From: Phaeocystidibacter marisrubri | Lineage (GTDB): Bacteria > Bacteroidota > Bacteroidia > Flavobacteriales > Schleiferiaceae | Direction of reading: 5' to 3' | Length of the DNA: 64,000 bases | NCBI RefSeq assembly: GCF_008933165.1 | Contig: NZ_WBVQ01000001.1 | Span: 1,116,001 to 1,180,000 of the forward strand | Part shown: one piece after another, positions 1 to 64,000 of the stretch | Layout: each line of letters opens with the position of its first letter | Position numbering within the stretch: position 1 is the first letter of the stretch | Made by a program: the position numbers and the translations under genes | The notes under the pieces: model-generated | Told to the model about the DNA's origin: nothing | Seen by the model: the letters and a program-made list of their open reading frames with translations, nothing else | Databases searched by the model: none

Positions 1-1415
1 CCGTCTGGAAGGGTTGTCTTGAATATATTCAGGACAATATCAACAGCCAAGCTTTCAAAACGTGGTTCTTGCCTATCAAGCCTCTCAAGCTTCAAGGTGT
101 AGTTCTAACCATTCAGGTACCTAGTAAATTCTTTTACGAGTGGCTGGAAGAACATTACATCAAATTGTTGAAATCAGCAATCACCAGAGAGCTAGGAGAC
201 GATGCCAAGTTGGTTTACAGCATCGTTATGGAGAATACCTATGGCAACTCCAATCCGCACACGGTTAAGATCCCTAGCACGAACAGAGGACCAATTAAAA
301 ATCCACAGGTAAGCATGCCGGTGGAAATTGGCGGGAATGATGGAATCCGCAATCCTTTCATCATTCCTGGATTGAAGAAGGTGCACGTTGAGTCGCAGCT
401 TAATCCAAACTACACATTTGAGAGTTTTATTGAAGGAGATTGTAACCGCCTAGCTCGTTCAGCAGGTTATGCTGTAGCGAACAAACCCGGAGGAACCTCT
501 TTCAACCCCCTTCTGATTTACGGAGGTGTGGGCTTAGGTAAGACCCATTTAGCACACGCTATTGGTATTGAAATTAAAGACCGCTACCCTGAGAAGACCG
601 TTCTTTATGTTTCGGCAGAAAAGTTCACGCAACAGTTTATTGATTCCATCCGCAACAACACAAAAAACGACTTCGTTCACTTCTACCAAATGATTGATGT
701 ACTCATTATTGATGATGTACAGAGCTTCAGCGGTAAGGAGAAAACGCAAGATGTGTTCTTTGAGATCTTCAATCACCTTCACCAGCACGGCAAGCAAGTG
801 GTATTGACTTCCGACCGCGCTCCGGTTGATCTTCAAGGAATGGAACAACGCCTACTCAGTCGTTTTAAATGGGGATTGAGTGCCGATTTGCAAAAGCCAG
901 ATTTGGAAACTCGAATCGCCATCTTGCGCAAAAAACTATTTACGGATGGAATTGAGATGCCGGATGATGTAGTAGAATACCTTGCCTACAGCATCAATTC
1001 GAATGTACGTGAACTCGAAGGAGCCCTGATCTCCCTCTTGGCTCAATCTAGCTTGAACAAAAAGAAAATCACTGTCGACCTTGCCAAGCAAATGATCGAC
1101 AAGTTCGTTAAGAACACAACTCGCGAAATTTCCATTGACTACATTCAAAAGGTGGTATGCGATTACTTCGACATGCCAATGGAATTGCTCAAGTCAAAGA
1201 CGCGAAAGCGCGAAATTGTACAAGCGAGACAACTGACGATGTTCTTCTCCAAACAACTCACCAAAAATTCGCTGGCAACCATCGGAGCACAATGTGGTAA
1301 CAAAGACCACGCTACGGTACTACACGCTTGCCGAACCGTGAACAACTTAGCAGAGACAGACAAGCGTTTCCGAACCTATGTAGACGACTTGAGAAAGAAA
1401 CTGACTCTCGCCTAA
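1..1415 (+). CDS. dnaA: Chromosomal replication initiator DnaA (5' end outside window)
   Basis: DnaA binds the origin and loads the replicative helicase. The reading frame is open from base 3, before any start codon. The residues there (VWKGCLEYIQDNI, then FKTWFLPIKPL) are the conserved start of DnaA domain I, so the gene begins upstream of the window and the in-frame TTG at base 69 is not the start. The AAA+ core has a Walker A motif (GGVGLGKTH, near base 522) and a Walker B motif (VLIIDD, near base 700). The C-terminus carries the helix-turn-helix DNA-binding signature, with KDHATVLHA near base 1300. The gene ends just before an intrinsic terminator. I saw no DnaA-box cluster downstream, so an origin, if adjacent, would lie to the left. 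Confidence 0.97.
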   Translation, partial: VWKGCLEYIQDNINSQAFKTWFLPIKPLKLQGVVLTIQVPSKFFYEWLEEHYIKLLKSAITRELGDDAKLVYSIVMENTYGNSNPHTVKIPSTNRGPIKNPQVSMPVEIGGNDGIRNPFIIPGLKKVHVESQLNPNYTFESFIEGDCNRLARSAGYAVANKPGGTSFNPLLIYGGVGLGKTHLAHAIGIEIKDRYPEKTVLYVSAEKFTQQFIDSIRNNTKNDFVHFYQMIDVLIIDDVQSFSGKEKTQDVFFEIFNHLHQHGKQVVLTSDRAPVDLQGMEQRLLSRFKWGLSADLQKPDLETRIAILRKKLFTDGIEMPDDVVEYLAYSINSNVRELEGALISLLAQSSLNKKKITVDLAKQMIDKFVKNTTREISIDYIQKVVCDYFDMPMELLKSKTRKREIVQARQLTMFFSKQLTKNSLATIGAQCGNKDHATVLHACRTVNNLAETDKRFRTYVDDLRKKLTLA

Positions 1416-1422
1416 ATTTTAG

Positions 1423-1449
1423 CCCCGCTTCTCGCGGGGTTCTTTTTTT
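1423..1449 (+). terminator. Intrinsic terminator after dnaA
   Basis: A CCCCGC/GCGGGG stem (1423-1428 and 1434-1439) is followed by a T-rich tract, eight bases after the dnaA stop codon. Confidence 0.85.
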
Positions 1450-1515
1450 CCTACAACTTCTGGAAAATCTTCGTTTTACCTTTCTAATTCAACCAACCTT
1501 ACCTAAATTCCTCTC

Positions 1516-1971
1516 ATGAAGATTCTAATGGTATGTCTCGGGAATATTTGCCGCTCTCCAATGGCTGAGGGCATCTTACGTCACCGAGCTGAAGGGACAA
1601 ATATTGAGGTAGATTCTGCTGGAACATCCGCTTTTCACATTGGAGAAAATCCAGACCCAAGAGCAGTGATGACCACACGCAAGCACGATGTGAAGATCGA
1701 CAAACTCGTTGGCCGTCAATTCACGGTTGCCGATTTCGATGCCTTTGATCGCATCTATGTGATGGATAAGTCCAACTTGAAAAACGTTCTCGACCTCGCT
1801 AGAAATGAAGAGGATAAGTTGAAAGTTTCCCTACTATTAGACGAAGCTGATAACATGCCGAAAGGAATGGAAGTTCCAGATCCGTACTACGGAGGCAATC
1901 GGGGATTTGAGGACGTATTTACGATGATTGATAGTGCTGCTGAAGCTATCGTTAAGAAGTACGGTAAATGA
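1516..1971 (+). CDS. Low-molecular-weight protein-tyrosine phosphatase
   Basis: A 151-residue cytoplasmic phosphatase that removes phosphate from protein tyrosines. The P-loop CLGNICRSP begins at Cys7, giving the nucleophile Cys7 and the phosphate-binding Arg13. The general-acid loop is DPYYGG near residue 120. Length and motif order are standard for the LMW-PTP family. Its stop codon overlaps the next start (ATGA), so it is co-transcribed with the RsmI-like gene. The substrate is unknown. There is no polysaccharide-export tyrosine kinase in the window, so a capsule role cannot be assumed. Confidence 0.93.
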   Translation: MKILMVCLGNICRSPMAEGILRHRAEGTNIEVDSAGTSAFHIGENPDPRAVMTTRKHDVKIDKLVGRQFTVADFDAFDRIYVMDKSNLKNVLDLARNEEDKLKVSLLLDEADNMPKGMEVPDPYYGGNRGFEDVFTMIDSAAEAIVKKYGK

Positions 1972-2693
1972 CACCTGAACTCCCTCCTGCCCCACTCTAT
2001 CTTATACCTTCGAGAATAGCGGATACCGAACCTCTCGAGGTTTTGCCACTTTCCATTAAGAAGGTGGTAGACTCCATTGATCACTACATCGTAGAGAATG
2101 AGAAAACCACTCGGGAGTTTATTCGAAGAGTTCACCCTGGCAAGTCGCAGCCCAGCCTGCATTTCAGCATCTACAATCAATATACCGATGAGGCTGAGAT
2201 TCCAGACTTACTCAAACCTTGTAAAGAGGGTTTTCCCGTTGGACTCATCTCGGACGCGGGTGCTCCCGCCATTGGTGATCCAGGTGAGCTCCTCATCTTA
2301 AAGGCTCACGAATACAAGATTCGCGTGATACCGCTAGTAGGGCCTTCATCTGTAGTATTGGCGCTCATGGCTTCGGGTCTGAATGGAAATCAATTCACAT
2401 TCCACGGATTCCTGCCTGCAGAAAAGAGTGTTCGCAAGAAGAAATTAGCCACGCTTGAAAAGAGAGCACTCAAGGGAGAAACTCAAATATTTATGGAGTC
2501 TCCTCTCCAGAATGATAAATTTCTCGAGGACATACTCTCCACATGCTTAGATGAAACCTTGCTTTGCATTGCTACGCACATCACTTCGCCTGACGAGGAG
2601 ATTTACACACAATCCGTAGGCGAATGGAAGAACCAACCACCTAGCCTCGACAAACGCCCTACCCTGTTTTTACTAGGCTCTTCACCCCTATGA
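1968..2693 (+). CDS. RsmI-like tetrapyrrole-methylase family SAM-dependent methyltransferase
   Basis: A 241-residue protein of the tetrapyrrole methylase superfamily. It is closest to RsmI, which 2'-O-methylates C1402 of 16S rRNA. Family motifs seen are the N-terminal LYLIPSRIAD, the SAM-binding segment GLISDAGAPAIGDPG (about residues 99-113) and VGPSSVVLALMASG. It lacks the C-terminal extension of full-length RsmI and is shorter. Bacteroidota often encode both a canonical RsmI and a shorter paralogue, and this looks like the paralogue, so I give no symbol. The start overlaps the preceding stop by four bases and the stop overlaps the DUF3820 start, indicating an operon. Confidence 0.8.
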   Translation: MTPELPPAPLYLIPSRIADTEPLEVLPLSIKKVVDSIDHYIVENEKTTREFIRRVHPGKSQPSLHFSIYNQYTDEAEIPDLLKPCKEGFPVGLISDAGAPAIGDPGELLILKAHEYKIRVIPLVGPSSVVLALMASGLNGNQFTFHGFLPAEKSVRKKKLATLEKRALKGETQIFMESPLQNDKFLEDILSTCLDETLLCIATHITSPDEEIYTQSVGEWKNQPPSLDKRPTLFLLGSSPL

Positions 2694-2920
2694 TGAATCC
2701 AGAAATTCTGAAGGAAATCGTCTCGTACAAAATGCCCTTTGGTAAATACGAGGGACGATACCTATGTGATTTACCGATTAGCTATTTGGAATGGTTTGAT
2801 CGGAAGAATGCCTTTCCACAAGGCAAGCTCGGAATGCAATTGCGCACTATCTTTGAAATCAAAAGAAATGGCTTGGATTATCTGTTAACGCCATTGATAA
2901 AGTCCCGCACCACCAAGTAA
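2690..2920 (+). CDS. DUF3820 family protein
   Basis: A 76-residue protein with the DUF3820 pattern: MPFGKYEGRYLCDLP, then SYLEWF and a downstream helical segment. The function of the family is not established. Two adjacent ATG codons (2690 and 2693) could each serve as start. Either overlaps or abuts the preceding stop. It lies two bases before the outer-membrane protein gene, inside a compact four-gene run. Confidence 0.8.
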   Translation: MMNPEILKEIVSYKMPFGKYEGRYLCDLPISYLEWFDRKNAFPQGKLGMQLRTIFEIKRNGLDYLLTPLIKSRTTK

Positions 2921-2922
2921 AC

Positions 2923-3744
2923 ATGAAAAACATCATTTTGGCCTGCGCCGCCCTGCTCTCCCTCTCATCACTTGCTCAAACAGAACCTGCCTATTCCAAG
3001 GGCCAGTTTTATTTTAATTGGGGATGGAATCAAGCACAATACATGGATTCTGATATCCAATTTCGTGGAAATGGCTACAATTTCACACTGGAAGATGTCG
3101 TAGCTACTGATCGTCCAACTCACATCAAGCCCGATGTTTACTTCAATCCCGAAACGATTACTATTCCCCAAACCAACATTCGATTTGGGTATTTTGTGAA
3201 TGATCACTGGAGTGTTTCTCTGGGATATGATCACATGAAATACGTGGTTCGTCAATACCAAACCGTGCAAATTGAGGGAAGCATCAATACAGGTTCACCT
3301 TTCGATGGTACCTACGATGATGATTACATCGACCTCACAACCGGCTTTCTGAAGTATGAACATACTGATGGATTGAATTATGTGTTTGTGGGTGTCGATT
3401 ACTGGCAGCGATTATGGGCTGCTCGCAACACCAATGTAAATGCCTGGAACATACAAGTCTATGGTACCTTGGGTTTTGATGCAGGGGTCTATATTCCGAA
3501 GTCGAATGTGATTCTCATGGGAAATGAGCAGAGCGATCGCTTCCATTTGGCAGGATTTGGCCTGAGCGGGAATGCTTCAATAAACATCAACTTTTGGAAG
3601 TACTTCTACATGGCCGTCCAACTTAAATCCGGTTACATCAACCTTCCGGATGTGAAGACTACTTTAGACGATAGCGATTACGCCTCTCAGGAAATTGTAT
3701 TCCTCCAAGAGAACTTTGTACTGGGCTTCTCTACCCACTTTTAG
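2923..3744 (+). CDS. Predicted outer-membrane beta-barrel protein
   Basis: A 273-residue protein. A signal peptide (residues 1-18, LSSLAQ cleavage region) is followed by many alternating hydrophobic/aromatic strands. It ends in phenylalanine (FSTHF), as outer-membrane barrels do. I do not recognise a specific family. It begins two bases after the DUF3820 stop and ends 25 bases before mnmE, so it shares the operon, although its function seems unrelated to that of its neighbours. Confidence 0.75.
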   Translation: MKNIILACAALLSLSSLAQTEPAYSKGQFYFNWGWNQAQYMDSDIQFRGNGYNFTLEDVVATDRPTHIKPDVYFNPETITIPQTNIRFGYFVNDHWSVSLGYDHMKYVVRQYQTVQIEGSINTGSPFDGTYDDDYIDLTTGFLKYEHTDGLNYVFVGVDYWQRLWAARNTNVNAWNIQVYGTLGFDAGVYIPKSNVILMGNEQSDRFHLAGFGLSGNASININFWKYFYMAVQLKSGYINLPDVKTTLDDSDYASQEIVFLQENFVLGFSTHF

Positions 3745-3757
3745 ACTTGGCATTTCC

Positions 3758-3765
3758 TACCTTTG
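3758..3765 (+). promoter_or_regulatory. Possible -7 element before mnmE
   Basis: TACCTTTG matches the Bacteroidota -7 consensus TAnnTTTG and ends four bases before ATG 3770. No TTG lies at the expected -33 position. If used, the mRNA would be essentially leaderless. Confidence 0.35.
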
Positions 3766-3769
3766 CCGC

Positions 3770-5152
3770 ATGTCCTACATTGAAGATACTATCTGTGCAT
3801 TGGCCACGCCTCCAGGAATGGGTGCTATCGGCGTTATTCGTGTAAGTGGTCCAAAGGCCATAGAAATCGCTGATTCCATTTATCGGGCTCCAAATCCCAA
3901 GAAGAAGCTTGTTGATGCCAAGGGACAGACCCTACATTTTGGTTCTATAGTGGATGGAGAGAATTTGGTGGATGAAGTACTCATCTCACTCTTTAGAGCG
4001 CCACATTCGTACACCGGAGAGAATGTAGTTGAAATCAACATTCACGGCTCCACCTTCATTCAGCGCAGAATGATGGAGTTATTGATTCGCAAAGGTGCGC
4101 GATCTGCTCGTCCAGGTGAATTTACCTTGAGAGCTTTTGGCAACGGCAAAATGGACCTTTCTCAGGCAGAAGCCGTGGGGGATCTCATTGCGAGCGAAAA
4201 TGAAGCGGCACACAAGGTAGCCATGCATCAAATGCGCGGAGGCGTTCGTCAGGAGGTGGCCAAACTTCGAGAAGAACTCATCAACTTCGCTTCACTCATC
4301 GAATTGGAATTGGACTTTGCCGAGGAAGATGTAGAGTTTGCCGATCGCACAGCGCTTGAAACTTTGCTCAACACCATTACCTCTACTGTTAACCGACTCA
4401 TTTCATCATTCAGTTTGGGGAATGCCATAGTAGAGGGAATTCCTGTAGCCATTGTAGGTGCTCCCAATGCGGGAAAGAGCACACTTCTAAACGCATTACT
4501 CAAAGAAGAACGCGCCATCGTTTCAGACATAGAAGGCACCACCAGAGATACGGTGGAAGATGAAATTCACTTGGGTGGACTCACCTTTCGTTTCATTGAT
4601 ACCGCTGGATTGCGAGAAGCCCAAGATGAAATTGAGCGCATCGGCATTGAACGGAGTTACGCCAAGATCGATCAAGCAAAAGTAGTACTCTACTTATTTG
4701 ACGCCTCCAAAGCCGAAGCCTCTAGCGAAGCGGAACGCATCCAAAAGATAAAGGACCGCGCGGGTGACAAGCCCGTTATCGTTATTGCCAACAAGGTAGA
4801 TGCACTTCGTTCGGCCGATGAACTTGCCGCATTCCCTACCACCGACCTTCAGCTCTCGGCTAAGCATCACAAGGGAATTCAAGAGCTCGAAGAACACTTG
4901 CTGAGCACAGTAGAGATAGAACGCCTTCAGGAGAGCGACACGGTAATTACCAACACCAGACACTACGAAGCTCTACTTCGCACCCAAGAAGACGTAGAAC
5001 GCATTCAAAATGGCCTTAACACCGGCATCAGCGGCGACCTTCTTGCCTTCGATATTCGTCAGGCACTCGCTCACCTTGGAGAAATTACGGGTGAAATCAC
5101 TACAGATGACTTGCTAGGGAACATTTTTGCGAATTTCTGTATCGGGAAGTAA
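3770..5152 (+). CDS. mnmE: tRNA modification GTPase MnmE
   Basis: MnmE, with MnmG, installs the cmnm5 group on the wobble uridine (U34) of certain tRNAs. The 460-residue product starts MSYIEDTICALATPPG, the usual MnmE N-terminus. The frame is open further upstream, to 3695, but that stretch overlaps the preceding gene and lacks homology, so ATG 3770 is chosen. The G domain shows GAPNAGKST (G1), DTAG (G3) and NKVD (G4). The C-terminus is FCIGK, with the essential Cys. A TAnnTTTG box sits only four bases before the start. Gene partner mnmG is not in the window. Confidence 0.96.
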   Translation: MSYIEDTICALATPPGMGAIGVIRVSGPKAIEIADSIYRAPNPKKKLVDAKGQTLHFGSIVDGENLVDEVLISLFRAPHSYTGENVVEINIHGSTFIQRRMMELLIRKGARSARPGEFTLRAFGNGKMDLSQAEAVGDLIASENEAAHKVAMHQMRGGVRQEVAKLREELINFASLIELELDFAEEDVEFADRTALETLLNTITSTVNRLISSFSLGNAIVEGIPVAIVGAPNAGKSTLLNALLKEERAIVSDIEGTTRDTVEDEIHLGGLTFRFIDTAGLREAQDEIERIGIERSYAKIDQAKVVLYLFDASKAEASSEAERIQKIKDRAGDKPVIVIANKVDALRSADELAAFPTTDLQLSAKHHKGIQELEEHLLSTVEIERLQESDTVITNTRHYEALLRTQEDVERIQNGLNTGISGDLLAFDIRQALAHLGEITGEITTDDLLGNIFANFCIGK

Positions 5153-5194
5153 CCCAGCATCTACTACCGTCCGACTTAAAAAGGCATACTTCCC

Positions 5195-7555
5195 TTACTG
5201 AATTACGAATCGCTGGATCCCAATACGCTCTCCTTGAATGATATAGATACCTTTGGGGAGTTGTGATACATCGATGTGATCAACTTCCTCTTCAGAAAGG
5301 TGGATCTTTCCATGGATGTCGAAGATGGTTACATCATCACGAACATCCCAGTACAGACTATTACTTGAAGGAACGGGATAAACGGGGAATGCCCTACTTT
5401 TTGCAATACTCTCTGGAAGTCCAATAGATCCACTCCAATCGTGTGCGTACAATCCTGTGCCCGCTCCCACGAGTAGTTCATCGTAGTAGAGAACATTGAT
5501 TTTTGTTCCTACTGGATAGGAATACGCCAATGTCCAAGAACCTACTGCGCTATCTATAGGGTGACTATATATCTCATGATCTCTAGCTGTGAATATATAG
5601 CCATCTCCGCTGGTTAAGGCGGTTGGAACTGCACCCGTAGGACCTACAATATAACTCCAAGTACTGGACGCTATATCTTTAACATATATACGATTAGGAG
5701 GATTTATTGCAGAAGAGGTTCTATACACTGCCAACAAGCTATCTCGGCCACTGGTAAGACTTAACTTGTAAATACCATCGGTGGCACCGAATGCACTTTC
5801 AGCCGTCTTGGTCCGTGATCCCGATCCGCTTTCTTCAATTCGATAGATACCATAATATCCGCTGGTCATTGGATTTGAAGCAAGGGATACATAGAAAACC
5901 GACTTCCCGCTTTCTTCAACAGCCACAACATCCGTTGCATCTACATCCATTCCCGGCGCCCCAGCAACGATCATCTCCTGTGTCCATGTCACACCACCAT
6001 CCGTTGAAACAAAGATTCCTCCATCATCCGTATTCTCTAAGGTATATGTCGCATAGACAATGTTTGGATCTAAAGGAGACACCGCCAGTCCAGTCACACG
6101 CGTACCAATTCGTGGGAAGTTATAGGTTCCACCGTGTGTGCCGCCCATCATGGGGTCAAACACCAATGTCCACCCATCAGGAGCCGAACTCGTAGGAGCC
6201 CCGCCACTTTCTGTTTTATAAATTCTGCCATTGCCAACGTATACCGTTAAACTATCCGAAGGGTCAATGGCTACAGAGTAATAAGGTGAGCCGTCACCCC
6301 TTGGAAATATGGGATCACTCCATAACGGCGTGCTACTTTTATAAGCAGATACTTTGCGAATACCCGATTTACTTGCAAACCATCCAGTGGCGTACGAATC
6401 TGTCATGTCGATGCCATTCACTTGTACCGCAGTGAGCCCTAGATTGGCTCCCTTTACCGTGTCGGCTGCATAGGTTGACACACCCAACCCTACATTCGTT
6501 GTAATGAACGTCGTACCCTGATTGTACATATCAATTACCACAACACCATCGTTTGCTCGGTTATTGTTGCCCGTATAAGCCCGTCCAATCTCCCTCCAAC
6601 TTCCAGGTGCACCAATGGAATCCGAAAAAGCAACCCCGCAGTAAACCGCATATCGTACGGCACCAACCGCGGTGAAGGCAAAATTAGGACCTGGTGTTCC
6701 ACCGGGAGGGCCGGGAAGCGCAAAATCAGAAGTATTCCAAGTCAGACCATTATCAGAAGAAATCGCGATCTTTTTATCGGTTGATGGGGGTGCGCCGAAA
6801 ACAGGAGCCCCTGCTACATACCAATCTCCCGTTGGGGATATTCCAAAAGTGATCCATTCAATATTGGGATCTACTGGTGCTGGATTAACAGCGCTTGAAA
6901 TGCTTGCACCAGACGACAAACTGTGGATATTTGCCGCTATTTTCATTTGATAAGGCGTTGTTCCTCCTTCAAAAAGGTACAGGTGGTTGGTGAGTGGATC
7001 TACAATCATTTTCGGCGCCCCATTGAATTGGTGCGTGAGCCCCATGCCTCCGCTGTTTGTTAGCCCCCCCGAGGTGTTCAAGGTTCCCCAAACCAATGAA
7101 TCATTGGATGTTGGGGTCATTCCATTCAAAACGGCCACAAAAGTATTCGTCTCGATAATGAAGTTCTTGGCCATGTTCAATACGGAAGTGGCAGATGATG
7201 CAAAAGGGTCTACTTTATAGATGGTGCCATTCGCTAAAAAGAAGGCTTCTCCAGTGGTTTCAAAACCTTGTACAGCATGAACGCCGCTTCCATATCCATC
7301 GTCCCAATCTGCAGCTGGAACGGGATGAACCGAATCGTAAATAGCGTAGCCACTGGAATATCGAATGTCCATGTAAAAAAGTGAGTTGGCACTTTCGGTA
7401 GAAAAATAGAGTCGTGATGCTGAAGGACCAGTTACAATTTGATCCATAGCCAGCACTCTTCCTCCATAAACTCCTTGAGGAATGGGTGCAGATAGCGTTT
7501 GAGCAGAGACCGCCAGAGAAGACAGTCCCAATATGAGGGAATAGACGTGTCGCAT
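5195..7555 (-). CDS. T9SS-exported beta-propeller (BNR/Asp-box) protein
   Basis: A 786-residue secreted protein. It begins with a signal peptide (MRHVYSLILGLSSLAVSAQ). The middle is a beta-propeller with Asp-box motifs such as SSDNGLTWN and STDGGVTWT, as in sialidase/VPS10-like folds. The last 70 or so residues form a T9SS type A sorting domain (VYPVPSSN, then VTIFDIHGK, LPKGIYII and IQRFVIQ). It should be exported to the cell surface or medium and have the tail removed. No catalytic function can be assigned; Asp-box propellers occur in hydrolases and in binding proteins. It converges with mnmE and diverges from the ankyrin gene. Confidence 0.88.
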   Translation of the reverse strand: MRHVYSLILGLSSLAVSAQTLSAPIPQGVYGGRVLAMDQIVTGPSASRLYFSTESANSLFYMDIRYSSGYAIYDSVHPVPAADWDDGYGSGVHAVQGFETTGEAFFLANGTIYKVDPFASSATSVLNMAKNFIIETNTFVAVLNGMTPTSNDSLVWGTLNTSGGLTNSGGMGLTHQFNGAPKMIVDPLTNHLYLFEGGTTPYQMKIAANIHSLSSGASISSAVNPAPVDPNIEWITFGISPTGDWYVAGAPVFGAPPSTDKKIAISSDNGLTWNTSDFALPGPPGGTPGPNFAFTAVGAVRYAVYCGVAFSDSIGAPGSWREIGRAYTGNNNRANDGVVVIDMYNQGTTFITTNVGLGVSTYAADTVKGANLGLTAVQVNGIDMTDSYATGWFASKSGIRKVSAYKSSTPLWSDPIFPRGDGSPYYSVAIDPSDSLTVYVGNGRIYKTESGGAPTSSAPDGWTLVFDPMMGGTHGGTYNFPRIGTRVTGLAVSPLDPNIVYATYTLENTDDGGIFVSTDGGVTWTQEMIVAGAPGMDVDATDVVAVEESGKSVFYVSLASNPMTSGYYGIYRIEESGSGSRTKTAESAFGATDGIYKLSLTSGRDSLLAVYRTSSAINPPNRIYVKDIASSTWSYIVGPTGAVPTALTSGDGYIFTARDHEIYSHPIDSAVGSWTLAYSYPVGTKINVLYYDELLVGAGTGLYAHDWSGSIGLPESIAKSRAFPVYPVPSSNSLYWDVRDDVTIFDIHGKIHLSEEEVDHIDVSQLPKGIYIIQGERIGIQRFVIQ

Positions 7556-7720
7556 GGGTTAGGTGCCTGGTTATAAAGTCAATAGACTAACTAAATATAG
7601 ACATTTTCAGGCTGTACATAAAGTCGATATATAAGTTCGGCATGTACTTCAGTTGCCCCTACCCATTATGTTGTTCACCTTTCTGGAAGTGTTTTTCACA
7701 GAATAGTTCTATTCTCCCCC

Positions 7721-7751
7721 TTTGCCATATGGACTGTACAACTTAAGTTTG
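7721..7751 (+). promoter_or_regulatory. Consensus Bacteroidota promoter of the ankyrin/DUF2271/PepSY module
   Basis: TTTG (7721-7724) and TAAGTTTG (7744-7751) are separated by exactly 19 bases and match the Bacteroidota housekeeping consensus TTG-N19-TAnnTTTG. Transcription would start near 7757, giving a leader of about 28 bases before the GTG start at 7785. Confidence 0.7.
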
Positions 7752-7784
7752 CACTTTATTTTTAATTAGTCTAAATAATAAGAA

Positions 7785-9281
7785 GTGAAACTAAGTTCTA
7801 TTATAGTCGCACTTACTCTGAGTATGACATCAGCATTTAGTCAGACAGAGAACCGCCTGCTGGACAAAACTTTCTGGCAATCGCAACCGACCATTCAACA
7901 GGTTTCACAGCTCGTGGAAGCCGGAAATAATCCAGCAGAATTCAATCGTTGGCACTTTGATCCGATGGTATTGGCTCTTTTGAATGAAGCTCCAATTGAG
8001 GTCATTGAATACTTGTTGAATCAAGAAGGTAATACCGTTGATAAGCGTACACACGACGGTAGAATCTATGCCCATTGGGCCGCCTACAAGGGAAATCAGG
8101 CCGCTTTAGAACGGTTTATTCATGAAGGTAGTAATGTTACTAAACTCGACGATCACGGATTTACAGTTGCCACATTTGCAGCTTATGCAGGTCAGACGAA
8201 TCCAGACCTTTATGATTTAATGATTTCAGCTGGTTCGAACCTCAAGACAGAGGTGGATTTGGATGGAGCTAACGCCCTCCTCCTTATCACCCCTCACCTT
8301 TCTTCACTAGACAAGCTCGATTACTTTATTGAAAAAGGTCTACCTCTAAATAGCACCAATAATCAGGGATACAATGCTTTCGATTACGCAGCGAAATCAG
8401 GAAACATCCATGTAATGCAAGCACTAATAGAGGCTGGGATTGATTTTCAATCCATAAGGAAAGATGGAGGTAACGCGACAATAATGGCGAGTAAAGGAAT
8501 GCGCCGAGCTCCAAATGGGATAGCGGTTTTTCAGTTTTTGAAAAGTGTTGGGGTGGATCCAGCCGTTACGACTTTGAATGGCGAAAACGCGTTGCATCTC
8601 CTCGCATCTTCATCTTCAGACTTAGAAGTCTTTCGGTATTTCATATCCGCTGGACTCTCGCCTGATGCTTCAGATGAATTGGGAAATACGCCTCTCATGA
8701 AAGCGGCTGCTAGAAATAGCGTGGACGTGGTAGAGCTCCTCACCAAGACATCGACCGACATCAATGCGACAAATAGCAACGGTGAATCTGCACTCTCAAT
8801 GGCGGTATCTGGAAATTCACTGGAAGTTGTTGAGCTACTCATTCAATTGGGTGCCGATGTCCATGTGGTAGATATCAATGGAAACAACCTGTCTTACTTC
8901 CTTTCGGAATCATTGATTTCGGGTGATCAGGCTCGATTTGAACAAATCATGAACGCCTTGGAATCCGCTGGATTCGACTTCGGCACCACTTCACCAAATG
9001 GAGATAATCTCTTCCACTTAGCGGCTCAGACGGGAAGTGAAGTATTGATAAAAGCGGCGCTGCAACATGAATTAGATATAAATGCCACTAACGGAGAGGG
9101 ATTAACCCCTCTTCACATAGCCGCACTTAAGGCGAATGACGATCAAATCCTAAAGCTGCTCATTTCAAATGGCGCCAACCTCCATAGCACGACAGAGTTT
9201 GGAGAAACACCATACGATCTGGCTCTTGAAAACGAAGTATTGCGTGCTCAGGAAATCAATCTCAGCTTCTTACAAGACTAA
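7785..9281 (+). CDS. Secreted ankyrin-repeat protein
   Basis: A 498-residue protein starting at GTG 7785; an in-frame stop at 7779-7781 rules out any earlier start. A signal peptide (LSSIIVALTLSMTSAFSQ) directs it out of the cytoplasm. Roughly 12 ankyrin repeats follow. They show the usual pattern, for example DELGNTPLMKAAARNSVDVVELL, with the turn G-x-TPLH-x-AA in GLTPLHIAALKAND. Ankyrin repeats bind proteins and have no activity of their own. It is the first gene of a module with DUF2271 and PepSY genes, twelve bases upstream of the next start. I infer that it may scaffold the extracytoplasmic redox partners. Confidence 0.9.
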   Translation: MKLSSIIVALTLSMTSAFSQTENRLLDKTFWQSQPTIQQVSQLVEAGNNPAEFNRWHFDPMVLALLNEAPIEVIEYLLNQEGNTVDKRTHDGRIYAHWAAYKGNQAALERFIHEGSNVTKLDDHGFTVATFAAYAGQTNPDLYDLMISAGSNLKTEVDLDGANALLLITPHLSSLDKLDYFIEKGLPLNSTNNQGYNAFDYAAKSGNIHVMQALIEAGIDFQSIRKDGGNATIMASKGMRRAPNGIAVFQFLKSVGVDPAVTTLNGENALHLLASSSSDLEVFRYFISAGLSPDASDELGNTPLMKAAARNSVDVVELLTKTSTDINATNSNGESALSMAVSGNSLEVVELLIQLGADVHVVDINGNNLSYFLSESLISGDQARFEQIMNALESAGFDFGTTSPNGDNLFHLAAQTGSEVLIKAALQHELDINATNGEGLTPLHIAALKANDDQILKLLISNGANLHSTTEFGETPYDLALENEVLRAQEINLSFLQD

Positions 9282-9293
9282 CACATCCACCCC

Positions 9294-9776
9294 ATGAAAA
9301 GAAACACAATATTGGCGCTACTCGCCATCACACTCATCTTTGGCTTCAAGAGCGACACCACTGAATCAAAGAGTTTCAAGTGTATGATTCAAATGACGAA
9401 TTATCAGGGAGAAGGTGCATACGTTGTAATTTCCCTCATCAATCCAGAAGGCGATTATGAGCGAACCCTTTACATCTTGGGTGATGATTCAGAATGGTAT
9501 CACTCTATTCCAGAGTGGTGGGATTACTTCGGCAAAGAACCTCGCAACGTGGATGGAATCACAGGAGCAACCTTAGCGGGTGGAGAACGCAGCATTAGTA
9601 TTATTGAAATTGATGAAAGCGTGCTCAATGCGGGATATAAATTGCGTTTTGAAACCGCGGTTGAAGAAGTGGGATATCATACGAGTGATGTAGAGTTTCC
9701 GCTGACTACAGAGAATGTTTCAGGCAAATACGAAGGAACCGGCTTCATCCGATACGTTCGAATGATTCCGAACTAA
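9294..9776 (+). CDS. DUF2271 periplasmic protein with candidate flavinylation motif
   Basis: A 160-residue exported protein: N-terminal hydrophobic signal (residues 5-18), then a compact domain resembling DUF2271. Residues 87-93 read DGITGAT. This fits the D-x-x-(S/T)-G-A-T motif at which ApbE attaches FMN covalently to the last threonine (here Thr93) in NqrB/NqrC and FMN-binding domains. DUF2271 proteins are known to occur near PepSY membrane reductases. The gene sits 12 bases after the ankyrin gene and 12 bases before the PepSY fusion. I infer that it accepts electrons from that reductase outside the membrane. No apbE gene is in the window, so modification is unproven. Confidence 0.75.
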   Translation: MKRNTILALLAITLIFGFKSDTTESKSFKCMIQMTNYQGEGAYVVISLINPEGDYERTLYILGDDSEWYHSIPEWWDYFGKEPRNVDGITGATLAGGERSISIIEIDESVLNAGYKLRFETAVEEVGYHTSDVEFPLTTENVSGKYEGTGFIRYVRMIPN

Positions 9777-9788
9777 TTTCCACATCAC

Positions 9789-11996
9789 ATGACCAGCTCC
9801 ATTTGGAGATACAGTCATCTTGCCTTGGCTGTATCTTCTTTTGTCTTCATCTTTCTTGCATCCGTCACTGGAATCATCCTCTCCTTTGAACCCATACAGT
9901 ATACGCTAGAGGTCAGTTCTGAAGCCCGAGCCATGGAAGACGTGTCTTTGGCCCAAACTCTGACTGTACTTCGTGAGAAATACGATGAAGTACTCGACAT
10001 TCAAACGGACGAGCATCACTACGTGTCCGCAACTTTACTGGATAAAGAGGGAAACTATGGTCAGTATTACATCCATCCCAAAACGGGAAAATTATTGGGA
10101 GAACAGATTGAAACAGCTCCAATTTACGAGTGGTGCACCAACCTTCATCGTTCTCTATTTCTGAAAAGTACGGGAAGATTCTTTGTGGGGCTCTCTTCCT
10201 TCCTCCTACTCCTTATCACCGTTTCTGGTGTAATCCTTATTATCAAGAGACAACGCGGATTACGGAATTTCGCTGCCAAAATCATCCGAGAGAACTTCTT
10301 TCAATATTTCCACGTCTATCTAGGCCGGCTCGCACTGGTGCCTATACTCATCATCACGATCACTGGAACCTACCTCTCATTGCTTCGGTTTGAACTCATT
10401 CCCGATTGGGAGACAGAAACCACCACACCAGTATCGACATCTTCTTCAGAACCTTCGTTAGATCCATCTGAATTTCCCGTATTCAATCAACTGTCCATTG
10501 CTGATATACGAAAAGTAGAGTTCCCGTTTTCCGACGATGCAGAAGACCGTTATCTCATCCAATTAAAGGATGTTGAAATCTCTGTGAATCAATACACAGG
10601 AGTCGTAGAGAGCGAAACCCCCTTTCCATTCACACAAATCGCCCAAAACCTAAGCACGGCCTTACACACGGGACAAGGAAGCGTTGCTTGGTCTATTGTT
10701 TTGGCACTTTCATGTATCTGTATCACGTTCTTCATTGCATCGGGTTTTATAATGACCTTCCGCCGATTGAAAGGCAAGACCCGGAACAAGTTCGGGAAAG
10801 ATGAAGCTGAGATCGTTCTGTTGATCGGTTCTGAATCGGGAACAACGGGCCAATTTGCCAAATGCTTTGCAGAAACATTAATGCAGGCGAATAAACGTGT
10901 CTACATCGATGAGTTGAATCACTACAGTTCCTATGCTTCCATGAAGCATCTGGTGGTGTTCACAGCCACATATGGCACTGGGGAAGCGCCATCCAATGCA
11001 AGGAAATTCTCCAAGCTGATTGCCTCAACTGATCCAAACCAACCCTTCAACTATGCCGTGGTTGGCTTTGGTTCACTCTCCTATCCTAACTTTTGTCAAT
11101 TTGCTTTTGAAGTGGAGGACATGCTTTCAGCCCTGCCTATGAGTCGTAAGGCATTGGACACCCACACCATTCACAATAAATCCTGGGAATCGTTCCATCA
11201 ATGGACCGTGCAATGGGCAGATTTATTCCCACTCGAATTGGCGGTCTCACAACCCGAACTTGCCATTAAAGCAAAGAAGAAGGAACACACTTTCCATGTA
11301 CTTCGTTGCACCGCCATCGAAAACCGAACGGATAACACCTTCACGTTAGAATTGGAAAGCCCAACGGCCAAGTATGTGTCTGGAGACTTATTGTCTATTC
11401 TTCCTGAGAACCATACACACGAGCGACTGTACTCCATTGCGCAAACTCAGGCAGGTACTTTACTTCTATCCATCAAGCGACATGATTATGGTATTTGTTC
11501 CACCTACTTGAGTAATCTCAAAAGTGGAGATCGACTTTATGGTTCAATTGTGCGCAACCGGGAATTTCACTTCAATTCCAAGTCTTCGAAGACAGTTATG
11601 ATAGCAACTGGAACTGGGATAGCGCCCTTTTTGGGAATGATAGAAAACAACTCGAAACACCGAGAAATAGATTTGTACTGGGGTGGCCAGACCTCTCAAT
11701 CTTTCCGTTTATATGAAGGCATTCTCTCCGAAGCTTTTCAAGACCACAGATTGAGTGAGTTGAGGGTCGCCTATTCACGCGAAAACGCTTCTAAAGTTTA
11801 TGTCCAAGACCTTCTTCTTAGAGATCAGGTCAAAATAGCCGAAGCATTTCAATCGGGTGCGCAGTTTATGATTTGTGGTTCGATAGCCATGCAAAAGGGC
11901 GTGGTAGAGACGCTTCATCAGATTACTCTTGAACGAAATAACAAGCCCTTAAGCTACTATCAGAACAAGGGTCAGCTCAAAATGGATTGTTACTAA
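9789..11996 (+). CDS. PepSY transmembrane / flavodoxin / ferredoxin-NADP reductase fusion
   Basis: A 735-residue membrane flavo-reductase. Residues 1-330 form a PepSY-associated membrane region with four transmembrane helices (about 10-32, 130-152, 180-200 and 300-324). His10, His120, His175 and His293 lie at or near the helix ends and are candidate heme ligands. Residues about 341-480 are a flavodoxin domain (SESGTTGQFA, TATYGTGEAPSNA) for FMN. Residues about 500-735 are an FNR-type FAD/NADPH reductase (RLYSIAQT, ATGTGIAPFLG, final CY). The order resembles sulfite reductase or P450 reductase flavoproteins joined to a heme membrane module. I infer electron flow from cytosolic NADPH through FAD, FMN and heme to the extracytoplasmic side, where ferric iron or the DUF2271 protein could be the acceptor. 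Confidence 0.88.
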   Translation: MTSSIWRYSHLALAVSSFVFIFLASVTGIILSFEPIQYTLEVSSEARAMEDVSLAQTLTVLREKYDEVLDIQTDEHHYVSATLLDKEGNYGQYYIHPKTGKLLGEQIETAPIYEWCTNLHRSLFLKSTGRFFVGLSSFLLLLITVSGVILIIKRQRGLRNFAAKIIRENFFQYFHVYLGRLALVPILIITITGTYLSLLRFELIPDWETETTTPVSTSSSEPSLDPSEFPVFNQLSIADIRKVEFPFSDDAEDRYLIQLKDVEISVNQYTGVVESETPFPFTQIAQNLSTALHTGQGSVAWSIVLALSCICITFFIASGFIMTFRRLKGKTRNKFGKDEAEIVLLIGSESGTTGQFAKCFAETLMQANKRVYIDELNHYSSYASMKHLVVFTATYGTGEAPSNARKFSKLIASTDPNQPFNYAVVGFGSLSYPNFCQFAFEVEDMLSALPMSRKALDTHTIHNKSWESFHQWTVQWADLFPLELAVSQPELAIKAKKKEHTFHVLRCTAIENRTDNTFTLELESPTAKYVSGDLLSILPENHTHERLYSIAQTQAGTLLLSIKRHDYGICSTYLSNLKSGDRLYGSIVRNREFHFNSKSSKTVMIATGTGIAPFLGMIENNSKHREIDLYWGGQTSQSFRLYEGILSEAFQDHRLSELRVAYSRENASKVYVQDLLLRDQVKIAEAFQSGAQFMICGSIAMQKGVVETLHQITLERNNKPLSYYQNKGQLKMDCY

Positions 11997-12103
11997 TTAA
12001 ACCGTTTATTTCCTTCAGATTTAACATCCCTTCTGCCCTGCTTCGAATGTTGTTTTGTACTTTTAGTGTTGTAACACAGAGTTAATACTTTAATGTATAT
12101 ATC

Positions 12104-12859
12104 ATGAATAAATTATTGACTGGAAAAGTAGCCATTGTAACCGGTGGCGGTTCCGGAATTGGGAGAGCTGTATCTCTTGCTTATGCTGAAGAAGGCGCAT
12201 CTGTAATGGTGTCTGACATCAATACAGAAGGCGGTGAAGCTACCGTAAAAGAGATTGAAGCAGCAGGTGGAAAAGCGGCATTCTTTAAGGCCGACACTGG
12301 AACAGCAGAAGGAAACGAAGCCTTGGTAAAAGCCACGGTAGACACTTTTGGAAAACTGGATATTGCTTGTAACAATGCGGGGATTGGCGGTCAAATGGCC
12401 GAGACTGGAGACTATGAGCTAGACAGTTGGAAAAAAGTGATGGATGTTAACTTAAACGGCGTTTTTTACGGTTGTAAATATCAACTCAAAGCCATGGAAG
12501 CAAACGGTGGTGGATCTATCGTAAACATGGCTTCTGTACACGGTATGGTTGCCGCTCCCATGTCGAGCGCTTACACCACCACCAAGCACGGATTGGTTGG
12601 ACTAACCAAGAACATTGGCGCTGAATACGGTGCAAAGAACATTCGCTGTAACGCCGTTGGTCCAGGTTATATTCAAACACCCCTACTCGATGCAAACCTC
12701 GACGAAGAAACCAAGGATTTCTTGGCCAGCAAACACGCGATTGGTCGTCTTGGACAACCAGAAGAAGTAGCCAACCTCGTTGTTTTCTTGAGTTCAGATA
12801 AAGCCTCGTTCATGACAGGTGGGTATTACTTGGTAGATGGTGGATACACGGCTGTTTAG
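12104..12859 (+). CDS. Short-chain dehydrogenase/reductase (SDR)
   Basis: A 251-residue classical SDR oxidoreductase. The cofactor motif TGGGSGIG is near residue 13, NNAG near residue 90, and the catalytic YTTTK (Tyr-x-x-x-Lys) near residue 155, preceded by the active-site serine region. The tail GGYYLVDGGYTAV is typical of glucose-1-dehydrogenase-like and 3-oxoacyl-ACP-reductase-like enzymes. The substrate cannot be told from sequence. It stands alone, with an intrinsic terminator 24 bases downstream and about 107 bases of AT-rich sequence upstream. Confidence 0.9.
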   Translation: MNKLLTGKVAIVTGGGSGIGRAVSLAYAEEGASVMVSDINTEGGEATVKEIEAAGGKAAFFKADTGTAEGNEALVKATVDTFGKLDIACNNAGIGGQMAETGDYELDSWKKVMDVNLNGVFYGCKYQLKAMEANGGGSIVNMASVHGMVAAPMSSAYTTTKHGLVGLTKNIGAEYGAKNIRCNAVGPGYIQTPLLDANLDEETKDFLASKHAIGRLGQPEEVANLVVFLSSDKASFMTGGYYLVDGGYTAV

Positions 12860-12882
12860 TTCACGCATCTATTCGAAATTAG

Positions 12883-12907
12883 GGCCGACAATGAAGTCGG
12901 CCTTTTT
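12883..12907 (+). terminator. Intrinsic terminator after the SDR gene
   Basis: GGCCGAC (12883-12889) pairs with GTCGGCC (12896-12902) and is followed by five Ts on the plus strand. Confidence 0.85.
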
Positions 12908-12920
12908 CATTGAATTTACC

Positions 12921-13085
12921 TAAAAAATAAGGGCGTCTTTCAACGCCCTTACTTCACAGAATCAAGTACATGACTCGGTGCGAACCAATCGCCTCACCTT
13001 AAGGCGAGACTACCACCAATCAGGTTTATGCCTTTTACACACGGCCTGAGTGATTAGCATCTATGATATCCGTGTGTTGTATGTC
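12921..13085 (-). ncRNA. Candidate structured non-coding RNA, unclassified
   Basis: This gene-free stretch holds ordered secondary structure on the minus strand. Reading 5' to 3' on that strand there is an 8-bp stem (ACACACGG with CCGTGTGT, 13038-13077 region), then an 8-bp hairpin (GTCTCGCC, loop TTAA, GGTGAGGC), then an intrinsic terminator. No ORF feeds that terminator from the right. A weak promoter (TTC, 19 bases, TAACCTTG) precedes the proposed 5' end, which is therefore uncertain. I looked for tmRNA, RNase P RNA, SRP RNA, tRNA and common riboswitch signatures and found none. A 6S-type or lineage-specific regulatory RNA is possible. Confidence 0.5.
12922..12950 (-). terminator. Minus-strand intrinsic terminator of the candidate RNA
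   Basis: AAGGGCGT (12929-12936) and ACGCCCTT (12943-12950) form an 8-bp stem. The A-run at 12922-12927 gives a U-tract only on the minus strand, so it ends a leftward transcript. Confidence 0.75.
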
Positions 13086-13171
13086 AAGGTTAAACCTTGA
13101 GTTTAATGTAAGAAATATCCTACATCTCCACAGGGCCATTTATCTAACGAACGTTGCCGTATATTTAACGT

Positions 13172-13672
13172 ATGACGAACGAAGCATTGAGAGAGAACGC
13201 CAAACTCACTTTCCGATTTATCGCAGAACCAAGCGATGTTAATTTTGGCGGTAAAGTTCACGGGGGAGCCGTGATGAAGTGGATTGACCAAGCTGGATAT
13301 TCACTGGCTGTAAACTGGAGTGGTCATTATTGTGTAACCGTTTATGTCGGCGGTATTCGCTTCTACAAACCCATCCGTATTGGAGACATTGTAGAAGTAC
13401 ATGCTCGAATTATCCACACAGGAACCACATCTATGCATATTGCCGTAGATCTCGAAGCCTTAAATCCAAAAACACAACGCAAGGTTAAAACAACACACTG
13501 TATCATCGTGTTTGTTGCAGTTGATGACGACAATCAACCTGCGAAAGTTCCAACATGGATTCCAGAAACTGAAAGTGAAACCCAGATGCAGAACTATGCG
13601 AAACGCCTTATTGAGCTTCGGAAAGATATTGAACAAGAAATGGAACCTTTCACCCACCAAAATGAGCAGTGA
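13172..13672 (+). CDS. Acyl-CoA thioesterase, hotdog fold
   Basis: A 166-residue hotdog-fold thioesterase of the YciA/cytosolic acyl-CoA hydrolase type, which hydrolyses acyl-CoA to free fatty acid and CoA. Seen are NFGGKVHGGAVMKWIDQAGY (the catalytic Asp lies in this helix region), the central GDIVEVHARI strand and the THCIIVFVAVD strand. The C-terminal 35 residues are a charged helix, common in this family. It overlaps the following acetyltransferase gene by 11 bases, so the two are co-transcribed. The chain-length preference is unknown. Confidence 0.9.
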   Translation: MTNEALRENAKLTFRFIAEPSDVNFGGKVHGGAVMKWIDQAGYSLAVNWSGHYCVTVYVGGIRFYKPIRIGDIVEVHARIIHTGTTSMHIAVDLEALNPKTQRKVKTTHCIIVFVAVDDDNQPAKVPTWIPETESETQMQNYAKRLIELRKDIEQEMEPFTHQNEQ

Positions 13673-13964
13673 AACGCATCAAATAACTGAACACTTAACA
13701 GAAGATAACCGCGGTGAATATCAAATTCTAAGCGGTAATGACGTTCAGGCGTACATGAAGTTTAGTCGATTGGAAAAGATCATCATCCTTCATCACACCG
13801 AGGTAAAACCATTCTTGCGTGGTAAAGGAGCTGGTAAAGCCTTGCTCAATTATGCAGTGAAGGATGCTCGAACGAGAAACTTAAAAATTGTTCCGCTTTG
13901 CCCCTATTCCAGAAAGACGATGGAAGGCGATCCCAAGTACGCAGACATCCTACAAGATGCCTAG
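13662..13964 (+). CDS. Small GNAT-family N-acetyltransferase
   Basis: A 100-residue compact acetyltransferase of the YjdJ/NATD1 type. Its signature is the acetyl-CoA loop FLRGKGAGKALL followed by the strand and motif LKIVPLCPYSRK. ATG 13662 is chosen because homology begins just after it. The frame is open to 13512, but that part lies entirely within the thioesterase gene. The start overlaps the thioesterase stop by 11 bases. The substrate is unknown. Confidence 0.88.
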   Translation: MSSETHQITEHLTEDNRGEYQILSGNDVQAYMKFSRLEKIIILHHTEVKPFLRGKGAGKALLNYAVKDARTRNLKIVPLCPYSRKTMEGDPKYADILQDA

Positions 13965-13969
13965 TTTCA

Positions 13970-14374
13970 TCAATTCATAAGAAAAGAGCGCTTTCCCTTC
14001 CACAATTGGATGACATCTTGCATTTTGTCATTCCATGAATCAGCAAAAGCGGCAATCATATACCAGCTGGCCAGATCAACTCCAGAGGAATAGCCATTCT
14101 GGTAGATACTCTCTAACAATTGTAGAATGCGGAGGACAACCACTCTGAAATGGAACACGTCCTTATAGGTCCACGATTCCAATTCCAATAAATCCAGAAA
14201 GTCGAGAAAGGGACCGCGTAACTCTTCAGGGAGCTGGATACAGGATTCTACGCAAAATTCACATAATACAGGAGCCCGAAGCTTCAACAGGGCTTCTTCA
14301 CTGCACAATGTTGGATCTTCCCAATCCACACTCGCATCCGATATCCATGAATTAATACGGCTCATTGAAACCAT
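13970..14374 (-). CDS. Hypothetical protein
   Basis: A 134-residue ORF that I do not recognise. It has no signal peptide or clear membrane segment, is mainly helical by composition, and contains Cys at LCSEEA and two more in LCEFCVESC. Alternative start Met4 (MSRIN) is possible. It ends five bases from the stop of the acetyltransferase on the other strand and diverges from the PPC-domain gene. Its placement without overlap of neighbours and the ordinary codon use support it as a gene. Confidence 0.55.
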   Translation of the reverse strand: MVSMSRINSWISDASVDWEDPTLCSEEALLKLRAPVLCEFCVESCIQLPEELRGPFLDFLDLLELESWTYKDVFHFRVVVLRILQLLESIYQNGYSSGVDLASWYMIAAFADSWNDKMQDVIQLWKGKRSFLMN

Positions 14375-14450
14375 ATACGAGATAAAATGAGGTTTGGTTT
14401 ACTGAACTTGACCACGACTCCCGTATCTTGGACCACAAGCTTTAGAAGAC

Positions 14451-14852
14451 ATGAAAATTGATGTTCTACGCCTAAAACCGGGAGCGGATTTATACCACTC
14501 GCTTCAAGATTGGGCCATTGAGAATTCGATAGAAGCAGCCACCGTTCTCTCTGGAGTTGGTAGTTTGAAACAAGCTTCCCTTCGCTATGCCTCTAAGAAG
14601 TCGGTGAAAGTAAGTGAACTCCCTTCTGAGATTCTTCAGATCAGTGGTACTGTAAGTAAAGATGGACTGCACTTGCACATGACCATTGGTGATGACAAAG
14701 GGAAGGTTCGAGGTGGTCATGTTCGTCCGGGTTGTAGAATTCGAACAACTGCGGAAATTGTGATTGGCATCATTCCCAACACTGCATTTGAACGTGTGTA
14801 TGATACAGAAACGGGATACAAAGAGCTAAAAGTCTCTAAATCTGTTGAATGA
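14451..14852 (+). CDS. PPC (DUF296) domain protein
   Basis: A 133-residue single-domain protein of the PPC/DUF296 family (the domain found in plant AT-hook proteins and in stand-alone bacterial proteins). Typical features are LRLKPGADLYHSL at the start, SGVGSLKQASLRYA, the HLHMTIGDDKGKVRGGH segment containing likely metal-binding His residues, and the final FERVYDTETGYKEL. Bacterial members form trimers, but their role is not established. The stop overlaps the next start (ATGA). Confidence 0.88.
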   Translation: MKIDVLRLKPGADLYHSLQDWAIENSIEAATVLSGVGSLKQASLRYASKKSVKVSELPSEILQISGTVSKDGLHLHMTIGDDKGKVRGGHVRPGCRIRTTAEIVIGIIPNTAFERVYDTETGYKELKVSKSVE

Positions 14853-15493
14853 TGCACTACATTGAAGAGCTTATCCTACAGGGAGAGCACCAAACCCAAG
14901 ACTTTAAATTTCGGGTTGATGATGCGAGAAAAATCGCAAAAACCCTAGTTGCTTTTGCCAATACAGATGGAGGGAGATTGCTCATCGGTGTTAAAGACAA
15001 TGGTCGAATAGCCGGAGTTCGCAGTGATGAAGAATACTATGTGATTGAAGCGGCTGCTGAACTTTACACCGAACCCAATGTATCCTTTACCGCCATTGCA
15101 CACGATGTTTCTGGAAAACAAGTTCTAGAGGTGATCGTTGAGCCCAGCGACGAACGCCCGCATTTCGCCATAGATAAGGACGGTAAAAAATGGGCCTATT
15201 TCAGAAGGGCAGATCAGAATCATCCAGCAAATGGCGTGCTCTTAGAATTTTGGAGAATGCGAGATGAAACAAGTCGAACAACGGTATTGGAAAAATATGG
15301 AGATGTCCATCGCAAGCTCTACGAACTCATCTACGCCGGTGAACGCGTTTCCATTTCCAAATTGATCAAAGCCGCCAATATTACTCCAGAGAAAGCGCGT
15401 CATATTCTAGCGACTTTTCTCCATTGGGAATTAATCGACTACAACATCGATCAAAACGGAATCTATTTCACTGACTTAGAGGAAATCACGTGA
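14849..15493 (+). CDS. AlbA_2 (Schlafen-type) domain protein with winged helix
   Basis: A 214-residue protein. Residues about 8-130 form an AlbA_2/Schlafen-like domain (TQDFKFRV, then VAFANTDGGRLLIGVKDNG). Residues about 155-205 look like a winged-helix domain (ISKLIKAANITPEKARHIL). Such proteins are usually putative transcription regulators or nucleic-acid-binding proteins. It overlaps the PPC gene by four bases at its 5' end, and its last 31 bases overlap the 3' end of the convergent hybrid kinase gene. Confidence 0.82.
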   Translation: MMHYIEELILQGEHQTQDFKFRVDDARKIAKTLVAFANTDGGRLLIGVKDNGRIAGVRSDEEYYVIEAAAELYTEPNVSFTAIAHDVSGKQVLEVIVEPSDERPHFAIDKDGKKWAYFRRADQNHPANGVLLEFWRMRDETSRTTVLEKYGDVHRKLYELIYAGERVSISKLIKAANITPEKARHILATFLHWELIDYNIDQNGIYFTDLEEIT

Positions 15494-18366
15494 TAAAGCT
15501 TGTGGTATAAATCATCGGCAACAATGGGTTTGAAAATTACATCTTCAATCTTTAGATGTTGCCATTCGTTCTCTTTTTCTTTCAAATCTGTTGCAGCGGT
15601 TAACATAAAAACTGGCGCTTCTACATCCGCTTCTCTTAATTTCTCTACTGTTTCAATTCCATTCATTCCAGGCATTTGCATGTCCATAAGAATGATATCA
15701 ATTTCGGAAAGATCACTTCGTGCTATCGCTTGTTCGCCCGACATAGAAACTTCTACCGTACATCCCCAATTACGAAGGAACCGGGTTGCTACATATACGT
15801 TCATCGTGTTGTCTTCTACCAATAATAGTCGTACGCCTTTCAAACCCAACTGACCATAGCTCGTGCTACTCGTGGTTTTTGTCTTGTCTTTCCGAACTAC
15901 TTTCATGGTGAGATTCAAAACAAACTCGCTACCCTGATTCAGTACGGAGTGAAAGGTCAATTTTCCATCCATCAATTCAGCCAAACGTTTTGAAATAGAA
16001 AGTCCCAACCCTGTGCCTCCAATATTCTTCACCGCTGAAGAATTGGATTGCGTAAAAGGCTCAAAAAGAATCTTTTGAATATCTTGATCTAAACCAATGC
16101 CTGTGTCCACTACTCGGACGCTCAAATCGAAATTCTCCTTGTTTCTCTCTCCTTCAACGTATACATCCACCTTCCCCTTATTGGTGTACTTTATAGCGTT
16201 GGAAACCAGATTGTTGAGTATTTGTGTAATGCGTTGAGGGTCACCTTTTAGCAACATAGGTACGTCTTCGCCGATATGAACGTTAAAATCCAGTTGCTTC
16301 TCATCAGCACGTTGAGCATAAATTCCTTTAACGCCCTTTAAGATTTCCCGAATATCCACATTCAACATGTCGATTTTCAGGCTTCCTTGCTCAATCTTAC
16401 TAACGTCGAGAATATCGTTAACTATGCTTAGAAGATTGTCGGCTCCAAACTTGAGAACCTCAATTTTCTCGTGCATTTCTGGCTGGTTGCGTGTTTCCTC
16501 ATACAGAAGATTGGTGATACCAACCACAGCATTCATCGGCGTTCGAATTTCGTGACTCATTTGAGCGAGGAACTCGGATTTTGCTTTCGCAGCCTTCCTC
16601 GCCTCTTCACTGGTCTTTAGAATTTGAAGTTCATAATTCCGGCGATCGGTAACGTCAAATACCTGTGTAATAAAATATCGTGGATTCCCCGATTTATCGC
16701 GAACTACAGAGGCATTCATCTTTACCCAAAAGATGTCTCCGTTCTTCTTGATGTAGCGTTTTTCCCGTTCAATGGTCTCTGCCTTGCCTTCAATAATTTG
16801 ATTGAACGCCACTTTGTCATCAGGAATATCATCGGGATGAACCAAATCCATAAAGTGTCTACCCACTAGCTCCTCTTCGGTATATCCCGTCAAGGAACAA
16901 AGAGCTGGATTCACCTTCAGCCAAAGTCCATCCATTCCAATCAGCGTAATACCCAGTGGAGCATTCATAAAGGCTTGGTTGAAGAGAGACATCGATTCAT
17001 GTAGTTCACGCTCTCTGTCTTTCATTTCCGTGATGTCCTGAATCATGCCATAACAGAATATCACTTCATCACCCCGCAGAACGGGAAGACCGATACTCCT
17101 CACCCATTTCGTTCGTCCATGTTCATAATGAAGTCGGACATCAATATCGTACTTCTCACCTTTTTCAACTAGGGCTACAAATGCTTCTTCGGCTTTATTT
17201 CTATCATCTGGATGGTAATAATCCAAACCCGATTCAGCCTTAATTTCTGAATCTGGATCAATCTCTAAAATCTGATATAACTCACTCGACCAAAAGTACT
17301 TGCCACTTTTCGGATTGAATTCCCACGCTCCTAATTTTGCAACATGACCCGCTCTATTCAGCAGGTCTTGATTGGCCTGTAAATTCATCAAAGCCGACTG
17401 CAAGCTGGTGATATCCATCAACGTCCCATGAATGGCTGTGATCTCTTGCTTTCGGTTCAAATCTTTCACCATCGACTCACGAATCCATACCGTTCGCCCG
17501 TCTTTGTGATGAATTCGATAATTGAGCTGAACACTCTGATCGTTACTCGACAAAAACTCCTGAATGCTCGTATCTACTTGCGCTATGTCTTCTGGAACGA
17601 TAAGTTCTCCCCAAGACTTTTCTAACTCTCCATCCACCAAATCATATCCACACAAGTGAACCACATTTTGACTGGTAAAACGATTGGAAATTGTATCTGC
17701 TTGAGCAGTGTAAATCACCGGAGAATCTGGAAGTCCAGTAATCAACTCCAGTCGACCTAGGGCTTCACGAAGCTGGCGTTTCTTTAGATTGAGTTCTGTG
17801 GTTTCACGGATAAGTACAGCTACTGACGAAACTTCATTCCCAGTGTATACAGGCGTCATGCGAGCTTCAAACTCTCTATTGTCGTTTGGAATGGGGGAAC
17901 CATATGTCACCGTTTCTACGCTAGAACCAAAAAGTATGCGCTGACAAACATCACTCAACTGAATGGAGAGTGGTGGAGGGATAATGTCTGAGATCTTCTT
18001 ACCAAGAATGTTCTTCTTAGGAGCAAATAGTCGTGATTCATCATTGGTCCACGCATTCTTAAAACGCAATTGAGAATCCACCTCTAGAATAATATCCTCC
18101 AAAGACTGAAGGAGTGCGGCCATGGCCTGACTTTGCTCGGCGAAATCTTTTTCTACAATCAACATGATAGCCGATCCGTCCGCCTGTCTCTCTCCTATTT
18201 CAATTTTATAAGACGATTTTCGACCGTAAACTTCAAGCATTCCTGTGCTTAGGAAATTCTCCACGTCTTTCCTGTCAACATTAAGTTGGTCGAATAGCGA
18301 ATTGGTTTCAACAATCTTGTTGTCCGTATCAATAATGACAGCAGGTACCGGGATTTGTTGGAGCAT
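15463..18366 (-). CDS. Multi-PAS hybrid sensor histidine kinase/response regulator
   Basis: A 967-residue kinase with no transmembrane segment, so probably cytoplasmic. Domains in order are about five PAS domains (1-75, 76-195, 200-325, 335-455 and 460-585), HisKA (about 600-670, with phospho-acceptor His in MSHEIRTPMN), an ATPase domain (N box NLVSNAIKYTN, G box GGTGLGLSISKRL) and a C-terminal receiver (VEDNTMN, phospho-acceptor Asp in ILMDMQMPGMNG, conserved Lys in FKP). It would pass phosphate internally from His to Asp, and possibly onward to an unlinked Hpt protein; none is in the window. Ligands of the PAS domains are unknown. The N-terminus follows a gap of 266 bases shared with the giant adhesin gene. 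Confidence 0.93.
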   Translation of the reverse strand: MLQQIPVPAVIIDTDNKIVETNSLFDQLNVDRKDVENFLSTGMLEVYGRKSSYKIEIGERQADGSAIMLIVEKDFAEQSQAMAALLQSLEDIILEVDSQLRFKNAWTNDESRLFAPKKNILGKKISDIIPPPLSIQLSDVCQRILFGSSVETVTYGSPIPNDNREFEARMTPVYTGNEVSSVAVLIRETTELNLKKRQLREALGRLELITGLPDSPVIYTAQADTISNRFTSQNVVHLCGYDLVDGELEKSWGELIVPEDIAQVDTSIQEFLSSNDQSVQLNYRIHHKDGRTVWIRESMVKDLNRKQEITAIHGTLMDITSLQSALMNLQANQDLLNRAGHVAKLGAWEFNPKSGKYFWSSELYQILEIDPDSEIKAESGLDYYHPDDRNKAEEAFVALVEKGEKYDIDVRLHYEHGRTKWVRSIGLPVLRGDEVIFCYGMIQDITEMKDRERELHESMSLFNQAFMNAPLGITLIGMDGLWLKVNPALCSLTGYTEEELVGRHFMDLVHPDDIPDDKVAFNQIIEGKAETIEREKRYIKKNGDIFWVKMNASVVRDKSGNPRYFITQVFDVTDRRNYELQILKTSEEARKAAKAKSEFLAQMSHEIRTPMNAVVGITNLLYEETRNQPEMHEKIEVLKFGADNLLSIVNDILDVSKIEQGSLKIDMLNVDIREILKGVKGIYAQRADEKQLDFNVHIGEDVPMLLKGDPQRITQILNNLVSNAIKYTNKGKVDVYVEGERNKENFDLSVRVVDTGIGLDQDIQKILFEPFTQSNSSAVKNIGGTGLGLSISKRLAELMDGKLTFHSVLNQGSEFVLNLTMKVVRKDKTKTTSSTSYGQLGLKGVRLLLVEDNTMNVYVATRFLRNWGCTVEVSMSGEQAIARSDLSEIDIILMDMQMPGMNGIETVEKLREADVEAPVFMLTAATDLKEKENEWQHLKIEDVIFKPIVADDLYHKLYHVISSKSVK

Positions 18367-18486
18367 AGATAATGGTGGTAGTTATCAGTATCAAATTACG
18401 GTATTAGATTTAAAACTTAAACGTGTATCTCCAAGTTTCTCTATCTTCGCAACGCATCCCCAATATACTTGACCAATGTTAACATC

Positions 18487-18505
18487 AATTGATTGTAAAT
18501 CAATT
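18487..18505. repeat. Inverted repeat between kinase and adhesin genes
   Basis: AATTGAT and ATCAATT arms (7 bp) with a five-base spacer sit in the divergent intergenic region. It could be an operator site; no protein is assigned to it. Confidence 0.35.
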
Positions 18506-18544
18506 ATTAGCTTCAAGTTATACTTGTAGGGATATCCTGAATTC

Positions 18545-18576
18545 TTGAAAACAGAAATGGGAACTTCTTACATTCG
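18545..18576 (+). promoter_or_regulatory. Possible promoter of the giant adhesin gene
   Basis: TTG (18545-18547), 21 bases, then TACATTCG (18569-18576). The -7 box has one mismatch to TAnnTTTG and the spacer is at the long end. Start codon 18633 lies 56 bases further on. Confidence 0.3.
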
Positions 18577-18632
18577 AATTCAGAATGGACTTGGAGCTTT
18601 GTTGAATTTGAATATGTAGTTGTCCTTTTTCT

Positions 18633-21600
18633 ATGCGTAGAACGATTATATCTCAACGTTCCTTGCGCAGTTTGATATTGGTGTGCGCTACTGTTTTAAG
18701 CACGTATGCACACGGACAAACTGTAATAGCATTTGCCAATCCCGCGCCGGTAAATGACACTATTCGCCTATGTGAAGGTAGTACCATCACGTATAACGGA
18801 ATTGCCGTTGGCTTCAGTTCCCCTACTTTCTTCTGGAATTTCGTTGGTGGAACTCCTAATAGCCAAACGACCTCCGGTCCTCATATTATCACCTACAATA
18901 CGGCGGGGTCTTACTACACCTCATTGTTGGTCACAGATGGCATAAACGTTCAGACTGATTCGGTTTATGTCATTGTTAGTAATAGCATCCCTTCTGCCAC
19001 TTATACCGCTCCAATCAATAGCTTTTGTTCCAGTGATGCTCCTATCACCCTAACCGGGGGAGCTCCTTCAGGAGGAACCTACTATGGTCCAGGAGTAACC
19101 AATGGAGTTTTTGACCCTACTGCTGCAGGAGCTGGAACACACAACATTTGTTATGTCTACACGGAAAACGGCGGCTGTTCAGATACTGCCTGTGAAACCT
19201 TTTCGGTTATTCCGGGACCAGAAGCCGCTATTGCCGACCAAGACATCTTTACCCCTTTTGCCAATTGTGTGGGTGCAGGAGGCTCCTCAACCTATACTTT
19301 GTCCCTCAACAATGTTTCATCTACCACTGCCATCAACACCTCTTATTGGATTGATTGGGGAGATGGTTCAGCACCGTACTCGGGCGCTACACTTCCCAAT
19401 GGAACGAGTCACACCTATACTAGCTTAGGCAACTTCCCAATAACGGTTGTGGTTACCGCCGCCAATGGTTGTGTTGATACGGTTCAATACAATTTCTTTA
19501 ATGGTCAGAATCCAAACGTAGGTATTGGAATTGGTTCATCACAAGGATGTGTGCCTTTTACTTTGGACGTTCCTATTCTAAATACGGCCAACAACCCGCC
19601 GGGAACCACCTATGTGATTGAATTCGGAGATGGAACCACCATGACCTTCCAACATCCACCACCTGATACTGTATCCTACACGTATACAACTACTTCATGT
19701 GGTACTACCGACTTATTGGGTAACCCAAACTCTTACTACGTTCGTTTGCGAGCTACCAACCCTTGTGGCACCACTCAAGCCGTTGCGAGCCCCATTGAGG
19801 TTTCTCAAGCACCTATACTGAATCTTCAAGCCGAAGACAGCACCGTTTGTGTAGGTCAGAGCGTACAATTGGAAGATCTCACAGATAGCGCCTTTTATGT
19901 AACAGGCGGCAATTGTACGTTTACCTACTCACGCGATTGGATCATTACTCCTTCTACCGGATGGTCCATTAATAACTCCAATTCACCTAACCCGGTTGTG
20001 ACTTTCCAAGATACGGGATCGTATCAAGTATGTCTCGCTGGTGCACACCCCTGTGGTAACGATACAGCCTGTATCACGATTTGTGTAGGCGATGCACCAG
20101 TGATTGATGTCAATACCACCGCCTCAGGAACGTGTGCTCCTGTGGATGTCACATTCAACAATAACAGCACGTTCTACTCGAGCTGTTTCCCTACCGAATC
20201 AGGTTATGTCGTCAATGGTACAGATTCCGCTTGGGCCTCTGTAAATGGAACCAGTGTAGATGACGATCAAGTTGATTTGCGATTCACAAACCCAGGAACC
20301 TACACTGTAACGTATTACGCTGTAAACGCATGTGATAGCGTGTTTTACGACACCACTATTGTAGTAGGTGGTCCACCTTCCCTCACCATGCCTGCCGATG
20401 TATTCAGTTGCGAGCTAGACACCATCAATTACGGCGCAGGAGGAAATGTCCCTCTGATTGACACGAATAATTCCTACGTGGTCGAATACCGCTGGCATGT
20501 ATTTCCGCCAAGCGGATGGGCGTATGTGGATGGAACGGATTCCAATGATGTGGATCCTCACATTGCCTTTATAGATACGGGAGTATACACCGTCTGTATG
20601 GTGGTGGAAACGGAATGCGGAATCGACTCGGCATGTCAAACCCTCGACTTCTCTTCTGGGCCGAGTATTATTGCCTCTCCAGATACCATCATCTGTTACA
20701 ATTCTGACATTACCCTTGGAGTAGGCGTACTCGGCGGAAGTGCACCTTATACCTTCGATTGGCGGACTGCTCCCCCATCTGGCTTCTCTTCTAATTCTGA
20801 TACTGTAACCCTTACAGGACTTACAAATACCACAAGATACGTTGTCACCGTGACGGATTCTAACGGCTGTGAAAGCACGGAAGAAGTGCTGGTTACCGTC
20901 AATCCTGAACTCATTGTTGATGCTGGATCTGATATTCAGATTTGTGCAGGCGATACCTTCTTTTTGGATGGATCGTTCTCTGGAGGTACACCTCCCTACA
21001 CCCTGTCTTGGTCGCCAAGCAACTTATTAGTGGATGCAAGCGTGGAAGATCCTATTGGAATTGGTATTTTAAACGACACGACCTTTTATTTCACCGTTGT
21101 TGACAGCTTGGGATGTTCTGCCATTGATAGCGTTGTCGTTTCGGTATTCCAACCCATCTTGAACGTTGACGCGGGCAACGATACCACCTATTGTAACAGC
21201 AATGTGGTAGAAACGCTTCAAGGTTATTCCCCTCCTGGAGGTACATGGACGGGAAATGGAATTGTTGGTACCGATGGATTCAACCCAAATATTGCCGGCA
21301 CGGGAACGCATGAACTCATTTATTCTTTCACGGATGCGAATGGGTGTTCAGATCTTGATACGGTTCTTATCACTGTAGTTGACCCCGTCCCGCCTGTAGC
21401 TGGACCTGACACTATCGTCTGTGTTGATTCGGACCCAATTACGCTTACAGGCACCCCAATTGGAGGTACTTGGTCGATTAACGGCTTGCCTTCCCTTTTA
21501 AACGGCAATGTTTTCACCCCAAGCAGCGTAGGAACGTTTGATTTGTACTACACCACGGGATATGGAAGTTGTGAATTCACGGATACGATTACTATTGTGG

Positions 21601-24600
21601 TCAATCCTCGTCCAACGCTGGGAGGACCTTTCCTTCGCGAGATTTGTTCGGGCGACAGTCTCTTATTCAACTTAAACACTACTATTCCCGGCAGTAGCTC
21701 AGCTTGGAGTGCGGTGTCTACAGGTTCCGTATTCAACGTGACCCCATCGGGAACCGGTACAATAAGTGATACGCTTTTCAACAGCGGAAACACGCCAGAC
21801 ACGGTTATTTATAACATGTGGGCTTTGGGTCCCGCTCCAACTGATTGTCCGGGTGACACCACCACCCTTACCGTAGTTGTCCATCCATTGCCGGATATCA
21901 CTCAGCCTGTAGACACGTTTGAGATCTGTTCGGGTGAAAGCTTCCAGTTTGTGCCAACCTCTAGCGTCAGCGGAACTCAATTCAATTATTCCGTCATTTC
22001 TCAAGCTTCAGGAATAAGCGGTGCACAGAGTGGTTCTGATTCTATTTCTGATGTGTTGATCAATTCAGGACTTTCAGGGTATGTACATTATCAAGTCTAC
22101 GCAACGGGTCCTACTCCTACACAATGTCCAGGAGAAACACTCGATATATACGTTCTCGTTCATCCTCTTCCTGAAGCAGATGCGGGTTCAGACTTAAACT
22201 ACTGCTCGAATGATTCTATTCAGATTCAAGCAGTTATTCCAACGGGAGTGAGTTGGAGCTGGGCGCCTTCCTCTGACTTAAACTCAGCCACCGATACCAA
22301 CCCTTGGGTTACAGCTACACACACAGGTTCATCACCTTTGGTCCTCACTTATGTCTTGACCGTTACAGACAGCTTAACCGGTTGTGTCAATACCGATACG
22401 GTTGAGATTACAGTGAATCCACTACCACCAGTTGATGCGGGCCCTAATAGCAGTATCTGTATTGGAGATTCAGCCGTATTGGGCACATCGAATGCCCCAG
22501 GTTTCAGCTACAATTGGATCATTCCAGGAAGTGGAACCTTTGCCAATAACGGCATTGTAACTGTTTCGCCAGATAGTACTACCACTTACCGCCTCATCCA
22601 AACGAACATTTCTACCGGATGTACCGACTCTTCTGAAGTAACGGTCACGGTAATTCCATCTCCTGCTGCAGGCTTCGTAGCCACACCAGATAGCGGCTGT
22701 AGTCCGCTAATCGTCAATATCACAGACACCTCTACCGCTGGTGTAACACACGAGTGGTACATCAATGGAGTGTTGAGCAGCAACGTTCAGAACCCGTCAT
22801 TCAACCTTTCAAATAGTTCCAATACTGTGGACTCCGCGTATGTCATTCAATTGATTATCACAGCGGGTACAGGTTGTACCGACACCATGGAGCAATCCGT
22901 GATTGTACACCCGAATCCAAACGCAGACTTCACCATCCCTACTCCATTCTGTGCACCTGATAGTGTGACAATTACTCAAACAGGGACCTATCCAGCTGGG
23001 ACTACTTTCCAATGGGGAGCCAGTTCACCATCTGTTCAAATTGTAAACGGATCCGACAGCATCGCATCTTTTGTTTTCCCTGATATTCAAGGTAGTTTCG
23101 ACTCCACCTATACCGTTTGGCTAATCGCTACATCACCCTTTGGATGTGCCGATTCAGTAGCGCAGACAGTAACGGTAAACGCGCGTCCAACTGCAGGCTT
23201 TAATCTGCCGGCCAACTCTTGTGGCCCAACGAATGCCCAGGTTGTGAACAACGCTTCAGGCAGCGGACTCAATTATGTCTATCTCGCCAATCCGAGCGCA
23301 GGCGTAAATTTCAGCGACCCGAATGATCCAGCTCCGTTGATTTCCTTCCCACAATCTACAGCGGATTCAGTCGTATACACCATATATCAGCAGTTAGTAG
23401 ATAGCCGTGGATGTATGGATGTTGACAGTGCTAAAATCACCATTTACCCTACACCTACTGCAGATTTTGCCCCTAGTGTGACTGATAGCTGTGGACCTCT
23501 CACCGTTTTGTTCACCAATACTTCAACACCTAACCAAAGTGGGATGAGCATTTCAGACATGACGTTTGAATGGAACTTTGGAAATGGAATAACTTCAACC
23601 GCTCGTGACACCTCGGTAACGTACACAAACAATGGTTCGAACGATACTAGCTACTTCGTTTCACTCATCGCTACCAATGCCTTCGGGTGTAGCGATACTC
23701 TTGTGGATACCATTACAGTTCATCCCAACCCTATTGCTGATTTTACTGGAACACCAAGTACATCTTGTGCACCGTTCCTCATCGATACTTCGGTAGTAAG
23801 CCTTACCCAATATGTGAACGCAAACGACCAATACATCTGGCAAGCCGTAGATCCAAATGACGGAACTATACTTCAATCGTTCTCTGGTCCAAATGCATTG
23901 TCTTTCACATTGAACAACGATGGAGATACGGTCATTATCCGATTGATCGCGACCTCTCCTTTTGGATGTACCAACGACACGCTCGAACTGCCATTCATCA
24001 CTATTGAAGATCCTAGAGCAGGATTCATCGCAACACCAGATAGCGGCTGTGCACCATTAAATTTGAGCTTGACAGATACGTCGACTGCTGGAGTTTCGCA
24101 CGAGTGGTTTGTGAATGGAGTTTCGTTTAGCAACCAGCAAAACCCTTCCATCACACTTAGCAACACCTCAACCCAATTTGATTCGGTATACACCCTTCAG
24201 TTGATTATCACTGCGGGAACGGGCTGTACCGATACTGCTACGCAAAACGTGGTAGTGCATCCATTGCCAAACGCTGATTTTACTCTCCCCACTCCTTTCT
24301 GTGCACCGGATAGTGTGACCATTGTGCAAAATGGTAGTTATCCCACTGGGACTTCCTTTGCGTGGGGAGTAAGTTCTCCTTCGGTCATTGTAATCAATGG
24401 AAATGACAGTGTTGCATCCTTCGTATTTCCAGATTTTCAAGGCAACTTCGATTCAACCTATACTGTATGGCTCGTGGCAACCTCTCCTTTTGGATGCTCC
24501 GATTCCACTTCGCAAGAGGTTACGGTTTACGCACGCCCTACGGCAGATTTCTCTACATCTGCAAATGCCTGTGGGCCAGCAAACATCAGTATTGTCAATA

Positions 24601-27600
24601 ACGCTTCGGGAACAGGCTTAACCTACTTGTATGGTGTTCTACCCAACTCTGGGGTGGTAATAGATGATGCAACGGATCCAAATCCAAGCATCTCTTTCCC
24701 TTCAAGCACAAGTGATTCTGTTGTTTACACGATTTATCAAACCGTAACCGACAGTAGAGGTTGTCAAGATATCGACAGTACAAAATTCACCCTCTATCCT
24801 ACGCCTACCGCAGGTTTCACTGTAAATGCCAACGATAGTTGTGGTCCTTTTGAGGTTGATTTCATCAATATCAGCAGTCCGAATCAAACCGGAATGGACA
24901 TCACTTCCATGACGTTTGAATGGAACTTCGGAAATGGAAACACCTCAACGTCACAAGATCCCACCGAGACCTTTGTGAACAGTGGAACCAATGATACCAC
25001 CTATTTCATTACACTAATAGCGACGAACTCCTTCGGCTGTTCAGATACCATCAGCGATAGCATTATCGTTCACCCAGACCCCATTGCACTCTTTGCTGGA
25101 AACCCTCAAAGTGGATGTGCCCCGTTCACCATTGACACCAGCGCAGTAAGCCTTACCACTTTTGCAGATGCCAATGCACAGTACACTTGGGAAATCGTAG
25201 ACCCGAATTCCAACGCAATCCTTCAAACATATGTAGGGGCAAATGCGATTAGCTACACCATTCTTGACGATGGAGATACGGTTCTTGTTCGCTTGATAGC
25301 CAGCTCGCCTTTTGGATGTGCAAATGATACGCTAGAACTTCCATTCTATACCATTGAGGATCCTGTTGCGGGCTTCTTTGCCAATGCCGATAGCTCGTGT
25401 CATCCATTTAATGCTGTACTTACTGACACATCTACCTCGGGTGTGAGTCATCAGTGGTTTGTGGATGGTACTTTGTTTAGCACAGCTCAGAATCCTTCTA
25501 TCCTGCTTACCAATAGGGGTACAACCGGAGACAGCTCTTACGTAGTAACACTCATCGTTACAGCCTCCAGTGGATGTTCAGACACCGCTGAGCAAATACT
25601 TACCGTATGGCCGAATCCAGTAGCTAATTTCTCCGCAACGGAAGTGTGTGAAGGCGAAGCCACGCAATTCACAAGCCTGAGCACTGGAGATGTTCCAATT
25701 GTGTCTTGGAATTGGAGTTTTGGTGATGGAACTACTGATACAGTTGAGAATCCAATTCATCAGTATGCTGCCCCAGGACAATATCTGATCTCATTCGAAG
25801 TGATTGATGCCAGAGGTTGTAGCCACCAGGTTTCGGACACTGTGATCACTCGACCAAGACCTACTGCCGACTTTGGAGAATTGAGCACCTGTGGACAAGA
25901 CACTCTGTGTATTGATCTTCCAACAACCTTCTATGACCTTTCAAGCGTGGGGAATTTAGGTGGAGCTATCACTTCGTGGCAATGGGATGTGGACAATGAC
26001 GGTGTAACCGATTACACCACGGATACCGCCGTTCACACCTTTACTACCACTGGAAATATTGATGTCACCTTGATTGTAGCGACTGAATACGGTTGTACGG
26101 ACACGCTGACTAAGTCGTACTACATTCAATCTCCACCGACTGCAGATTTTGTACTGGACACCAATTATGGCTGTGGGCCATTGCAGGTGAACGCTACAAA
26201 CTTCAGTACCGGCACCATCTCTTCTTATCATTGGGAGGTCTATGCAGATGACGGCGCAGGAAATAGAATTGTATTGTATTCAAGCAATACAGCCTCATCC
26301 GGCACTTTGCCAACGCTCCAACCAAGCAATATTCAAGACACCACTTATTACATCGAACTCACCGTTGGAAACTGCTGTGGCTTCGACACCCTTACCCGCA
26401 CTGCGACCGTTCGTTCTAACCCTTCTGCAGGATTGTTACCTGACAACACGTTAGGGTGTTCTCCTATGGGCGTTGAGTTCCAATTAGACGGTCAAGTGAA
26501 TGGCAGCCCAGATTACCTCGTACTCGATTATGGCGATGGTACAGCGGACACCATTCTACGTCAGCCATTGGTTCTTCCTAACAACGACACCATTTACGTG
26601 TGGGGAGCTCAAAACCATAACTTCATCTATAACGGTAATAATTTAGATACGACCTATACCAGTACCCTTTACGCGTACAATCCGTGTGGAGTAGATTCTG
26701 CCGATGTGGATATCACGGTTAGAAGGGCAACGGTGAATGCTTTCATCAATGCATTCCCGCGCAGTGGATGTGCTCCACTTACCGTAACCTTTGCCAATGC
26801 AAGCTTCAGAAGTCAAAATTTCTCTTGGTGTTTGGATTATGACACCCTCACGGGGAACTGTAATCAACCGGCCATAGGTGATACCCTCGTTTACACCTAT
26901 AACCAAGCTGGCACCTATACTGTAGCCCTATTTGCAAACGACAACTGTACCTTCGATACAACCTTCGTCACCATAGAAGTGTACGATACGCCTAATGTTC
27001 AATTCACGGCGAATGCGGTCTGTTTAGGAGACACTACCCATTTTGTGAACAACACCACCATTGGAAGTGGATTCATCAACTCTTACCAATGGGACTTTGG
27101 CGATGGAACAACCAGCTTCCTCGTTAACCCAGATCACATTTATGCCAATCCAGGCACCTATCCTGTTCAGCTCATTGTAGGAACTTCAGATGGTTGTCCA
27201 GATACACTGGTGAGAAATGTAATCGTACACCCTGGCCCTGTGGTTAACTTTGATCCGGTATCCCTCTGTATCAATGAACAACCGTTCACTTTCAACAATA
27301 CCAGTGATACCACGAGTTCAAGAATTACGAATATCATGTGGGATTTGGGAGATGGAACAACATCTACCTTATTTGAGCCAACTCACAGTTACGCCAATAC
27401 GGGGACTTACGATGTTACACTCGTGATGACAACATCCAATGGTTGTATCGACAGCATCACTCAGCAAGTGGTCATCAACCCATTACCTACAGCGGCATTT
27501 GATACTACCAAAATTGCCGGAGGAATCTGTGGAGCGCCACAAGTGTATTCCTTCACCGACCGTAGCGTTGGAGCTATTTCTTACTTGTGGGATTTTGACA

Positions 27601-28607
27601 TCAACAATCCGGGTATCAACACCGACACCGTTCCTAACCCAACCTTCAGCTACAATGCACCGGGTATATATGAAGTACAGTTGATAATCAACAACGCCTT
27701 TGGTTGTACAGATACCGCTAGCACGAGCATCGTAGTTCCGCCTACCCCTACGGCCAACTTCAACTTGGATAGCACATATGGATGTACACCACTTGTTGTG
27801 AATTTCAGCAGCTTGAGTTCATTTAACTTCCCAACTGGAAGCATCAGCAATTACTATTGGAACTTTGGTGATGGAAGCTCAACCAACACTTCAGACACGA
27901 GCGTAACGCATACCTACACCAGTGCTGGCATCTATGATGTTACCCTCATTGTAGAGAACAGCTTCGGTTGTGTGGATAGCTTCACTATTTCGAGAGCAGT
28001 TACGGTTTATCCTCGTCCAGAAGCAGATTTCAACTTTCAGTTTAACAGTGATGGAACCGTGCAATTCATCAACACCTCGCAATTTACGGATGGAAACACC
28101 ACTTACCATTGGGATTTTGGGGATGGACGAGTAAGTTCTGAGTCCTCTCCGCTTCATGATTTTGACGCGAATAGATACGAAAGAGATTGGGAATTTGACG
28201 TGTGTTTGCGCGTAGACAACCCATACGGATGTCCAGATAGCATATGTCAGACGATTACTCTGAATGCCTACCGACTTGAAGTTCCCAACGCCTTTGCTCC
28301 CGACTTGATTGGTGTAGGTGATGGTAATGTTTTCCTACCAAAAGGAAACAGCATTGCCCGTTACCATCTCGAAATCTTTGATGCTTATGGCAACCTGGTT
28401 TTTGAAACCACTGAACTATCTTCTGAAGAGGGCATTCCAACCGAATCGTGGAATGGTACCTTTATGAACGAAGGAGAAGACGAGTTGCCATCAGGAGCTT
28501 ATGTGTGGAAAATTAGCGCTGTGTTTGTAGATGGCTACATTTGGCCTGGAAAAGAATACGAAAACGGAAGAGTGTTGAGATATGGTACGGTTACGCTTAT
28601 ACGCTAG
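18633..28607 (+). CDS. Giant PKD-repeat surface adhesin with T9SS type B C-terminal domain
   Basis: A 3,324-residue secreted protein. It has a signal peptide (about residues 1-29, ending TYAHGQ), then roughly 3,180 residues of tandem PKD/Ig-like domains. These carry W-x-FGDG or W-x-FGNG turns and repeated GC-x-D pairs suggesting disulfides. Residues about 1347-2246 comprise two 450-residue super-repeats of five domains each, with a partial third copy to about 2330. The last 100 residues (VPNAFAPD through PSGAYVWKI to YGTVTLIR) are the gliding-motility-associated, CHU_C-like T9SS sorting domain. The overall plan resembles SprB-type gliding adhesins. It overlaps the PorP/SprF gene by 26 bases. 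Adhesion or gliding is inferred; the ligand is unknown. Confidence 0.93.
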   Translation: MRRTIISQRSLRSLILVCATVLSTYAHGQTVIAFANPAPVNDTIRLCEGSTITYNGIAVGFSSPTFFWNFVGGTPNSQTTSGPHIITYNTAGSYYTSLLVTDGINVQTDSVYVIVSNSIPSATYTAPINSFCSSDAPITLTGGAPSGGTYYGPGVTNGVFDPTAAGAGTHNICYVYTENGGCSDTACETFSVIPGPEAAIADQDIFTPFANCVGAGGSSTYTLSLNNVSSTTAINTSYWIDWGDGSAPYSGATLPNGTSHTYTSLGNFPITVVVTAANGCVDTVQYNFFNGQNPNVGIGIGSSQGCVPFTLDVPILNTANNPPGTTYVIEFGDGTTMTFQHPPPDTVSYTYTTTSCGTTDLLGNPNSYYVRLRATNPCGTTQAVASPIEVSQAPILNLQAEDSTVCVGQSVQLEDLTDSAFYVTGGNCTFTYSRDWIITPSTGWSINNSNSPNPVVTFQDTGSYQVCLAGAHPCGNDTACITICVGDAPVIDVNTTASGTCAPVDVTFNNNSTFYSSCFPTESGYVVNGTDSAWASVNGTSVDDDQVDLRFTNPGTYTVTYYAVNACDSVFYDTTIVVGGPPSLTMPADVFSCELDTINYGAGGNVPLIDTNNSYVVEYRWHVFPPSGWAYVDGTDSNDVDPHIAFIDTGVYTVCMVVETECGIDSACQTLDFSSGPSIIASPDTIICYNSDITLGVGVLGGSAPYTFDWRTAPPSGFSSNSDTVTLTGLTNTTRYVVTVTDSNGCESTEEVLVTVNPELIVDAGSDIQICAGDTFFLDGSFSGGTPPYTLSWSPSNLLVDASVEDPIGIGILNDTTFYFTVVDSLGCSAIDSVVVSVFQPILNVDAGNDTTYCNSNVVETLQGYSPPGGTWTGNGIVGTDGFNPNIAGTGTHELIYSFTDANGCSDLDTVLITVVDPVPPVAGPDTIVCVDSDPITLTGTPIGGTWSINGLPSLLNGNVFTPSSVGTFDLYYTTGYGSCEFTDTITIVVNPRPTLGGPFLREICSGDSLLFNLNTTIPGSSSAWSAVSTGSVFNVTPSGTGTISDTLFNSGNTPDTVIYNMWALGPAPTDCPGDTTTLTVVVHPLPDITQPVDTFEICSGESFQFVPTSSVSGTQFNYSVISQASGISGAQSGSDSISDVLINSGLSGYVHYQVYATGPTPTQCPGETLDIYVLVHPLPEADAGSDLNYCSNDSIQIQAVIPTGVSWSWAPSSDLNSATDTNPWVTATHTGSSPLVLTYVLTVTDSLTGCVNTDTVEITVNPLPPVDAGPNSSICIGDSAVLGTSNAPGFSYNWIIPGSGTFANNGIVTVSPDSTTTYRLIQTNISTGCTDSSEVTVTVIPSPAAGFVATPDSGCSPLIVNITDTSTAGVTHEWYINGVLSSNVQNPSFNLSNSSNTVDSAYVIQLIITAGTGCTDTMEQSVIVHPNPNADFTIPTPFCAPDSVTITQTGTYPAGTTFQWGASSPSVQIVNGSDSIASFVFPDIQGSFDSTYTVWLIATSPFGCADSVAQTVTVNARPTAGFNLPANSCGPTNAQVVNNASGSGLNYVYLANPSAGVNFSDPNDPAPLISFPQSTADSVVYTIYQQLVDSRGCMDVDSAKITIYPTPTADFAPSVTDSCGPLTVLFTNTSTPNQSGMSISDMTFEWNFGNGITSTARDTSVTYTNNGSNDTSYFVSLIATNAFGCSDTLVDTITVHPNPIADFTGTPSTSCAPFLIDTSVVSLTQYVNANDQYIWQAVDPNDGTILQSFSGPNALSFTLNNDGDTVIIRLIATSPFGCTNDTLELPFITIEDPRAGFIATPDSGCAPLNLSLTDTSTAGVSHEWFVNGVSFSNQQNPSITLSNTSTQFDSVYTLQLIITAGTGCTDTATQNVVVHPLPNADFTLPTPFCAPDSVTIVQNGSYPTGTSFAWGVSSPSVIVINGNDSVASFVFPDFQGNFDSTYTVWLVATSPFGCSDSTSQEVTVYARPTADFSTSANACGPANISIVNNASGTGLTYLYGVLPNSGVVIDDATDPNPSISFPSSTSDSVVYTIYQTVTDSRGCQDIDSTKFTLYPTPTAGFTVNANDSCGPFEVDFINISSPNQTGMDITSMTFEWNFGNGNTSTSQDPTETFVNSGTNDTTYFITLIATNSFGCSDTISDSIIVHPDPIALFAGNPQSGCAPFTIDTSAVSLTTFADANAQYTWEIVDPNSNAILQTYVGANAISYTILDDGDTVLVRLIASSPFGCANDTLELPFYTIEDPVAGFFANADSSCHPFNAVLTDTSTSGVSHQWFVDGTLFSTAQNPSILLTNRGTTGDSSYVVTLIVTASSGCSDTAEQILTVWPNPVANFSATEVCEGEATQFTSLSTGDVPIVSWNWSFGDGTTDTVENPIHQYAAPGQYLISFEVIDARGCSHQVSDTVITRPRPTADFGELSTCGQDTLCIDLPTTFYDLSSVGNLGGAITSWQWDVDNDGVTDYTTDTAVHTFTTTGNIDVTLIVATEYGCTDTLTKSYYIQSPPTADFVLDTNYGCGPLQVNATNFSTGTISSYHWEVYADDGAGNRIVLYSSNTASSGTLPTLQPSNIQDTTYYIELTVGNCCGFDTLTRTATVRSNPSAGLLPDNTLGCSPMGVEFQLDGQVNGSPDYLVLDYGDGTADTILRQPLVLPNNDTIYVWGAQNHNFIYNGNNLDTTYTSTLYAYNPCGVDSADVDITVRRATVNAFINAFPRSGCAPLTVTFANASFRSQNFSWCLDYDTLTGNCNQPAIGDTLVYTYNQAGTYTVALFANDNCTFDTTFVTIEVYDTPNVQFTANAVCLGDTTHFVNNTTIGSGFINSYQWDFGDGTTSFLVNPDHIYANPGTYPVQLIVGTSDGCPDTLVRNVIVHPGPVVNFDPVSLCINEQPFTFNNTSDTTSSRITNIMWDLGDGTTSTLFEPTHSYANTGTYDVTLVMTTSNGCIDSITQQVVINPLPTAAFDTTKIAGGICGAPQVYSFTDRSVGAISYLWDFDINNPGINTDTVPNPTFSYNAPGIYEVQLIINNAFGCTDTASTSIVVPPTPTANFNLDSTYGCTPLVVNFSSLSSFNFPTGSISNYYWNFGDGSSTNTSDTSVTHTYTSAGIYDVTLIVENSFGCVDSFTISRAVTVYPRPEADFNFQFNSDGTVQFINTSQFTDGNTTYHWDFGDGRVSSESSPLHDFDANRYERDWEFDVCLRVDNPYGCPDSICQTITLNAYRLEVPNAFAPDLIGVGDGNVFLPKGNSIARYHLEIFDAYGNLVFETTELSSEEGIPTESWNGTFMNEGEDELPSGAYVWKISAVFVDGYIWPGKEYENGRVLRYGTVTLIR
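22671..25620 (+). repeat. 1,350-base super-repeat inside the adhesin gene
   Basis: Equivalent points (codons for AGF followed by T/N-x-DS-x-C) occur at 22671, 24021 and 25371, exactly 1,350 bases apart. Each full unit encodes five PKD-like domains, with the same domain order. The third copy matches only through its first domain, to about 25620. Copies are clearly diverged at DNA level but keep an identical length. Confidence 0.85.
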
Positions 28608-29691
28608 ACACATAGTACTCGTCGCTACCATCCTGATAGCCCCAACGGCATTCGGGCAGGATCCGGCATTCTCATTATTCAACATCAACCAACTCTATTT
28701 GAACCCAGCTTTTGCCGGGGGAACCGGAGAAATTAGTGCGGGAGCTAATGCACGTGCACAGTGGACTAGCGTTCCTTCGCGATTCCAAACGAATATGGCC
28801 TATGTAACTGGTGGCTGTCCGAATTGGAATTTAGGATTGGGGTTACGACTCTATGATGATACCGAAGGCGAAGGCTACATGCGCAACACCAATGCAGCCG
28901 CCTTGGTGGCTATTCACCTCCCAGGCCGCTTTGGAAGAGGGTTGGATGCCCTTCGAAATAAAAAATTCATCTGGAGCTTTGGGATGCAATTTGCGGTTGG
29001 ACAACGTCGCTTAGATTGGGAAGACTTGGTCTTTTCTGATCAACTCGATCCTTACTTGGGAATGTATGTCAATCAATCGCAGGTCAATCCGCAAAACGAG
29101 ACCAGCAATATGGTGTTCGACGTCGGAGTCGGATCGCGTTTTCGCTTTTCATTTGGCAAGAGAGGAAGTCATGTAAGTCTTGGTGTAGCAGCCTTTCACG
29201 TAAACAAGCCCGTGGAGAGTTTCTTCAATATGGAAACTCGACTCTTGCCGAGATATACGGCGTACTTCTACACCCACTTCCAAACCAGCAAGTACACCAA
29301 CAAACCTCATTACTTGAGTATTGGTTGGGTGATGGATCATCAACAGGTATTGCAGACGAATACGCTCAATGTCAACTACGATGTCATGTCCAACCTGATG
29401 TTGGGTATGGCTTATCGCAAGAAGTACATCGTAGTATTTGATGATGATTTCGATTCATTCATCTTGAGCTTCATGTATACTCTCGGCCCACTAACATTAG
29501 GCTATAGCTACGACTTTACCTTGCCAAATCTAGGCATTGAAAACACGGCTGGAACACATGAAATTGGATTGATTTATCGGTTTAAGGATTCCTACTTATG
29601 TAAGGGAAGAAGAAGGCCTAGATCGATTGATTGCTACGATCTTGACATTAAAAATGCAGACAGAAGTGATTGGAGTGTTTGGCGTCCATAG
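28582..29691 (+). CDS. PorP/SprF family type IX secretion-associated membrane protein
   Basis: A 369-residue outer-membrane protein. A signal peptide (to about residue 25, TAFGQ) leads into the family start DPAFSLFNINQLYLNPAFAGG. Barrel strands follow, such as YLSIGWVMDHQQVLQTNTL and the late GTHEIGLIYRF. SprF-type proteins are needed for secretion or anchoring of their adjacent adhesin through the T9SS. The start codon lies inside the end of the adhesin gene (26-base overlap, different frame), so it is translated from the same message and is probably the dedicated partner. The C-terminal 30 residues (basic RRRPRS, then Asp-rich) extend past the barrel. Confidence 0.9.
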   Translation: MVRLRLYARHIVLVATILIAPTAFGQDPAFSLFNINQLYLNPAFAGGTGEISAGANARAQWTSVPSRFQTNMAYVTGGCPNWNLGLGLRLYDDTEGEGYMRNTNAAALVAIHLPGRFGRGLDALRNKKFIWSFGMQFAVGQRRLDWEDLVFSDQLDPYLGMYVNQSQVNPQNETSNMVFDVGVGSRFRFSFGKRGSHVSLGVAAFHVNKPVESFFNMETRLLPRYTAYFYTHFQTSKYTNKPHYLSIGWVMDHQQVLQTNTLNVNYDVMSNLMLGMAYRKKYIVVFDDDFDSFILSFMYTLGPLTLGYSYDFTLPNLGIENTAGTHEIGLIYRFKDSYLCKGRRRPRSIDCYDLDIKNADRSDWSVWRP

Positions 29692-29758
29692 AGACATGAC
29701 GTATCGCATTCGGATATTGTAGACCTTTGTATCTTCATACCGATCAATATTCCAATCT

Positions 29759-30388
29759 ATGTCCAAAGAAGATACTTCTGCCCCTCTCCTATCTGGCCCG
29801 ATGAAGGGAGTACTCTTATTCCTCATCCGTTTTCTCGCTACCTATCTTATTTTAAGTGTGATCTATGGACAGTTTATCTCACACTACGACAGCCTAGAGA
29901 CTCCAGAAGCAGATCCCGTAACGCACTTTGTGACCCGTCAAACGGTTGGAATTGCCGACCTCCTCGGATATGAGACGGAATTGTATGAAGATGCACATCT
30001 GTACATACAAGCGGCCGAAGAGCAAACCTACGATACCATTCACCTAAACGACAGATATGCATTGAGTATTGAAGAAGGATGTAACGCCGTGAACGTGATG
30101 ATTCTTTTCCTTGCCTTTGTTATTGGATTTGGAGGGAAATGGAAAGCGATGACATGGTTCCTTCCACTGGGCCTATTGATCGTCCATATCGCCAACATTG
30201 GCAGACTGCTCCTTTTGGCCATTATCAATGTGGATTACGACGGGCGAGGTTATCACTTCTATCACAAGTACTTTTTCACAGCAATTTTATACGTTGTGAT
30301 CTTTCTTTTGTGGGTTTGGTGGGTAAACAAGTACGGCATGAGCAAATCCGTTAAACGCATAGATCCAAGCGAAACTCCAGAATCATGA
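29759..30388 (+). CDS. xrtF: Exosortase F (XrtF)
   Basis: A 209-residue integral membrane cysteine protease/transpeptidase of the exosortase/archaeosortase superfamily, type F of Flavobacteriia. The catalytic residues are visible: Cys in EEGCNAVN (about residue 108), Arg in NIGRLLL (about 148) and His in FYHKYFF (about 168). They fall in or beside hydrophobic helices. Exosortases cut and transfer C-terminal sorting tails of exported proteins. The four-base overlap with the next gene is the usual xrtF arrangement. No protein with an obvious matching tail is seen in this window. Confidence 0.92.
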   Translation: MSKEDTSAPLLSGPMKGVLLFLIRFLATYLILSVIYGQFISHYDSLETPEADPVTHFVTRQTVGIADLLGYETELYEDAHLYIQAAEEQTYDTIHLNDRYALSIEEGCNAVNVMILFLAFVIGFGGKWKAMTWFLPLGLLIVHIANIGRLLLLAIINVDYDGRGYHFYHKYFFTAILYVVIFLLWVWWVNKYGMSKSVKRIDPSETPES

Positions 30389-30837
30389 TGCGCGCCTTTA
30401 AGAACGCCAATTGGCTCATTGTGGCCGCTGCAATAATTGGACTGGGCTCCACTTACCTCATGCAAGCATGGTTAAATCCACACTCTTGGCTGCACGGAGA
30501 AATCTTACCCTGGACCGACACATGGGAAGACATACGGTTTGGCAGTAAGTTTCAAGTGGTCCTCAACAAGGCCTTTCGTTATCTGTTGAACGATCTTTTC
30601 AGCATACTCCTCATTCACGGATTGTTTCAAAATAGAACATATACGCGATTTGCCGTTTGGGTGTTGATCTTTGGACTCTTCGTATTGGTTCCTATCTACT
30701 TGTTGTTGGTCTTCTACGCTCCCTCTGGTTACAGCAGCATGATTTCACACCTACATAGAATCATTATGAACCCCGTGTTAATGATGCTTCTGATCCCGTA
30801 TTACTACATGCTAGAATCCCAAAAAAAAGAGGAGTAA
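30385..30837 (+). CDS. Exosortase F system-associated membrane protein
   Basis: A 150-residue protein with about four transmembrane helices (near 10-26, 62-76, 87-110 and 130-147). A conserved block WEDIRFGSKFQVVLNKAFRYLLND lies between the first two. This family is found directly after xrtF in Flavobacteriia, and the start overlaps the xrtF stop. Its role in sorting is unknown. The start may be either of two adjacent ATG codons. The end of the gene (stop at 30835-30837) forms part of a terminator hairpin serving the opposite strand. Confidence 0.85.
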   Translation: MMRAFKNANWLIVAAAIIGLGSTYLMQAWLNPHSWLHGEILPWTDTWEDIRFGSKFQVVLNKAFRYLLNDLFSILLIHGLFQNRTYTRFAVWVLIFGLFVLVPIYLLLVFYAPSGYSSMISHLHRIIMNPVLMMLLIPYYYMLESQKKEE

Positions 30838-30850
30838 AATACTCCTCTTT
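30821..30850 (-). terminator. Terminator nested in the end of a coding sequence
   Basis: AAAGAGGAGTA (30826-30836) pairs with TACTCCTCTTT (30840-30850), an 11-bp stem with a three-base loop. The A-run at 30821-30828 provides a U-tract on the minus strand, so it ends the leftward outer-membrane-protein transcript. The left arm is coding sequence of the exosortase-associated gene. Confidence 0.75.
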
Positions 30851-30900
30851 CATCCCCCCTCAGGGCTAACCCATCGCAGCGATGCGATAGATCATAGCTC

Positions 30901-31557
30901 TTAATAGATTCGGTACGACGCCCCGATTACTGCATAGAATGGATAGTCTTTCACATCGGTGATTCCCGACACCCCATCCATGTAATCATTGCCAGTGTAT
31001 TGTCCACCTCCATAGGCAGAGAGTGACCATTTGGTGCTTAAGTAATATTGAAAACCTATGCCTAGCTCAAGTGCACCACCATTAGACACCATGGGGTCAG
31101 ATAACTTAAGTGGCTCATCTACATTGTTTTGGAAAGAGCGAACATTTGGAACAGTGGTTTGATATTTCATGATGTGAAAGCCCACACCCCCTTGAACGAA
31201 GGCCAAGAAGGAGCCTCTACGAGCCTTCATATTGATGGGCGTATTGATGTAGTAGCGCATAATAGCCATAAGTGAATAATCCATGCCCTCAGATTGGTAT
31301 CCGCTTAACCACGAACCATCTGCGTCTGGAGCATTCGACATTGATGCCATGCGGAATTCACCACCATAACGAAAATGTGGAACGCCATCAATTTCCCATA
31401 TCCCACTAACAGCTGCCATGGGATTGACGACCATATCGTACTCAGAGAGCTCGCCACTGATTTGTTGAACGCCCGTAAACAAGCCAATTTCCTGAGAAAA
31501 AGAGACCATATTCACACTCAACACGAGTATGGCGGAAGTAATGATTTTACGTTTCAT
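30901..31557 (-). CDS. Outer-membrane beta-barrel protein (paralogue of 33461-34123)
   Basis: A 218-residue protein with a signal peptide (residues 1-21, NMVSFSQ) and a small barrel. The ending DGVSGITDVKDYPF then GASYRIY is shared with the 220-residue product at 33461-34123 (DGVEGITDVNDYLF then GMSYAF), showing recent common origin. The general pattern resembles DUF6089/PorG-like barrels of Bacteroidota, but that match is only moderate. It lies downstream of the Wzi/RemB-like gene on the same strand, 105 bases away, and ends at a strong terminator. Confidence 0.75.
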   Translation of the reverse strand: MKRKIITSAILVLSVNMVSFSQEIGLFTGVQQISGELSEYDMVVNPMAAVSGIWEIDGVPHFRYGGEFRMASMSNAPDADGSWLSGYQSEGMDYSLMAIMRYYINTPINMKARRGSFLAFVQGGVGFHIMKYQTTVPNVRSFQNNVDEPLKLSDPMVSNGGALELGIGFQYYLSTKWSLSAYGGGQYTGNDYMDGVSGITDVKDYPFYAVIGASYRIY

Positions 31558-31636
31558 GACTGACGTGGATTAGATGTTAATAGCGGCAAGTAACGCTGTT
31601 CATCTATCCCGTGTCGAACGGTTTTTCCGTCAGTCA

Positions 31637-31650
31637 ATTCTGTTCAGAAT
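31637..31650. repeat. Inverted repeat upstream of outer-membrane protein gene
   Basis: ATTCTG-TT-CAGAAT lies 80 bases upstream of the start at 31557. A similar TTTCTG-T-CAGAAA element lies upstream of the paralogue. Confidence 0.35.
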
Positions 31651-31662
31651 GTACTGTAAGAA

Positions 31663-33285
31663 TTAAATGTCGGAATACGTTCTGTAGAGCTGAGTTCTCA
31701 CACCAAAAGTGATCCAGTTCGACGAAGTCGTCGGTGGGGCTACTCCATCAATCGCCACCGCAGGATACATGGGACCTGAACGGTATCCCCATTCACCAAA
31801 CAACTCCATTTTCCAAGCTGTCTGCGCCATCCAAGCTAACCGGAATCGCGCGTTGGTAATGCGAACAGATGGTTGGTCGTTCGTTGAAAATCCATGATCT
31901 CTAGAGCGACTAGTATACGGTGTCCATAAGTCAACTCCTTCCGCGTAATATGTGCCGTTGATCGTATTGGCCAGCCCGGCATTAGCCGTACTAAAATGTG
32001 CGAGTGCCGACCATCTTCCTCTCTCCCATCTCAATCTAAGTATCCACTCGTTCACATCGGCTCCCAAAGGATGTGCAATGGGTTGATTGAAATGAGCATA
32101 ATTCATCAACACATTTCTGTGGGTATAAACAAAAGGACGAATTCTATTCCACTCCACTAGTGCATTTACCCTGTGCGGTCCAAAGTTGTGTGTATACGAA
32201 TATCCAAGCTGGGTTCCGAACTTGTTCAACCAACTGCCGTTCATTTCCACAAGGGCATCAAACACAAATTCTTCAATCAAAAACTGACCATAGACATTAT
32301 GCCCACCTGGGAAGTGATAGGATGACTGCATGCCTAACAAAACATTACCCAAGCGAGAGTCCATTTGGTCCTCAATTGGACGATAAAGAATGACAGGATT
32401 AAAGAAGCTAGCATCTAATCCGCCATTGAGCGTGTCTGAACCGTAAACCACTGCTTCGTAAAGACTGATATTCAACCTCTCTGTTACGTTCCAACTCAAG
32501 TAGTGTGTAGAAATCCACTTTCTGCGATTCCCAGGGTTTAGATTGACAGATTCACGAATATCATACATCTGCGTCCACAAATTGACATACTTAAATGGAC
32601 CGAAGGTGGTTTCAATTCTGAAATAAGGATAGTTCAGGGCGTTATCACTGAGCAACAAGGAGCGGTATCCTTCACCGTAAAAGAATTTTCCCTGACCTAC
32701 ACTGAAGTTGAAAAACTTGCTAGGTGTGTAGCTCAAGCTACCCGATGACCAGCGGTGATCCCACCCGTTCGTAAAAAACTCCTTAGCGATTCCCTCACCG
32801 GGCACTACTCCGTAGTTTTCGATGTAAGAATTCAAATACTGAGGAACAAAAATCTGACTTTCAATCAAGGTAGTCTCAAAGGTAAACTGAGACCCCAATC
32901 TCCCTTCCACGTGACCACCTCGGGTATTGTAGCTCAATCCTTCTAAACCGTCTGAGGTAAATTCAAAGCCTCCATGCATCGTGAAAATCGGATCGACAAA
33001 TAAACTCCAATCTTCTCCGCCCATGTCGATGAGGTGCTCATCAGACAACTTTCTTCTCAGCATGTCTTTATCCCACCAACCATGGGCTTCCAAAGAGGAA
33101 TCTAGGGCTTTACTCACTTCAAGCATACTATTCTCATCCAATCGAGCAGGCCAAATACTGCGGTGAGTACCCGTCATGGGAATGCGATCATTTAAACGCG
33201 AGTCTAGCGGAATGTAATTGTGCTGCGCAACGGCAGATATTCCAAAAAGAAAAGTGGCGAATGATAATAGGCTACGATTTGTCAT
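31663..33285 (-). CDS. Wzi/RemB-like outer-membrane protein
   Basis: A 540-residue outer-membrane barrel with a signal peptide (about 1-20, ISAVAQ). It resembles the capsule assembly Wzi family and the Bacteroidota gliding protein RemB. Key segments are the N-terminal PLDSRLNDRIPM, GQGKFFYGEGYRSLLLSDNA, and FFNPVILYRPIEDQMDSRLGNVLLG. Wzi holds capsular polysaccharide at the surface; RemB is linked to gliding. Either role fits a surface-adhesion neighbourhood. It is flanked on both sides by genes for paralogous small barrels. A TATCTTTG box ends four bases before its ATG. Confidence 0.82.
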   Translation of the reverse strand: MTNRSLLSFATFLFGISAVAQHNYIPLDSRLNDRIPMTGTHRSIWPARLDENSMLEVSKALDSSLEAHGWWDKDMLRRKLSDEHLIDMGGEDWSLFVDPIFTMHGGFEFTSDGLEGLSYNTRGGHVEGRLGSQFTFETTLIESQIFVPQYLNSYIENYGVVPGEGIAKEFFTNGWDHRWSSGSLSYTPSKFFNFSVGQGKFFYGEGYRSLLLSDNALNYPYFRIETTFGPFKYVNLWTQMYDIRESVNLNPGNRRKWISTHYLSWNVTERLNISLYEAVVYGSDTLNGGLDASFFNPVILYRPIEDQMDSRLGNVLLGMQSSYHFPGGHNVYGQFLIEEFVFDALVEMNGSWLNKFGTQLGYSYTHNFGPHRVNALVEWNRIRPFVYTHRNVLMNYAHFNQPIAHPLGADVNEWILRLRWERGRWSALAHFSTANAGLANTINGTYYAEGVDLWTPYTSRSRDHGFSTNDQPSVRITNARFRLAWMAQTAWKMELFGEWGYRSGPMYPAVAIDGVAPPTTSSNWITFGVRTQLYRTYSDI

Positions 33286-33289
33286 AAGT

Positions 33290-33297
33290 CAAAGATA
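33290..33297 (-). promoter_or_regulatory. Possible -7 element before the Wzi/RemB-like gene
   Basis: The minus strand reads TATCTTTG, a perfect TAnnTTTG, four bases before the start codon. No TTG is at the expected -33 position. It would give a leaderless message. Confidence 0.35.
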
Positions 33298-33382
33298 ATC
33301 GTTCACTCAATTCTATGTGGACTTCCCCCTACATGAACGCGTATATCTTGTGTAGGGAAATCAGAATGACTTCTGTAAGTAC

Positions 33383-33403
33383 TTTCTGTCAGAAAAGCTT
33401 TTC
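33383..33403. repeat. Overlapping palindromes upstream of outer-membrane protein gene
   Basis: TTTCTG-T-CAGAAA (33383-33395) overlaps the perfect palindrome GAAAAGCTTTTC (33392-33403), about 60-75 bases before the start at 33461. These are possible operator sites. Confidence 0.35.
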
Positions 33404-33460
33404 GACACATATTCAATGCTTTACACAATTTAGTAAACGAACAACACAACACCTCCTAAC

Positions 33461-34123
33461 ATGAAAAAATCAATTCTAATCTCCAGCCTTGTTCTCGGGC
33501 TATCCGTATTGTCTTTTGGTCAAAGACGCTTCACGGTTCTTGAAGTGAATGGTGGTATCTCAGCCATTCAAGGAGATCTTCAGGATCAAATTATTGGATT
33601 TAAAAATGTCAATCCAAGCTTCTCCGTTACCATGCACACAAGAGCCTCTAAGAGCAGAAGCTTCTCTATTGGTGGAGGAGTTGAACTGAACACACTTAAT
33701 CACTTCTACTCAAGCCCAAACAGGTCTTATTACGATCAAACAGAAGTAGAAGGATATCATTTCAATGCCCAAGTGAGTGGACGACTTCTCCTCACAGGAA
33801 GAGATGATGTGCGATTCATGAAAGGTGCCTTCTACACTTATTTGGAAGGTAACGCTGGAATGAGCTACATCAGCGTTCAGTCTACCTACCCACCTGCAGA
33901 GACCTTCTCTAAACTCGGAGAAGAGGTAGAAACCCACACAGAATACAAACCATCTGTAGGCGCTGCACTTGGCTTCAGGTACTATCTTACCTACAACCTG
34001 GGAGTCAATTTGCGCTTTTCAGGAAAATATGTCGCTTCAGATTTACTCGACGGCGTTGAGGGAATCACAGACGTAAATGACTACTTGTTTACTAGTAGTA
34101 TAGGCATGTCATACGCCTTTTGA
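33461..34123 (+). CDS. Outer-membrane beta-barrel protein (paralogue of 30901-31557)
   Basis: A 220-residue protein with a signal peptide (to about residue 20, VLSFGQ) and a small barrel ending in GMSYAF, with a C-terminal Phe. It shares length, plan and the DGV-x-GITDV-x-DY block with the product of 30901-31557. Together with that gene it brackets the Wzi/RemB-like gene, suggesting duplication around it. The resemblance to DUF6089/PorG-like barrels is moderate. It stands alone and is followed by a terminator. Confidence 0.75.
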   Translation: MKKSILISSLVLGLSVLSFGQRRFTVLEVNGGISAIQGDLQDQIIGFKNVNPSFSVTMHTRASKSRSFSIGGGVELNTLNHFYSSPNRSYYDQTEVEGYHFNAQVSGRLLLTGRDDVRFMKGAFYTYLEGNAGMSYISVQSTYPPAETFSKLGEEVETHTEYKPSVGAALGFRYYLTYNLGVNLRFSGKYVASDLLDGVEGITDVNDYLFTSSIGMSYAF

Positions 34124-34139
34124 TAAACTACTCTCAATC

Positions 34140-34167
34140 AAATCCCGGTCCGCCGGGATTTCTTTTT
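34140..34167 (+). terminator. Intrinsic terminator
   Basis: AATCCCGG (34141-34148) pairs with CCGGGATT (34153-34160), followed by TTCTTTTT, 17 bases after the barrel gene stop. Confidence 0.88.
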
Positions 34168-34252
34168 AATTGATTATCAAAAAATTAATGTCCGCATTAT
34201 TGGTAGAACGTTTAAGAATTCAGAATTTAGAGGCAACCTCCTAATCTGTAAC

Positions 34253-34579
34253 ATGAAAGTCTCTGTTCTACTCACTAAGTACAAAGGTCCAGACGTCTTA
34301 AAACCCTACTACTCTTTAAAAGGTCTCATCCTTCCGTCTCTTGATTCAAAGGGGTCGGTGGTTAAAGAGTGGTTGTATAGACAAAAGAAAATTAAAGAAG
34401 GAAGCGCATTCTTCGCTGACTTTAACGACGAAGACTTGAAAGCGTTCTTAGAGGACCTTCAAAATCTTTCTCACAAATTTGAATACCGTTCTTCTCATAC
34501 TTCAGAAGAAAAGGCCGTACTAAGAGCATTTCGAAGAAGCATTAAAAAGATTCAAAAATCGGGATCTAACTTTCTTTAA
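34253..34579 (+). CDS. Hypothetical basic protein
   Basis: A 108-residue ORF with no family that I recognise. It is lysine-rich, has no signal peptide or membrane helix, and appears largely helical in the second half (DFNDEDLKAFLEDLQNL, then VLRAFRRSIKKIQKS). It lies between a terminator and the histidine kinase gene, 41 bases upstream of the kinase, and could be co-transcribed with it. Codon use is ordinary for the window. Confidence 0.55.
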   Translation: MKVSVLLTKYKGPDVLKPYYSLKGLILPSLDSKGSVVKEWLYRQKKIKEGSAFFADFNDEDLKAFLEDLQNLSHKFEYRSSHTSEEKAVLRAFRRSIKKIQKSGSNFL

Positions 34580-34620
34580 AATCTTGTAGACCTTTATCTT
34601 CATGTTCACACCAAATCAAG

Positions 34621-35664
34621 ATGAAGCTCTACAATCGTTTGGGGAAATACAGGTTAACTTCAACTAGCTATTCTCGAAAATTCCTGCTAGTAGCTTTTAT
34701 AGGCATTCACCTTCCTATCATCGCTCTGGTAGCGGCTTTGCTATTCTTTGACCTCACTCAATCTAAGTGGTTCGTAGTATTGGTTGTGTTGATTATGACC
34801 TTGCTATCCTCTATTCTCACACTCTCCATCTTAAATCAACTAACTAGCCCAATCAAGCATGCCGCCAAAGGTGTGATTGACTACAGGGATTCGCGCGTTA
34901 TGCCGAGCTGGCCTAGACAGGGCAATGATGAATTGAGTCATTTGTTGAACAATCTGGAGTCCATGCTGCATGAACTTGAAGTCCATCGGATTCACCAAGA
35001 AGACATGTCTATGTTGCTGGCTCACGATTTGAGATCCCCTATTAGCGCTGCAATTCAAACCATTGAACTGTGTAAAGTATCCAAAGATATCAACGAGGTT
35101 AATGAATCTCTAGACTCCCTAAAACTTTACCTGCAAGATCAGTTGTCATTTATCGATCTCATGCTTCAGATTCAAAAGCATCAATCCGGCATTGAGAATT
35201 TTGAATTAGAACCCGTGAATCTCCGGCCGTTAGTTGAGTCATGCGTTTCTTCATTAAGACGCACTCTAGAAGAGAAGAATCTCAAGTTAGAGTTCAAGTC
35301 TTCAGACGACCAAGTGATTTTGGCGCACCCTAGAATGGCGGCACAGTGCATCAACAACTTGCTGAACAATGCGATAAAGTTCTCTTATCCCAATGGCGTG
35401 ATTGAAATCGCTTGGGAATGCTCAGGCACCACAACGGTGCTCTCAATTCGAGATTATGGAACGGGGTTCACAGAGGATGTGAAGCAAAAACTGTTCGACA
35501 AAATTCTCTTTGGGGGAGCAAGTGGAACCAATGGTGAAAAGTCAAATGGATTAGGACTTTACCTCACGAAAACCCTTATGAGAAATCAGAAGGGAAGTGT
35601 AGGTGCTCACAGTGACGGCGCAGACAAAGGAGCTACATTTTCACTGACTTTTAACGCTTTATAG
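34621..35664 (+). CDS. Membrane sensor histidine kinase
   Basis: A 347-residue kinase with two closely spaced transmembrane helices (about residues 20-44 and 51-75) and very little periplasmic sequence, then a HAMP-like linker. The phospho-acceptor His is in MLLAHDLRSPIS (about residue 137). The ATPase domain shows the N box NNLLNNAIKFS and G2 box GLGLYLTKTL. The short sensor region suggests it senses within the membrane or through a partner. No response regulator gene is adjacent. The metal-uptake cluster begins 62 bases downstream under its own promoter. Confidence 0.88.
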   Translation: MKLYNRLGKYRLTSTSYSRKFLLVAFIGIHLPIIALVAALLFFDLTQSKWFVVLVVLIMTLLSSILTLSILNQLTSPIKHAAKGVIDYRDSRVMPSWPRQGNDELSHLLNNLESMLHELEVHRIHQEDMSMLLAHDLRSPISAAIQTIELCKVSKDINEVNESLDSLKLYLQDQLSFIDLMLQIQKHQSGIENFELEPVNLRPLVESCVSSLRRTLEEKNLKLEFKSSDDQVILAHPRMAAQCINNLLNNAIKFSYPNGVIEIAWECSGTTTVLSIRDYGTGFTEDVKQKLFDKILFGGASGTNGEKSNGLGLYLTKTLMRNQKGSVGAHSDGADKGATFSLTFNAL

Positions 35665-35687
35665 TACGTGATGAGTCGCTGCGCATT

Positions 35688-35717
35688 TTGAATGTATATT
35701 CGTTCTACCTACATTTG
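35688..35717 (+). promoter_or_regulatory. Consensus Bacteroidota promoter of the metal-uptake cluster
   Basis: TTG (35688-35690), exactly 19 bases, then TACATTTG (35710-35717): a perfect TTG-N19-TAnnTTTG. The ATG at 35727 is nine bases beyond, so the leader is very short. The TTG could be misread as an upstream start codon of the same frame. Confidence 0.75.
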
Positions 35718-35726
35718 GCTTATCCA

Positions 35727-36146
35727 ATGAAAAAGGCTCTTCATATAACGCTTGGATTTATCCTCATCGCTTCCATTCAGCTATCGGCTGTAGGTGTGCG
35801 TTTGGTTTATCATTACTGTGGAGATACTTTGAAAGAAGTTTCTTTGCTAGAGCTTGATGAAACTTGTTGTCCTAAGAAGGGATCATCCATTGAATTTCCA
35901 TCCAACGAAAGCTGTCTAAAGAAAGGCTCGTGTTGCTCTTTGGAATACCAAATGATAGAAGGGACCGATGCGCCCCTTTCCTCTTCTAAGGTTTCCATTG
36001 GCAGTGAGGCAATAGCCGATTACATTCAGCCCTTTGCTATTACTTTCCATTCAACATCTGAAACTCCAAAATCCTATACTCACGCTAACGCACCTCCCTT
36101 ATCTGGTCGAGACATTCTCGTTCGCGTTCAGCGTTTTCTCATTTAA
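35727..36146 (+). CDS. HYC_CC_PP family protein
   Basis: A 139-residue exported protein named for its conserved residues, all visible: HYC (in VYHYCGD), two Cys pairs (TCCPKK and SCCSL) and a late PP (NAPPLSGRD). A signal-type hydrophobic segment occupies residues 5-20. Such proteins are encoded beside HMA and TonB-receptor genes in Bacteroidota, and the His and Cys residues suggest metal binding, copper being likely. The start at 35727 is chosen because a promoter occupies the sequence just before it. Function is inferred from context. Confidence 0.82.
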   Translation: MKKALHITLGFILIASIQLSAVGVRLVYHYCGDTLKEVSLLELDETCCPKKGSSIEFPSNESCLKKGSCCSLEYQMIEGTDAPLSSSKVSIGSEAIADYIQPFAITFHSTSETPKSYTHANAPPLSGRDILVRVQRFLI

Positions 36147-36215
36147 CTTGCACTTGAACAATGCTCAACTATTGAGCTAGAATTAAGTGAATTACAAACA
36201 AACAAGTTAAATATC

Positions 36216-36563
36216 ATGAGAACTCTCAAAACCCTTTTCGCAGTAGCTGCACTTACCATTAGCACTGTATCTTTTGCTCAGACAACCGACACCACATTCA
36301 CTGTAAACGGCGTTTGTGGAATGTGTCAAAGAACCATTGAAAATGCTTGTGACATCGACGGTGTTGAAACCGCAAGTTGGTCACCTGAAACCAAGATCAT
36401 TCAAATCTCATTTGAACCTTCTATTGTTTCAATCGACGAGATCAACAAAGCCATCAATGATTCAGGATACGACACCGAATTTTCTGCTGCTCCGGAAAAT
36501 GCATATGAAGGTTTGCATGGCTGTTGCAAGTACCGTGACCCTGAAGTTCAGGCTAGTCACTAA
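36216..36563 (+). CDS. Exported HMA-domain metal-binding protein
   Basis: A 115-residue protein. A signal peptide (about 1-21, VSFAQ) is followed by a heavy-metal-associated (HMA) domain with the metal site GVCGMC, in place of the usual M-x-C-x-x-C. A C-terminal GCCKYRD adds a Cys pair. Secreted HMA domains bind Cu(I) or similar soft metals. It lies between the HYC_CC_PP gene (69 bases) and the TonB receptor gene (3 bases). I infer that it captures or hands over metal in the periplasm. Confidence 0.88.
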   Translation: MRTLKTLFAVAALTISTVSFAQTTDTTFTVNGVCGMCQRTIENACDIDGVETASWSPETKIIQISFEPSIVSIDEINKAINDSGYDTEFSAAPENAYEGLHGCCKYRDPEVQASH

Positions 36564-36566
36564 TTC

Positions 36567-38795
36567 ATGAAGTACATTCAATTTTTAGCACTTGCCGTAG
36601 CTCTAGCTGCGGCAAGTGTTTCTCATGCTCAAATTACGGGTCAAGTGCTCGACGCACAAGACGGAGCACCTATTCCCGGAGCGGTTCTGCATTGGCAGGG
36701 AACCGAAATAAAGGTAACCACTGATTTAGACGGCAAATTCGAAACGTCAAGGCCCAACGGTTCTACTCAACTGATGGCTCATGCCTTTGGTTATGATATG
36801 CAAATGCAATCCGTCATTTTTAGAACAGGTGAAATCAATTTTAAACTAAAACCAGAGTCTTCTGAACTCAACGATGTTGTGGTTACAGGACAGGCAAAAG
36901 AAACAGCCATCAACCTCAGTGCAGCATCACACCAACTCAACATCAATCAATCTGAACTCCGAAAGGCGGCTTGCTGTAATCTCAGCGAGAGCTTTGAAAC
37001 CAATGCTTCTGTAGATGTGAGCTTTACCGATGCGGTGACGGGAACTCGCCAAATTGAAATGCTCGGATTATCTGGAAAATATGTGTTGATTCAACGAGAG
37101 AATATTCCATTCGCACGCGGCATTAATTCGTCAAGTGGTCTCACCTTCATTCCTGGTCCCTTCGTTGAGTCCATCCAACTCACCAAGGGATTGAGTTCTG
37201 TGGTGAACGGATATGAAAGCATTAGCGGGCAAATCAACGTGGAATATATGAAGGCAAACTCAGAGGAGTTTGATCTTCATGTCAATGGATTTGTCAACCA
37301 GGGCGCTCGACTAGAATCGAACGTATGGGTGACTACCCCTGTTTCAGAAAAAGTAGAAACTGGAATCCTCGCGCATTACAGTAATGTTCCCTTTGCCCAA
37401 GACAAGAATGGTGATTCTTTTGCCGACATGCCCACTGGTGAACAGTTCAATCTTCACAACCGATGGAAGTATCTCCTCAATAACGGCTGGGGCGGTCAAG
37501 CGGGTTTCAGCATTACTTCTGATACACGTAGAAGTGGACAGGTAGAAAGCGTTTTCACTCCTGAACCTACCGAACAACCGTGGATCTACAATCAACAAAA
37601 CGACCGGTATGAGTTTTTTGGCAAGAACGGTTGGGTAGACCCCAACAGCTCCACTCGCAGCTTGGGAATTGTGTACAACGCTTCCTATCAAGATCGTCTT
37701 GCAGTAATGGGCTTAAATCAAGTTCACTCTCAACAACAGTCGGCATACTTAAATGTGATATATCAAGATGCTTTAGGGAATGATCTAAACACGTTTAAAA
37801 CGGGACTGAGCTTCCAGTATGATCGCGTTGGTGAAGACCTCCTTTTATATGGGACAACTTCGCTGGACTATCAACGAACGGAAACCATACCAGGTGCCTT
37901 CTTTGAATACACCTACGCCGACGAAGGTCCGTGGACCATTGTTCTAGGAACGCGAGTAGACTACAGCAGTATGTTCAACTGGATTGTGACTCCGCGTGCA
38001 AACGTGAAGTATGTGCCTCGTAAGTCAACCACACTCCGATTGGGCGGCGGTAGAGGTCAGCGTACGGCTAACTTGATTACCGAATCTATGAACGCTCTAG
38101 CTTCTGGTAGACAGTTCAGAATTCACGTAAACCCTTATGAAGCAGAAATTGCATGGAACATGGGCGTAAGCTGGACAGAGCAATTCCTCCTCTTTGAAAG
38201 AGGTGCTACGTTTAGTGTGGATGGCTTCTATACTTGGTTCAACAACAAGCTCATTACGGATTACGATCTCAGCCCTTACCTCACAGGCTTCTATTATTCA
38301 AGTGGAAGCAATAGTACAAGTGTTCTGGCACAGTTGGACTTCTCTCCTATCGAACGTTTTGATGTCAGATTGGCTTACAAATACCTCAAGTCCGTAGACG
38401 CTTTTGCCGATGGTAAGCATTATGCATATGGAATTCCAGAATCAAGAGCATTTGTGAACACCGCCTACGGTATCACGGAAACGTGGAAAGTGGATGTCAC
38501 TTTTAACTGGTATGGTTCCCGTCGCTTATTGAGTACAAGTTATTATCCAGCAGAGATGCGAGACGCAGACAAGAGCCCGGATTACATTACCATTAACATG
38601 CAAGTAAACAAGTCATTTGGAAAGCAATGGGAAGCCTATGTTGGAGTGGACAACATTCTTAACTACAAGCAAGAGAACCCTATTTTGAATGCAGAGAATC
38701 CGTATGACACCTCCTTTGAAACCAACCGTGTTTACGCTCCTATTTTTGGTAGAATGATTTATGCTGGATTCTATTACAAGCTGAAAACTATTTAA
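36567..38795 (+). CDS. TonB-dependent outer-membrane receptor, metal cluster
   Basis: A 742-residue receptor. After a signal peptide (to SHAQ) comes a carboxypeptidase-regulatory-like domain (ITGQVLDAQDGAPIPGAVL), then a plug with AACCNLSESFETNASVDVS and a 22-strand-type barrel ending YAGFYYKLKTI. The Cys pair in the plug start is typical of the receptors found next to HYC_CC_PP and HMA proteins. The substrate is probably a metal or metal chelate such as copper. It is three bases downstream of the HMA gene, and ends before a strong terminator. Confidence 0.9.
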   Translation: MKYIQFLALAVALAAASVSHAQITGQVLDAQDGAPIPGAVLHWQGTEIKVTTDLDGKFETSRPNGSTQLMAHAFGYDMQMQSVIFRTGEINFKLKPESSELNDVVVTGQAKETAINLSAASHQLNINQSELRKAACCNLSESFETNASVDVSFTDAVTGTRQIEMLGLSGKYVLIQRENIPFARGINSSSGLTFIPGPFVESIQLTKGLSSVVNGYESISGQINVEYMKANSEEFDLHVNGFVNQGARLESNVWVTTPVSEKVETGILAHYSNVPFAQDKNGDSFADMPTGEQFNLHNRWKYLLNNGWGGQAGFSITSDTRRSGQVESVFTPEPTEQPWIYNQQNDRYEFFGKNGWVDPNSSTRSLGIVYNASYQDRLAVMGLNQVHSQQQSAYLNVIYQDALGNDLNTFKTGLSFQYDRVGEDLLLYGTTSLDYQRTETIPGAFFEYTYADEGPWTIVLGTRVDYSSMFNWIVTPRANVKYVPRKSTTLRLGGGRGQRTANLITESMNALASGRQFRIHVNPYEAEIAWNMGVSWTEQFLLFERGATFSVDGFYTWFNNKLITDYDLSPYLTGFYYSSGSNSTSVLAQLDFSPIERFDVRLAYKYLKSVDAFADGKHYAYGIPESRAFVNTAYGITETWKVDVTFNWYGSRRLLSTSYYPAEMRDADKSPDYITINMQVNKSFGKQWEAYVGVDNILNYKQENPILNAENPYDTSFETNRVYAPIFGRMIYAGFYYKLKTI

Positions 38796-38820
38796 TTACT
38801 CGCAGTACATTACACTGGAT

Positions 38821-38850
38821 AGCCCGACAAAGCGTCGGGCTTTCTTTTTG
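38821..38850 (+). terminator. Intrinsic terminator after the metal cluster
   Basis: AGCCCGAC (38821-38828) pairs with GTCGGGCT (38834-38841), followed by TTCTTTTT. Confidence 0.9.
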
Positions 38851-38883
38851 AACTTAAGCTTCTTTTCAATGTTACAACTTCAG

Positions 38884-38891
38884 TAACTTTG
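38884..38891 (+). promoter_or_regulatory. Possible -7 element of the DsbA/FrnE gene
   Basis: TAACTTTG is a perfect TAnnTTTG, 17 bases before ATG 38909. No clear -33 TTG. Confidence 0.4.
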
Positions 38892-38908
38892 CACGAAATT
38901 TTATCGCT

Positions 38909-39604
38909 ATGAAAATTGAAGTTTGGTCGGACGTAGTGTGTCCGTTCTGTTATATAGGAAAAGTGCGCTTAGAGAATGCATTGAAGGAAATTGATCCGAA
39001 CTTGGTTGATCTCATCGAATGGAAGAGTTTTCAATTGGATCCCAATGCGGAGATGCACGCAGGAAAACCCCTTAATCAGTACCTATCTGAAAGCAAGGGG
39101 ATTTCTATGGAGGAAGCTGCTAAGTTAAGCGACTACGTTTCTGAAAAAGGATTGGAAGATGACATTCACTTCCAATTTGACAAAGCCATTGTAGCAAACA
39201 CGAAGAAAGCTCACCTCCTACTTCATCTCGCCAAAGATTCAGGCAACCAGAACCGTTTGAAAGAACGCTTGATGCGTGCGTACTTCCTTGAGGGAAAAGA
39301 CCTCAACCGAGAAGAAGTATTACTTGAATTAGCAGAAGAAGTTGGTTTGGATGCTGCGAAATCCAAAGAAGCCCTACAATCAGAAGAATTGGCGTACGAC
39401 TTTAAGTCGGATATTCAGGAAGCTGGACAACTCGGTGTTCGAGGCGTTCCATTCTTTGTCTTCAACCGCAAGTTTGCCGTATCTGGTGCTCAACCCATGG
39501 AAACCTTCCGTGGTGCTGTTCAAAAAGCAATGGAGGAAAGCAATATTGAAATAGTGAACCAACAGGATGGCGACGCGTGTAGCGTAGACGATCCAAATTG
39601 TTAA
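38909..39604 (+). CDS. DsbA-family oxidoreductase, FrnE-like
   Basis: A 231-residue cytoplasmic thioredoxin-fold protein of the DsbA/FrnE group. The active site is CPFC in VWSDVVCPFCYIGK at the start. The inserted helical domain is intact, and the cis-proline loop appears as GVRGVPFFVFN. The absence of a signal peptide separates it from periplasmic DsbA. FrnE-type proteins act as disulfide oxidoreductases or isomerases in oxidative-stress defence; the partner here is unknown. It ends DACSVDDPNC with two further Cys. Single-gene unit. Confidence 0.9.
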   Translation: MKIEVWSDVVCPFCYIGKVRLENALKEIDPNLVDLIEWKSFQLDPNAEMHAGKPLNQYLSESKGISMEEAAKLSDYVSEKGLEDDIHFQFDKAIVANTKKAHLLLHLAKDSGNQNRLKERLMRAYFLEGKDLNREEVLLELAEEVGLDAAKSKEALQSEELAYDFKSDIQEAGQLGVRGVPFFVFNRKFAVSGAQPMETFRGAVQKAMEESNIEIVNQQDGDACSVDDPNC

Positions 39605-39617
39605 GATTTGATGGTAG

Positions 39618-39664
39618 GTACGATGTTGGTGATTGGTCTTCAAAAACGAATCCCAATGTCGTAC
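39618..39664. repeat. Imperfect 12-bp inverted repeat in convergent spacer
   Basis: GTACGATGTTGG (39618-39629) can pair with CCAATGTCGTAC (39653-39664), with wobble pairs and a 23-base loop, between the DsbA-like and acyltransferase genes. There is no T-run, so termination is uncertain. The rest of the 166-base spacer shows nothing else. Confidence 0.3.
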
Positions 39665-39770
39665 TCCCACCCTTCTGCAGCTGATCTTCCCATTTACTAT
39701 TCGGGAATGACATTTTTCACAAGACTGCAATAGCAGTAGAAAAGAGATAGATAGACGGAATGTCTAAAGT

Positions 39771-40754
39771 CTAGCTTTTCACTTCTGGGTTCTCCGCCCA
39801 AAATGGCTTACCGTAATGACAGTCTCTTTCGTACGTGCCCATATGGCGATCGTACTTTGGAGCATACACGTCATCGGTATAAACCAAAATCCCTGTCTCC
39901 TCTACATCTCCAAACTCGTCGTTAAGCATGGTACCAAAAGTGTGCATGGTATCCGATAAATTCATGTAGCTATTGATGAGTGGCGGAATGGTGAGATCCT
40001 TGGAACGGACAAAAGAATTCAACTCCACATAGGCTTCCTTGTATTCTCTACCTGTAAACTTGTCAATCCACGGCTGAAGATCTTCAACGGGAACCAACTG
40101 CTGGTAGGGTTTCATCAAGTTATCAGGATCTGGAAAAAAGACGGCTAAAAAGCCCAAAAGAGCATTGCGCGCATCTTTATCATACGATGGGTACATGGTT
40201 ACCTTACCCAACAAATACTTTAGGTCTTTCTCTCTTGCGATTAATCCCCCTAAACCATCCCAGAGGTTGTCTAGTGCGAAGAGTCCCTTCTTAGCCTCTA
40301 CTCCTTTTTGGAATTTAGGCTGAACAAAAGAGCGTCCAAGTTCCAGTGTATTCGGCAAATAATCGCGAATAAATTCCTCGCTAAATTCAAAGAGATGCGA
40401 AGTGGCCAACAACTTCAAATCACCGCCTCTCTTTACGAGTTCACGGCAATCAAGCAAGCGATAGCCTGCCATAATTTCTTTGAGCTCTGGACTCCACACA
40501 ACGAGTTGTAGGTATGGAAACTCAGAAGTGTCGTATTGGTCGATGTCCAAAGCTTTCCCAGTACCACCACCAGCGGCGCGGAACGCTTCTTCTCGCAATC
40601 GACCTACCTCATGCATTACATTCGGAGCTTCGTGAGCGGAAACGATATACACTTCATTCTTCCCCTTATTGGTATAACGAAGAAATGTCTTTTCGGTAAG
40701 TTCAGCTCGTACTAAGGCCGGATCTGCTGCCGGCGCAATCTCCTCCATTTTCAT
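39771..40754 (-). CDS. glsB: GNAT-family N-acyltransferase, GlsB-like (amino-acid lipid synthesis)
   Basis: A 327-residue protein of the OlsB/hemolysin-like acyltransferase group. Seen are VGRLREEAFRAAGGGTG, IMAGYRLLDC, ELGRSFVQPKFQKG and LWDGLGGLI. Related enzymes (OlsB, and GlsB in Bacteroides) attach a 3-hydroxy-acyl group to an amino acid. It lies six bases after a PlsC-type O-acyltransferase gene on the same strand. That pairing is the GlsA/GlsB arrangement which makes glycine lipids in Bacteroides. The amino-acid substrate (glycine, serine or ornithine) cannot be read from the sequence. Confidence 0.7.
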   Translation of the reverse strand: MKMEEIAPAADPALVRAELTEKTFLRYTNKGKNEVYIVSAHEAPNVMHEVGRLREEAFRAAGGGTGKALDIDQYDTSEFPYLQLVVWSPELKEIMAGYRLLDCRELVKRGGDLKLLATSHLFEFSEEFIRDYLPNTLELGRSFVQPKFQKGVEAKKGLFALDNLWDGLGGLIAREKDLKYLLGKVTMYPSYDKDARNALLGFLAVFFPDPDNLMKPYQQLVPVEDLQPWIDKFTGREYKEAYVELNSFVRSKDLTIPPLINSYMNLSDTMHTFGTMLNDEFGDVEETGILVYTDDVYAPKYDRHMGTYERDCHYGKPFWAENPEVKS

Positions 40755-40760
40755 GGGTGC

Positions 40761-41585
40761 TTATTTTGTATCGTTAAGAGCATACATCTGCTCTCTAACA
40801 TAGTTGGCCCAATCTTGTTGGGATTTTGTCTTGTCAAAGGTGGAAGCAGGAATCGGCTTCCCAAAGGTCAAGGTTATCGTTTGACCTTGTTGCTTGTACA
40901 TCTCATCCGGTAGGTATAGCATTTCGATATTGGCTTTCAAACCAATGAATCTTCTAAACTTGGACAAATTGTAAAACCAGTTCGAGTTTCGACCTCCGAT
41001 ATGAACAGGAATCACATCCTTTTGATAGCGAATGGCCTTGCTAATGAAGCTCTTTGTCCATTCTAAATCTTGAACGATGCCATCAATCTTTCTCGAAACC
41101 AATCCAGCAGGGAAAACCATTACGGCAGAATCAGACGCATATGCATCGTCAATCATCTTAAGTGCTGCCCTTGGATTAGAACCATGCTTATTTACAGGAA
41201 TAAAGAGCGGTTGGAAATTTTCAACGCTCAACAGAATGTCGTTTACCAAAAACTGCATATCGCTGCGAACTCTACCTACGGCTTGCATGAAGGCAATTCC
41301 ATCAAGTCCACCTAAAGGGTGATTTGCTGCTAGGATAACGCCTCCTTCCTTAGGAAGGTTCTCCAAACCCTTCACTTCTACCGTTGCACCAAGGTGTTCA
41401 ATACAAGCATTTACGAATTCTACTCCGTGTAGATGACCAAAATCACGCATAGCACGATTCAAATCATCTTCGTGAATCACTCTCTTGAGGTAGTTCACGA
41501 TGAATCCTGGTAGCCATTTGGCCAACTTTGGACTCTTGTTGGCAACAACTTGTTTTAGGTCGATATACTTGGCAGGAGTACTCAC
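40761..41585 (-). CDS. glsA: PlsC-type O-acyltransferase, GlsA-like
   Basis: A 274-residue membrane-associated acyltransferase with the PlsC/LPLAT motifs: catalytic block LAANHPLGGLDGIA (H-x4-D variant), NDILLSVENFQPLFIPV, and VMVFPAGLVSRK in place of the usual FPEGTRS. It transfers an acyl chain to a hydroxyl group. In the GlsA role it would acylate the 3-hydroxyl of the N-acyl amino acid made by the adjacent GNAT enzyme, six bases downstream. A general 1-acylglycerol-3-phosphate acyltransferase role is the alternative, but the neighbour favours amino-acid lipid synthesis. Confidence 0.75.
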   Translation of the reverse strand: MSTPAKYIDLKQVVANKSPKLAKWLPGFIVNYLKRVIHEDDLNRAMRDFGHLHGVEFVNACIEHLGATVEVKGLENLPKEGGVILAANHPLGGLDGIAFMQAVGRVRSDMQFLVNDILLSVENFQPLFIPVNKHGSNPRAALKMIDDAYASDSAVMVFPAGLVSRKIDGIVQDLEWTKSFISKAIRYQKDVIPVHIGGRNSNWFYNLSKFRRFIGLKANIEMLYLPDEMYKQQGQTITLTFGKPIPASTFDKTKSQQDWANYVREQMYALNDTK

Positions 41586-41604
41586 GTCTCTTTATTCTGA
41601 ATGG

Positions 41605-41612
41605 CAAATGTA
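41605..41612 (-). promoter_or_regulatory. Possible -7 element of the lipid acyltransferase pair
   Basis: The minus strand reads TACATTTG, a perfect TAnnTTTG, 19 bases before ATG at 41585. At the 19-base spacing the -33 triplet is TTA, one mismatch to TTG. Confidence 0.45.
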
Positions 41613-41676
41613 AGTATTTACAACACCGTATTAATGCAGGATTAAACCCCAGTTATTCATCTTTGATTGTTAATAC

Positions 41677-42414
41677 TCAGAAGCGATATCCAACCTGAAG
41701 CACATATCTAAAATTAAAACCCCAAGATTTCGATCTTCCCGATTTGCTAAAAGTCCCATTTTCAAAATGGTCCACCACCCCTGGATAACTATTCAACAGG
41801 AAATCTCGGGCTGTACTCCACGCTTCAGACTCTGTAATGTTATTGGGCAAATCTCCCTCTATCCCAGCATTTACCGTATACAAGCCAAAGCAAGGTCCAA
41901 TAAAAATAAGATCTACGGTCCATCGCTCATCAAATACAAATTGATATCCCAACTCTACTCCCGCAGTTATGGCATTGATATCGGTTCCAATTCCAACGTA
42001 CTCCACACCTTGGTTGGTTGGATACCCAAATTGATGCTCTAAGTCGAAATTATAATACAGCAAAAAGGGAGCAGTATAAACTCCATCGGGCGCTGAACGC
42101 TTATTTCTGCTGGTCAGGTAGAATCGATAATCTGCTGAGAAGCTCAAGCCGTTATTCTTAGATGTGCTCTTGTAAGCTAGGTCTCCCTTGATAAAAGAGG
42201 AGATCAATGGAAACTGAATTCGACCTATGTTGGTGGAGATGGAACGAGAATCAGAAAGAACGCGCTCATATCCAAACACCCAACTTCCTGTTCCAGAGAT
42301 GAGTGTTGGCGTCATATTCCAGCGAATCACATTGTTCTTAGAGTGGTCTTCGCTCTGCGCAGATGTCGTACCAAAAGAAAGAATAGCCAACGAGAACAGC
42401 AGAAATCGTTTCAT
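41677..42414 (-). CDS. Predicted outer-membrane protein, possibly DUF3575-like
   Basis: A 245-residue protein with a signal peptide (about 1-19, GTTSAQ), then alternating strands ending VGYRF, an outer-membrane barrel terminus. The sequence around WVFGYERVLS and ADYRFYLTSR with a following GVYTAPFLLYY resembles DUF3575-type barrels; I am not certain of the family. Single gene, convergent with none. Confidence 0.65.
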   Translation of the reverse strand: MKRFLLFSLAILSFGTTSAQSEDHSKNNVIRWNMTPTLISGTGSWVFGYERVLSDSRSISTNIGRIQFPLISSFIKGDLAYKSTSKNNGLSFSADYRFYLTSRNKRSAPDGVYTAPFLLYYNFDLEHQFGYPTNQGVEYVGIGTDINAITAGVELGYQFVFDERWTVDLIFIGPCFGLYTVNAGIEGDLPNNITESEAWSTARDFLLNSYPGVVDHFENGTFSKSGRSKSWGFNFRYVLQVGYRF

Positions 42415-42470
42415 ATCGTGAAGATACTCTTCAACACTCGATTTTTAAAGTGAGAGCTAGACAAAAAAAA

Positions 42471-42493
42471 TGCGCGGCCCAAGGGACCGCGCA
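42471..42493 (-). terminator. Minus-strand terminator
   Basis: TGCGCGG (42471-42477) pairs with CCGCGCA (42487-42493), extended by CCC/GGG. The A-run at 42463-42470 gives a U-tract on the minus strand, after the SRPBCC gene. Confidence 0.88.
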
Positions 42494-42517
42494 ATAGTTT
42501 CTTTTCCTTGATGATTC

Positions 42518-43528
42518 TTACATCTCCTCTGAAGAATCCATTTTGTGTGCGATAGGATATGTAACAATGGTTAGAATTTCCTCTGGAGCCACTTCTGCAG
42601 GATCATTAGCGTATTCTTCCATAACCGGAGAGCCATAGTCTAGGTTATTCTCCAAGATATAAGCGTCCAAAGCCATATGTGCATCACCTACACCTTCATA
42701 CGGACCGTAGTAGTGAATCTGCAACGCCTTACTCGCTGGAACAGTAAATAGCTCATAGCCTTCAAGTGTCACATCCGGACTTGCAACGGCCACAGCAGCT
42801 GCCAAATCACTCTTTTCATTCTCCATATCCCATGTCCAGTACAAAGCACTAGGCATAGAAGCGGGTTCAATTCCTGCAGCAGTAAGTCCGCCAAAAAGTG
42901 CACCAAAGTGAGTAGTGAAGAATGACTCCATATCACTCATGCTAATCTCTTCTCTGTGAATGAGATAATGTGTTTCCGGCAAATCAATTTCCACAATTTC
43001 AAAAACGGGTTCAACTTCCATTGCATCTACTCTATTCTTCAAATTAGCAAGACCTTTTTCAAAACTGGTGCCTAAGGTCACATCCATCAAGTACGACCAA
43101 ATGAGAGCAGTTTCGCCTTCCATATGCCAAGAAACCAAAGTACCACCTTCCACTTCTTCAAACGAGAAAGTAGTGTGCGATACATTATCTGGATCCATAC
43201 TGAAAATCAGCTGGAAGGTCACTTCAGATCCATCAATATCTGTGATCTCCATTTCTCCATCACCTTGGGTTTCAGATGACCAAGTGTACTTATGACCAAT
43301 AGTTGCGGGTTCTCCCATCACTTCAATGCTCATAGTTGTGTCTCCTTCACTCCAAGGATTCCACTCGGCAAAGTCATTAAGATCAACTACTTGAGACATG
43401 ATTTGATCCTTGGGAGCATCGATGGTTGCGCTTCGTGTCACATCAAAACTAGAGGGAATGTAACTTCCGATTACGCCTAGGAGAATCAAAACCCCAATAA
43501 TGATTCCCAGTATTTTTAGTGCTTTCAT
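42518..43528 (-). CDS. SRPBCC domain fused to GyrI-like domain, membrane-anchored
   Basis: A 336-residue protein. An N-terminal transmembrane helix (residues 5-25) is followed by an SRPBCC (START-like) ligand-binding domain (about 28-170, with ATIDAPKDQIMSQVVDLNDFAEWNPW) and then a GyrI-like small-molecule-binding domain (about 180-325, with YYGPYEGVGDAHMALDAYI). This two-domain arrangement is common in Bacteroidota. Both domains bind small hydrophobic molecules; the ligand and purpose are unknown. It diverges from the DUF4260 gene. Confidence 0.85.
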   Translation of the reverse strand: MKALKILGIIIGVLILLGVIGSYIPSSFDVTRSATIDAPKDQIMSQVVDLNDFAEWNPWSEGDTTMSIEVMGEPATIGHKYTWSSETQGDGEMEITDIDGSEVTFQLIFSMDPDNVSHTTFSFEEVEGGTLVSWHMEGETALIWSYLMDVTLGTSFEKGLANLKNRVDAMEVEPVFEIVEIDLPETHYLIHREEISMSDMESFFTTHFGALFGGLTAAGIEPASMPSALYWTWDMENEKSDLAAAVAVASPDVTLEGYELFTVPASKALQIHYYGPYEGVGDAHMALDAYILENNLDYGSPVMEEYANDPAEVAPEEILTIVTYPIAHKMDSSEEM

Positions 43529-43639
43529 AACGTCATTCTGTTTAGGTTGTTAAGGGATGTGAAAATACCAAAATAAAACTTGAGCTATTCTATGTATCTT
43601 CATCAACAACCAACAAAATCCACCTTTACCCCTTACATT

Positions 43640-43996
43640 ATGAAGACCTTAGTACGAATAGAAGAGTTTGCTCAATGGATCTTTGGATTTCTATTGACGC
43701 TACAACTTGGATACGATTGGTGGCTCTTTTGGGCACTCCTACTGCTTCCAGATATCGGTATGATTGGATACATCGCTGGACCAAAAACGGGAGCCACACT
43801 CTACAATCTCTTTCACCACAAAGGAATTGCCCTACTTGTAGCTGCTTTTGGTTTTTACTTGGTAGATGACTACGTACTTTTGACCGGCATAATTTTATTC
43901 TCTCACAGCGCCATGGATCGATTCTTTGGCTATGGCTTAAAGTACCCCGACAACTTCAAACATACCCATTTGGGAATGATAGGAAAAGTAGACTAG
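43640..43996 (+). CDS. DUF4260 family membrane protein
   Basis: A 118-residue protein with about three to four hydrophobic helices and the DUF4260 pattern: YDWWLFWALLLLPDIGMIGYIAGPKTGA, YNLFHHKGIA and SHSAMDRFFGYGLKY. The function of the family is unknown. ATG 43640 is chosen over the in-frame 43580 because the earlier 20 residues are not part of the family. The stop abuts the xseA start directly. Confidence 0.85.
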   Translation: MKTLVRIEEFAQWIFGFLLTLQLGYDWWLFWALLLLPDIGMIGYIAGPKTGATLYNLFHHKGIALLVAAFGFYLVDDYVLLTGIILFSHSAMDRFFGYGLKYPDNFKHTHLGMIGKVD

Positions 43997-45388
43997 ATGC
44001 GTGAAGACTATCCAAAGAGAAGTGTATCCCTCTCGCGATTACTCGGACGAATTTCTGAGTTGTTTGAGGAGCAGATCACTCCACACGAAGTGTGGGTGCG
44101 CGCAGAAGTGAGTTCTTTCAAGAATCATGGAAGTGGTCACCTTTACTTTGATTTGGTAGAAGAGCGTAACGGATCTCAAATTGCCCGATGCAGAGCGGTG
44201 ATATGGCGTGGAAATGCTGAAGCGATCTTCCTGCGTTCTAAAATCAACGTGGCCGAACATTTAGAAAATGGTCGAGAAATTCTCTGCTTGGCACGAGCGG
44301 TCTACCATCCTGTATTCGGACTATCACTCCAGATTTCGGATGTAGATCCGGATTTTGCTTTGGGAGAGGTTGAGAAGCGCAGGCGAGAATGCATTGCCCG
44401 GCTACATAAAGAACGGCTCTTACACCTCAATAAGCAGCTACACTTACCACCCGTTATTCAACGCTTGGCCATTATTGCAGCCGAAGGGAGTGCTGGATTT
44501 GCGGATCTAATTGAACAGCTGTCAAGGAACAACTACGGTTATCACTTTAAGTGGACGCACTTCAAGGCCTCGGTGCAAGGAAAGGGAGCCGCGAATACCA
44601 TTCTATCGGCATTTCAGTCCATCGACCCTTCGGAATACGATGCGATCATTCTCATTCGAGGTGGTGGTGCCACCTTAGATTTAGATGTGTTCAATCACTA
44701 TAAATTGAATGCCACATTGGCCCAGTCAAAACTACCTTTCATCGTCGGAATAGGTCATGAAACCGACCGAACAGTAGTCGATGAATGGGCTTGTATCAGT
44801 TTGAAAACACCTTCTGCTGTTGGTGCATGGATTGTAGAAAGAGCGAGAGAATTTGAGATTGAAGTTTCCACGCGCTACCAATCGATAATGGAATACTACC
44901 GAGCTTTTGTGGAGCGATCTAAGTCGCTTCTGAACGATAGATCACAAAACATTGTTCGTATATCTCGGGAAGTTCAATCGGCCCAGAGAATTGTACTTAG
45001 TGAAGTTTCCCAGCAAATTGGCCATCAAGCCGAAAGACGGCTCAAGCGCGAATCTGAAAGTCAGCGCTACCGTGCAGATCACCTTGGCCACGAAGCAAAA
45101 CGAATTGCCGAGAACGGGAAACACGCATTAAAACTAAGTGTGGGAAACATGGATCGCTTTGCCAAGGAGATCTTGGTTCGATCTACCCACAACCTAAACA
45201 TGACCAAAGAATTGGTGGAAGTTTACCAACCTTCCAACACCTTAAAAAGAGGATATACGTTACTTCGAAAAGAAGATCAGATTGTCATGAAACCAGAACA
45301 ACTCAAAGCCGGGGAATTCATTCAAATTGAAACCGCCTCTGCCTGGTTAGAATCAGAAATAAAAAAAGTAACCGCTAAGAATGGCTAA
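43997..45388 (+). CDS. xseA: Exodeoxyribonuclease VII large subunit
   Basis: A 463-residue nuclease subunit. Exonuclease VII degrades single-stranded DNA from both ends. The N-terminal OB fold (VWVRAEVSSFKNHGSGHLYFDL) is followed by the catalytic domain, with IILIRGGGATLDLDVFN and GIGHETDRTVVDEWA, and then a long coiled-coil region (about 285-410). The start immediately follows the DUF4260 stop. The stop overlaps the xseB start by eight bases. Confidence 0.95.
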   Translation: MREDYPKRSVSLSRLLGRISELFEEQITPHEVWVRAEVSSFKNHGSGHLYFDLVEERNGSQIARCRAVIWRGNAEAIFLRSKINVAEHLENGREILCLARAVYHPVFGLSLQISDVDPDFALGEVEKRRRECIARLHKERLLHLNKQLHLPPVIQRLAIIAAEGSAGFADLIEQLSRNNYGYHFKWTHFKASVQGKGAANTILSAFQSIDPSEYDAIILIRGGGATLDLDVFNHYKLNATLAQSKLPFIVGIGHETDRTVVDEWACISLKTPSAVGAWIVERAREFEIEVSTRYQSIMEYYRAFVERSKSLLNDRSQNIVRISREVQSAQRIVLSEVSQQIGHQAERRLKRESESQRYRADHLGHEAKRIAENGKHALKLSVGNMDRFAKEILVRSTHNLNMTKELVEVYQPSNTLKRGYTLLRKEDQIVMKPEQLKAGEFIQIETASAWLESEIKKVTAKNG

Positions 45389-45587
45389 GGAAAAACTGAC
45401 ATACGAATCCGCCTCTAACGAATTGGATATCATTCTACAACGAATGAAATCTGGGGAGATTGGTGTAGATGAACTTGCCGCAAGTGTAGAGCGTGCAAGC
45501 ATCCTGATAAAATACTGCTACGAGCGACTCGATCAAACCGAAAAGAAGGTTGAAGAAATTCTAAAGGACCTTGGCCTTGACCAATAA
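45381..45587 (+). CDS. xseB: Exodeoxyribonuclease VII small subunit
   Basis: A 68-residue helical protein of standard length for XseB: LTYESASNELDIILQRMKSG, then VERASILIKYCYERLDQTEKKV. It binds the coiled coil of XseA to form the active enzyme. It overlaps xseA by eight bases and is followed by a terminator hairpin shared with the convergent gene. Confidence 0.94.
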   Translation: MAKEKLTYESASNELDIILQRMKSGEIGVDELAASVERASILIKYCYERLDQTEKKVEEILKDLGLDQ

Positions 45588-45611
45588 AAAATCCCGCACT
45601 GGGCGGGATTT
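45586..45611 (-). terminator. Terminator shared by convergent genes
   Basis: AAATCCCGC (45589-45597) pairs with GCGGGATTT (45603-45611). The A-run before it gives a U-tract on the minus strand; the hairpin also follows xseB. Confidence 0.82.
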
Positions 45612-45635
45612 AGTATCGTAGTTTAGCACTTTCAC

Positions 45636-46646
45636 TTATTGAAGTACCAAACGAATGGTTTCCATAAAATCTGTATCCACATCACTGAGCGTTGCGATAT
45701 ACACACCTCTTGGAAGTCCAGAAATGTCTAAAACGTTTGTATTGTTCATTTGAACCTCTTTCACCAACTGACCAGAGACATCCATAAGACGCACGCTGAA
45801 GCGCTTACCATCCTCTGCATTAATGCGCAATTCGCTTACAGCCGGATTGGGATAAACATCCAATACAATGGTGTTCTCTTCATCAATCGAGATAGGATAA
45901 GTGAATAGGTAGATAGTTCCACTTGCTGGGTATTCATCCAGATATTCAATATTATCGGTCAATACCGGATTGGCTGGGTTTCCTTCCAAAAGGTGCAATC
46001 CCGTTAGGTTACCCGACATATCCTCTACCCCGAAACCGGTCAATAATTCACCATAGAACAACAGCGTATCATTAAGTGTGCTGCTCACATTCACCAATCC
46101 GAAGTGCATCTCAATAGCACCATTTTCTCTCATCCAAATCTGAGTATTGGTAAAATCAGTTGACGAACCACCTATGATACCATCAAAAAACCCAGCGTTT
46201 TTCCATTCCATTTTAAAAACGCGGTTTGGAGATGCACCTTCGATCACATAACTAATGGTGGATTGAGATGTAGTGGTTGGATAACCTCTATCCAATAAGT
46301 CGGCACTGGTGGCAGCCAAGTAGAGTTCATGCCCAGTAGTGAAATTGAAGCCAATTAAATTGGCTCCCCAATCCATATACAGTGAGTCATACGTAGCTCC
46401 TGCAAAGTTGGTGTTTGGAAATGGACATGTGATTTGGATGTCAGGATCATCCCATACCCCTCCTGGATAAACATAATCTGGATTGACGATATCGCTATAC
46501 GGTCCAGTTGTTTGCTGAAAAACGTACAAAAAGGCTTTTGAAGAAGACTCCACTTTAACGGATTGAGCGAAGGAATGGGCGGGTTTCTTGTCCTCCTGTG
46601 ACATAGCGGACAGCGGTAACAGGAGCATGAGTAAGGCTTTTTTCAT
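45636..46646 (-). CDS. T9SS cargo protein, paralogue of the next gene
   Basis: A 336-residue secreted protein: signal peptide (MKKALLMLLLPLSAMSQ), a beta-rich body, and a T9SS type A sorting domain at the end (VYPNPAVSELRI, SVRLMDVSGQLVKE, LPRGVYIATL). The body shares NRVFKMEWKNAGFF and IEMHFGLVNVSS with its neighbour at 46832-47854, showing tandem duplication. The body is not a family that I recognise. It will be exported to the surface or released. Confidence 0.85.
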   Translation of the reverse strand: MKKALLMLLLPLSAMSQEDKKPAHSFAQSVKVESSSKAFLYVFQQTTGPYSDIVNPDYVYPGGVWDDPDIQITCPFPNTNFAGATYDSLYMDWGANLIGFNFTTGHELYLAATSADLLDRGYPTTTSQSTISYVIEGASPNRVFKMEWKNAGFFDGIIGGSSTDFTNTQIWMRENGAIEMHFGLVNVSSTLNDTLLFYGELLTGFGVEDMSGNLTGLHLLEGNPANPVLTDNIEYLDEYPASGTIYLFTYPISIDEENTIVLDVYPNPAVSELRINAEDGKRFSVRLMDVSGQLVKEVQMNNTNVLDISGLPRGVYIATLSDVDTDFMETIRLVLQ

Positions 46647-46780
46647 AGGTCGATTTATTGGATTTACACCTCAAAGTAAGGCTACACTAAATTATTGAAA
46701 ATCAAATGCGAAGATTCAGCATTCAATCAGTCAAAGCATTCACTCACAAAGTCAATCTTAACAATTCGTTCATAGGGATA

Positions 46781-46811
46781 AAAAAAACGCCGATGCAATT
46801 GCACCGGCGTT
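46781..46811 (-). terminator. Minus-strand terminator
   Basis: AACGCCG (46786-46792) pairs with CGGCGTT (46805-46811), with TGCAATTGCA inside extending the stem. The A-run at 46781-46787 gives the U-tract on the minus strand. Confidence 0.88.
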
Positions 46812-46831
46812 CCGTTCCTGAACAACTCAAC

Positions 46832-47854
46832 TTATTTTACAACAAGTCTTCTCGTTACAATCTCACCTGTTTTCACATCGGTGATTTTGGTGAGGTATAG
46901 TCCTGATGAAATACCATTTAAGCTCATCGCATCGGTTGCGTTGATGGTTCCTCTCCGAACCACTTGACCACTTAAATCGATCAACTCAACGGTAAAGCTC
47001 TTTCCATCTTCACAGCGAACGCGTAATTCGCTCGTAGCAGGGTTGGGATACAACTCAACAAGAAGAGGTTGTGTTTGCTCATCGAAACCAATTCCCGACT
47101 TACCTAGCGTGTACACTGTGCCATTCGCAGGCCATGCCGTTAGTGAACCGTAAGAATCGCTTAGGGCAGCTGCAGATGGATTTCCAGTGATGAAGTGGGA
47201 ATTCAAGAAGGCCTCCGTGATAAAATCAATCTCAGTAGCCACAGACACCAACTCATCATTTACGAGAAGTGAGTCAACTAGCTCTGTTGAGAGGTTACTT
47301 GGGCCAAAATGGAATTCTACCGTTTCATCTTCGTACAACCAAAGTTGAATATTTGCAGAACTGGTCAAAGCTCCGGCATAATCTCCTTCGATATAGAATC
47401 CAGCATTCTTCCATTCCATTTTAAAGATGCGGTTTGGACTGGTACCTTCTACTTTGTAGCTAATTGGCGATTGACCTGTTCCACCTCCGAGGCCGTCTAA
47501 ATCAATCAAATCGGCGGTTACTGGTGAAAGGATCAAAGCATCTCCATTCGAATAATTCAATCCAACCATCATAGAACCCAATCCCATTTGCATACTATCG
47601 GTTTGAACACCGAGATAATCTGTTCCAAATGGAGTTTCTACGGTAATTTCTGGATCGTCCCAAGCACCATTCAGGGTAAAGTCTGCATTCGTCAAATCAG
47701 AATACGTTGAAGTGGATTGCTGGAATACGTAATAAAAAGCTTTGTTGTTGGATTCCAATTGGTAGTCCCCCAAATCGAAATCGCCTTTTGATGGGTTGAT
47801 GTCTTGCGCGTTCACGCCGAGCGGAAGCAAAGCAAGTAGTAAAAGTGTTCTCAT
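46832..47854 (-). CDS. T9SS cargo protein, paralogue of the previous gene
   Basis: A 340-residue secreted protein: signal peptide (about 1-16, LGVNA), beta-rich body, and a T9SS type A sorting domain (LYPNPATSELRV, TVELIDLSGQVVRR, ISSGLYLTKI, then RRLVVK). Shares NRIFKMEWKNAGFY and VEFHFGPSNLS with the product of 45636-46646; about the same length. The two are separate transcripts, each with its own terminator. Function of the body is unknown. Confidence 0.85.
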   Translation of the reverse strand: MRTLLLLALLPLGVNAQDINPSKGDFDLGDYQLESNNKAFYYVFQQSTSTYSDLTNADFTLNGAWDDPEITVETPFGTDYLGVQTDSMQMGLGSMMVGLNYSNGDALILSPVTADLIDLDGLGGGTGQSPISYKVEGTSPNRIFKMEWKNAGFYIEGDYAGALTSSANIQLWLYEDETVEFHFGPSNLSTELVDSLLVNDELVSVATEIDFITEAFLNSHFITGNPSAAALSDSYGSLTAWPANGTVYTLGKSGIGFDEQTQPLLVELYPNPATSELRVRCEDGKSFTVELIDLSGQVVRRGTINATDAMSLNGISSGLYLTKITDVKTGEIVTRRLVVK

Positions 47855-47994
47855 TTTGTTAAAAAGTTAGTGCTCATCTACAGGCAAATCACGTGCCAAC
47901 TTGCTTGTGTTTTGGTCTTGATGAATCAATATTACAATAAGAACATTTCGCTTGTTATCTTGCTGAAGGAACTAACGAAACATTAACAATTGGG

Positions 47995-48723
47995 ATGAGC
48001 CTTTTCACTCGTAAAACACATGTTCACTACCTTCTATTCTGCGCTGTATGGATGGGAAGCTGTACGAATCATCATGAGTATAAATACGGCATCACTCCTA
48101 TTTACGAACCGAGTTCTTACATCGAAAGTGTTGAGGAAAATAGAGATAACCAACTGGTAGAATTGGATTCTATTCTGAGTAACGTCGTTTTAGACATACG
48201 CTATGCCACGGCCAATAATTTCACAGAATCTATTATTTACACTGAAGGTCCAGGTGCTTTTGTTCGACTTCCAGTAGCGCATCAATTGGTAGAGATCGAG
48301 GATTCGCTGGAGAAGCACGGTTTGGGAATTGTGGTATTTGATGCTTATCGCCCCTATTCAGCTACTGTAAAATTCTATGAAGTATATGGCGACACGAATT
48401 ACGTTGCTTCGCCATACAGTGGTAGTCGGCACAACAGAGGATGTGCTGTAGACCTCTCTCTATACAAATTAGCGGATGGCCGATACTTGAACATGCCCAC
48501 GGATTATGACGATTTCTCCATCGCAGCACATCCCAGCACTCCTCTAGAAGACAGTCTGGTTAGTGCCAATCGGGATTTGCTCATTCAGGTAATGGAACAC
48601 TACGGATTTACAGTGTATCCTTCAGAATGGTGGCACTTCGACTATACGGGTTGGGAAGAATATAAGATTATGGATTTGAGCTTTCCATCCATACGAGAGC
48701 AGAATCCTAAACTGAAATCATGA
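47995..48723 (+). CDS. VanX-type D-Ala-D-Ala dipeptidase, lipoprotein
   Basis: A 242-residue member of the M15D zinc peptidase family. The N-terminus has a lipobox (AVWMGSC), so it is probably lipid-anchored outside the inner membrane. Zinc and catalytic residues are visible in VVFDAYRPYSA (Arg), SRHNRGCAVDLS (His and Asp ligands) and SEWWHFDY (Glu base and His ligand). Such enzymes release D-alanine from D-Ala-D-Ala dipeptides of peptidoglycan turnover. With no other van genes present, a resistance role is not indicated. Its stop overlaps the end of a small ORF on the other strand. Confidence 0.92.
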   Translation: MSLFTRKTHVHYLLFCAVWMGSCTNHHEYKYGITPIYEPSSYIESVEENRDNQLVELDSILSNVVLDIRYATANNFTESIIYTEGPGAFVRLPVAHQLVEIEDSLEKHGLGIVVFDAYRPYSATVKFYEVYGDTNYVASPYSGSRHNRGCAVDLSLYKLADGRYLNMPTDYDDFSIAAHPSTPLEDSLVSANRDLLIQVMEHYGFTVYPSEWWHFDYTGWEEYKIMDLSFPSIREQNPKLKS

Positions 48724-48825
48724 AGGTAAAGGCCCTTCATTCGCTTCGTCACAGTCTTCATTCACATGCGCATACATCTCTGGAAGCAGCGCACTATAGT
48801 GCTTTACAAAGAGTTCTTCATTCAT
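48718..48825 (-). CDS. Small acidic protein, paralogue of 49016-49138
   Basis: A 35-residue ORF starting MNEELFVKHYSALLPE and ending in an acidic EDCDEANEG, then PLPS. It resembles the 40-residue ORF at 49016-49138: both read LF-x-x-H near the start, L-x-PE in the middle, then ED-x-DEA or EDEADE, and PL near the end. Upstream of both ATGs the minus strand reads AAAACC. There is no signal peptide. Its last bases overlap the end of the VanX-type gene. Function is unknown; as the ORF is very short, existence as a protein is inferred from the resemblance. Confidence 0.45.
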   Translation of the reverse strand: MNEELFVKHYSALLPEMYAHVNEDCDEANEGPLPS

Positions 48826-48911
48826 GGTTTTAGTGTTTGTCTAGTAACATAGCGTCTGGAGGAAACCGTTTCGTATGGACTACAGAATCTTCGCACAGAC
48901 ATATTCCAAAG

Positions 48912-48936
48912 AAAAATGGCTGCAAAAGCAGCCATT
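48912..48936 (-). terminator. Terminator after the second small ORF
   Basis: AATGGCTGC (48915-48923) and GCAGCCATT (48928-48936) form a 9-bp stem with an AAAA loop. The minus strand continues with a short T-run. It lies about 80 bases downstream of the ORF at 49016-49138. Confidence 0.65.
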
Positions 48937-49015
48937 GTCCGGAACACAAGCTTGGTTAGGTGTATGGTGATAACTACTACTTATGTGTTCCTTGCTAAAC
49001 CCCAATTAACTAGCA

Positions 49016-49138
49016 TTAAATAAATAAAGGGTGTTCCTGTAATTCGTCCGCTTCATCTTCAAAAATGAAAGCATCCATACATTCAGGAACCAGTAAGTGG
49101 CTGTGAGAGGTAAAGAGGATATCAATTGGGTTAGCCAT
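49016..49138 (-). CDS. Small acidic protein, paralogue of 48718-48825
   Basis: A 40-residue ORF from MANPIDILFTSHSHLLVPE to a C-terminal EDEADELQEHPLFI. It is similar in order of motifs to the 35-residue ORF at 48718-48825 and faces the same way. Frame is open further upstream (to 49234) but the resemblance and the AAAACC sequence before the ATG favour 49138. A terminator lies downstream. The spacer between the VanX-type gene and sucD (576 bases) otherwise holds no gene. Function unknown. Confidence 0.45.
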   Translation of the reverse strand: MANPIDILFTSHSHLLVPECMDAFIFEDEADELQEHPLFI

Positions 49139-49242
49139 AGGTTTTAGGTATTGGTCATAACTTGTGTAAAGGTCAAGAGAAGAAAAACCATCAACAACCG
49201 TATTTATACCCGAATCTATACGTAATTCCCGCACTTCAAGGC

Positions 49243-49277
49243 AAAAAAAATCCCTCGCCTATAAAAGACGAGGGATT
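49243..49277 (-). terminator. Terminator after sucD
   Basis: AATCCCTCG (49249-49257) pairs with CGAGGGATT (49269-49277). The A-run at 49243-49250 gives a minus-strand U-tract. Confidence 0.88.
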
Positions 49278-49299
49278 CAATATGTTGAACTATCAGGGG

Positions 49300-50169
49300 T
49301 TAGCCGATAATTTCTGCCATTTTAGGTCCAATCATAGCTGGAGAATCTACAACGTGGATTCCACAATCTCTCATGATGGCTTTCTTTGCTTGAGCTGTAT
49401 CGTCAGCACCGCCAACAATAGCACCTGCGTGACCCATGGTACGACCTTTAGGAGCCGTTTCACCAGCGATGAAACCAACAACTGGCTTAGTGCCATTCTC
49501 CTTGATCCAATTTGCAGCGATAGCTTCTAGGTTACCTCCAATTTCACCGATCATTACGATACCGTCGGTGTCTGGATCGTTCATCAAAAGCTCAACTGCT
49601 TCTTTAGTAGTGGTTCCGATGATTGGATCACCACCAATACCAATAGCCGTAGAAATACCCAAACCTGCTTTTACAATTTGATCTGCAGCTTCGTAGGTAA
49701 GAGTACCCGACTTAGATACGATACCAATGCGACCTTCTTTGAAAACGAAGCCTGGCATGATACCCACTTTAGCTTGACCTGCTGAAATTACACCTGGACA
49801 GTTTGGACCGATCAAGGTCACGTCTTTATTGGCGATGTAATTCTTCACTTTGATCATATCCGCAACTGGGATACCTTCAGTGATGGCAACGATTACTTTG
49901 ATCCCTGCGTTAGCAGCTTCCATAATACCGTCAGCAGCAAATGCAGGTGGAACGAAAATGATAGATACATCCGCACCTGTTTCCTTCACAGCATCAGCTA
50001 CCGTGTTGAATACAGGACGATCTAGGTGAGATTGACCACCTTTACCTGGTGTAACGCCACCAACCACGTTGGTGCCGAATTCGATCATTTGTTCTGCGTG
50101 AAAGGTTCCTTCCTTTCCGGTGAAACCTTGTACGATTACTTTCGATTCTTTATTTACGAGTACGCTCAT
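49300..50169 (-). CDS. sucD: Succinate-CoA ligase alpha subunit
   Basis: A 289-residue subunit of succinyl-CoA synthetase, which makes succinate and ATP or GTP from succinyl-CoA in the TCA cycle. The CoA-binding domain starts [16 protein letters not shown] and includes GPNCPGVI. The phospho-histidine is in [10 protein letters not shown] (near residue 247). Length and motifs are standard. The beta subunit gene sucC is not adjacent, which is common in Bacteroidota. Single-gene transcript with its own terminator. Confidence 0.96.
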
Positions 50170-50247
50170 GATTGTATAGTCTCTCGGTTTTGAGGCAGGG
50201 CAAAAGTAGCCAACAGCAATTCAAAACTGAAATTTGTTTGCGTTTAA

Positions 50248-52401
50248 TTATCGAACAATATTCATCTCCTCTACAAGATGCCCTGCTCCGGCATATACAT
50301 CTACTACCCAGAGTACATAACGAATGTCTACCATGATGTTTCTACAAATGCTCGGATCGAAGTAAACATCGCTCATTGTGCCTTCCCAAACACGGTCGAA
50401 GTTCAACCCAATCAACTCCCCTTTTCCATTGAGTGCTGGCGAACCTGAGTTCCCCCCCGAAGTGTGATTGGAAGCAATGAAACAAACTGGAAGCTGTCCG
50501 TTTTCCGCGGCATACTGTCCGTAATTGTTTTCATTGTAAAGCTCAAGTACTCTCTCTGGAAGATCGAATTCATAATCTCCAGGAACGTACTTGGCGATTA
50601 CGCCGTCTAAGTAGGTATGAGTCTTGTAGCTCACTGCGTCGGCTGGACGATAACCCTCAACTTGACCATAAGTAATACGCATGGTACTGTTGGCATCTGG
50701 ATAGAGATTCTCCGCATCTCCAACAAGCATTTGGGCCGCCATGAATTCCTTTTGCAATTCATCAATTTGAGCTTGATAGGCATTGGCAATAGGAGCTACT
50801 TGGGTGATATAGTGATCAAATGCACTCTTCATGGCTCCATAGATCTCACTGTTGTAAATCTCATATGCCAAACTCACTGGATCGTTCTCCAAGGCATCCA
50901 AAACCCTCTTACTCTGAGATGGGCGCAATACCATATCTGCGGTATACCATGTTGAAACATCAGCGCGCATTCCATTCTCTCCAGAAACGAGTTTTGCTTC
51001 TAATGGAGCACCTGCATTTGAAGACATCAACCAATGGGTGATGAGCGAAGTCGCTACAGAGCTGTCCACTGAAGCGTTGTAATCTTTATAGAAGCTAGAA
51101 AGAGATCCCAATAACTTAGCGGCATTCTCCTCAATACCTGCTGTATCCCCCTCCTCGGCTAGATCTACCCATGCGTGCATGCTCCAAAGTTGACGAAAGG
51201 CTTCAATTCCTCTATATCCAATTTCAATGAACTGATCTCGTTGAATAAAGGCATCCAAAGCCTGTACGTAGAGTTTCTCAAGTTGAGGTAGAACATGACC
51301 ATACTGTTTCCAGTGATTCGCATCTTTAGAAAGCTGGTATTGAATCATAATTTCAGCAATGCGAATGGAATCAGTTCCATGTGTGCGCTGAATTCCTTCA
51401 ACCTGACCAATCCACTTTTTCCAAGCGTTCGCCGTTCCGGCATACTTGGAAGCGTATTGAATTTTAATGGCCTCATCAGCACGCATGTATTTTCCGGTTT
51501 CCTCTAAGATGATATCACGAATGGCAATCTTATTCGGATTCAACACATCCACCATTTGCTCTACGGCAATAGCAGGCAAGTATTCCTCGGTTCTACCTGG
51601 AAAGCCATATACCATGGTAAAGTCGCCAGGTTTTGTTCCGGCAAGTGAAACCGCAAGACTGCGGAATGGCTTAAAAGGAACATTGCTCTCGCTGTAATCC
51701 GCTGGATTATTGTTCACATCAGCATAAATGCGAAACATGCTAAAATCGCCAGTATGACGCGGCCACACCCAGTTGTCGGTATCGGCACCATACTTACCAA
51801 TGCTGCTAGGAGGAGCTCCTACCAAACGTACATCGGTGTAGCGCACAGAAGCGATAATGATGAATTGATTTCCGTAGAAAATCTCTTTGATTTCGTATTC
51901 ATAATCATTGCGTGATTTGTGATCGGAGATCAAAGACTCGGCATTTGCGCGAAGTACAGCCGACTTCTCTTCATCCGTAAGATCATTGGTCACGCCCATC
52001 AACATATGAGGAGTTACATCTTCGATGTACTTCACGAATCGAACAAAAAGTCCGTCGTTTGGCAATTCTTGAGAGCGATCCATCGCCCAATATCCATCTC
52101 TCAAATAGTTGTTTTCAACGCTGGAATGAGATTGAATGGCACTGTAACCACAGTGATGATTCGTCAATACTAATCCTTCATCAGAGATGATCTCACCCGT
52201 ACAAAATCCACCAAAGCTCACAATGGCATCCTTCAAGCTGCCGTTGTTCACACTGTAAATATCTTCGGCGGATAATTGTAGGCCTTTGGCTTGCATATCG
52301 CCTTCACGACCCATCAGCATATACGGCAACCACATGCCCTCAGTCGCGCTAGCAACCGCAGAAAGCAGCATCGCCGCAAGAACGATTTGAAATCTCTTCA
52401 T
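50248..52401 (-). CDS. S46 family dipeptidyl-peptidase, DPP11 type
   Basis: A 717-residue periplasmic serine peptidase that removes N-terminal dipeptides, supplying amino acids to asaccharolytic cells. Signal peptide at 1-19. The catalytic His is in LTNHHCGYSA, the Asp in the KYGADTDNWVWPRHTGDFS region, and the Ser in GGNSGSPALN. Eighteen residues after the Ser is Arg (NFDR), the position occupied by Arg673 in Porphyromonas DPP11 and by Gly in DPP7. Arg predicts preference for Asp or Glu at the second residue of the substrate. Single gene, diverging from the TlpA lipoprotein gene. Confidence 0.93.
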   Translation of the reverse strand: MKRFQIVLAAMLLSAVASATEGMWLPYMLMGREGDMQAKGLQLSAEDIYSVNNGSLKDAIVSFGGFCTGEIISDEGLVLTNHHCGYSAIQSHSSVENNYLRDGYWAMDRSQELPNDGLFVRFVKYIEDVTPHMLMGVTNDLTDEEKSAVLRANAESLISDHKSRNDYEYEIKEIFYGNQFIIIASVRYTDVRLVGAPPSSIGKYGADTDNWVWPRHTGDFSMFRIYADVNNNPADYSESNVPFKPFRSLAVSLAGTKPGDFTMVYGFPGRTEEYLPAIAVEQMVDVLNPNKIAIRDIILEETGKYMRADEAIKIQYASKYAGTANAWKKWIGQVEGIQRTHGTDSIRIAEIMIQYQLSKDANHWKQYGHVLPQLEKLYVQALDAFIQRDQFIEIGYRGIEAFRQLWSMHAWVDLAEEGDTAGIEENAAKLLGSLSSFYKDYNASVDSSVATSLITHWLMSSNAGAPLEAKLVSGENGMRADVSTWYTADMVLRPSQSKRVLDALENDPVSLAYEIYNSEIYGAMKSAFDHYITQVAPIANAYQAQIDELQKEFMAAQMLVGDAENLYPDANSTMRITYGQVEGYRPADAVSYKTHTYLDGVIAKYVPGDYEFDLPERVLELYNENNYGQYAAENGQLPVCFIASNHTSGGNSGSPALNGKGELIGLNFDRVWEGTMSDVYFDPSICRNIMVDIRYVLWVVDVYAGAGHLVEEMNIVR

Positions 52402-52443
52402 GGTACTTTTTTATAGTTGGAAGTGTACAAAGATACACGGGCG

Positions 52444-52475
52444 TTTGTGTGACGAAAGAATCACGCCTATTTTTG
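52444..52475 (+). promoter_or_regulatory. Bacteroidota-type promoter of the TlpA lipoprotein gene
   Basis: TTTG (52444-52447), 20 bases, then TATTTTTG (52468-52475), a perfect TAnnTTTG. ATG 52493 lies 17 bases downstream. Confidence 0.6.
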
Positions 52476-52492
52476 GTGTAAATACACTCGAA

Positions 52493-53593
52493 ATGAAAAA
52501 ATTAATAGCACTTCCGATTCTCGCTTTTGCTGTGGCTTGTTCAACTGGTCCGCAGAAAGTTGAGAATGGATTAAATGTAGATCTTACTTTCGAAGGCATT
52601 TCCGATCAAACGGTGAAGCTTGTAGAATCAACAGATACCGGTATTCACGTCATCGATTCATCGTACATCAGAATGGGTGCGGTCTCTTTTTACACCGCTG
52701 CACTTGAATCTCCGCGTGCTGTATTTGTGAAGTTTGATTCCATCCGAAAGCCGGTTTACCTCTTCCTCGATAAAGGCGATATCACCATAAACGTTACGGG
52801 ATCTGCCGATGAGTATGAATACACGGTGGCAGGCGGAAGTCATTCTGAGGCTTTTTCATCCTATCAAGCGGCTAAGAAGGAGTTCAGCATGGAGATGAAT
52901 AAGTTGCGCAGCGCTTATGAAGAAGCGCAATCGATTGGAGATTCTATAACCATCATTCATCTTTCTGAACAAGCTGATGCCCTCTATGAAAAGAACAAGC
53001 GAAATATGGCCGATATCGCAAAGGGAGCGGGTGCCTTCGGTGCTCAGATCGCTTTGAACGAGCTGTACGATGCAGATCCAATGTTGTTAGACAGTATCTA
53101 TGCTAATATTCCTGCAATGTACGGTAAGGCACAAGCCGTAAGCGAGTTGAAGAACCGCATTGAAACGCTAAACCGCGTTGCCATTGGTGAGCCTTACGTA
53201 GACTTTGCTCAGAATGACACCACGGGTAAGCCGATGTACTTGAGCGAGAATTTGGGAAGATATACACTCATTGACTTCTGGGCATCTTGGTGTGGACCTT
53301 GTAGAGCTGAAAACCCAAATGTAGTAGCCGCTTACAACAAGCACAAGGATAATGGTTTCACAGTTATTGGTGTTTCTCTCGATGAGAATAAAGCAAACTG
53401 GCTAAAAGCCATTGAAGATGACGAACTCACTTGGGCGCATATGAGCGACCTGAAAGGTTGGGGCAATGAAGGCGCAGCTCTTTATGCCGTTCGAGCCATA
53501 CCACAGAATGTAATGATTGACGAGAATGGAATCATTGTCGCCAAGAACCTGAGAGAACAAGAGCTTCAGGACTGGTTAGATTCACATCTATAA
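52493..53593 (+). CDS. TlpA-like thioredoxin lipoprotein with DUF4369 domain
   Basis: A 366-residue exported protein. The lipobox is AFAVAC (Cys about residue 16), so it is lipid-anchored. Residues about 25-130 resemble DUF4369 and the C-terminal 140 residues form a thioredoxin-like TlpA domain with active site WASWCGPCRAENP. It should reduce disulfides of envelope proteins. ATG 52493 is chosen: it gives the lipoprotein signal and follows a promoter. The frame is open to 52400, but the extra residues have no function. Confidence 0.9.
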   Translation: MKKLIALPILAFAVACSTGPQKVENGLNVDLTFEGISDQTVKLVESTDTGIHVIDSSYIRMGAVSFYTAALESPRAVFVKFDSIRKPVYLFLDKGDITINVTGSADEYEYTVAGGSHSEAFSSYQAAKKEFSMEMNKLRSAYEEAQSIGDSITIIHLSEQADALYEKNKRNMADIAKGAGAFGAQIALNELYDADPMLLDSIYANIPAMYGKAQAVSELKNRIETLNRVAIGEPYVDFAQNDTTGKPMYLSENLGRYTLIDFWASWCGPCRAENPNVVAAYNKHKDNGFTVIGVSLDENKANWLKAIEDDELTWAHMSDLKGWGNEGAALYAVRAIPQNVMIDENGIIVAKNLREQELQDWLDSHL

Positions 53594-53601
53594 GCATTGA
53601 A

Positions 53602-53633
53602 AAGCGAATCGAAAGGTTCGCTTTTTTTTTTTT
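53602..53633. terminator. Terminator between convergent genes
   Basis: AAGCGAA (53602-53608) pairs with TTCGCTT (53617-53623), followed by a run of about twelve Ts on the plus strand. Confidence 0.85.
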
Positions 53634-53641
53634 GCAATTGC

Positions 53642-55693
53642 TCACACCACACCTTCTCTTTTCCGTATCACCCATTCGGCAACAAACAGAAGAAGTAAAA
53701 TGGCGTAAGGCCACCAAAGTTTGAGCAGACTTTCTGTCTTCACCGTTTCGTGGAGTAAAGTCGGTGGAACTTCATTCTCCAATTGATCGACTAATACATC
53801 TCTGTTTTCATAGGTCACGAATTGACCTTGAGAGCTGTTGCTCAATGCCGCTAATTCATTGAACCGTGCACGAGTATCTACAAACTCGAGTTTCAAATCT
53901 CTCACATTGAATTCACCGTTCTTCACGAGAGTTTCATCCCCCAACTGTGCCGTAAGCGTGTACTTGTAAGTACCATTTTGAAGATCGGCAAGCTCCGTAG
54001 AATAACGGCCCAAGCCACTTGGAATCAACTCTTTTTCAAAAGCCTCTCCTCCTACTTTTCTCACTTTGAGCGTCAATTTCGCTCCATTGTAGGGTTGCAA
54101 TGCTGCATCCTTTGGGAAAGCAAATAGGTGAAGTAGTTCGCCTGTATTGATTTGGCTAGGGTGCTCAACAATTAAGCGGTCGGCTCCAGGTTTAGTCAAT
54201 AACCATCGGAAATACTGAGATATAAAGGAATCATAAGGATCTGTTGAGCCAAAGCTCGAATAGGTATATGATCTCAATCTCCACCAGCCTTCACCATTCA
54301 TCCATCCCAAACGTTGATTTCCGAGTTCAGCAATTGCCACAACTGGAGTATTGGTCTTTACCCTTCCCACGTTGCCATACAGTGCGGCAGTCCACATCCC
54401 TCCTGCATTCTCTCCATGCATTTCCGATGAAAGCGGTGGGAAATTAGATAGTTCTTTTACCCAATCTTCTTCTACTTGGAAGGCGGCAAATCCAGAAGCT
54501 GATCGAGGGTGTAGATCAGATGCTCTGTCCATAAGTGGAAAGTCATCAAACACGTCTGACAGTGCTCTCCAGTTGTAATAAGGATGCGAATCATCGGTTA
54601 CCAATACCACCGATTGTCCTTGTTCCACGATGCGCTGCCAGTCACTTTCAGAAGGGCGAACCCTATGGAACACTATTAAATCAGCTGAGGCGAGGTTCTC
54701 CATCTCTAATGCCGATTTTCGGATCAGTTGAACTTCGTACGACGGATCGGCTAGCAGAGGAAGTCTCAATGCGGAAATGTCGGGGTGAGGAGCATCGTAA
54801 ACAATGACAATAACTCGCTCATTCTCTATCACTTCCAGCGTTGCAAAACCTCTGTTATTCTCGGTATTCCTCTCTCTTGCATCGATTTTTGCGCGAATCT
54901 CATAGTTGTGTATTCCTATGCTATCTGCCTGAATCTGGAAAACGGCATTACCCGAACCTCTGTTGATAGGTACACGCTGAATATCGATGCGCTTGCCCGA
55001 CTGAAAAAGCTCAACTTCAACCTGAGCGTTTGGCAAGCCAGAGGTTTCAATATCGGCATAGATAGGTGTCGTATTTCCTTTAAACGCAACTCTGTTTGCT
55101 CTAACTTTAACAACTTGAATATCTGGATAATAACTAGAGTCGCCTAAAGCTATAATATGAATAGGTACTCTTGGCGATCGAATGCTAGAAAGTGGAGAGC
55201 CTACATTCACAATTCCATCTGAAGCAAGAATCACACCTGCCACATTCCTACCTTCTGCTCGGCTTAACGCATCCGAAAGGGCATTGCCGATCGCGGATTT
55301 ATCCGCATCAAATTGTACCTCTCCAGAACTCAAGTCGGAACCTATGTTGAATTCAGCAACGTCGTACTTTTCTTTTAGTTGAGAAAGACTCGACTTCACC
55401 CATGGCAAATATTGGCTTGTGTACTCAGTGGAGTCAGCACTAGCCAATATTGATTGTGAATCATCTTGAAGCCACAACAAAAGTGGACGCTCTTCTTCAA
55501 CTGTAGATTCAGTAATGATAGGCTCTAACAGGAGAATACCCAGAAAGGTCAAGCTTAAAAAGCGCAGAGCCGGTAGGAGAATAGAATACGGTCGGTCAAA
55601 GCCTGATCTGCGATAAGCAAAAAAGGTGGCCGCGAAGGCCACCCCAATAATCAATATGATCAGTCCAAATGCGTATGGTACGGTAAACGTCAT
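53642..55693 (-). CDS. Membrane protein with VWA-like domain
   Basis: A 683-residue protein with two N-terminal transmembrane helices (about 8-28 and 38-58) and one near the C-terminus (about 660-675). Between them is a large extracytoplasmic region whose first part resembles a von Willebrand A domain (LLLWLQDDSQSIL, then GVILASDGIVNVGSP), followed by beta-sandwich segments. Such proteins occur in Bacteroidota near BatA/BatB-type genes, but none is adjacent. ATG 55693 follows the fabG stop by one base; an earlier in-frame ATG lies within fabG. Function is unknown. Confidence 0.78.
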   Translation of the reverse strand: MTFTVPYAFGLIILIIGVAFAATFFAYRRSGFDRPYSILLPALRFLSLTFLGILLLEPIITESTVEEERPLLLWLQDDSQSILASADSTEYTSQYLPWVKSSLSQLKEKYDVAEFNIGSDLSSGEVQFDADKSAIGNALSDALSRAEGRNVAGVILASDGIVNVGSPLSSIRSPRVPIHIIALGDSSYYPDIQVVKVRANRVAFKGNTTPIYADIETSGLPNAQVEVELFQSGKRIDIQRVPINRGSGNAVFQIQADSIGIHNYEIRAKIDARERNTENNRGFATLEVIENERVIVIVYDAPHPDISALRLPLLADPSYEVQLIRKSALEMENLASADLIVFHRVRPSESDWQRIVEQGQSVVLVTDDSHPYYNWRALSDVFDDFPLMDRASDLHPRSASGFAAFQVEEDWVKELSNFPPLSSEMHGENAGGMWTAALYGNVGRVKTNTPVVAIAELGNQRLGWMNGEGWWRLRSYTYSSFGSTDPYDSFISQYFRWLLTKPGADRLIVEHPSQINTGELLHLFAFPKDAALQPYNGAKLTLKVRKVGGEAFEKELIPSGLGRYSTELADLQNGTYKYTLTAQLGDETLVKNGEFNVRDLKLEFVDTRARFNELAALSNSSQGQFVTYENRDVLVDQLENEVPPTLLHETVKTESLLKLWWPYAILLLLFVAEWVIRKREGVV

Positions 55694-55694
55694 A

Positions 55695-56441
55695 TCAGGT
55701 AAGCATACCTCCATCCACGTTCAACACCTGACCAGTAATGTAAGCTGACATGTCTGAAGCCAAGAAAACACAAGCGTTTGCTACATCTTCAGGAGATCCA
55801 CCGCGCTTCAAAGGAATCGCATCTCTCCAGCCTTGAACTGTACTTTCATCAAGAACAGCTGTCATTTCAGTTTCGATAAAACCCGGTGCGATTGCATTGC
55901 AACGGATGTTACGTGAACCAAGCTCCAACGCAATAGACTTCGTGAAGCCGATTGCTCCTGCTTTTGAAGCAGCGTAATTGGCCTGACCCGCATTTCCTTT
56001 CACACCTACTACAGAGCTGATGTTGATGATGCTGCCACTTCTCTGCTTTAAGAAAGTGCGTTGAACCGCTTTCGTCATGTTGAAAACAGAGTTCAAGTTA
56101 ACGCGGAGAACTTCGTTGAAATCGTCCTCACTCATTCGCATGAGTAGATTATCTCTAGTGATACCCGCATTGTTTACCACGATATCAATCTGACCAAAGT
56201 CAGCCATCACGTCGGCAACCAATTTTTCAGCTTGTTCCATGTCGGATGCATCACTGCGATACCCCTTCACTTTTACATCACCTCCGGAGAGTTCATCTTC
56301 AACTGCCTTTCCCTTCTCTACAGAAGATAGAAAGGTAAATGCAACGTTACAGCCTTGCTGAACGAATGCTTCAGCGATACCGCGACCAATTCCTTTGGAT
56401 GCGCCAGTAATAATTGCTGTTTTTCCTTCTAGGATTTTCAT
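55695..56441 (-). CDS. fabG: 3-oxoacyl-[ACP] reductase
   Basis: A 248-residue SDR that reduces 3-oxoacyl-ACP with NADPH in fatty-acid elongation. Motifs seen are TGASKGIG (residue 12 onward), NNAGITRDNLLMRM, the Ser in NISSVVGVKGNAGQ and YAASKAG (Tyr-x-x-x-Lys), and the tail GQVLNVDGGM. These are hallmarks of FabG. ATG 56441 (MKILEGK) is chosen over upstream in-frame codons without homology. It lies 65 bases after the SPOR-like gene and one base before the VWA-like gene on the same strand. No other fab genes are near. Confidence 0.93.
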   Translation of the reverse strand: MKILEGKTAIITGASKGIGRGIAEAFVQQGCNVAFTFLSSVEKGKAVEDELSGGDVKVKGYRSDASDMEQAEKLVADVMADFGQIDIVVNNAGITRDNLLMRMSEDDFNEVLRVNLNSVFNMTKAVQRTFLKQRSGSIINISSVVGVKGNAGQANYAASKAGAIGFTKSIALELGSRNIRCNAIAPGFIETEMTAVLDESTVQGWRDAIPLKRGGSPEDVANACVFLASDMSAYITGQVLNVDGGMLT

Positions 56442-56506
56442 GAGTATATATTGAGAACGTTGAGCGACAAAAATAAGGATACCTAGCTGATGGCAAAGCC
56501 TCAACC

Positions 56507-57058
56507 CTATTCCATTTCCTTACTGTCTGATTCTGTGGACGATTCACTTTTAATGGCTTTCATCAGGCCTATGGCTTCTCCATCCTTATAAGCAGTAATG
56601 TAGGCGAAGTCAAGCCCCAAATCCACCACCTTCTCTTGAAACTCTTGCGCCTGATTAAAGCGAACGAATTTCCCGAGAGTGATGCGTTGCAGACTATCGT
56701 TTTTAAAGAGGTAAACACTTTCAAGGTCAGCTTGATAAGGACTTAGATCAAACTCCTTAAACGCTCCAATCTGAACGTGATAAGCAATCCCTGAATCCGG
56801 AATAGCATGCCAATCGTCCAGTCCCGTTTTGGTCACAATGGGGATGTGTTCAAATGGATCTTTGGGTTGAGTGAAAAAGTGAGTGTACACGCCAAAGCCT
56901 GCAGCGAGAAGAAAGAGAACAATGAATACGAGGCCAACGGGCTTCCACGGATTTGAAGTGGTTTGAGCTTCTTCCAAATCGCCCAATTGCTGACGTAAAG
57001 CGAGGTTATCTGCCTCGAGTTTGTCAATTTTTTCCTGCGTTTCTCTTGATACGAACAT
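56507..57058 (-). CDS. SPOR-like domain membrane protein
   Basis: A 183-residue protein. Residues 1-33 are a coiled coil (TQEKIDKLEADNLALRQQL), 40-58 a transmembrane helix, and about 90-165 a SPOR-like domain (YHVQIGAFKEFDLSPYQ, then ITLGKFVRFNQAQEFQEKV). SPOR domains bind denuded glycan strands at division sites. Domain assignment rests on pattern only. Precedes fabG by 65 bases on the same strand. Confidence 0.78.
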   Translation of the reverse strand: MFVSRETQEKIDKLEADNLALRQQLGDLEEAQTTSNPWKPVGLVFIVLFLLAAGFGVYTHFFTQPKDPFEHIPIVTKTGLDDWHAIPDSGIAYHVQIGAFKEFDLSPYQADLESVYLFKNDSLQRITLGKFVRFNQAQEFQEKVVDLGLDFAYITAYKDGEAIGLMKAIKSESSTESDSKEME

Positions 57059-57078
57059 AGTTATCTTGGCTATTCAAA

Positions 57079-57086
57079 CAAAGATA
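57079..57086 (-). promoter_or_regulatory. Possible -7 element of the SPOR-like gene
   Basis: The minus strand reads TATCTTTG, 20 bases before the start at 57058. The -33 position is TTT, not TTG. Confidence 0.4.
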
Positions 57087-57303
57087 GTATTCTAACTGAG
57101 GTAGAAAAGGAGAATTTCAGCACCGCTTTCGCTCCTGAATGCGCCATTGTCATCCGATTTTAGGTGAAGATCAGTGTTGGGATGAGGCTTAATTGGGCCG
57201 TTTTTGCTAACCTATTGATGTCGAAGATGAAAGCTCAGCCTAGGTTAATTCAAGAAAAACAAAAATTAACCGTCACTTCATGTTAAGTGGACACATATTC
57301 TTA

Positions 57304-57311
57304 TACCTTTG
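57304..57311 (+). promoter_or_regulatory. Possible -7 element of the RNA-binding protein gene
   Basis: TACCTTTG lies 26 bases before ATG 57338 and matches TAnnTTTG. No TTG at the usual -33 position. Confidence 0.4.
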
Positions 57312-57337
57312 GTGCTCACATTTTTTGTTTTAGTTCT

Positions 57338-57607
57338 ATGAACATTTTTATTGGAAACCTCTCTTATCACATGAAAGACGAGGAATTGGCGGATCTCTTC
57401 GCCCAGTACGGAGACGTTGAGTCTGCTCGCATTATCAAAGACCGTGAAACCGGTCGTAGTAAAGGTTTTGCCTTCGTGGTTATGCCTAACGACGATGATG
57501 CTAACTCTGCTATTGAATCACTTAACGGACATGACGTTAACGGTCGCCCGATTCGAGTGAATCAGGCTATCGAGAAAGAACGTAGCGAACGCCGTCCGCG
57601 TTACTAA
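57338..57607 (+). CDS. RRM-domain RNA-binding protein
   Basis: An 89-residue protein consisting of one RNA-recognition motif: RNP2 IFIGNLS at the start and RNP1 KGFAFVVM (residues about 46-53), ending with a basic tail (RSERRPRY). Small RRM proteins of this kind are abundant in Bacteroidota and are thought to act in RNA metabolism. ATG 57338 gives the exact family start. Followed by a strong terminator 24 bases on. Confidence 0.93.
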   Translation: MNIFIGNLSYHMKDEELADLFAQYGDVESARIIKDRETGRSKGFAFVVMPNDDDANSAIESLNGHDVNGRPIRVNQAIEKERSERRPRY

Positions 57608-57631
57608 ATCGATCTTATTCGAAAGAAAGAG

Positions 57632-57656
57632 CGCCCCGCATTGCGGGGCGTTTTTT
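57632..57656 (+). terminator. Intrinsic terminator after the RRM gene
   Basis: CGCCCCGC (57632-57639) pairs with GCGGGGCG (57643-57650), followed by six Ts. Confidence 0.92.
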
Positions 57657-57679
57657 ATTTTGGTAGAAATACTATTCCG

Positions 57680-58051
57680 ATGGCACATCTACCAGCATGG
57701 ATTGAAATCCCTGTAACCGACCTTGATAGAGCAGAGAATTTCTACAGTTCTATAATGGGAATCGAGTTTCGCAGAATCAATCTAGGAAACGGTTTGATCC
57801 TTTCCCTATTCCCCACAAAACCCAACGAAGTGGGCGGAGCGCTTGCCTGTCTTCCCTCCCACTATCACCCTGGAGAAACAGGGCCTCTAGTCTATCTCAA
57901 CACCGAAAGTGTGGAAGCTTGTATCAATTTGGTAGAAGATGCTGGAGGTGTAGTGATCGTTCCCCTCACGCAAATCAGTGAAGAAAGGGGATACATGGCC
58001 GTATTTAGAGACAGTGAAGGAAATCGCGTGGGGATTATGGGAAGCATGTAG
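57680..58051 (+). CDS. VOC family protein (glyoxalase-like)
   Basis: A 123-residue vicinal-oxygen-chelate protein. The pattern WIEIPVTDLDRAENFYSS at the start and GYMAVFRDSEGNRVGI at the end are typical of glyoxalase/bleomycin-resistance folds. ATG 57680 is taken as start because family homology begins there, immediately after the preceding terminator. No metal or substrate can be assigned. Confidence 0.88.
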   Translation: MAHLPAWIEIPVTDLDRAENFYSSIMGIEFRRINLGNGLILSLFPTKPNEVGGALACLPSHYHPGETGPLVYLNTESVEACINLVEDAGGVVIVPLTQISEERGYMAVFRDSEGNRVGIMGSM

Positions 58052-58059
58052 CTATATTC

Positions 58060-58067
58060 TACCTTCG
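58060..58067 (+). promoter_or_regulatory. Weak -7-like element before the TRIC gene
   Basis: TACCTTCG has one mismatch to TAnnTTTG and ends four bases before ATG 58072, the same spacing as at mnmE and the Wzi/RemB-like gene. Confidence 0.25.
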
Positions 58068-58071
58068 CGCT

Positions 58072-58683
58072 ATGTCAACCCAATACATCCTTGAACTTAT
58101 AGGTACGTATTTCTTTGCCATCTCTGGAGCACTCGCGGTGAGCAATGTAGAAAATGACCTATTTGGCGCCAGCTTTACTGGATTTATCACTGCCATTGGT
58201 GGTGGTACACTTCGAGACCTTATTCTCGATTCGCATCCCCTCGTTTGGATTGCTGATTCCATGGTTATGTATGCCATCTTTGCAGGGATTCTAACGGCTA
58301 TCATCTTTTACAAATACGTGATCAAACTGCGTAAAACACTCTTGCTGTTCGACACGATGGGGATTGCACTCTTCACCGTTTTGGGAGTTGAGAAAGCCTT
58401 GCAATTTGGTGTAGGTCATGAAGTTGCAGTGATAATGGGAATATTTTCCGCTGTGATGGGCGGTGTAATTCGCGATACACTGAGCAACATCACCCCAGTA
58501 ATTTTTAAGAAGGAAATTTACGCCAGCGCCTGTATGGTGGGGGCAATTATGTATCTTCTCCTAAATCAGTTCCATGTTGAAAGACAAGTGAACCTTCTTG
58601 CCTCTGCTTCCGTTATTGCTGCTATTCGTCTTTTGGCCATCCGATTTAACCTTTACCTTCCTTCGTTGGGAAGTTGGAAATAA
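58072..58683 (+). CDS. TRIC family cation channel (UPF0126)
   Basis: A 203-residue membrane protein with about seven helices arranged as two repeats of the UPF0126/TRIC motif: FFAISGALAVSNVENDLFGASFTG with GGGTLRDLI, and DTMGIALFTVLGVEKAL with MGGVIRDTL. These proteins form trimeric monovalent cation channels. It begins a row of three plus-strand ion-transport genes, with the next start 12 bases downstream. Confidence 0.9.
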   Translation: MSTQYILELIGTYFFAISGALAVSNVENDLFGASFTGFITAIGGGTLRDLILDSHPLVWIADSMVMYAIFAGILTAIIFYKYVIKLRKTLLLFDTMGIALFTVLGVEKALQFGVGHEVAVIMGIFSAVMGGVIRDTLSNITPVIFKKEIYASACMVGAIMYLLLNQFHVERQVNLLASASVIAAIRLLAIRFNLYLPSLGSWK

Positions 58684-58695
58684 TACCGATACTTC

Positions 58696-60690
58696 ATGGA
58701 GCTACCAATGCTCACCGATATTGTCATCATCCTTGGAATTTCGGTTCCACTCATTCTACTTTTTCAGCGATTTCGCCTTCCCTCTATCCTCGGCCTCCTG
58801 CTAGCGGGAATTATTGTGGGACCATCGGGATTGAGTTTGGTGCATTCTGTACACGATGTGGAAGTGATGAGCGAGATCGGAGTAATCTTCCTATTGTTCG
58901 TCATTGGTATTGAATTCTCCCTCGGACAACTCGCTCAGATCAAGCGAACGGTTTTTGTAGGTGGATCAGTGCAGATGTTCCTGACCATTGCAGTGGTCAC
59001 AGGAATTGCCGTAACATGGGGATTGGATATCAACAAAGCCATCTTTATGGGCTTCTTGTTTGCCTTGAGCTCTACAGCAATCGTCCTTAAGTTGCTTCAG
59101 GAACAAGGAGCAGTACACACTCCACATGGACGAGTTGCCGTGGCCATTCTGATCTTCCAAGACATCATGGTGGTTCCACTGATGCTGGTCACTCCTATGC
59201 TTGCTGGACAAAGTGAGAATTGGATGCTTGAAGTGGGAATCTTACTTATTAAAGTCCTCACTGTAATTGCCATCACTTGGGTACTCGCGCGCTATGTGGT
59301 TCCATTTATTCTAGATCGAGTGGTAAGAACGAAGAATAAGGAGCTGTTCATTCTCACCTTGGTGGTCATCTGTTTTGCCACGGCGTGGATGACATCAGCA
59401 GTAGGGTTGAGTTTGGCCTTGGGTGCCTTTTTTGCAGGACTCATTATCTCCGAGTCTTCTTACAGTCATCAAGCCACTGCGAACATTCTCCCCTTCCGAG
59501 AAATCTTTATCAGTTTCTTCTTTGTATCCATTGGGATGCTTCTCGATATCGGATTTTTCTTCACCCATATTCATTGGGTGATCCTCCTGTCGGTTGCCAC
59601 TTTTATGGTAAAGGGAATTGTTTCGGCCATAGCTGCCGCAATTCTTCGCTACCCTGCTAGAACGGTCATACTAAGTGGAATGACTCTATTCCAAGTAGGT
59701 GAATTTGCCTTTGTGCTGAGTGCGGCTGGACTCACATACAATTTGTTGAGTGAAGAAGCCTACCAATTGTTCCTCGCTGTCTCTATCCTAACCATGGCGG
59801 GTACTCCTTTCGTGATGAAATACGAGGTAAAGATCAGCGACAGAATACTTCGCAGAGCTCTGCCTAGAACAGTTAGAAAACGATTGGACAGCATTGCAAA
59901 ACTCAAAGGGGCTTCCGAACAAAAGAACGGGGATGAACTAAAAGATCACCTGATTATCATCGGATATGGTATCAATGGGAAGAATGTGGCCAAAGCCGCT
60001 AGAAGTGCAGAAATCCCTTATGTCATTTTGGAGTTAGACCCCGATTTATTGGAAGAAGCTAAAGCGGACGGACAACCGATTCACTTTGGAGATGCTACTG
60101 ATAATCACACACTTTCTCACTTTAACCTTCCCTTTGCTCGGGTTATTGTAATCGCTATAAGCGACCAAGAGGCAACACGTAAGATCTTGAAGAATATCCG
60201 CATGTTCACGGAAACGGCTCACGTAATTGTCCGAACACGACATGTAAAAGAGATTGAACAGATTGTGAAGCTCGGTGCCGATGAAGTAATTCCTGAAGAG
60301 TTTGAAACCTCCATTGAAATCTTCACCAAGGTTTTGAGGAAGTACCTGATTCCAACCGATGAAATTGAGGCCTTTACCAATCAAATCCGATCGGGTAACT
60401 ACCAAATGCTTCGATCCGCTGGAGCGATGGTGAATACCAATAGCTTATCCATTCCAGAATTAGAGATTGCGACGTTACGCGTATATCAAATGAAGAATGA
60501 CATTGTGGGTAAAACCCTAGTTGAGTCCAATGTTCGCGTGCGTTTCGGACTTAATATCTTGGCGATTCAACGTGGGAATCGCTATCTTACGAATCTAACG
60601 CCGGACACTACTATAGAGCAAGACGACCTCCTGTATGTGGTAGGTGCTCCGAATCAAATTGCATCAATAAACCAATATTTCAACTACTAA
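58696..60690 (+). CDS. CPA2-type cation:proton antiporter with TrkA domains
   Basis: A 664-residue protein of the KefB/RosB type. About 12 transmembrane helices fill residues 1-385 (e.g. GLLLAGIIVGPSGLSL, LFALSSTAIVLKLL). An NAD-binding TrkA-N domain follows (HLIIIGYGINGKNVAKAA, about 415-530) and a TrkA-C domain ends the protein. It probably exports K+ or Na+ in exchange for protons under nucleotide control. It is 12 bases after the TRIC gene and 14 bases before the MscS gene, so an ion-homeostasis operon is likely. Confidence 0.92.
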   Translation: MELPMLTDIVIILGISVPLILLFQRFRLPSILGLLLAGIIVGPSGLSLVHSVHDVEVMSEIGVIFLLFVIGIEFSLGQLAQIKRTVFVGGSVQMFLTIAVVTGIAVTWGLDINKAIFMGFLFALSSTAIVLKLLQEQGAVHTPHGRVAVAILIFQDIMVVPLMLVTPMLAGQSENWMLEVGILLIKVLTVIAITWVLARYVVPFILDRVVRTKNKELFILTLVVICFATAWMTSAVGLSLALGAFFAGLIISESSYSHQATANILPFREIFISFFFVSIGMLLDIGFFFTHIHWVILLSVATFMVKGIVSAIAAAILRYPARTVILSGMTLFQVGEFAFVLSAAGLTYNLLSEEAYQLFLAVSILTMAGTPFVMKYEVKISDRILRRALPRTVRKRLDSIAKLKGASEQKNGDELKDHLIIIGYGINGKNVAKAARSAEIPYVILELDPDLLEEAKADGQPIHFGDATDNHTLSHFNLPFARVIVIAISDQEATRKILKNIRMFTETAHVIVRTRHVKEIEQIVKLGADEVIPEEFETSIEIFTKVLRKYLIPTDEIEAFTNQIRSGNYQMLRSAGAMVNTNSLSIPELEIATLRVYQMKNDIVGKTLVESNVRVRFGLNILAIQRGNRYLTNLTPDTTIEQDDLLYVVGAPNQIASINQYFNY

Positions 60691-60704
60691 AAAACCAATC
60701 GTTT

Positions 60705-61538
60705 ATGGAAGACCAGGTAGACAATTTAGCAGCTGTAAAAGACGCAGCCATAACTTTCCTCTTTGACGCTGGTCCGAGTGTATTGCTCGCCATTGTCACC
60801 CTTATTATTGGAGCATGGTTGATTAAGTTCTTGTCAAAGAGCTTTGGCAAACTCATGGTTAAACGCAATGTAGATGAGAGCTTGCGCGGATTCCTCGCTG
60901 GCATCGTCCGATTTACATTGTGGATTATGCTATTGATTTCAGTAGCATCAACGGTTGGAATTCAGACCACCTCTTTCGTTGCAGTGATTGGTGCTGCTGG
61001 TTTGGCCATTGGCTTAGCTTTGCAAGGAAGTCTATCCAATTTTGCAGGGGGTGTACTCATCCTATTGTTCAAGCCTTTCCGCGTCGGAGATTTGATTGAA
61101 GCCAATGGAGAAGTTGGAACCGTTAAGAAAATTGATGTACTCCACACTATTGTCTACACCGTAACCAACAAGGAGATTATCATGCCGAATGGACCGGTTG
61201 CGAATAACACCATTGTTAACATTGGTAGACAACCTGTTAGAAGGGTAGATTTCTCTGTGGGTATTGCCTACAACGCAAGTGTAAAGGAAGCGCGTAAAGT
61301 GATTCTTGCCGTTCTAGAAGCGGATAGCAGGATTCACAACGATCCAGCACCGGTTGTTAAATTGATGAATCTTGGTGATAGCTCTCTTGACTTAACGGTT
61401 AGAGCCTGGTGCGACACCGCACAGTACTGGGATGTATTCTTCGACAATCTAGAGGCCATTAAGGAGGCTCTGGATGAAGCTGGAATCGGCATTCCTTTCC
61501 CTCAAAGAGATGTTCACATTATTAGTCAGCCTAAATAA
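60705..61538 (+). CDS. Small-conductance mechanosensitive channel, MscS family
   Basis: A 277-residue membrane protein with three N-terminal helices. The pore helix has the Gly/Ala pattern AAGLAIGLALQGSLSNFAGG, followed by the beta domain (FKPFRVGDLIEANGEVGTV). It opens on membrane tension to release solutes in hypo-osmotic shock. It is the last of three linked ion-transport genes and ends before a strong terminator. Confidence 0.93.
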   Translation: MEDQVDNLAAVKDAAITFLFDAGPSVLLAIVTLIIGAWLIKFLSKSFGKLMVKRNVDESLRGFLAGIVRFTLWIMLLISVASTVGIQTTSFVAVIGAAGLAIGLALQGSLSNFAGGVLILLFKPFRVGDLIEANGEVGTVKKIDVLHTIVYTVTNKEIIMPNGPVANNTIVNIGRQPVRRVDFSVGIAYNASVKEARKVILAVLEADSRIHNDPAPVVKLMNLGDSSLDLTVRAWCDTAQYWDVFFDNLEAIKEALDEAGIGIPFPQRDVHIISQPK

Positions 61539-61567
61539 GCTGATTTTCACGAAATAGACCTGCAATT

Positions 61568-61593
61568 GTCCCGGCCCAGTGCCGGGACTTTTT
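61568..61593 (+). terminator. Intrinsic terminator after the ion-transport operon
   Basis: GTCCCGGC (61568-61575) pairs with GCCGGGAC (61581-61588), followed by five Ts. Confidence 0.9.
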
Positions 61594-61595
61594 GT

Positions 61596-62585
61596 TTACA
61601 TGAAATAGAAATCCTCTCCAGCCTCCATTCCCCTCTCTTCTAGAGCCTCTTGAATGAGAGGGCCACCCACTCTATTTCTAACCGTAATCAAAAAGAAAGC
61701 TCCTTTCAGTTTCAACCCTTCATCTATAGAGAGTAAGGGTAATTCTTTCCATGTTCCCGAAGTGAAATCCACAAACCCGGCTACAGGCAAGCCTGATTCA
61801 GTAAGTCGCATGTGCCAATCTCTAGCATTCCTGCTCTTACCCCAAATGTAAACGGGTCGATTCTCAAATCGAGAAGCCCATTCTCTTCGGAGGTAATCCA
61901 GTTTTACTTCACTAAATGCAGAGTCAGAATAATCAGAGTGATTTCGAGTGAGTCTGTGAGAATGATCCCTCCACACCAGCCCCACTCTATTCAACTTTGC
62001 CATCTTCACTCCTCCTTCAAACAATCTCAACCAAAATTCATAATCTTCTGGAACGCCAACTTTGTAATCTCCAAAACGCTCTATTGCACTCTTTCTATAA
62101 CAAGCCGAAGGATTAACAATTGGGGAATCTCTGTATCGATGGGCATACATCAACTTATGCGTCATCAAACCATTGCACCAATCTACATATAGCTTATAAC
62201 CATCTTGACGAAAGTCGGCGTCGGTGAGTTCCACCTTCGTACAAACAACGTCGAACTCGGGATGTGCCTCCAAAAACTCCAATTGGGCTTTCAATCGATC
62301 TGGGCTGCACAAGTCATCCGAATCCATTCTTGCGATATATTTTGTGGAACAATGCTGTAAACCCACATTTGCTGCTTCCGCAATTCCACGATTTTCGTCC
62401 AAATGAATCACCTTCACTCTTGAATCGCGAATGGAATTTGTGTATTCCTCCGTCCCATCGGTTGAACCATCATTCACAAGAATGAGTTCCAAATCGACAC
62501 CTTCACTCCGCAATACGGAATTGACAGCATCGGGTAAATACTGCCGAGAATTATACGTGCAAAGAAGAACGGAGAGTTCGGGCAT
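61596..62585 (-). CDS. Family 2 glycosyltransferase
   Basis: A 329-residue GT-A-fold glycosyltransferase. The nucleotide-binding start ELSVLLCTYNSRQYLPDAV and ILVNDGSTDGTEEY, the metal-binding ARMDSDD, and the catalytic GVPEDYEFWLRL are typical of GT2. The last 80 residues (PVYIWGKSRNARDW onward) look like a small nucleotide-binding-type appendage. It would add sugars to surface polysaccharide or glycolipid. No other glycan genes adjoin. Confidence 0.9.
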   Translation of the reverse strand: MPELSVLLCTYNSRQYLPDAVNSVLRSEGVDLELILVNDGSTDGTEEYTNSIRDSRVKVIHLDENRGIAEAANVGLQHCSTKYIARMDSDDLCSPDRLKAQLEFLEAHPEFDVVCTKVELTDADFRQDGYKLYVDWCNGLMTHKLMYAHRYRDSPIVNPSACYRKSAIERFGDYKVGVPEDYEFWLRLFEGGVKMAKLNRVGLVWRDHSHRLTRNHSDYSDSAFSEVKLDYLRREWASRFENRPVYIWGKSRNARDWHMRLTESGLPVAGFVDFTSGTWKELPLLSIDEGLKLKGAFFLITVRNRVGGPLIQEALEERGMEAGEDFYFM

Positions 62586-62689
62586 ATTTTAAAGGAATTC
62601 CTGTGAAGGTACGTTCATGGCGGATTTTAACACTCGATCCAGTATTTTTTTTAGGGATCGCTGAGGGTAATATGTGATATTATACTTAC

Positions 62690-62808
62690 ATTGAACATCA
62701 AGTGTAAAGCGAGTGCTATTTATAGCGCAACCGCACCGATGTACCGCGAGTGCATGAACAACAACCAAAGGTGCAAGAGTCCCCGTCTGAACAGCGGGGA
62801 CTTTTTTT
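62690..62808 (+). ncRNA. Candidate small non-coding RNA, unclassified
   Basis: The 221-base spacer between two leftward genes holds a plus-strand terminator with no ORF before it. Upstream, GCTA-TTTA-TAGC (near 62715) and GCAC/GTGC (near 62733-62753) arms could fold. No clear consensus promoter is seen, and no short ORF ends before the terminator. The 5' end is a guess. Alternatively, the hairpin could be a 3' element of the permease transcript, but it has no minus-strand U-tract. Confidence 0.35.
62778..62808 (+). terminator. Intrinsic terminator of the candidate RNA
   Basis: AGTCCCCG (62778-62785) pairs with CGGGGACT (62795-62802), followed by a run of seven Ts on the plus strand. The T-run overlaps the end of the permease gene on the other strand. 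Confidence 0.78.
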
Positions 62809-64000
62809 ATTCTGCCCTTAGAGCATCTACTGGTTTCACTCTCACCGCTCTCGTCGCTGGTAGCAATCCTGCAATCACTCCAAAGAGCACCAAAATACCC
62901 ATTGCCATCAATACGGTTGGAAGACTTACAGAAGGATGAAGGAACGTGGGTATGCTATCCCCGATTTGTGTATCGATCAATGCCATCAACCAAGTTCCAA
63001 ACATAATCCCCAGAAATCCAGCAATCAGTGTGAGAATGAGGGACTCACTCATAATTTGAACGATGATGGACCTCGGTGTTGCTCCAAGTGCTCTTCTAAC
63101 CCCCAATTCTTGCGTGCGTTCTTTTACCACTACAAGCATGATATTACTCACACCAATTGCGCCTGCCATCAAACTGAAGATGCTCACGAATAGCGACAAT
63201 CCCTTGATTCCCATGAAGAGACCCTGCAATTTTACATACTCTGTTTGCATACTCCACGATCCGAATGCGCGTGTATCCTCTGGATGTATGGTATGATTGA
63301 CCGCTAGAACTTTTTTGACTTCGGCTTGAACATCCTCCATATTCACGTGATCATGCCCTAACATACTAATCCATCCAACAACGTCTCCGTAATTGAAGGC
63401 TCTTTGGAAAGTTGTGAAAGGAACGAATATAGACTTCTGATCTTCCTCTGCTCGCTCCCCGGTTAAGAGCGTTTCATAAACCCCTACGACGGTAAAATAC
63501 ACTCCATTAATCTGGATACTATTACCAATGATTTCTTCATTTCTATCGTACATCATATCGGCAACACGCTTGCCAATGATGCAGATTTTTCGCTTCTCCA
63601 AGAGATCCGATTGATTCATCCAACGCCCTTGAGAAATGGCCTTGGGTTCAATTTCCATGTACTCAGGAATATCCCCATAAACGGTGAACGCTCCCGTCTT
63701 ATCCTTGTGAATCACGTTGTTTGTTCCGCGATATCCCCCCAATTGATTGCGGGGACAAATCAGTTTGAGGTCGGGGATTTTATTATACAGGATCTGAATG
63801 TCATCGTTTCGCATATTGAAATACCGACCGCGCTGAAATCCTTTATACGGCATATTCGTGCGTTGCGTCCACAGAAAAGTACTGTTGCTCGCAAAGTTCC
63901 CCATATCCTGCATGATTCCATTTTGAAGCCCCTGACCCGAAGCCATCATGATAATGAGAAGTGCAATACCCCAGGCTACACCAAACCCCGTAAGAATGGT
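62807..64000 (-). CDS. MacB-type ABC transporter permease (5' end outside window)
   Basis: At least 397 residues of an ABC permease of the MacB/FtsX type. The frame stays open to the window edge (TILTGFGVAWGIALLIIMMASGQGLQNG reading leftward), so the start lies to the right. The N-terminal helix is followed by a large periplasmic MacB_PCD-like region and then three helices of the FtsX domain (VSIFSLMAGAIGVSNIMLVVVKERTQELGVRRALGA). The protein ends PVDALRAE, as such permeases do. It would work with an ATPase and adaptor outside the window. The exported compound is unknown. Confidence 0.9.
   Translation of the reverse strand, partial: TILTGFGVAWGIALLIIMMASGQGLQNGIMQDMGNFASNSTFLWTQRTNMPYKGFQRGRYFNMRNDDIQILYNKIPDLKLICPRNQLGGYRGTNNVIHKDKTGAFTVYGDIPEYMEIEPKAISQGRWMNQSDLLEKRKICIIGKRVADMMYDRNEEIIGNSIQINGVYFTVVGVYETLLTGERAEEDQKSIFVPFTTFQRAFNYGDVVGWISMLGHDHVNMEDVQAEVKKVLAVNHTIHPEDTRAFGSWSMQTEYVKLQGLFMGIKGLSLFVSIFSLMAGAIGVSNIMLVVVKERTQELGVRRALGATPRSIIVQIMSESLILTLIAGFLGIMFGTWLMALIDTQIGDSIPTFLHPSVSLPTVLMAMGILVLFGVIAGLLPATRAVRVKPVDALRAE

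Follow-up and report, generated by a model that had tools for sequence, protein, structure and literature searches.

The three-gene unit described here, part of the window (the whole stretch of DNA analysed, 64,000 nucleotides), probably carries electrons out of the cell and reduces captured iron. It encodes an ankyrin-repeat protein, a DUF2271 protein and a membrane-bound reductase (Table 1), and in the Bacteroidota sampled the ankyrin protein is the obligate and invariable partner of stand-alone DUF2271. We consider it likely that the unit forms an iron-regulated periplasmic reductase, in which a chain of NADPH, FAD, FMN, two haems and covalently bound FMN would lead to iron, with the ankyrin protein as partner.

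Table 1. Features of the three-gene unit and its upstream region (positions in the window)
Feature	Position	Strand	Remarks
Bacteroidota-type promoter TTTG-N19-TAnnTTTG	7721..7751	+	Exact match
Fur-like palindromic operator ATTTTTAATTAGTCTAAAT	7758..7776	+	Two mismatches to ATTTAGA-N5-TCTAAAT; between promoter and start codon
Exported ankyrin-repeat protein, 498 aa, GTG start	7785..9281	+	Pfam ankyrin, E 1e-51
Most conserved ankyrin patch K-x-T-H-D-x-R-x-Y-x-x-W-A-A, residues 87-100	8043..8084	+	Columns invariant or nearly so
Exported DUF2271 protein, 160 aa, candidate ApbE substrate	9294..9776	+	PF10029, E 1.5e-37
Flavinylation motif DGITGAT, residues 87-93	9552..9572	+	Candidate acceptor Thr93 at 9570-9572
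PepSY-flavodoxin-FNR membrane reductase, 735 aa	9789..11996	+	PF03929, PF00258, PF00175 (PepSY_TM + Flavodoxin_1 + NAD_binding_1)
PepSY membrane part, residues 1-330	9789..10778	+	PF03929, E 7e-37; haem-ligand candidates H10, H120, H175, H293
Flavodoxin (FMN) domain, residues 346-453	10824..11147	+	PF00258, E 6.9e-16
NAD(P)H-binding domain, residues 604-706, with SRENASKVYVQ	11598..11906	+	PF00175, E 1.8e-12; motif found across orthologues

The three open reading frames share one strand and are separated by gaps of 12 nt, as the first-pass annotation had described, and the promoter that it had called near-perfect is in fact an exact match to the Bacteroidota-type pattern, which occurs twice in the window versus 0.21 matches expected by chance. 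The intergenic region upstream is common to the operon and to a divergent gene (5195-7555, minus strand) for a 786-aa protein with a T9SS sorting tail.

A sample of 392 Bacteroidota genomes was searched, as whole genomes, for the ankyrin protein, DUF2271 and apbE; ankyrin orthologues were defined by a full-length profile at E ≤ 1e-60. DUF2271 exceeded the cut-off in 37 genomes, in 32 as a stand-alone protein, in four as an apparent fusion and in one (G427) as a weak outlier. The ankyrin profile matched exactly the 32 genomes with stand-alone DUF2271, neither protein occurring alone, and the gene order ankyrin-DUF2271-PepSY was found at every locus of readable length. Because these genomes are related, they do not represent 32 independent events; nevertheless, co-occurrence in 32/32 rules out a chance neighbourhood of the ankyrin gene. 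The triad is distributed over several families, including Dyadobacter and a Spirosoma plasmid, and is absent from the two genomes that share the window's genus and from most members of its family. In a plasmid collection, DUF2271 was matched by 97 records, mostly from Pseudomonadota, among which an orthologous ankyrin was found in Spirosoma only; in three of the Pseudomonadota plasmid regions, DUF2271 is preceded by a small PepSY gene or by nothing of the kind.

Several loci depart from the usual arrangement. One genome carries a tandem pair of ankyrin orthologues (G341:C129:89-3027). A second, orphan DUF2271 gene (L071:8585-9076), without ankyrin or PepSY, adjoins genes for a protein resembling DUF6607 and for a TonB-receptor-like protein. 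Four loci (L064, L065, L066 and L069) have open reading frames of ~500 aa that end in DUF2271 and look like the ApbE-DUF2271 fusions already known (eLife 2021, PMC8238504); after each comes a short PepSY-like protein, and no ankyrin was found at these loci.

Within the ankyrin protein, His90 and Tyr95 are invariant in the orthologue alignment. Its predicted structure is confident (pLDDT 93) and its fold ordinary: a fold search with the model gave only generic ankyrins and DARPins as top matches. An injected effector was considered and rejected, since the matches to Dot/Icm-type NCBIfam models cover the repeats only and score far under the cut-off. The first-pass annotation had cast the ankyrin protein as a scaffold; its place in the system is borne out by the strict co-conservation (32/32), whereas the scaffold role was a guess. 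Co-conservation demonstrates membership, not function, and the protein may be a dock or a cargo binder.

Regulation points to iron. As the ideal operator we took ATTTAGA-N5-TCTAAAT, a form suggested by Bacteroidota iron genes, which was afterwards tested. With up to two mismatches, a box lies upstream of the first gene in 22 of 28 triad operons versus four of 86 neighbouring control genes, the conservation looked for in a Fur regulon (Fisher p 2e-14, a value made optimistic by relatedness), and none of 297 shuffled half-site patterns performed as well, the best giving three. Of the four control genes that carry a box, two start like TonB receptors. The window's own box, which has two mismatches, is weak evidence if taken alone. 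In the window's genome, eight boxes occur at one mismatch or fewer versus two for a reversed control, and 206 versus 230 at three or fewer; because the latter scan is no better than its control, the analysis relied on close matches and on the comparison across genomes alone. Boxes with zero to two mismatches in this genome precede feoB, hemA/hemH, nqrA, a c-type cytochrome gene, an imelysin gene and an HmuY/TonB haem-uptake operon, as well as genes without a clear iron role. Fur-family genes are present, and Fur would be the putative binder of the operator.

The neighbourhood of the triad in relatives is often rich in uptake genes. The triad follows a TonB receptor and a lipoprotein at six loci (L009, L044, L045, L056, L059 and L067), and at three others (L010, L012 and L013) it follows a TonB receptor together with HmuY genes in one apparent operon; often, too, it stands alone with the box directly upstream. 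The triad-adjacent lipoprotein had no Pfam or PDB match, and we do not claim it as XusB. The window's operon contains neither apbE nor a TonB receptor. Elsewhere in the same genome (L124:4490-9902, G000:C1), a haem-uptake operon with two iron-type boxes upstream encodes an HmuY-like T9SS protein, a DUF6607-like protein, a TonB receptor and an HmuY-like lipoprotein, so that what forms one apparent operon in relatives is here split between two units with the same kind of box.

This setting bears on what the ankyrin protein might do. It is conceivable, although we think it unlikely, that the protein is a carrier of haem or iron cargo, which would take over the cargo of TonB receptors and HmuY while the PepSY-DUF2271 chain reduces the bound iron. 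The apparent operons with HmuY-type haem uptake, the HmuY operon under the same box in the window's own genome and the invariant His90 and Tyr95 would all suit a carrier, as would two catalase-supporting ankyrin proteins cited in PMC7567364, Cj1386 of Campylobacter, described there in haemin trafficking, and the periplasmic AnkB of Pseudomonas. However, the triad also occurs alone or beside TonB receptors other than those of the HmuY type, and the likeness to Cj1386 is one of functional analogy only. Less probable still is a different periplasmic redox task, such as oxidative-stress repair or respiration, with iron-type control reflecting only the cost of the haem cofactors. A box of the same kind before nqrA and the c-type cytochrome gene, that is, before haem, flavin and respiratory rather than uptake genes, would agree with such a task, as would the frequency with which the triad is found alone; against it stand the apparent operons that the triad repeatedly forms with TonB receptors and HmuY, and the Caulobacter homologue, which is controlled by Fur and has a chelation phenotype (PMC12004947). 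The iron-type operator and the haem/TonB context make reduction of ferric or haem iron the likely purpose of the unit; in the first-pass annotation, iron had come up only in the proposed checks.

The reductase itself is as first annotated, a PepSY protein with four helix-end histidines fused to FMN and FAD/NADPH domains, a description upheld by Pfam matches, an alignment of 29 orthologues and the predicted hydrophobic segments. Four such segments (residues 13-31, 134-152, 181-199 and 303-321) have at their ends H10, H120, H175 and H293, which are invariant in the 29 orthologues and make up the two pairs of haem-ligand histidines known from PepSY proteins of the FoxB type. A profile of the PepSY region matches FoxB (PDB 7ABW, E 4.5e-6), the only solved relative found. 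The C-terminal half carries conserved FMN, FAD and NADPH motifs of the P450-reductase/CysJ type. In two small-genome relatives (L012:4862-6265 and L013:5550-6959), PepSY is joined to a flavodoxin-like part and the FAD/NADPH domain is missing; there, the electron donor must be a separate protein.

The exported DUF2271 protein and its DGITGAT motif were likewise recovered as annotated, the signal-peptide cleavage site being weak by eye in this protein and a clear A-Q site in many orthologues. A fold search with its model gave no match at E ≤ 0.001. The motif has the [S/T]GA[S/T] form of ApbE substrates, here D-x-x-T-G-A-T, and it ends in Thr or Ser in each of 30 aligned homologues; four homologues carry a degenerate version (DGIVGET or DAIVGET at L053, L063 and L071, DGITGET at L009), so flavinylation may not be universal. 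A check for apbE, which had been suggested at the outset, revealed a single gene (E 1.5e-80) ~5 kb downstream of nqrC-F. NqrC of this genome (L008:302-997) has VDGISGGT, where Gly replaces the Ala of the flavinylation motif; this sequence is close enough to VDGITGAT that one ApbE plausibly serves both proteins. Across the sample, apbE is present in 32/32 triad genomes versus 256/392 overall (chance ~6e-7 if the genomes were independent, which they are not), and of 28 loci read over a wide span, 14 have it next to the triad. It is improbable that the window's DUF2271 protein goes without flavin and acts in the PepSY reductase as a structural or binding subunit: the degenerate motifs and the location of apbE outside the operon would allow it, but the unbroken conservation of Thr or Ser, the presence of apbE in every triad genome and the experimental flavinylation of the domain by ApbE in Amantichitinum ursilacus (PMC8238504) argue against it.

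The identity of the acceptor varies with the position of apbE. At the 14 triad loci with an adjacent apbE (within L046-L068), the motif ends in Ser (GAS) throughout; among DUF2271 genes without one (the window, L009-L013, L044, L045, L047, L048, L053, L059, L063, L067 and L071), it ends in Thr in 15 of 16, the exception being L014. On the PepSY tree, this split amounts to about two changes and may represent shared ancestry; it could also mark a switch to the Nqr complex's ApbE. A link between a Ser acceptor and an adjacent apbE was considered and set aside, as it rests mainly on one clade.

Together, these observations suggest the following route. NADPH would donate electrons to the FAD of the cytosolic FNR domain, from which they would reach the FMN of the flavodoxin domain. 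Two haems would then carry them across the inner membrane, the cytosolic one probably held by H10/H175 and the periplasmic one by H120/H293. The next acceptor would be FMN on Thr93 of the exported DUF2271 protein, attached covalently by the genome's only ApbE, which would serve NqrC too. Once reduced, the DUF2271 carrier would hand the electrons to ferric iron, a ferric siderophore or haem iron delivered by TonB receptors, with FeoB the likely importer. As a dedicated partner in the periplasm, the ankyrin protein would dock this carrier either on the reductase or on incoming cargo. In iron-replete cells, Fur or a Fur-like repressor would shut the operon off. The first electron steps follow from known families, and the last are suggested by regulation and synteny. 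A route of this kind, from NADPH through haem to an external covalent FMN, had been put forward in the first-pass annotation; it is substantiated as regards apbE, the canonical motif, the haem ligands, the FMN, FAD and NADPH motifs and the proof for DUF2271 elsewhere, whereas covalent FMN and the order of flow are what we infer from these. On balance, we lean slightly towards a broader statement, namely that in Bacteroidota flavinylated DUF2271 works only with a dedicated exported ankyrin protein, in a three-part complex that would introduce an undescribed class of periplasmic ankyrins in the reduction of iron or haem iron. Reductases and flavinylated carriers are known. For the question of how a flavoprotein outside the cytosol is brought to its electron donor and to its iron substrate, an ankyrin protein that matches the distribution of the stand-alone carrier, has an iron-type operator and often lies beside haem or TonB receptor genes is a concrete candidate partner, and proteins annotated only as 'ankyrin repeat domain-containing' would thereby be linked to iron reduction in Bacteroidota.

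Flavinylation of DUF2271, PepSY/DUF2271 clusters and a link to iron have been published (PMC8238504, PMC11334425, PMC12004947), and because the domain is an established ApbE substrate found in such clusters, the proposed electron route is of a known kind. The closest counterparts are the PepSY-like flavinylation systems of Meheust et al. 2021 (PMC8238504), with a PepSY reductase, DUF2271 with [S/T]GA[S/T], ApbE and a link to iron, many of whose clusters have an NAD-binding domain with the PepSY reductase. As in these, the PepSY gene is clustered with a flavinylation component (PF03929 next to PF10029) and an apbE is available in the genome; unlike them, the unit has an invariable exported ankyrin, and apbE is remote in the window's genome. 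The word 'ankyrin' is absent from the main text of PMC8238504, and a text search limited to one library of open-access papers found none describing an ankyrin protein combined with PepSY or DUF2271. FoxB, a PepSY siderophore reductase of Pseudomonas, is matched over the first three segments and shares the four conserved histidines, whereas in the window's protein the PepSY part continues into a flavodoxin and an FNR domain and has DUF2271 and ankyrin as partners. The XusABC xenosiderophore system of Bacteroides (PMC13142918) has in common with some relatives of the triad that a TonB receptor and a lipoprotein accompany a PepSY reductase of the inner membrane, although neither DUF2271 nor ankyrin is described there. 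Caulobacter CCNA_03155-03159 (PMC12004947), a Fur target with a role in fitness under EDTA or iron chelation, also combines a flavin-dependent reductase, a PepSY protein and DUF2271; it differs in having DUF4198, with no ankyrin mentioned. The main papers on the system omit the ankyrin protein, and what the present analysis adds is the ankyrin partnership, the conserved iron-type operator and the TonB/HmuY context.
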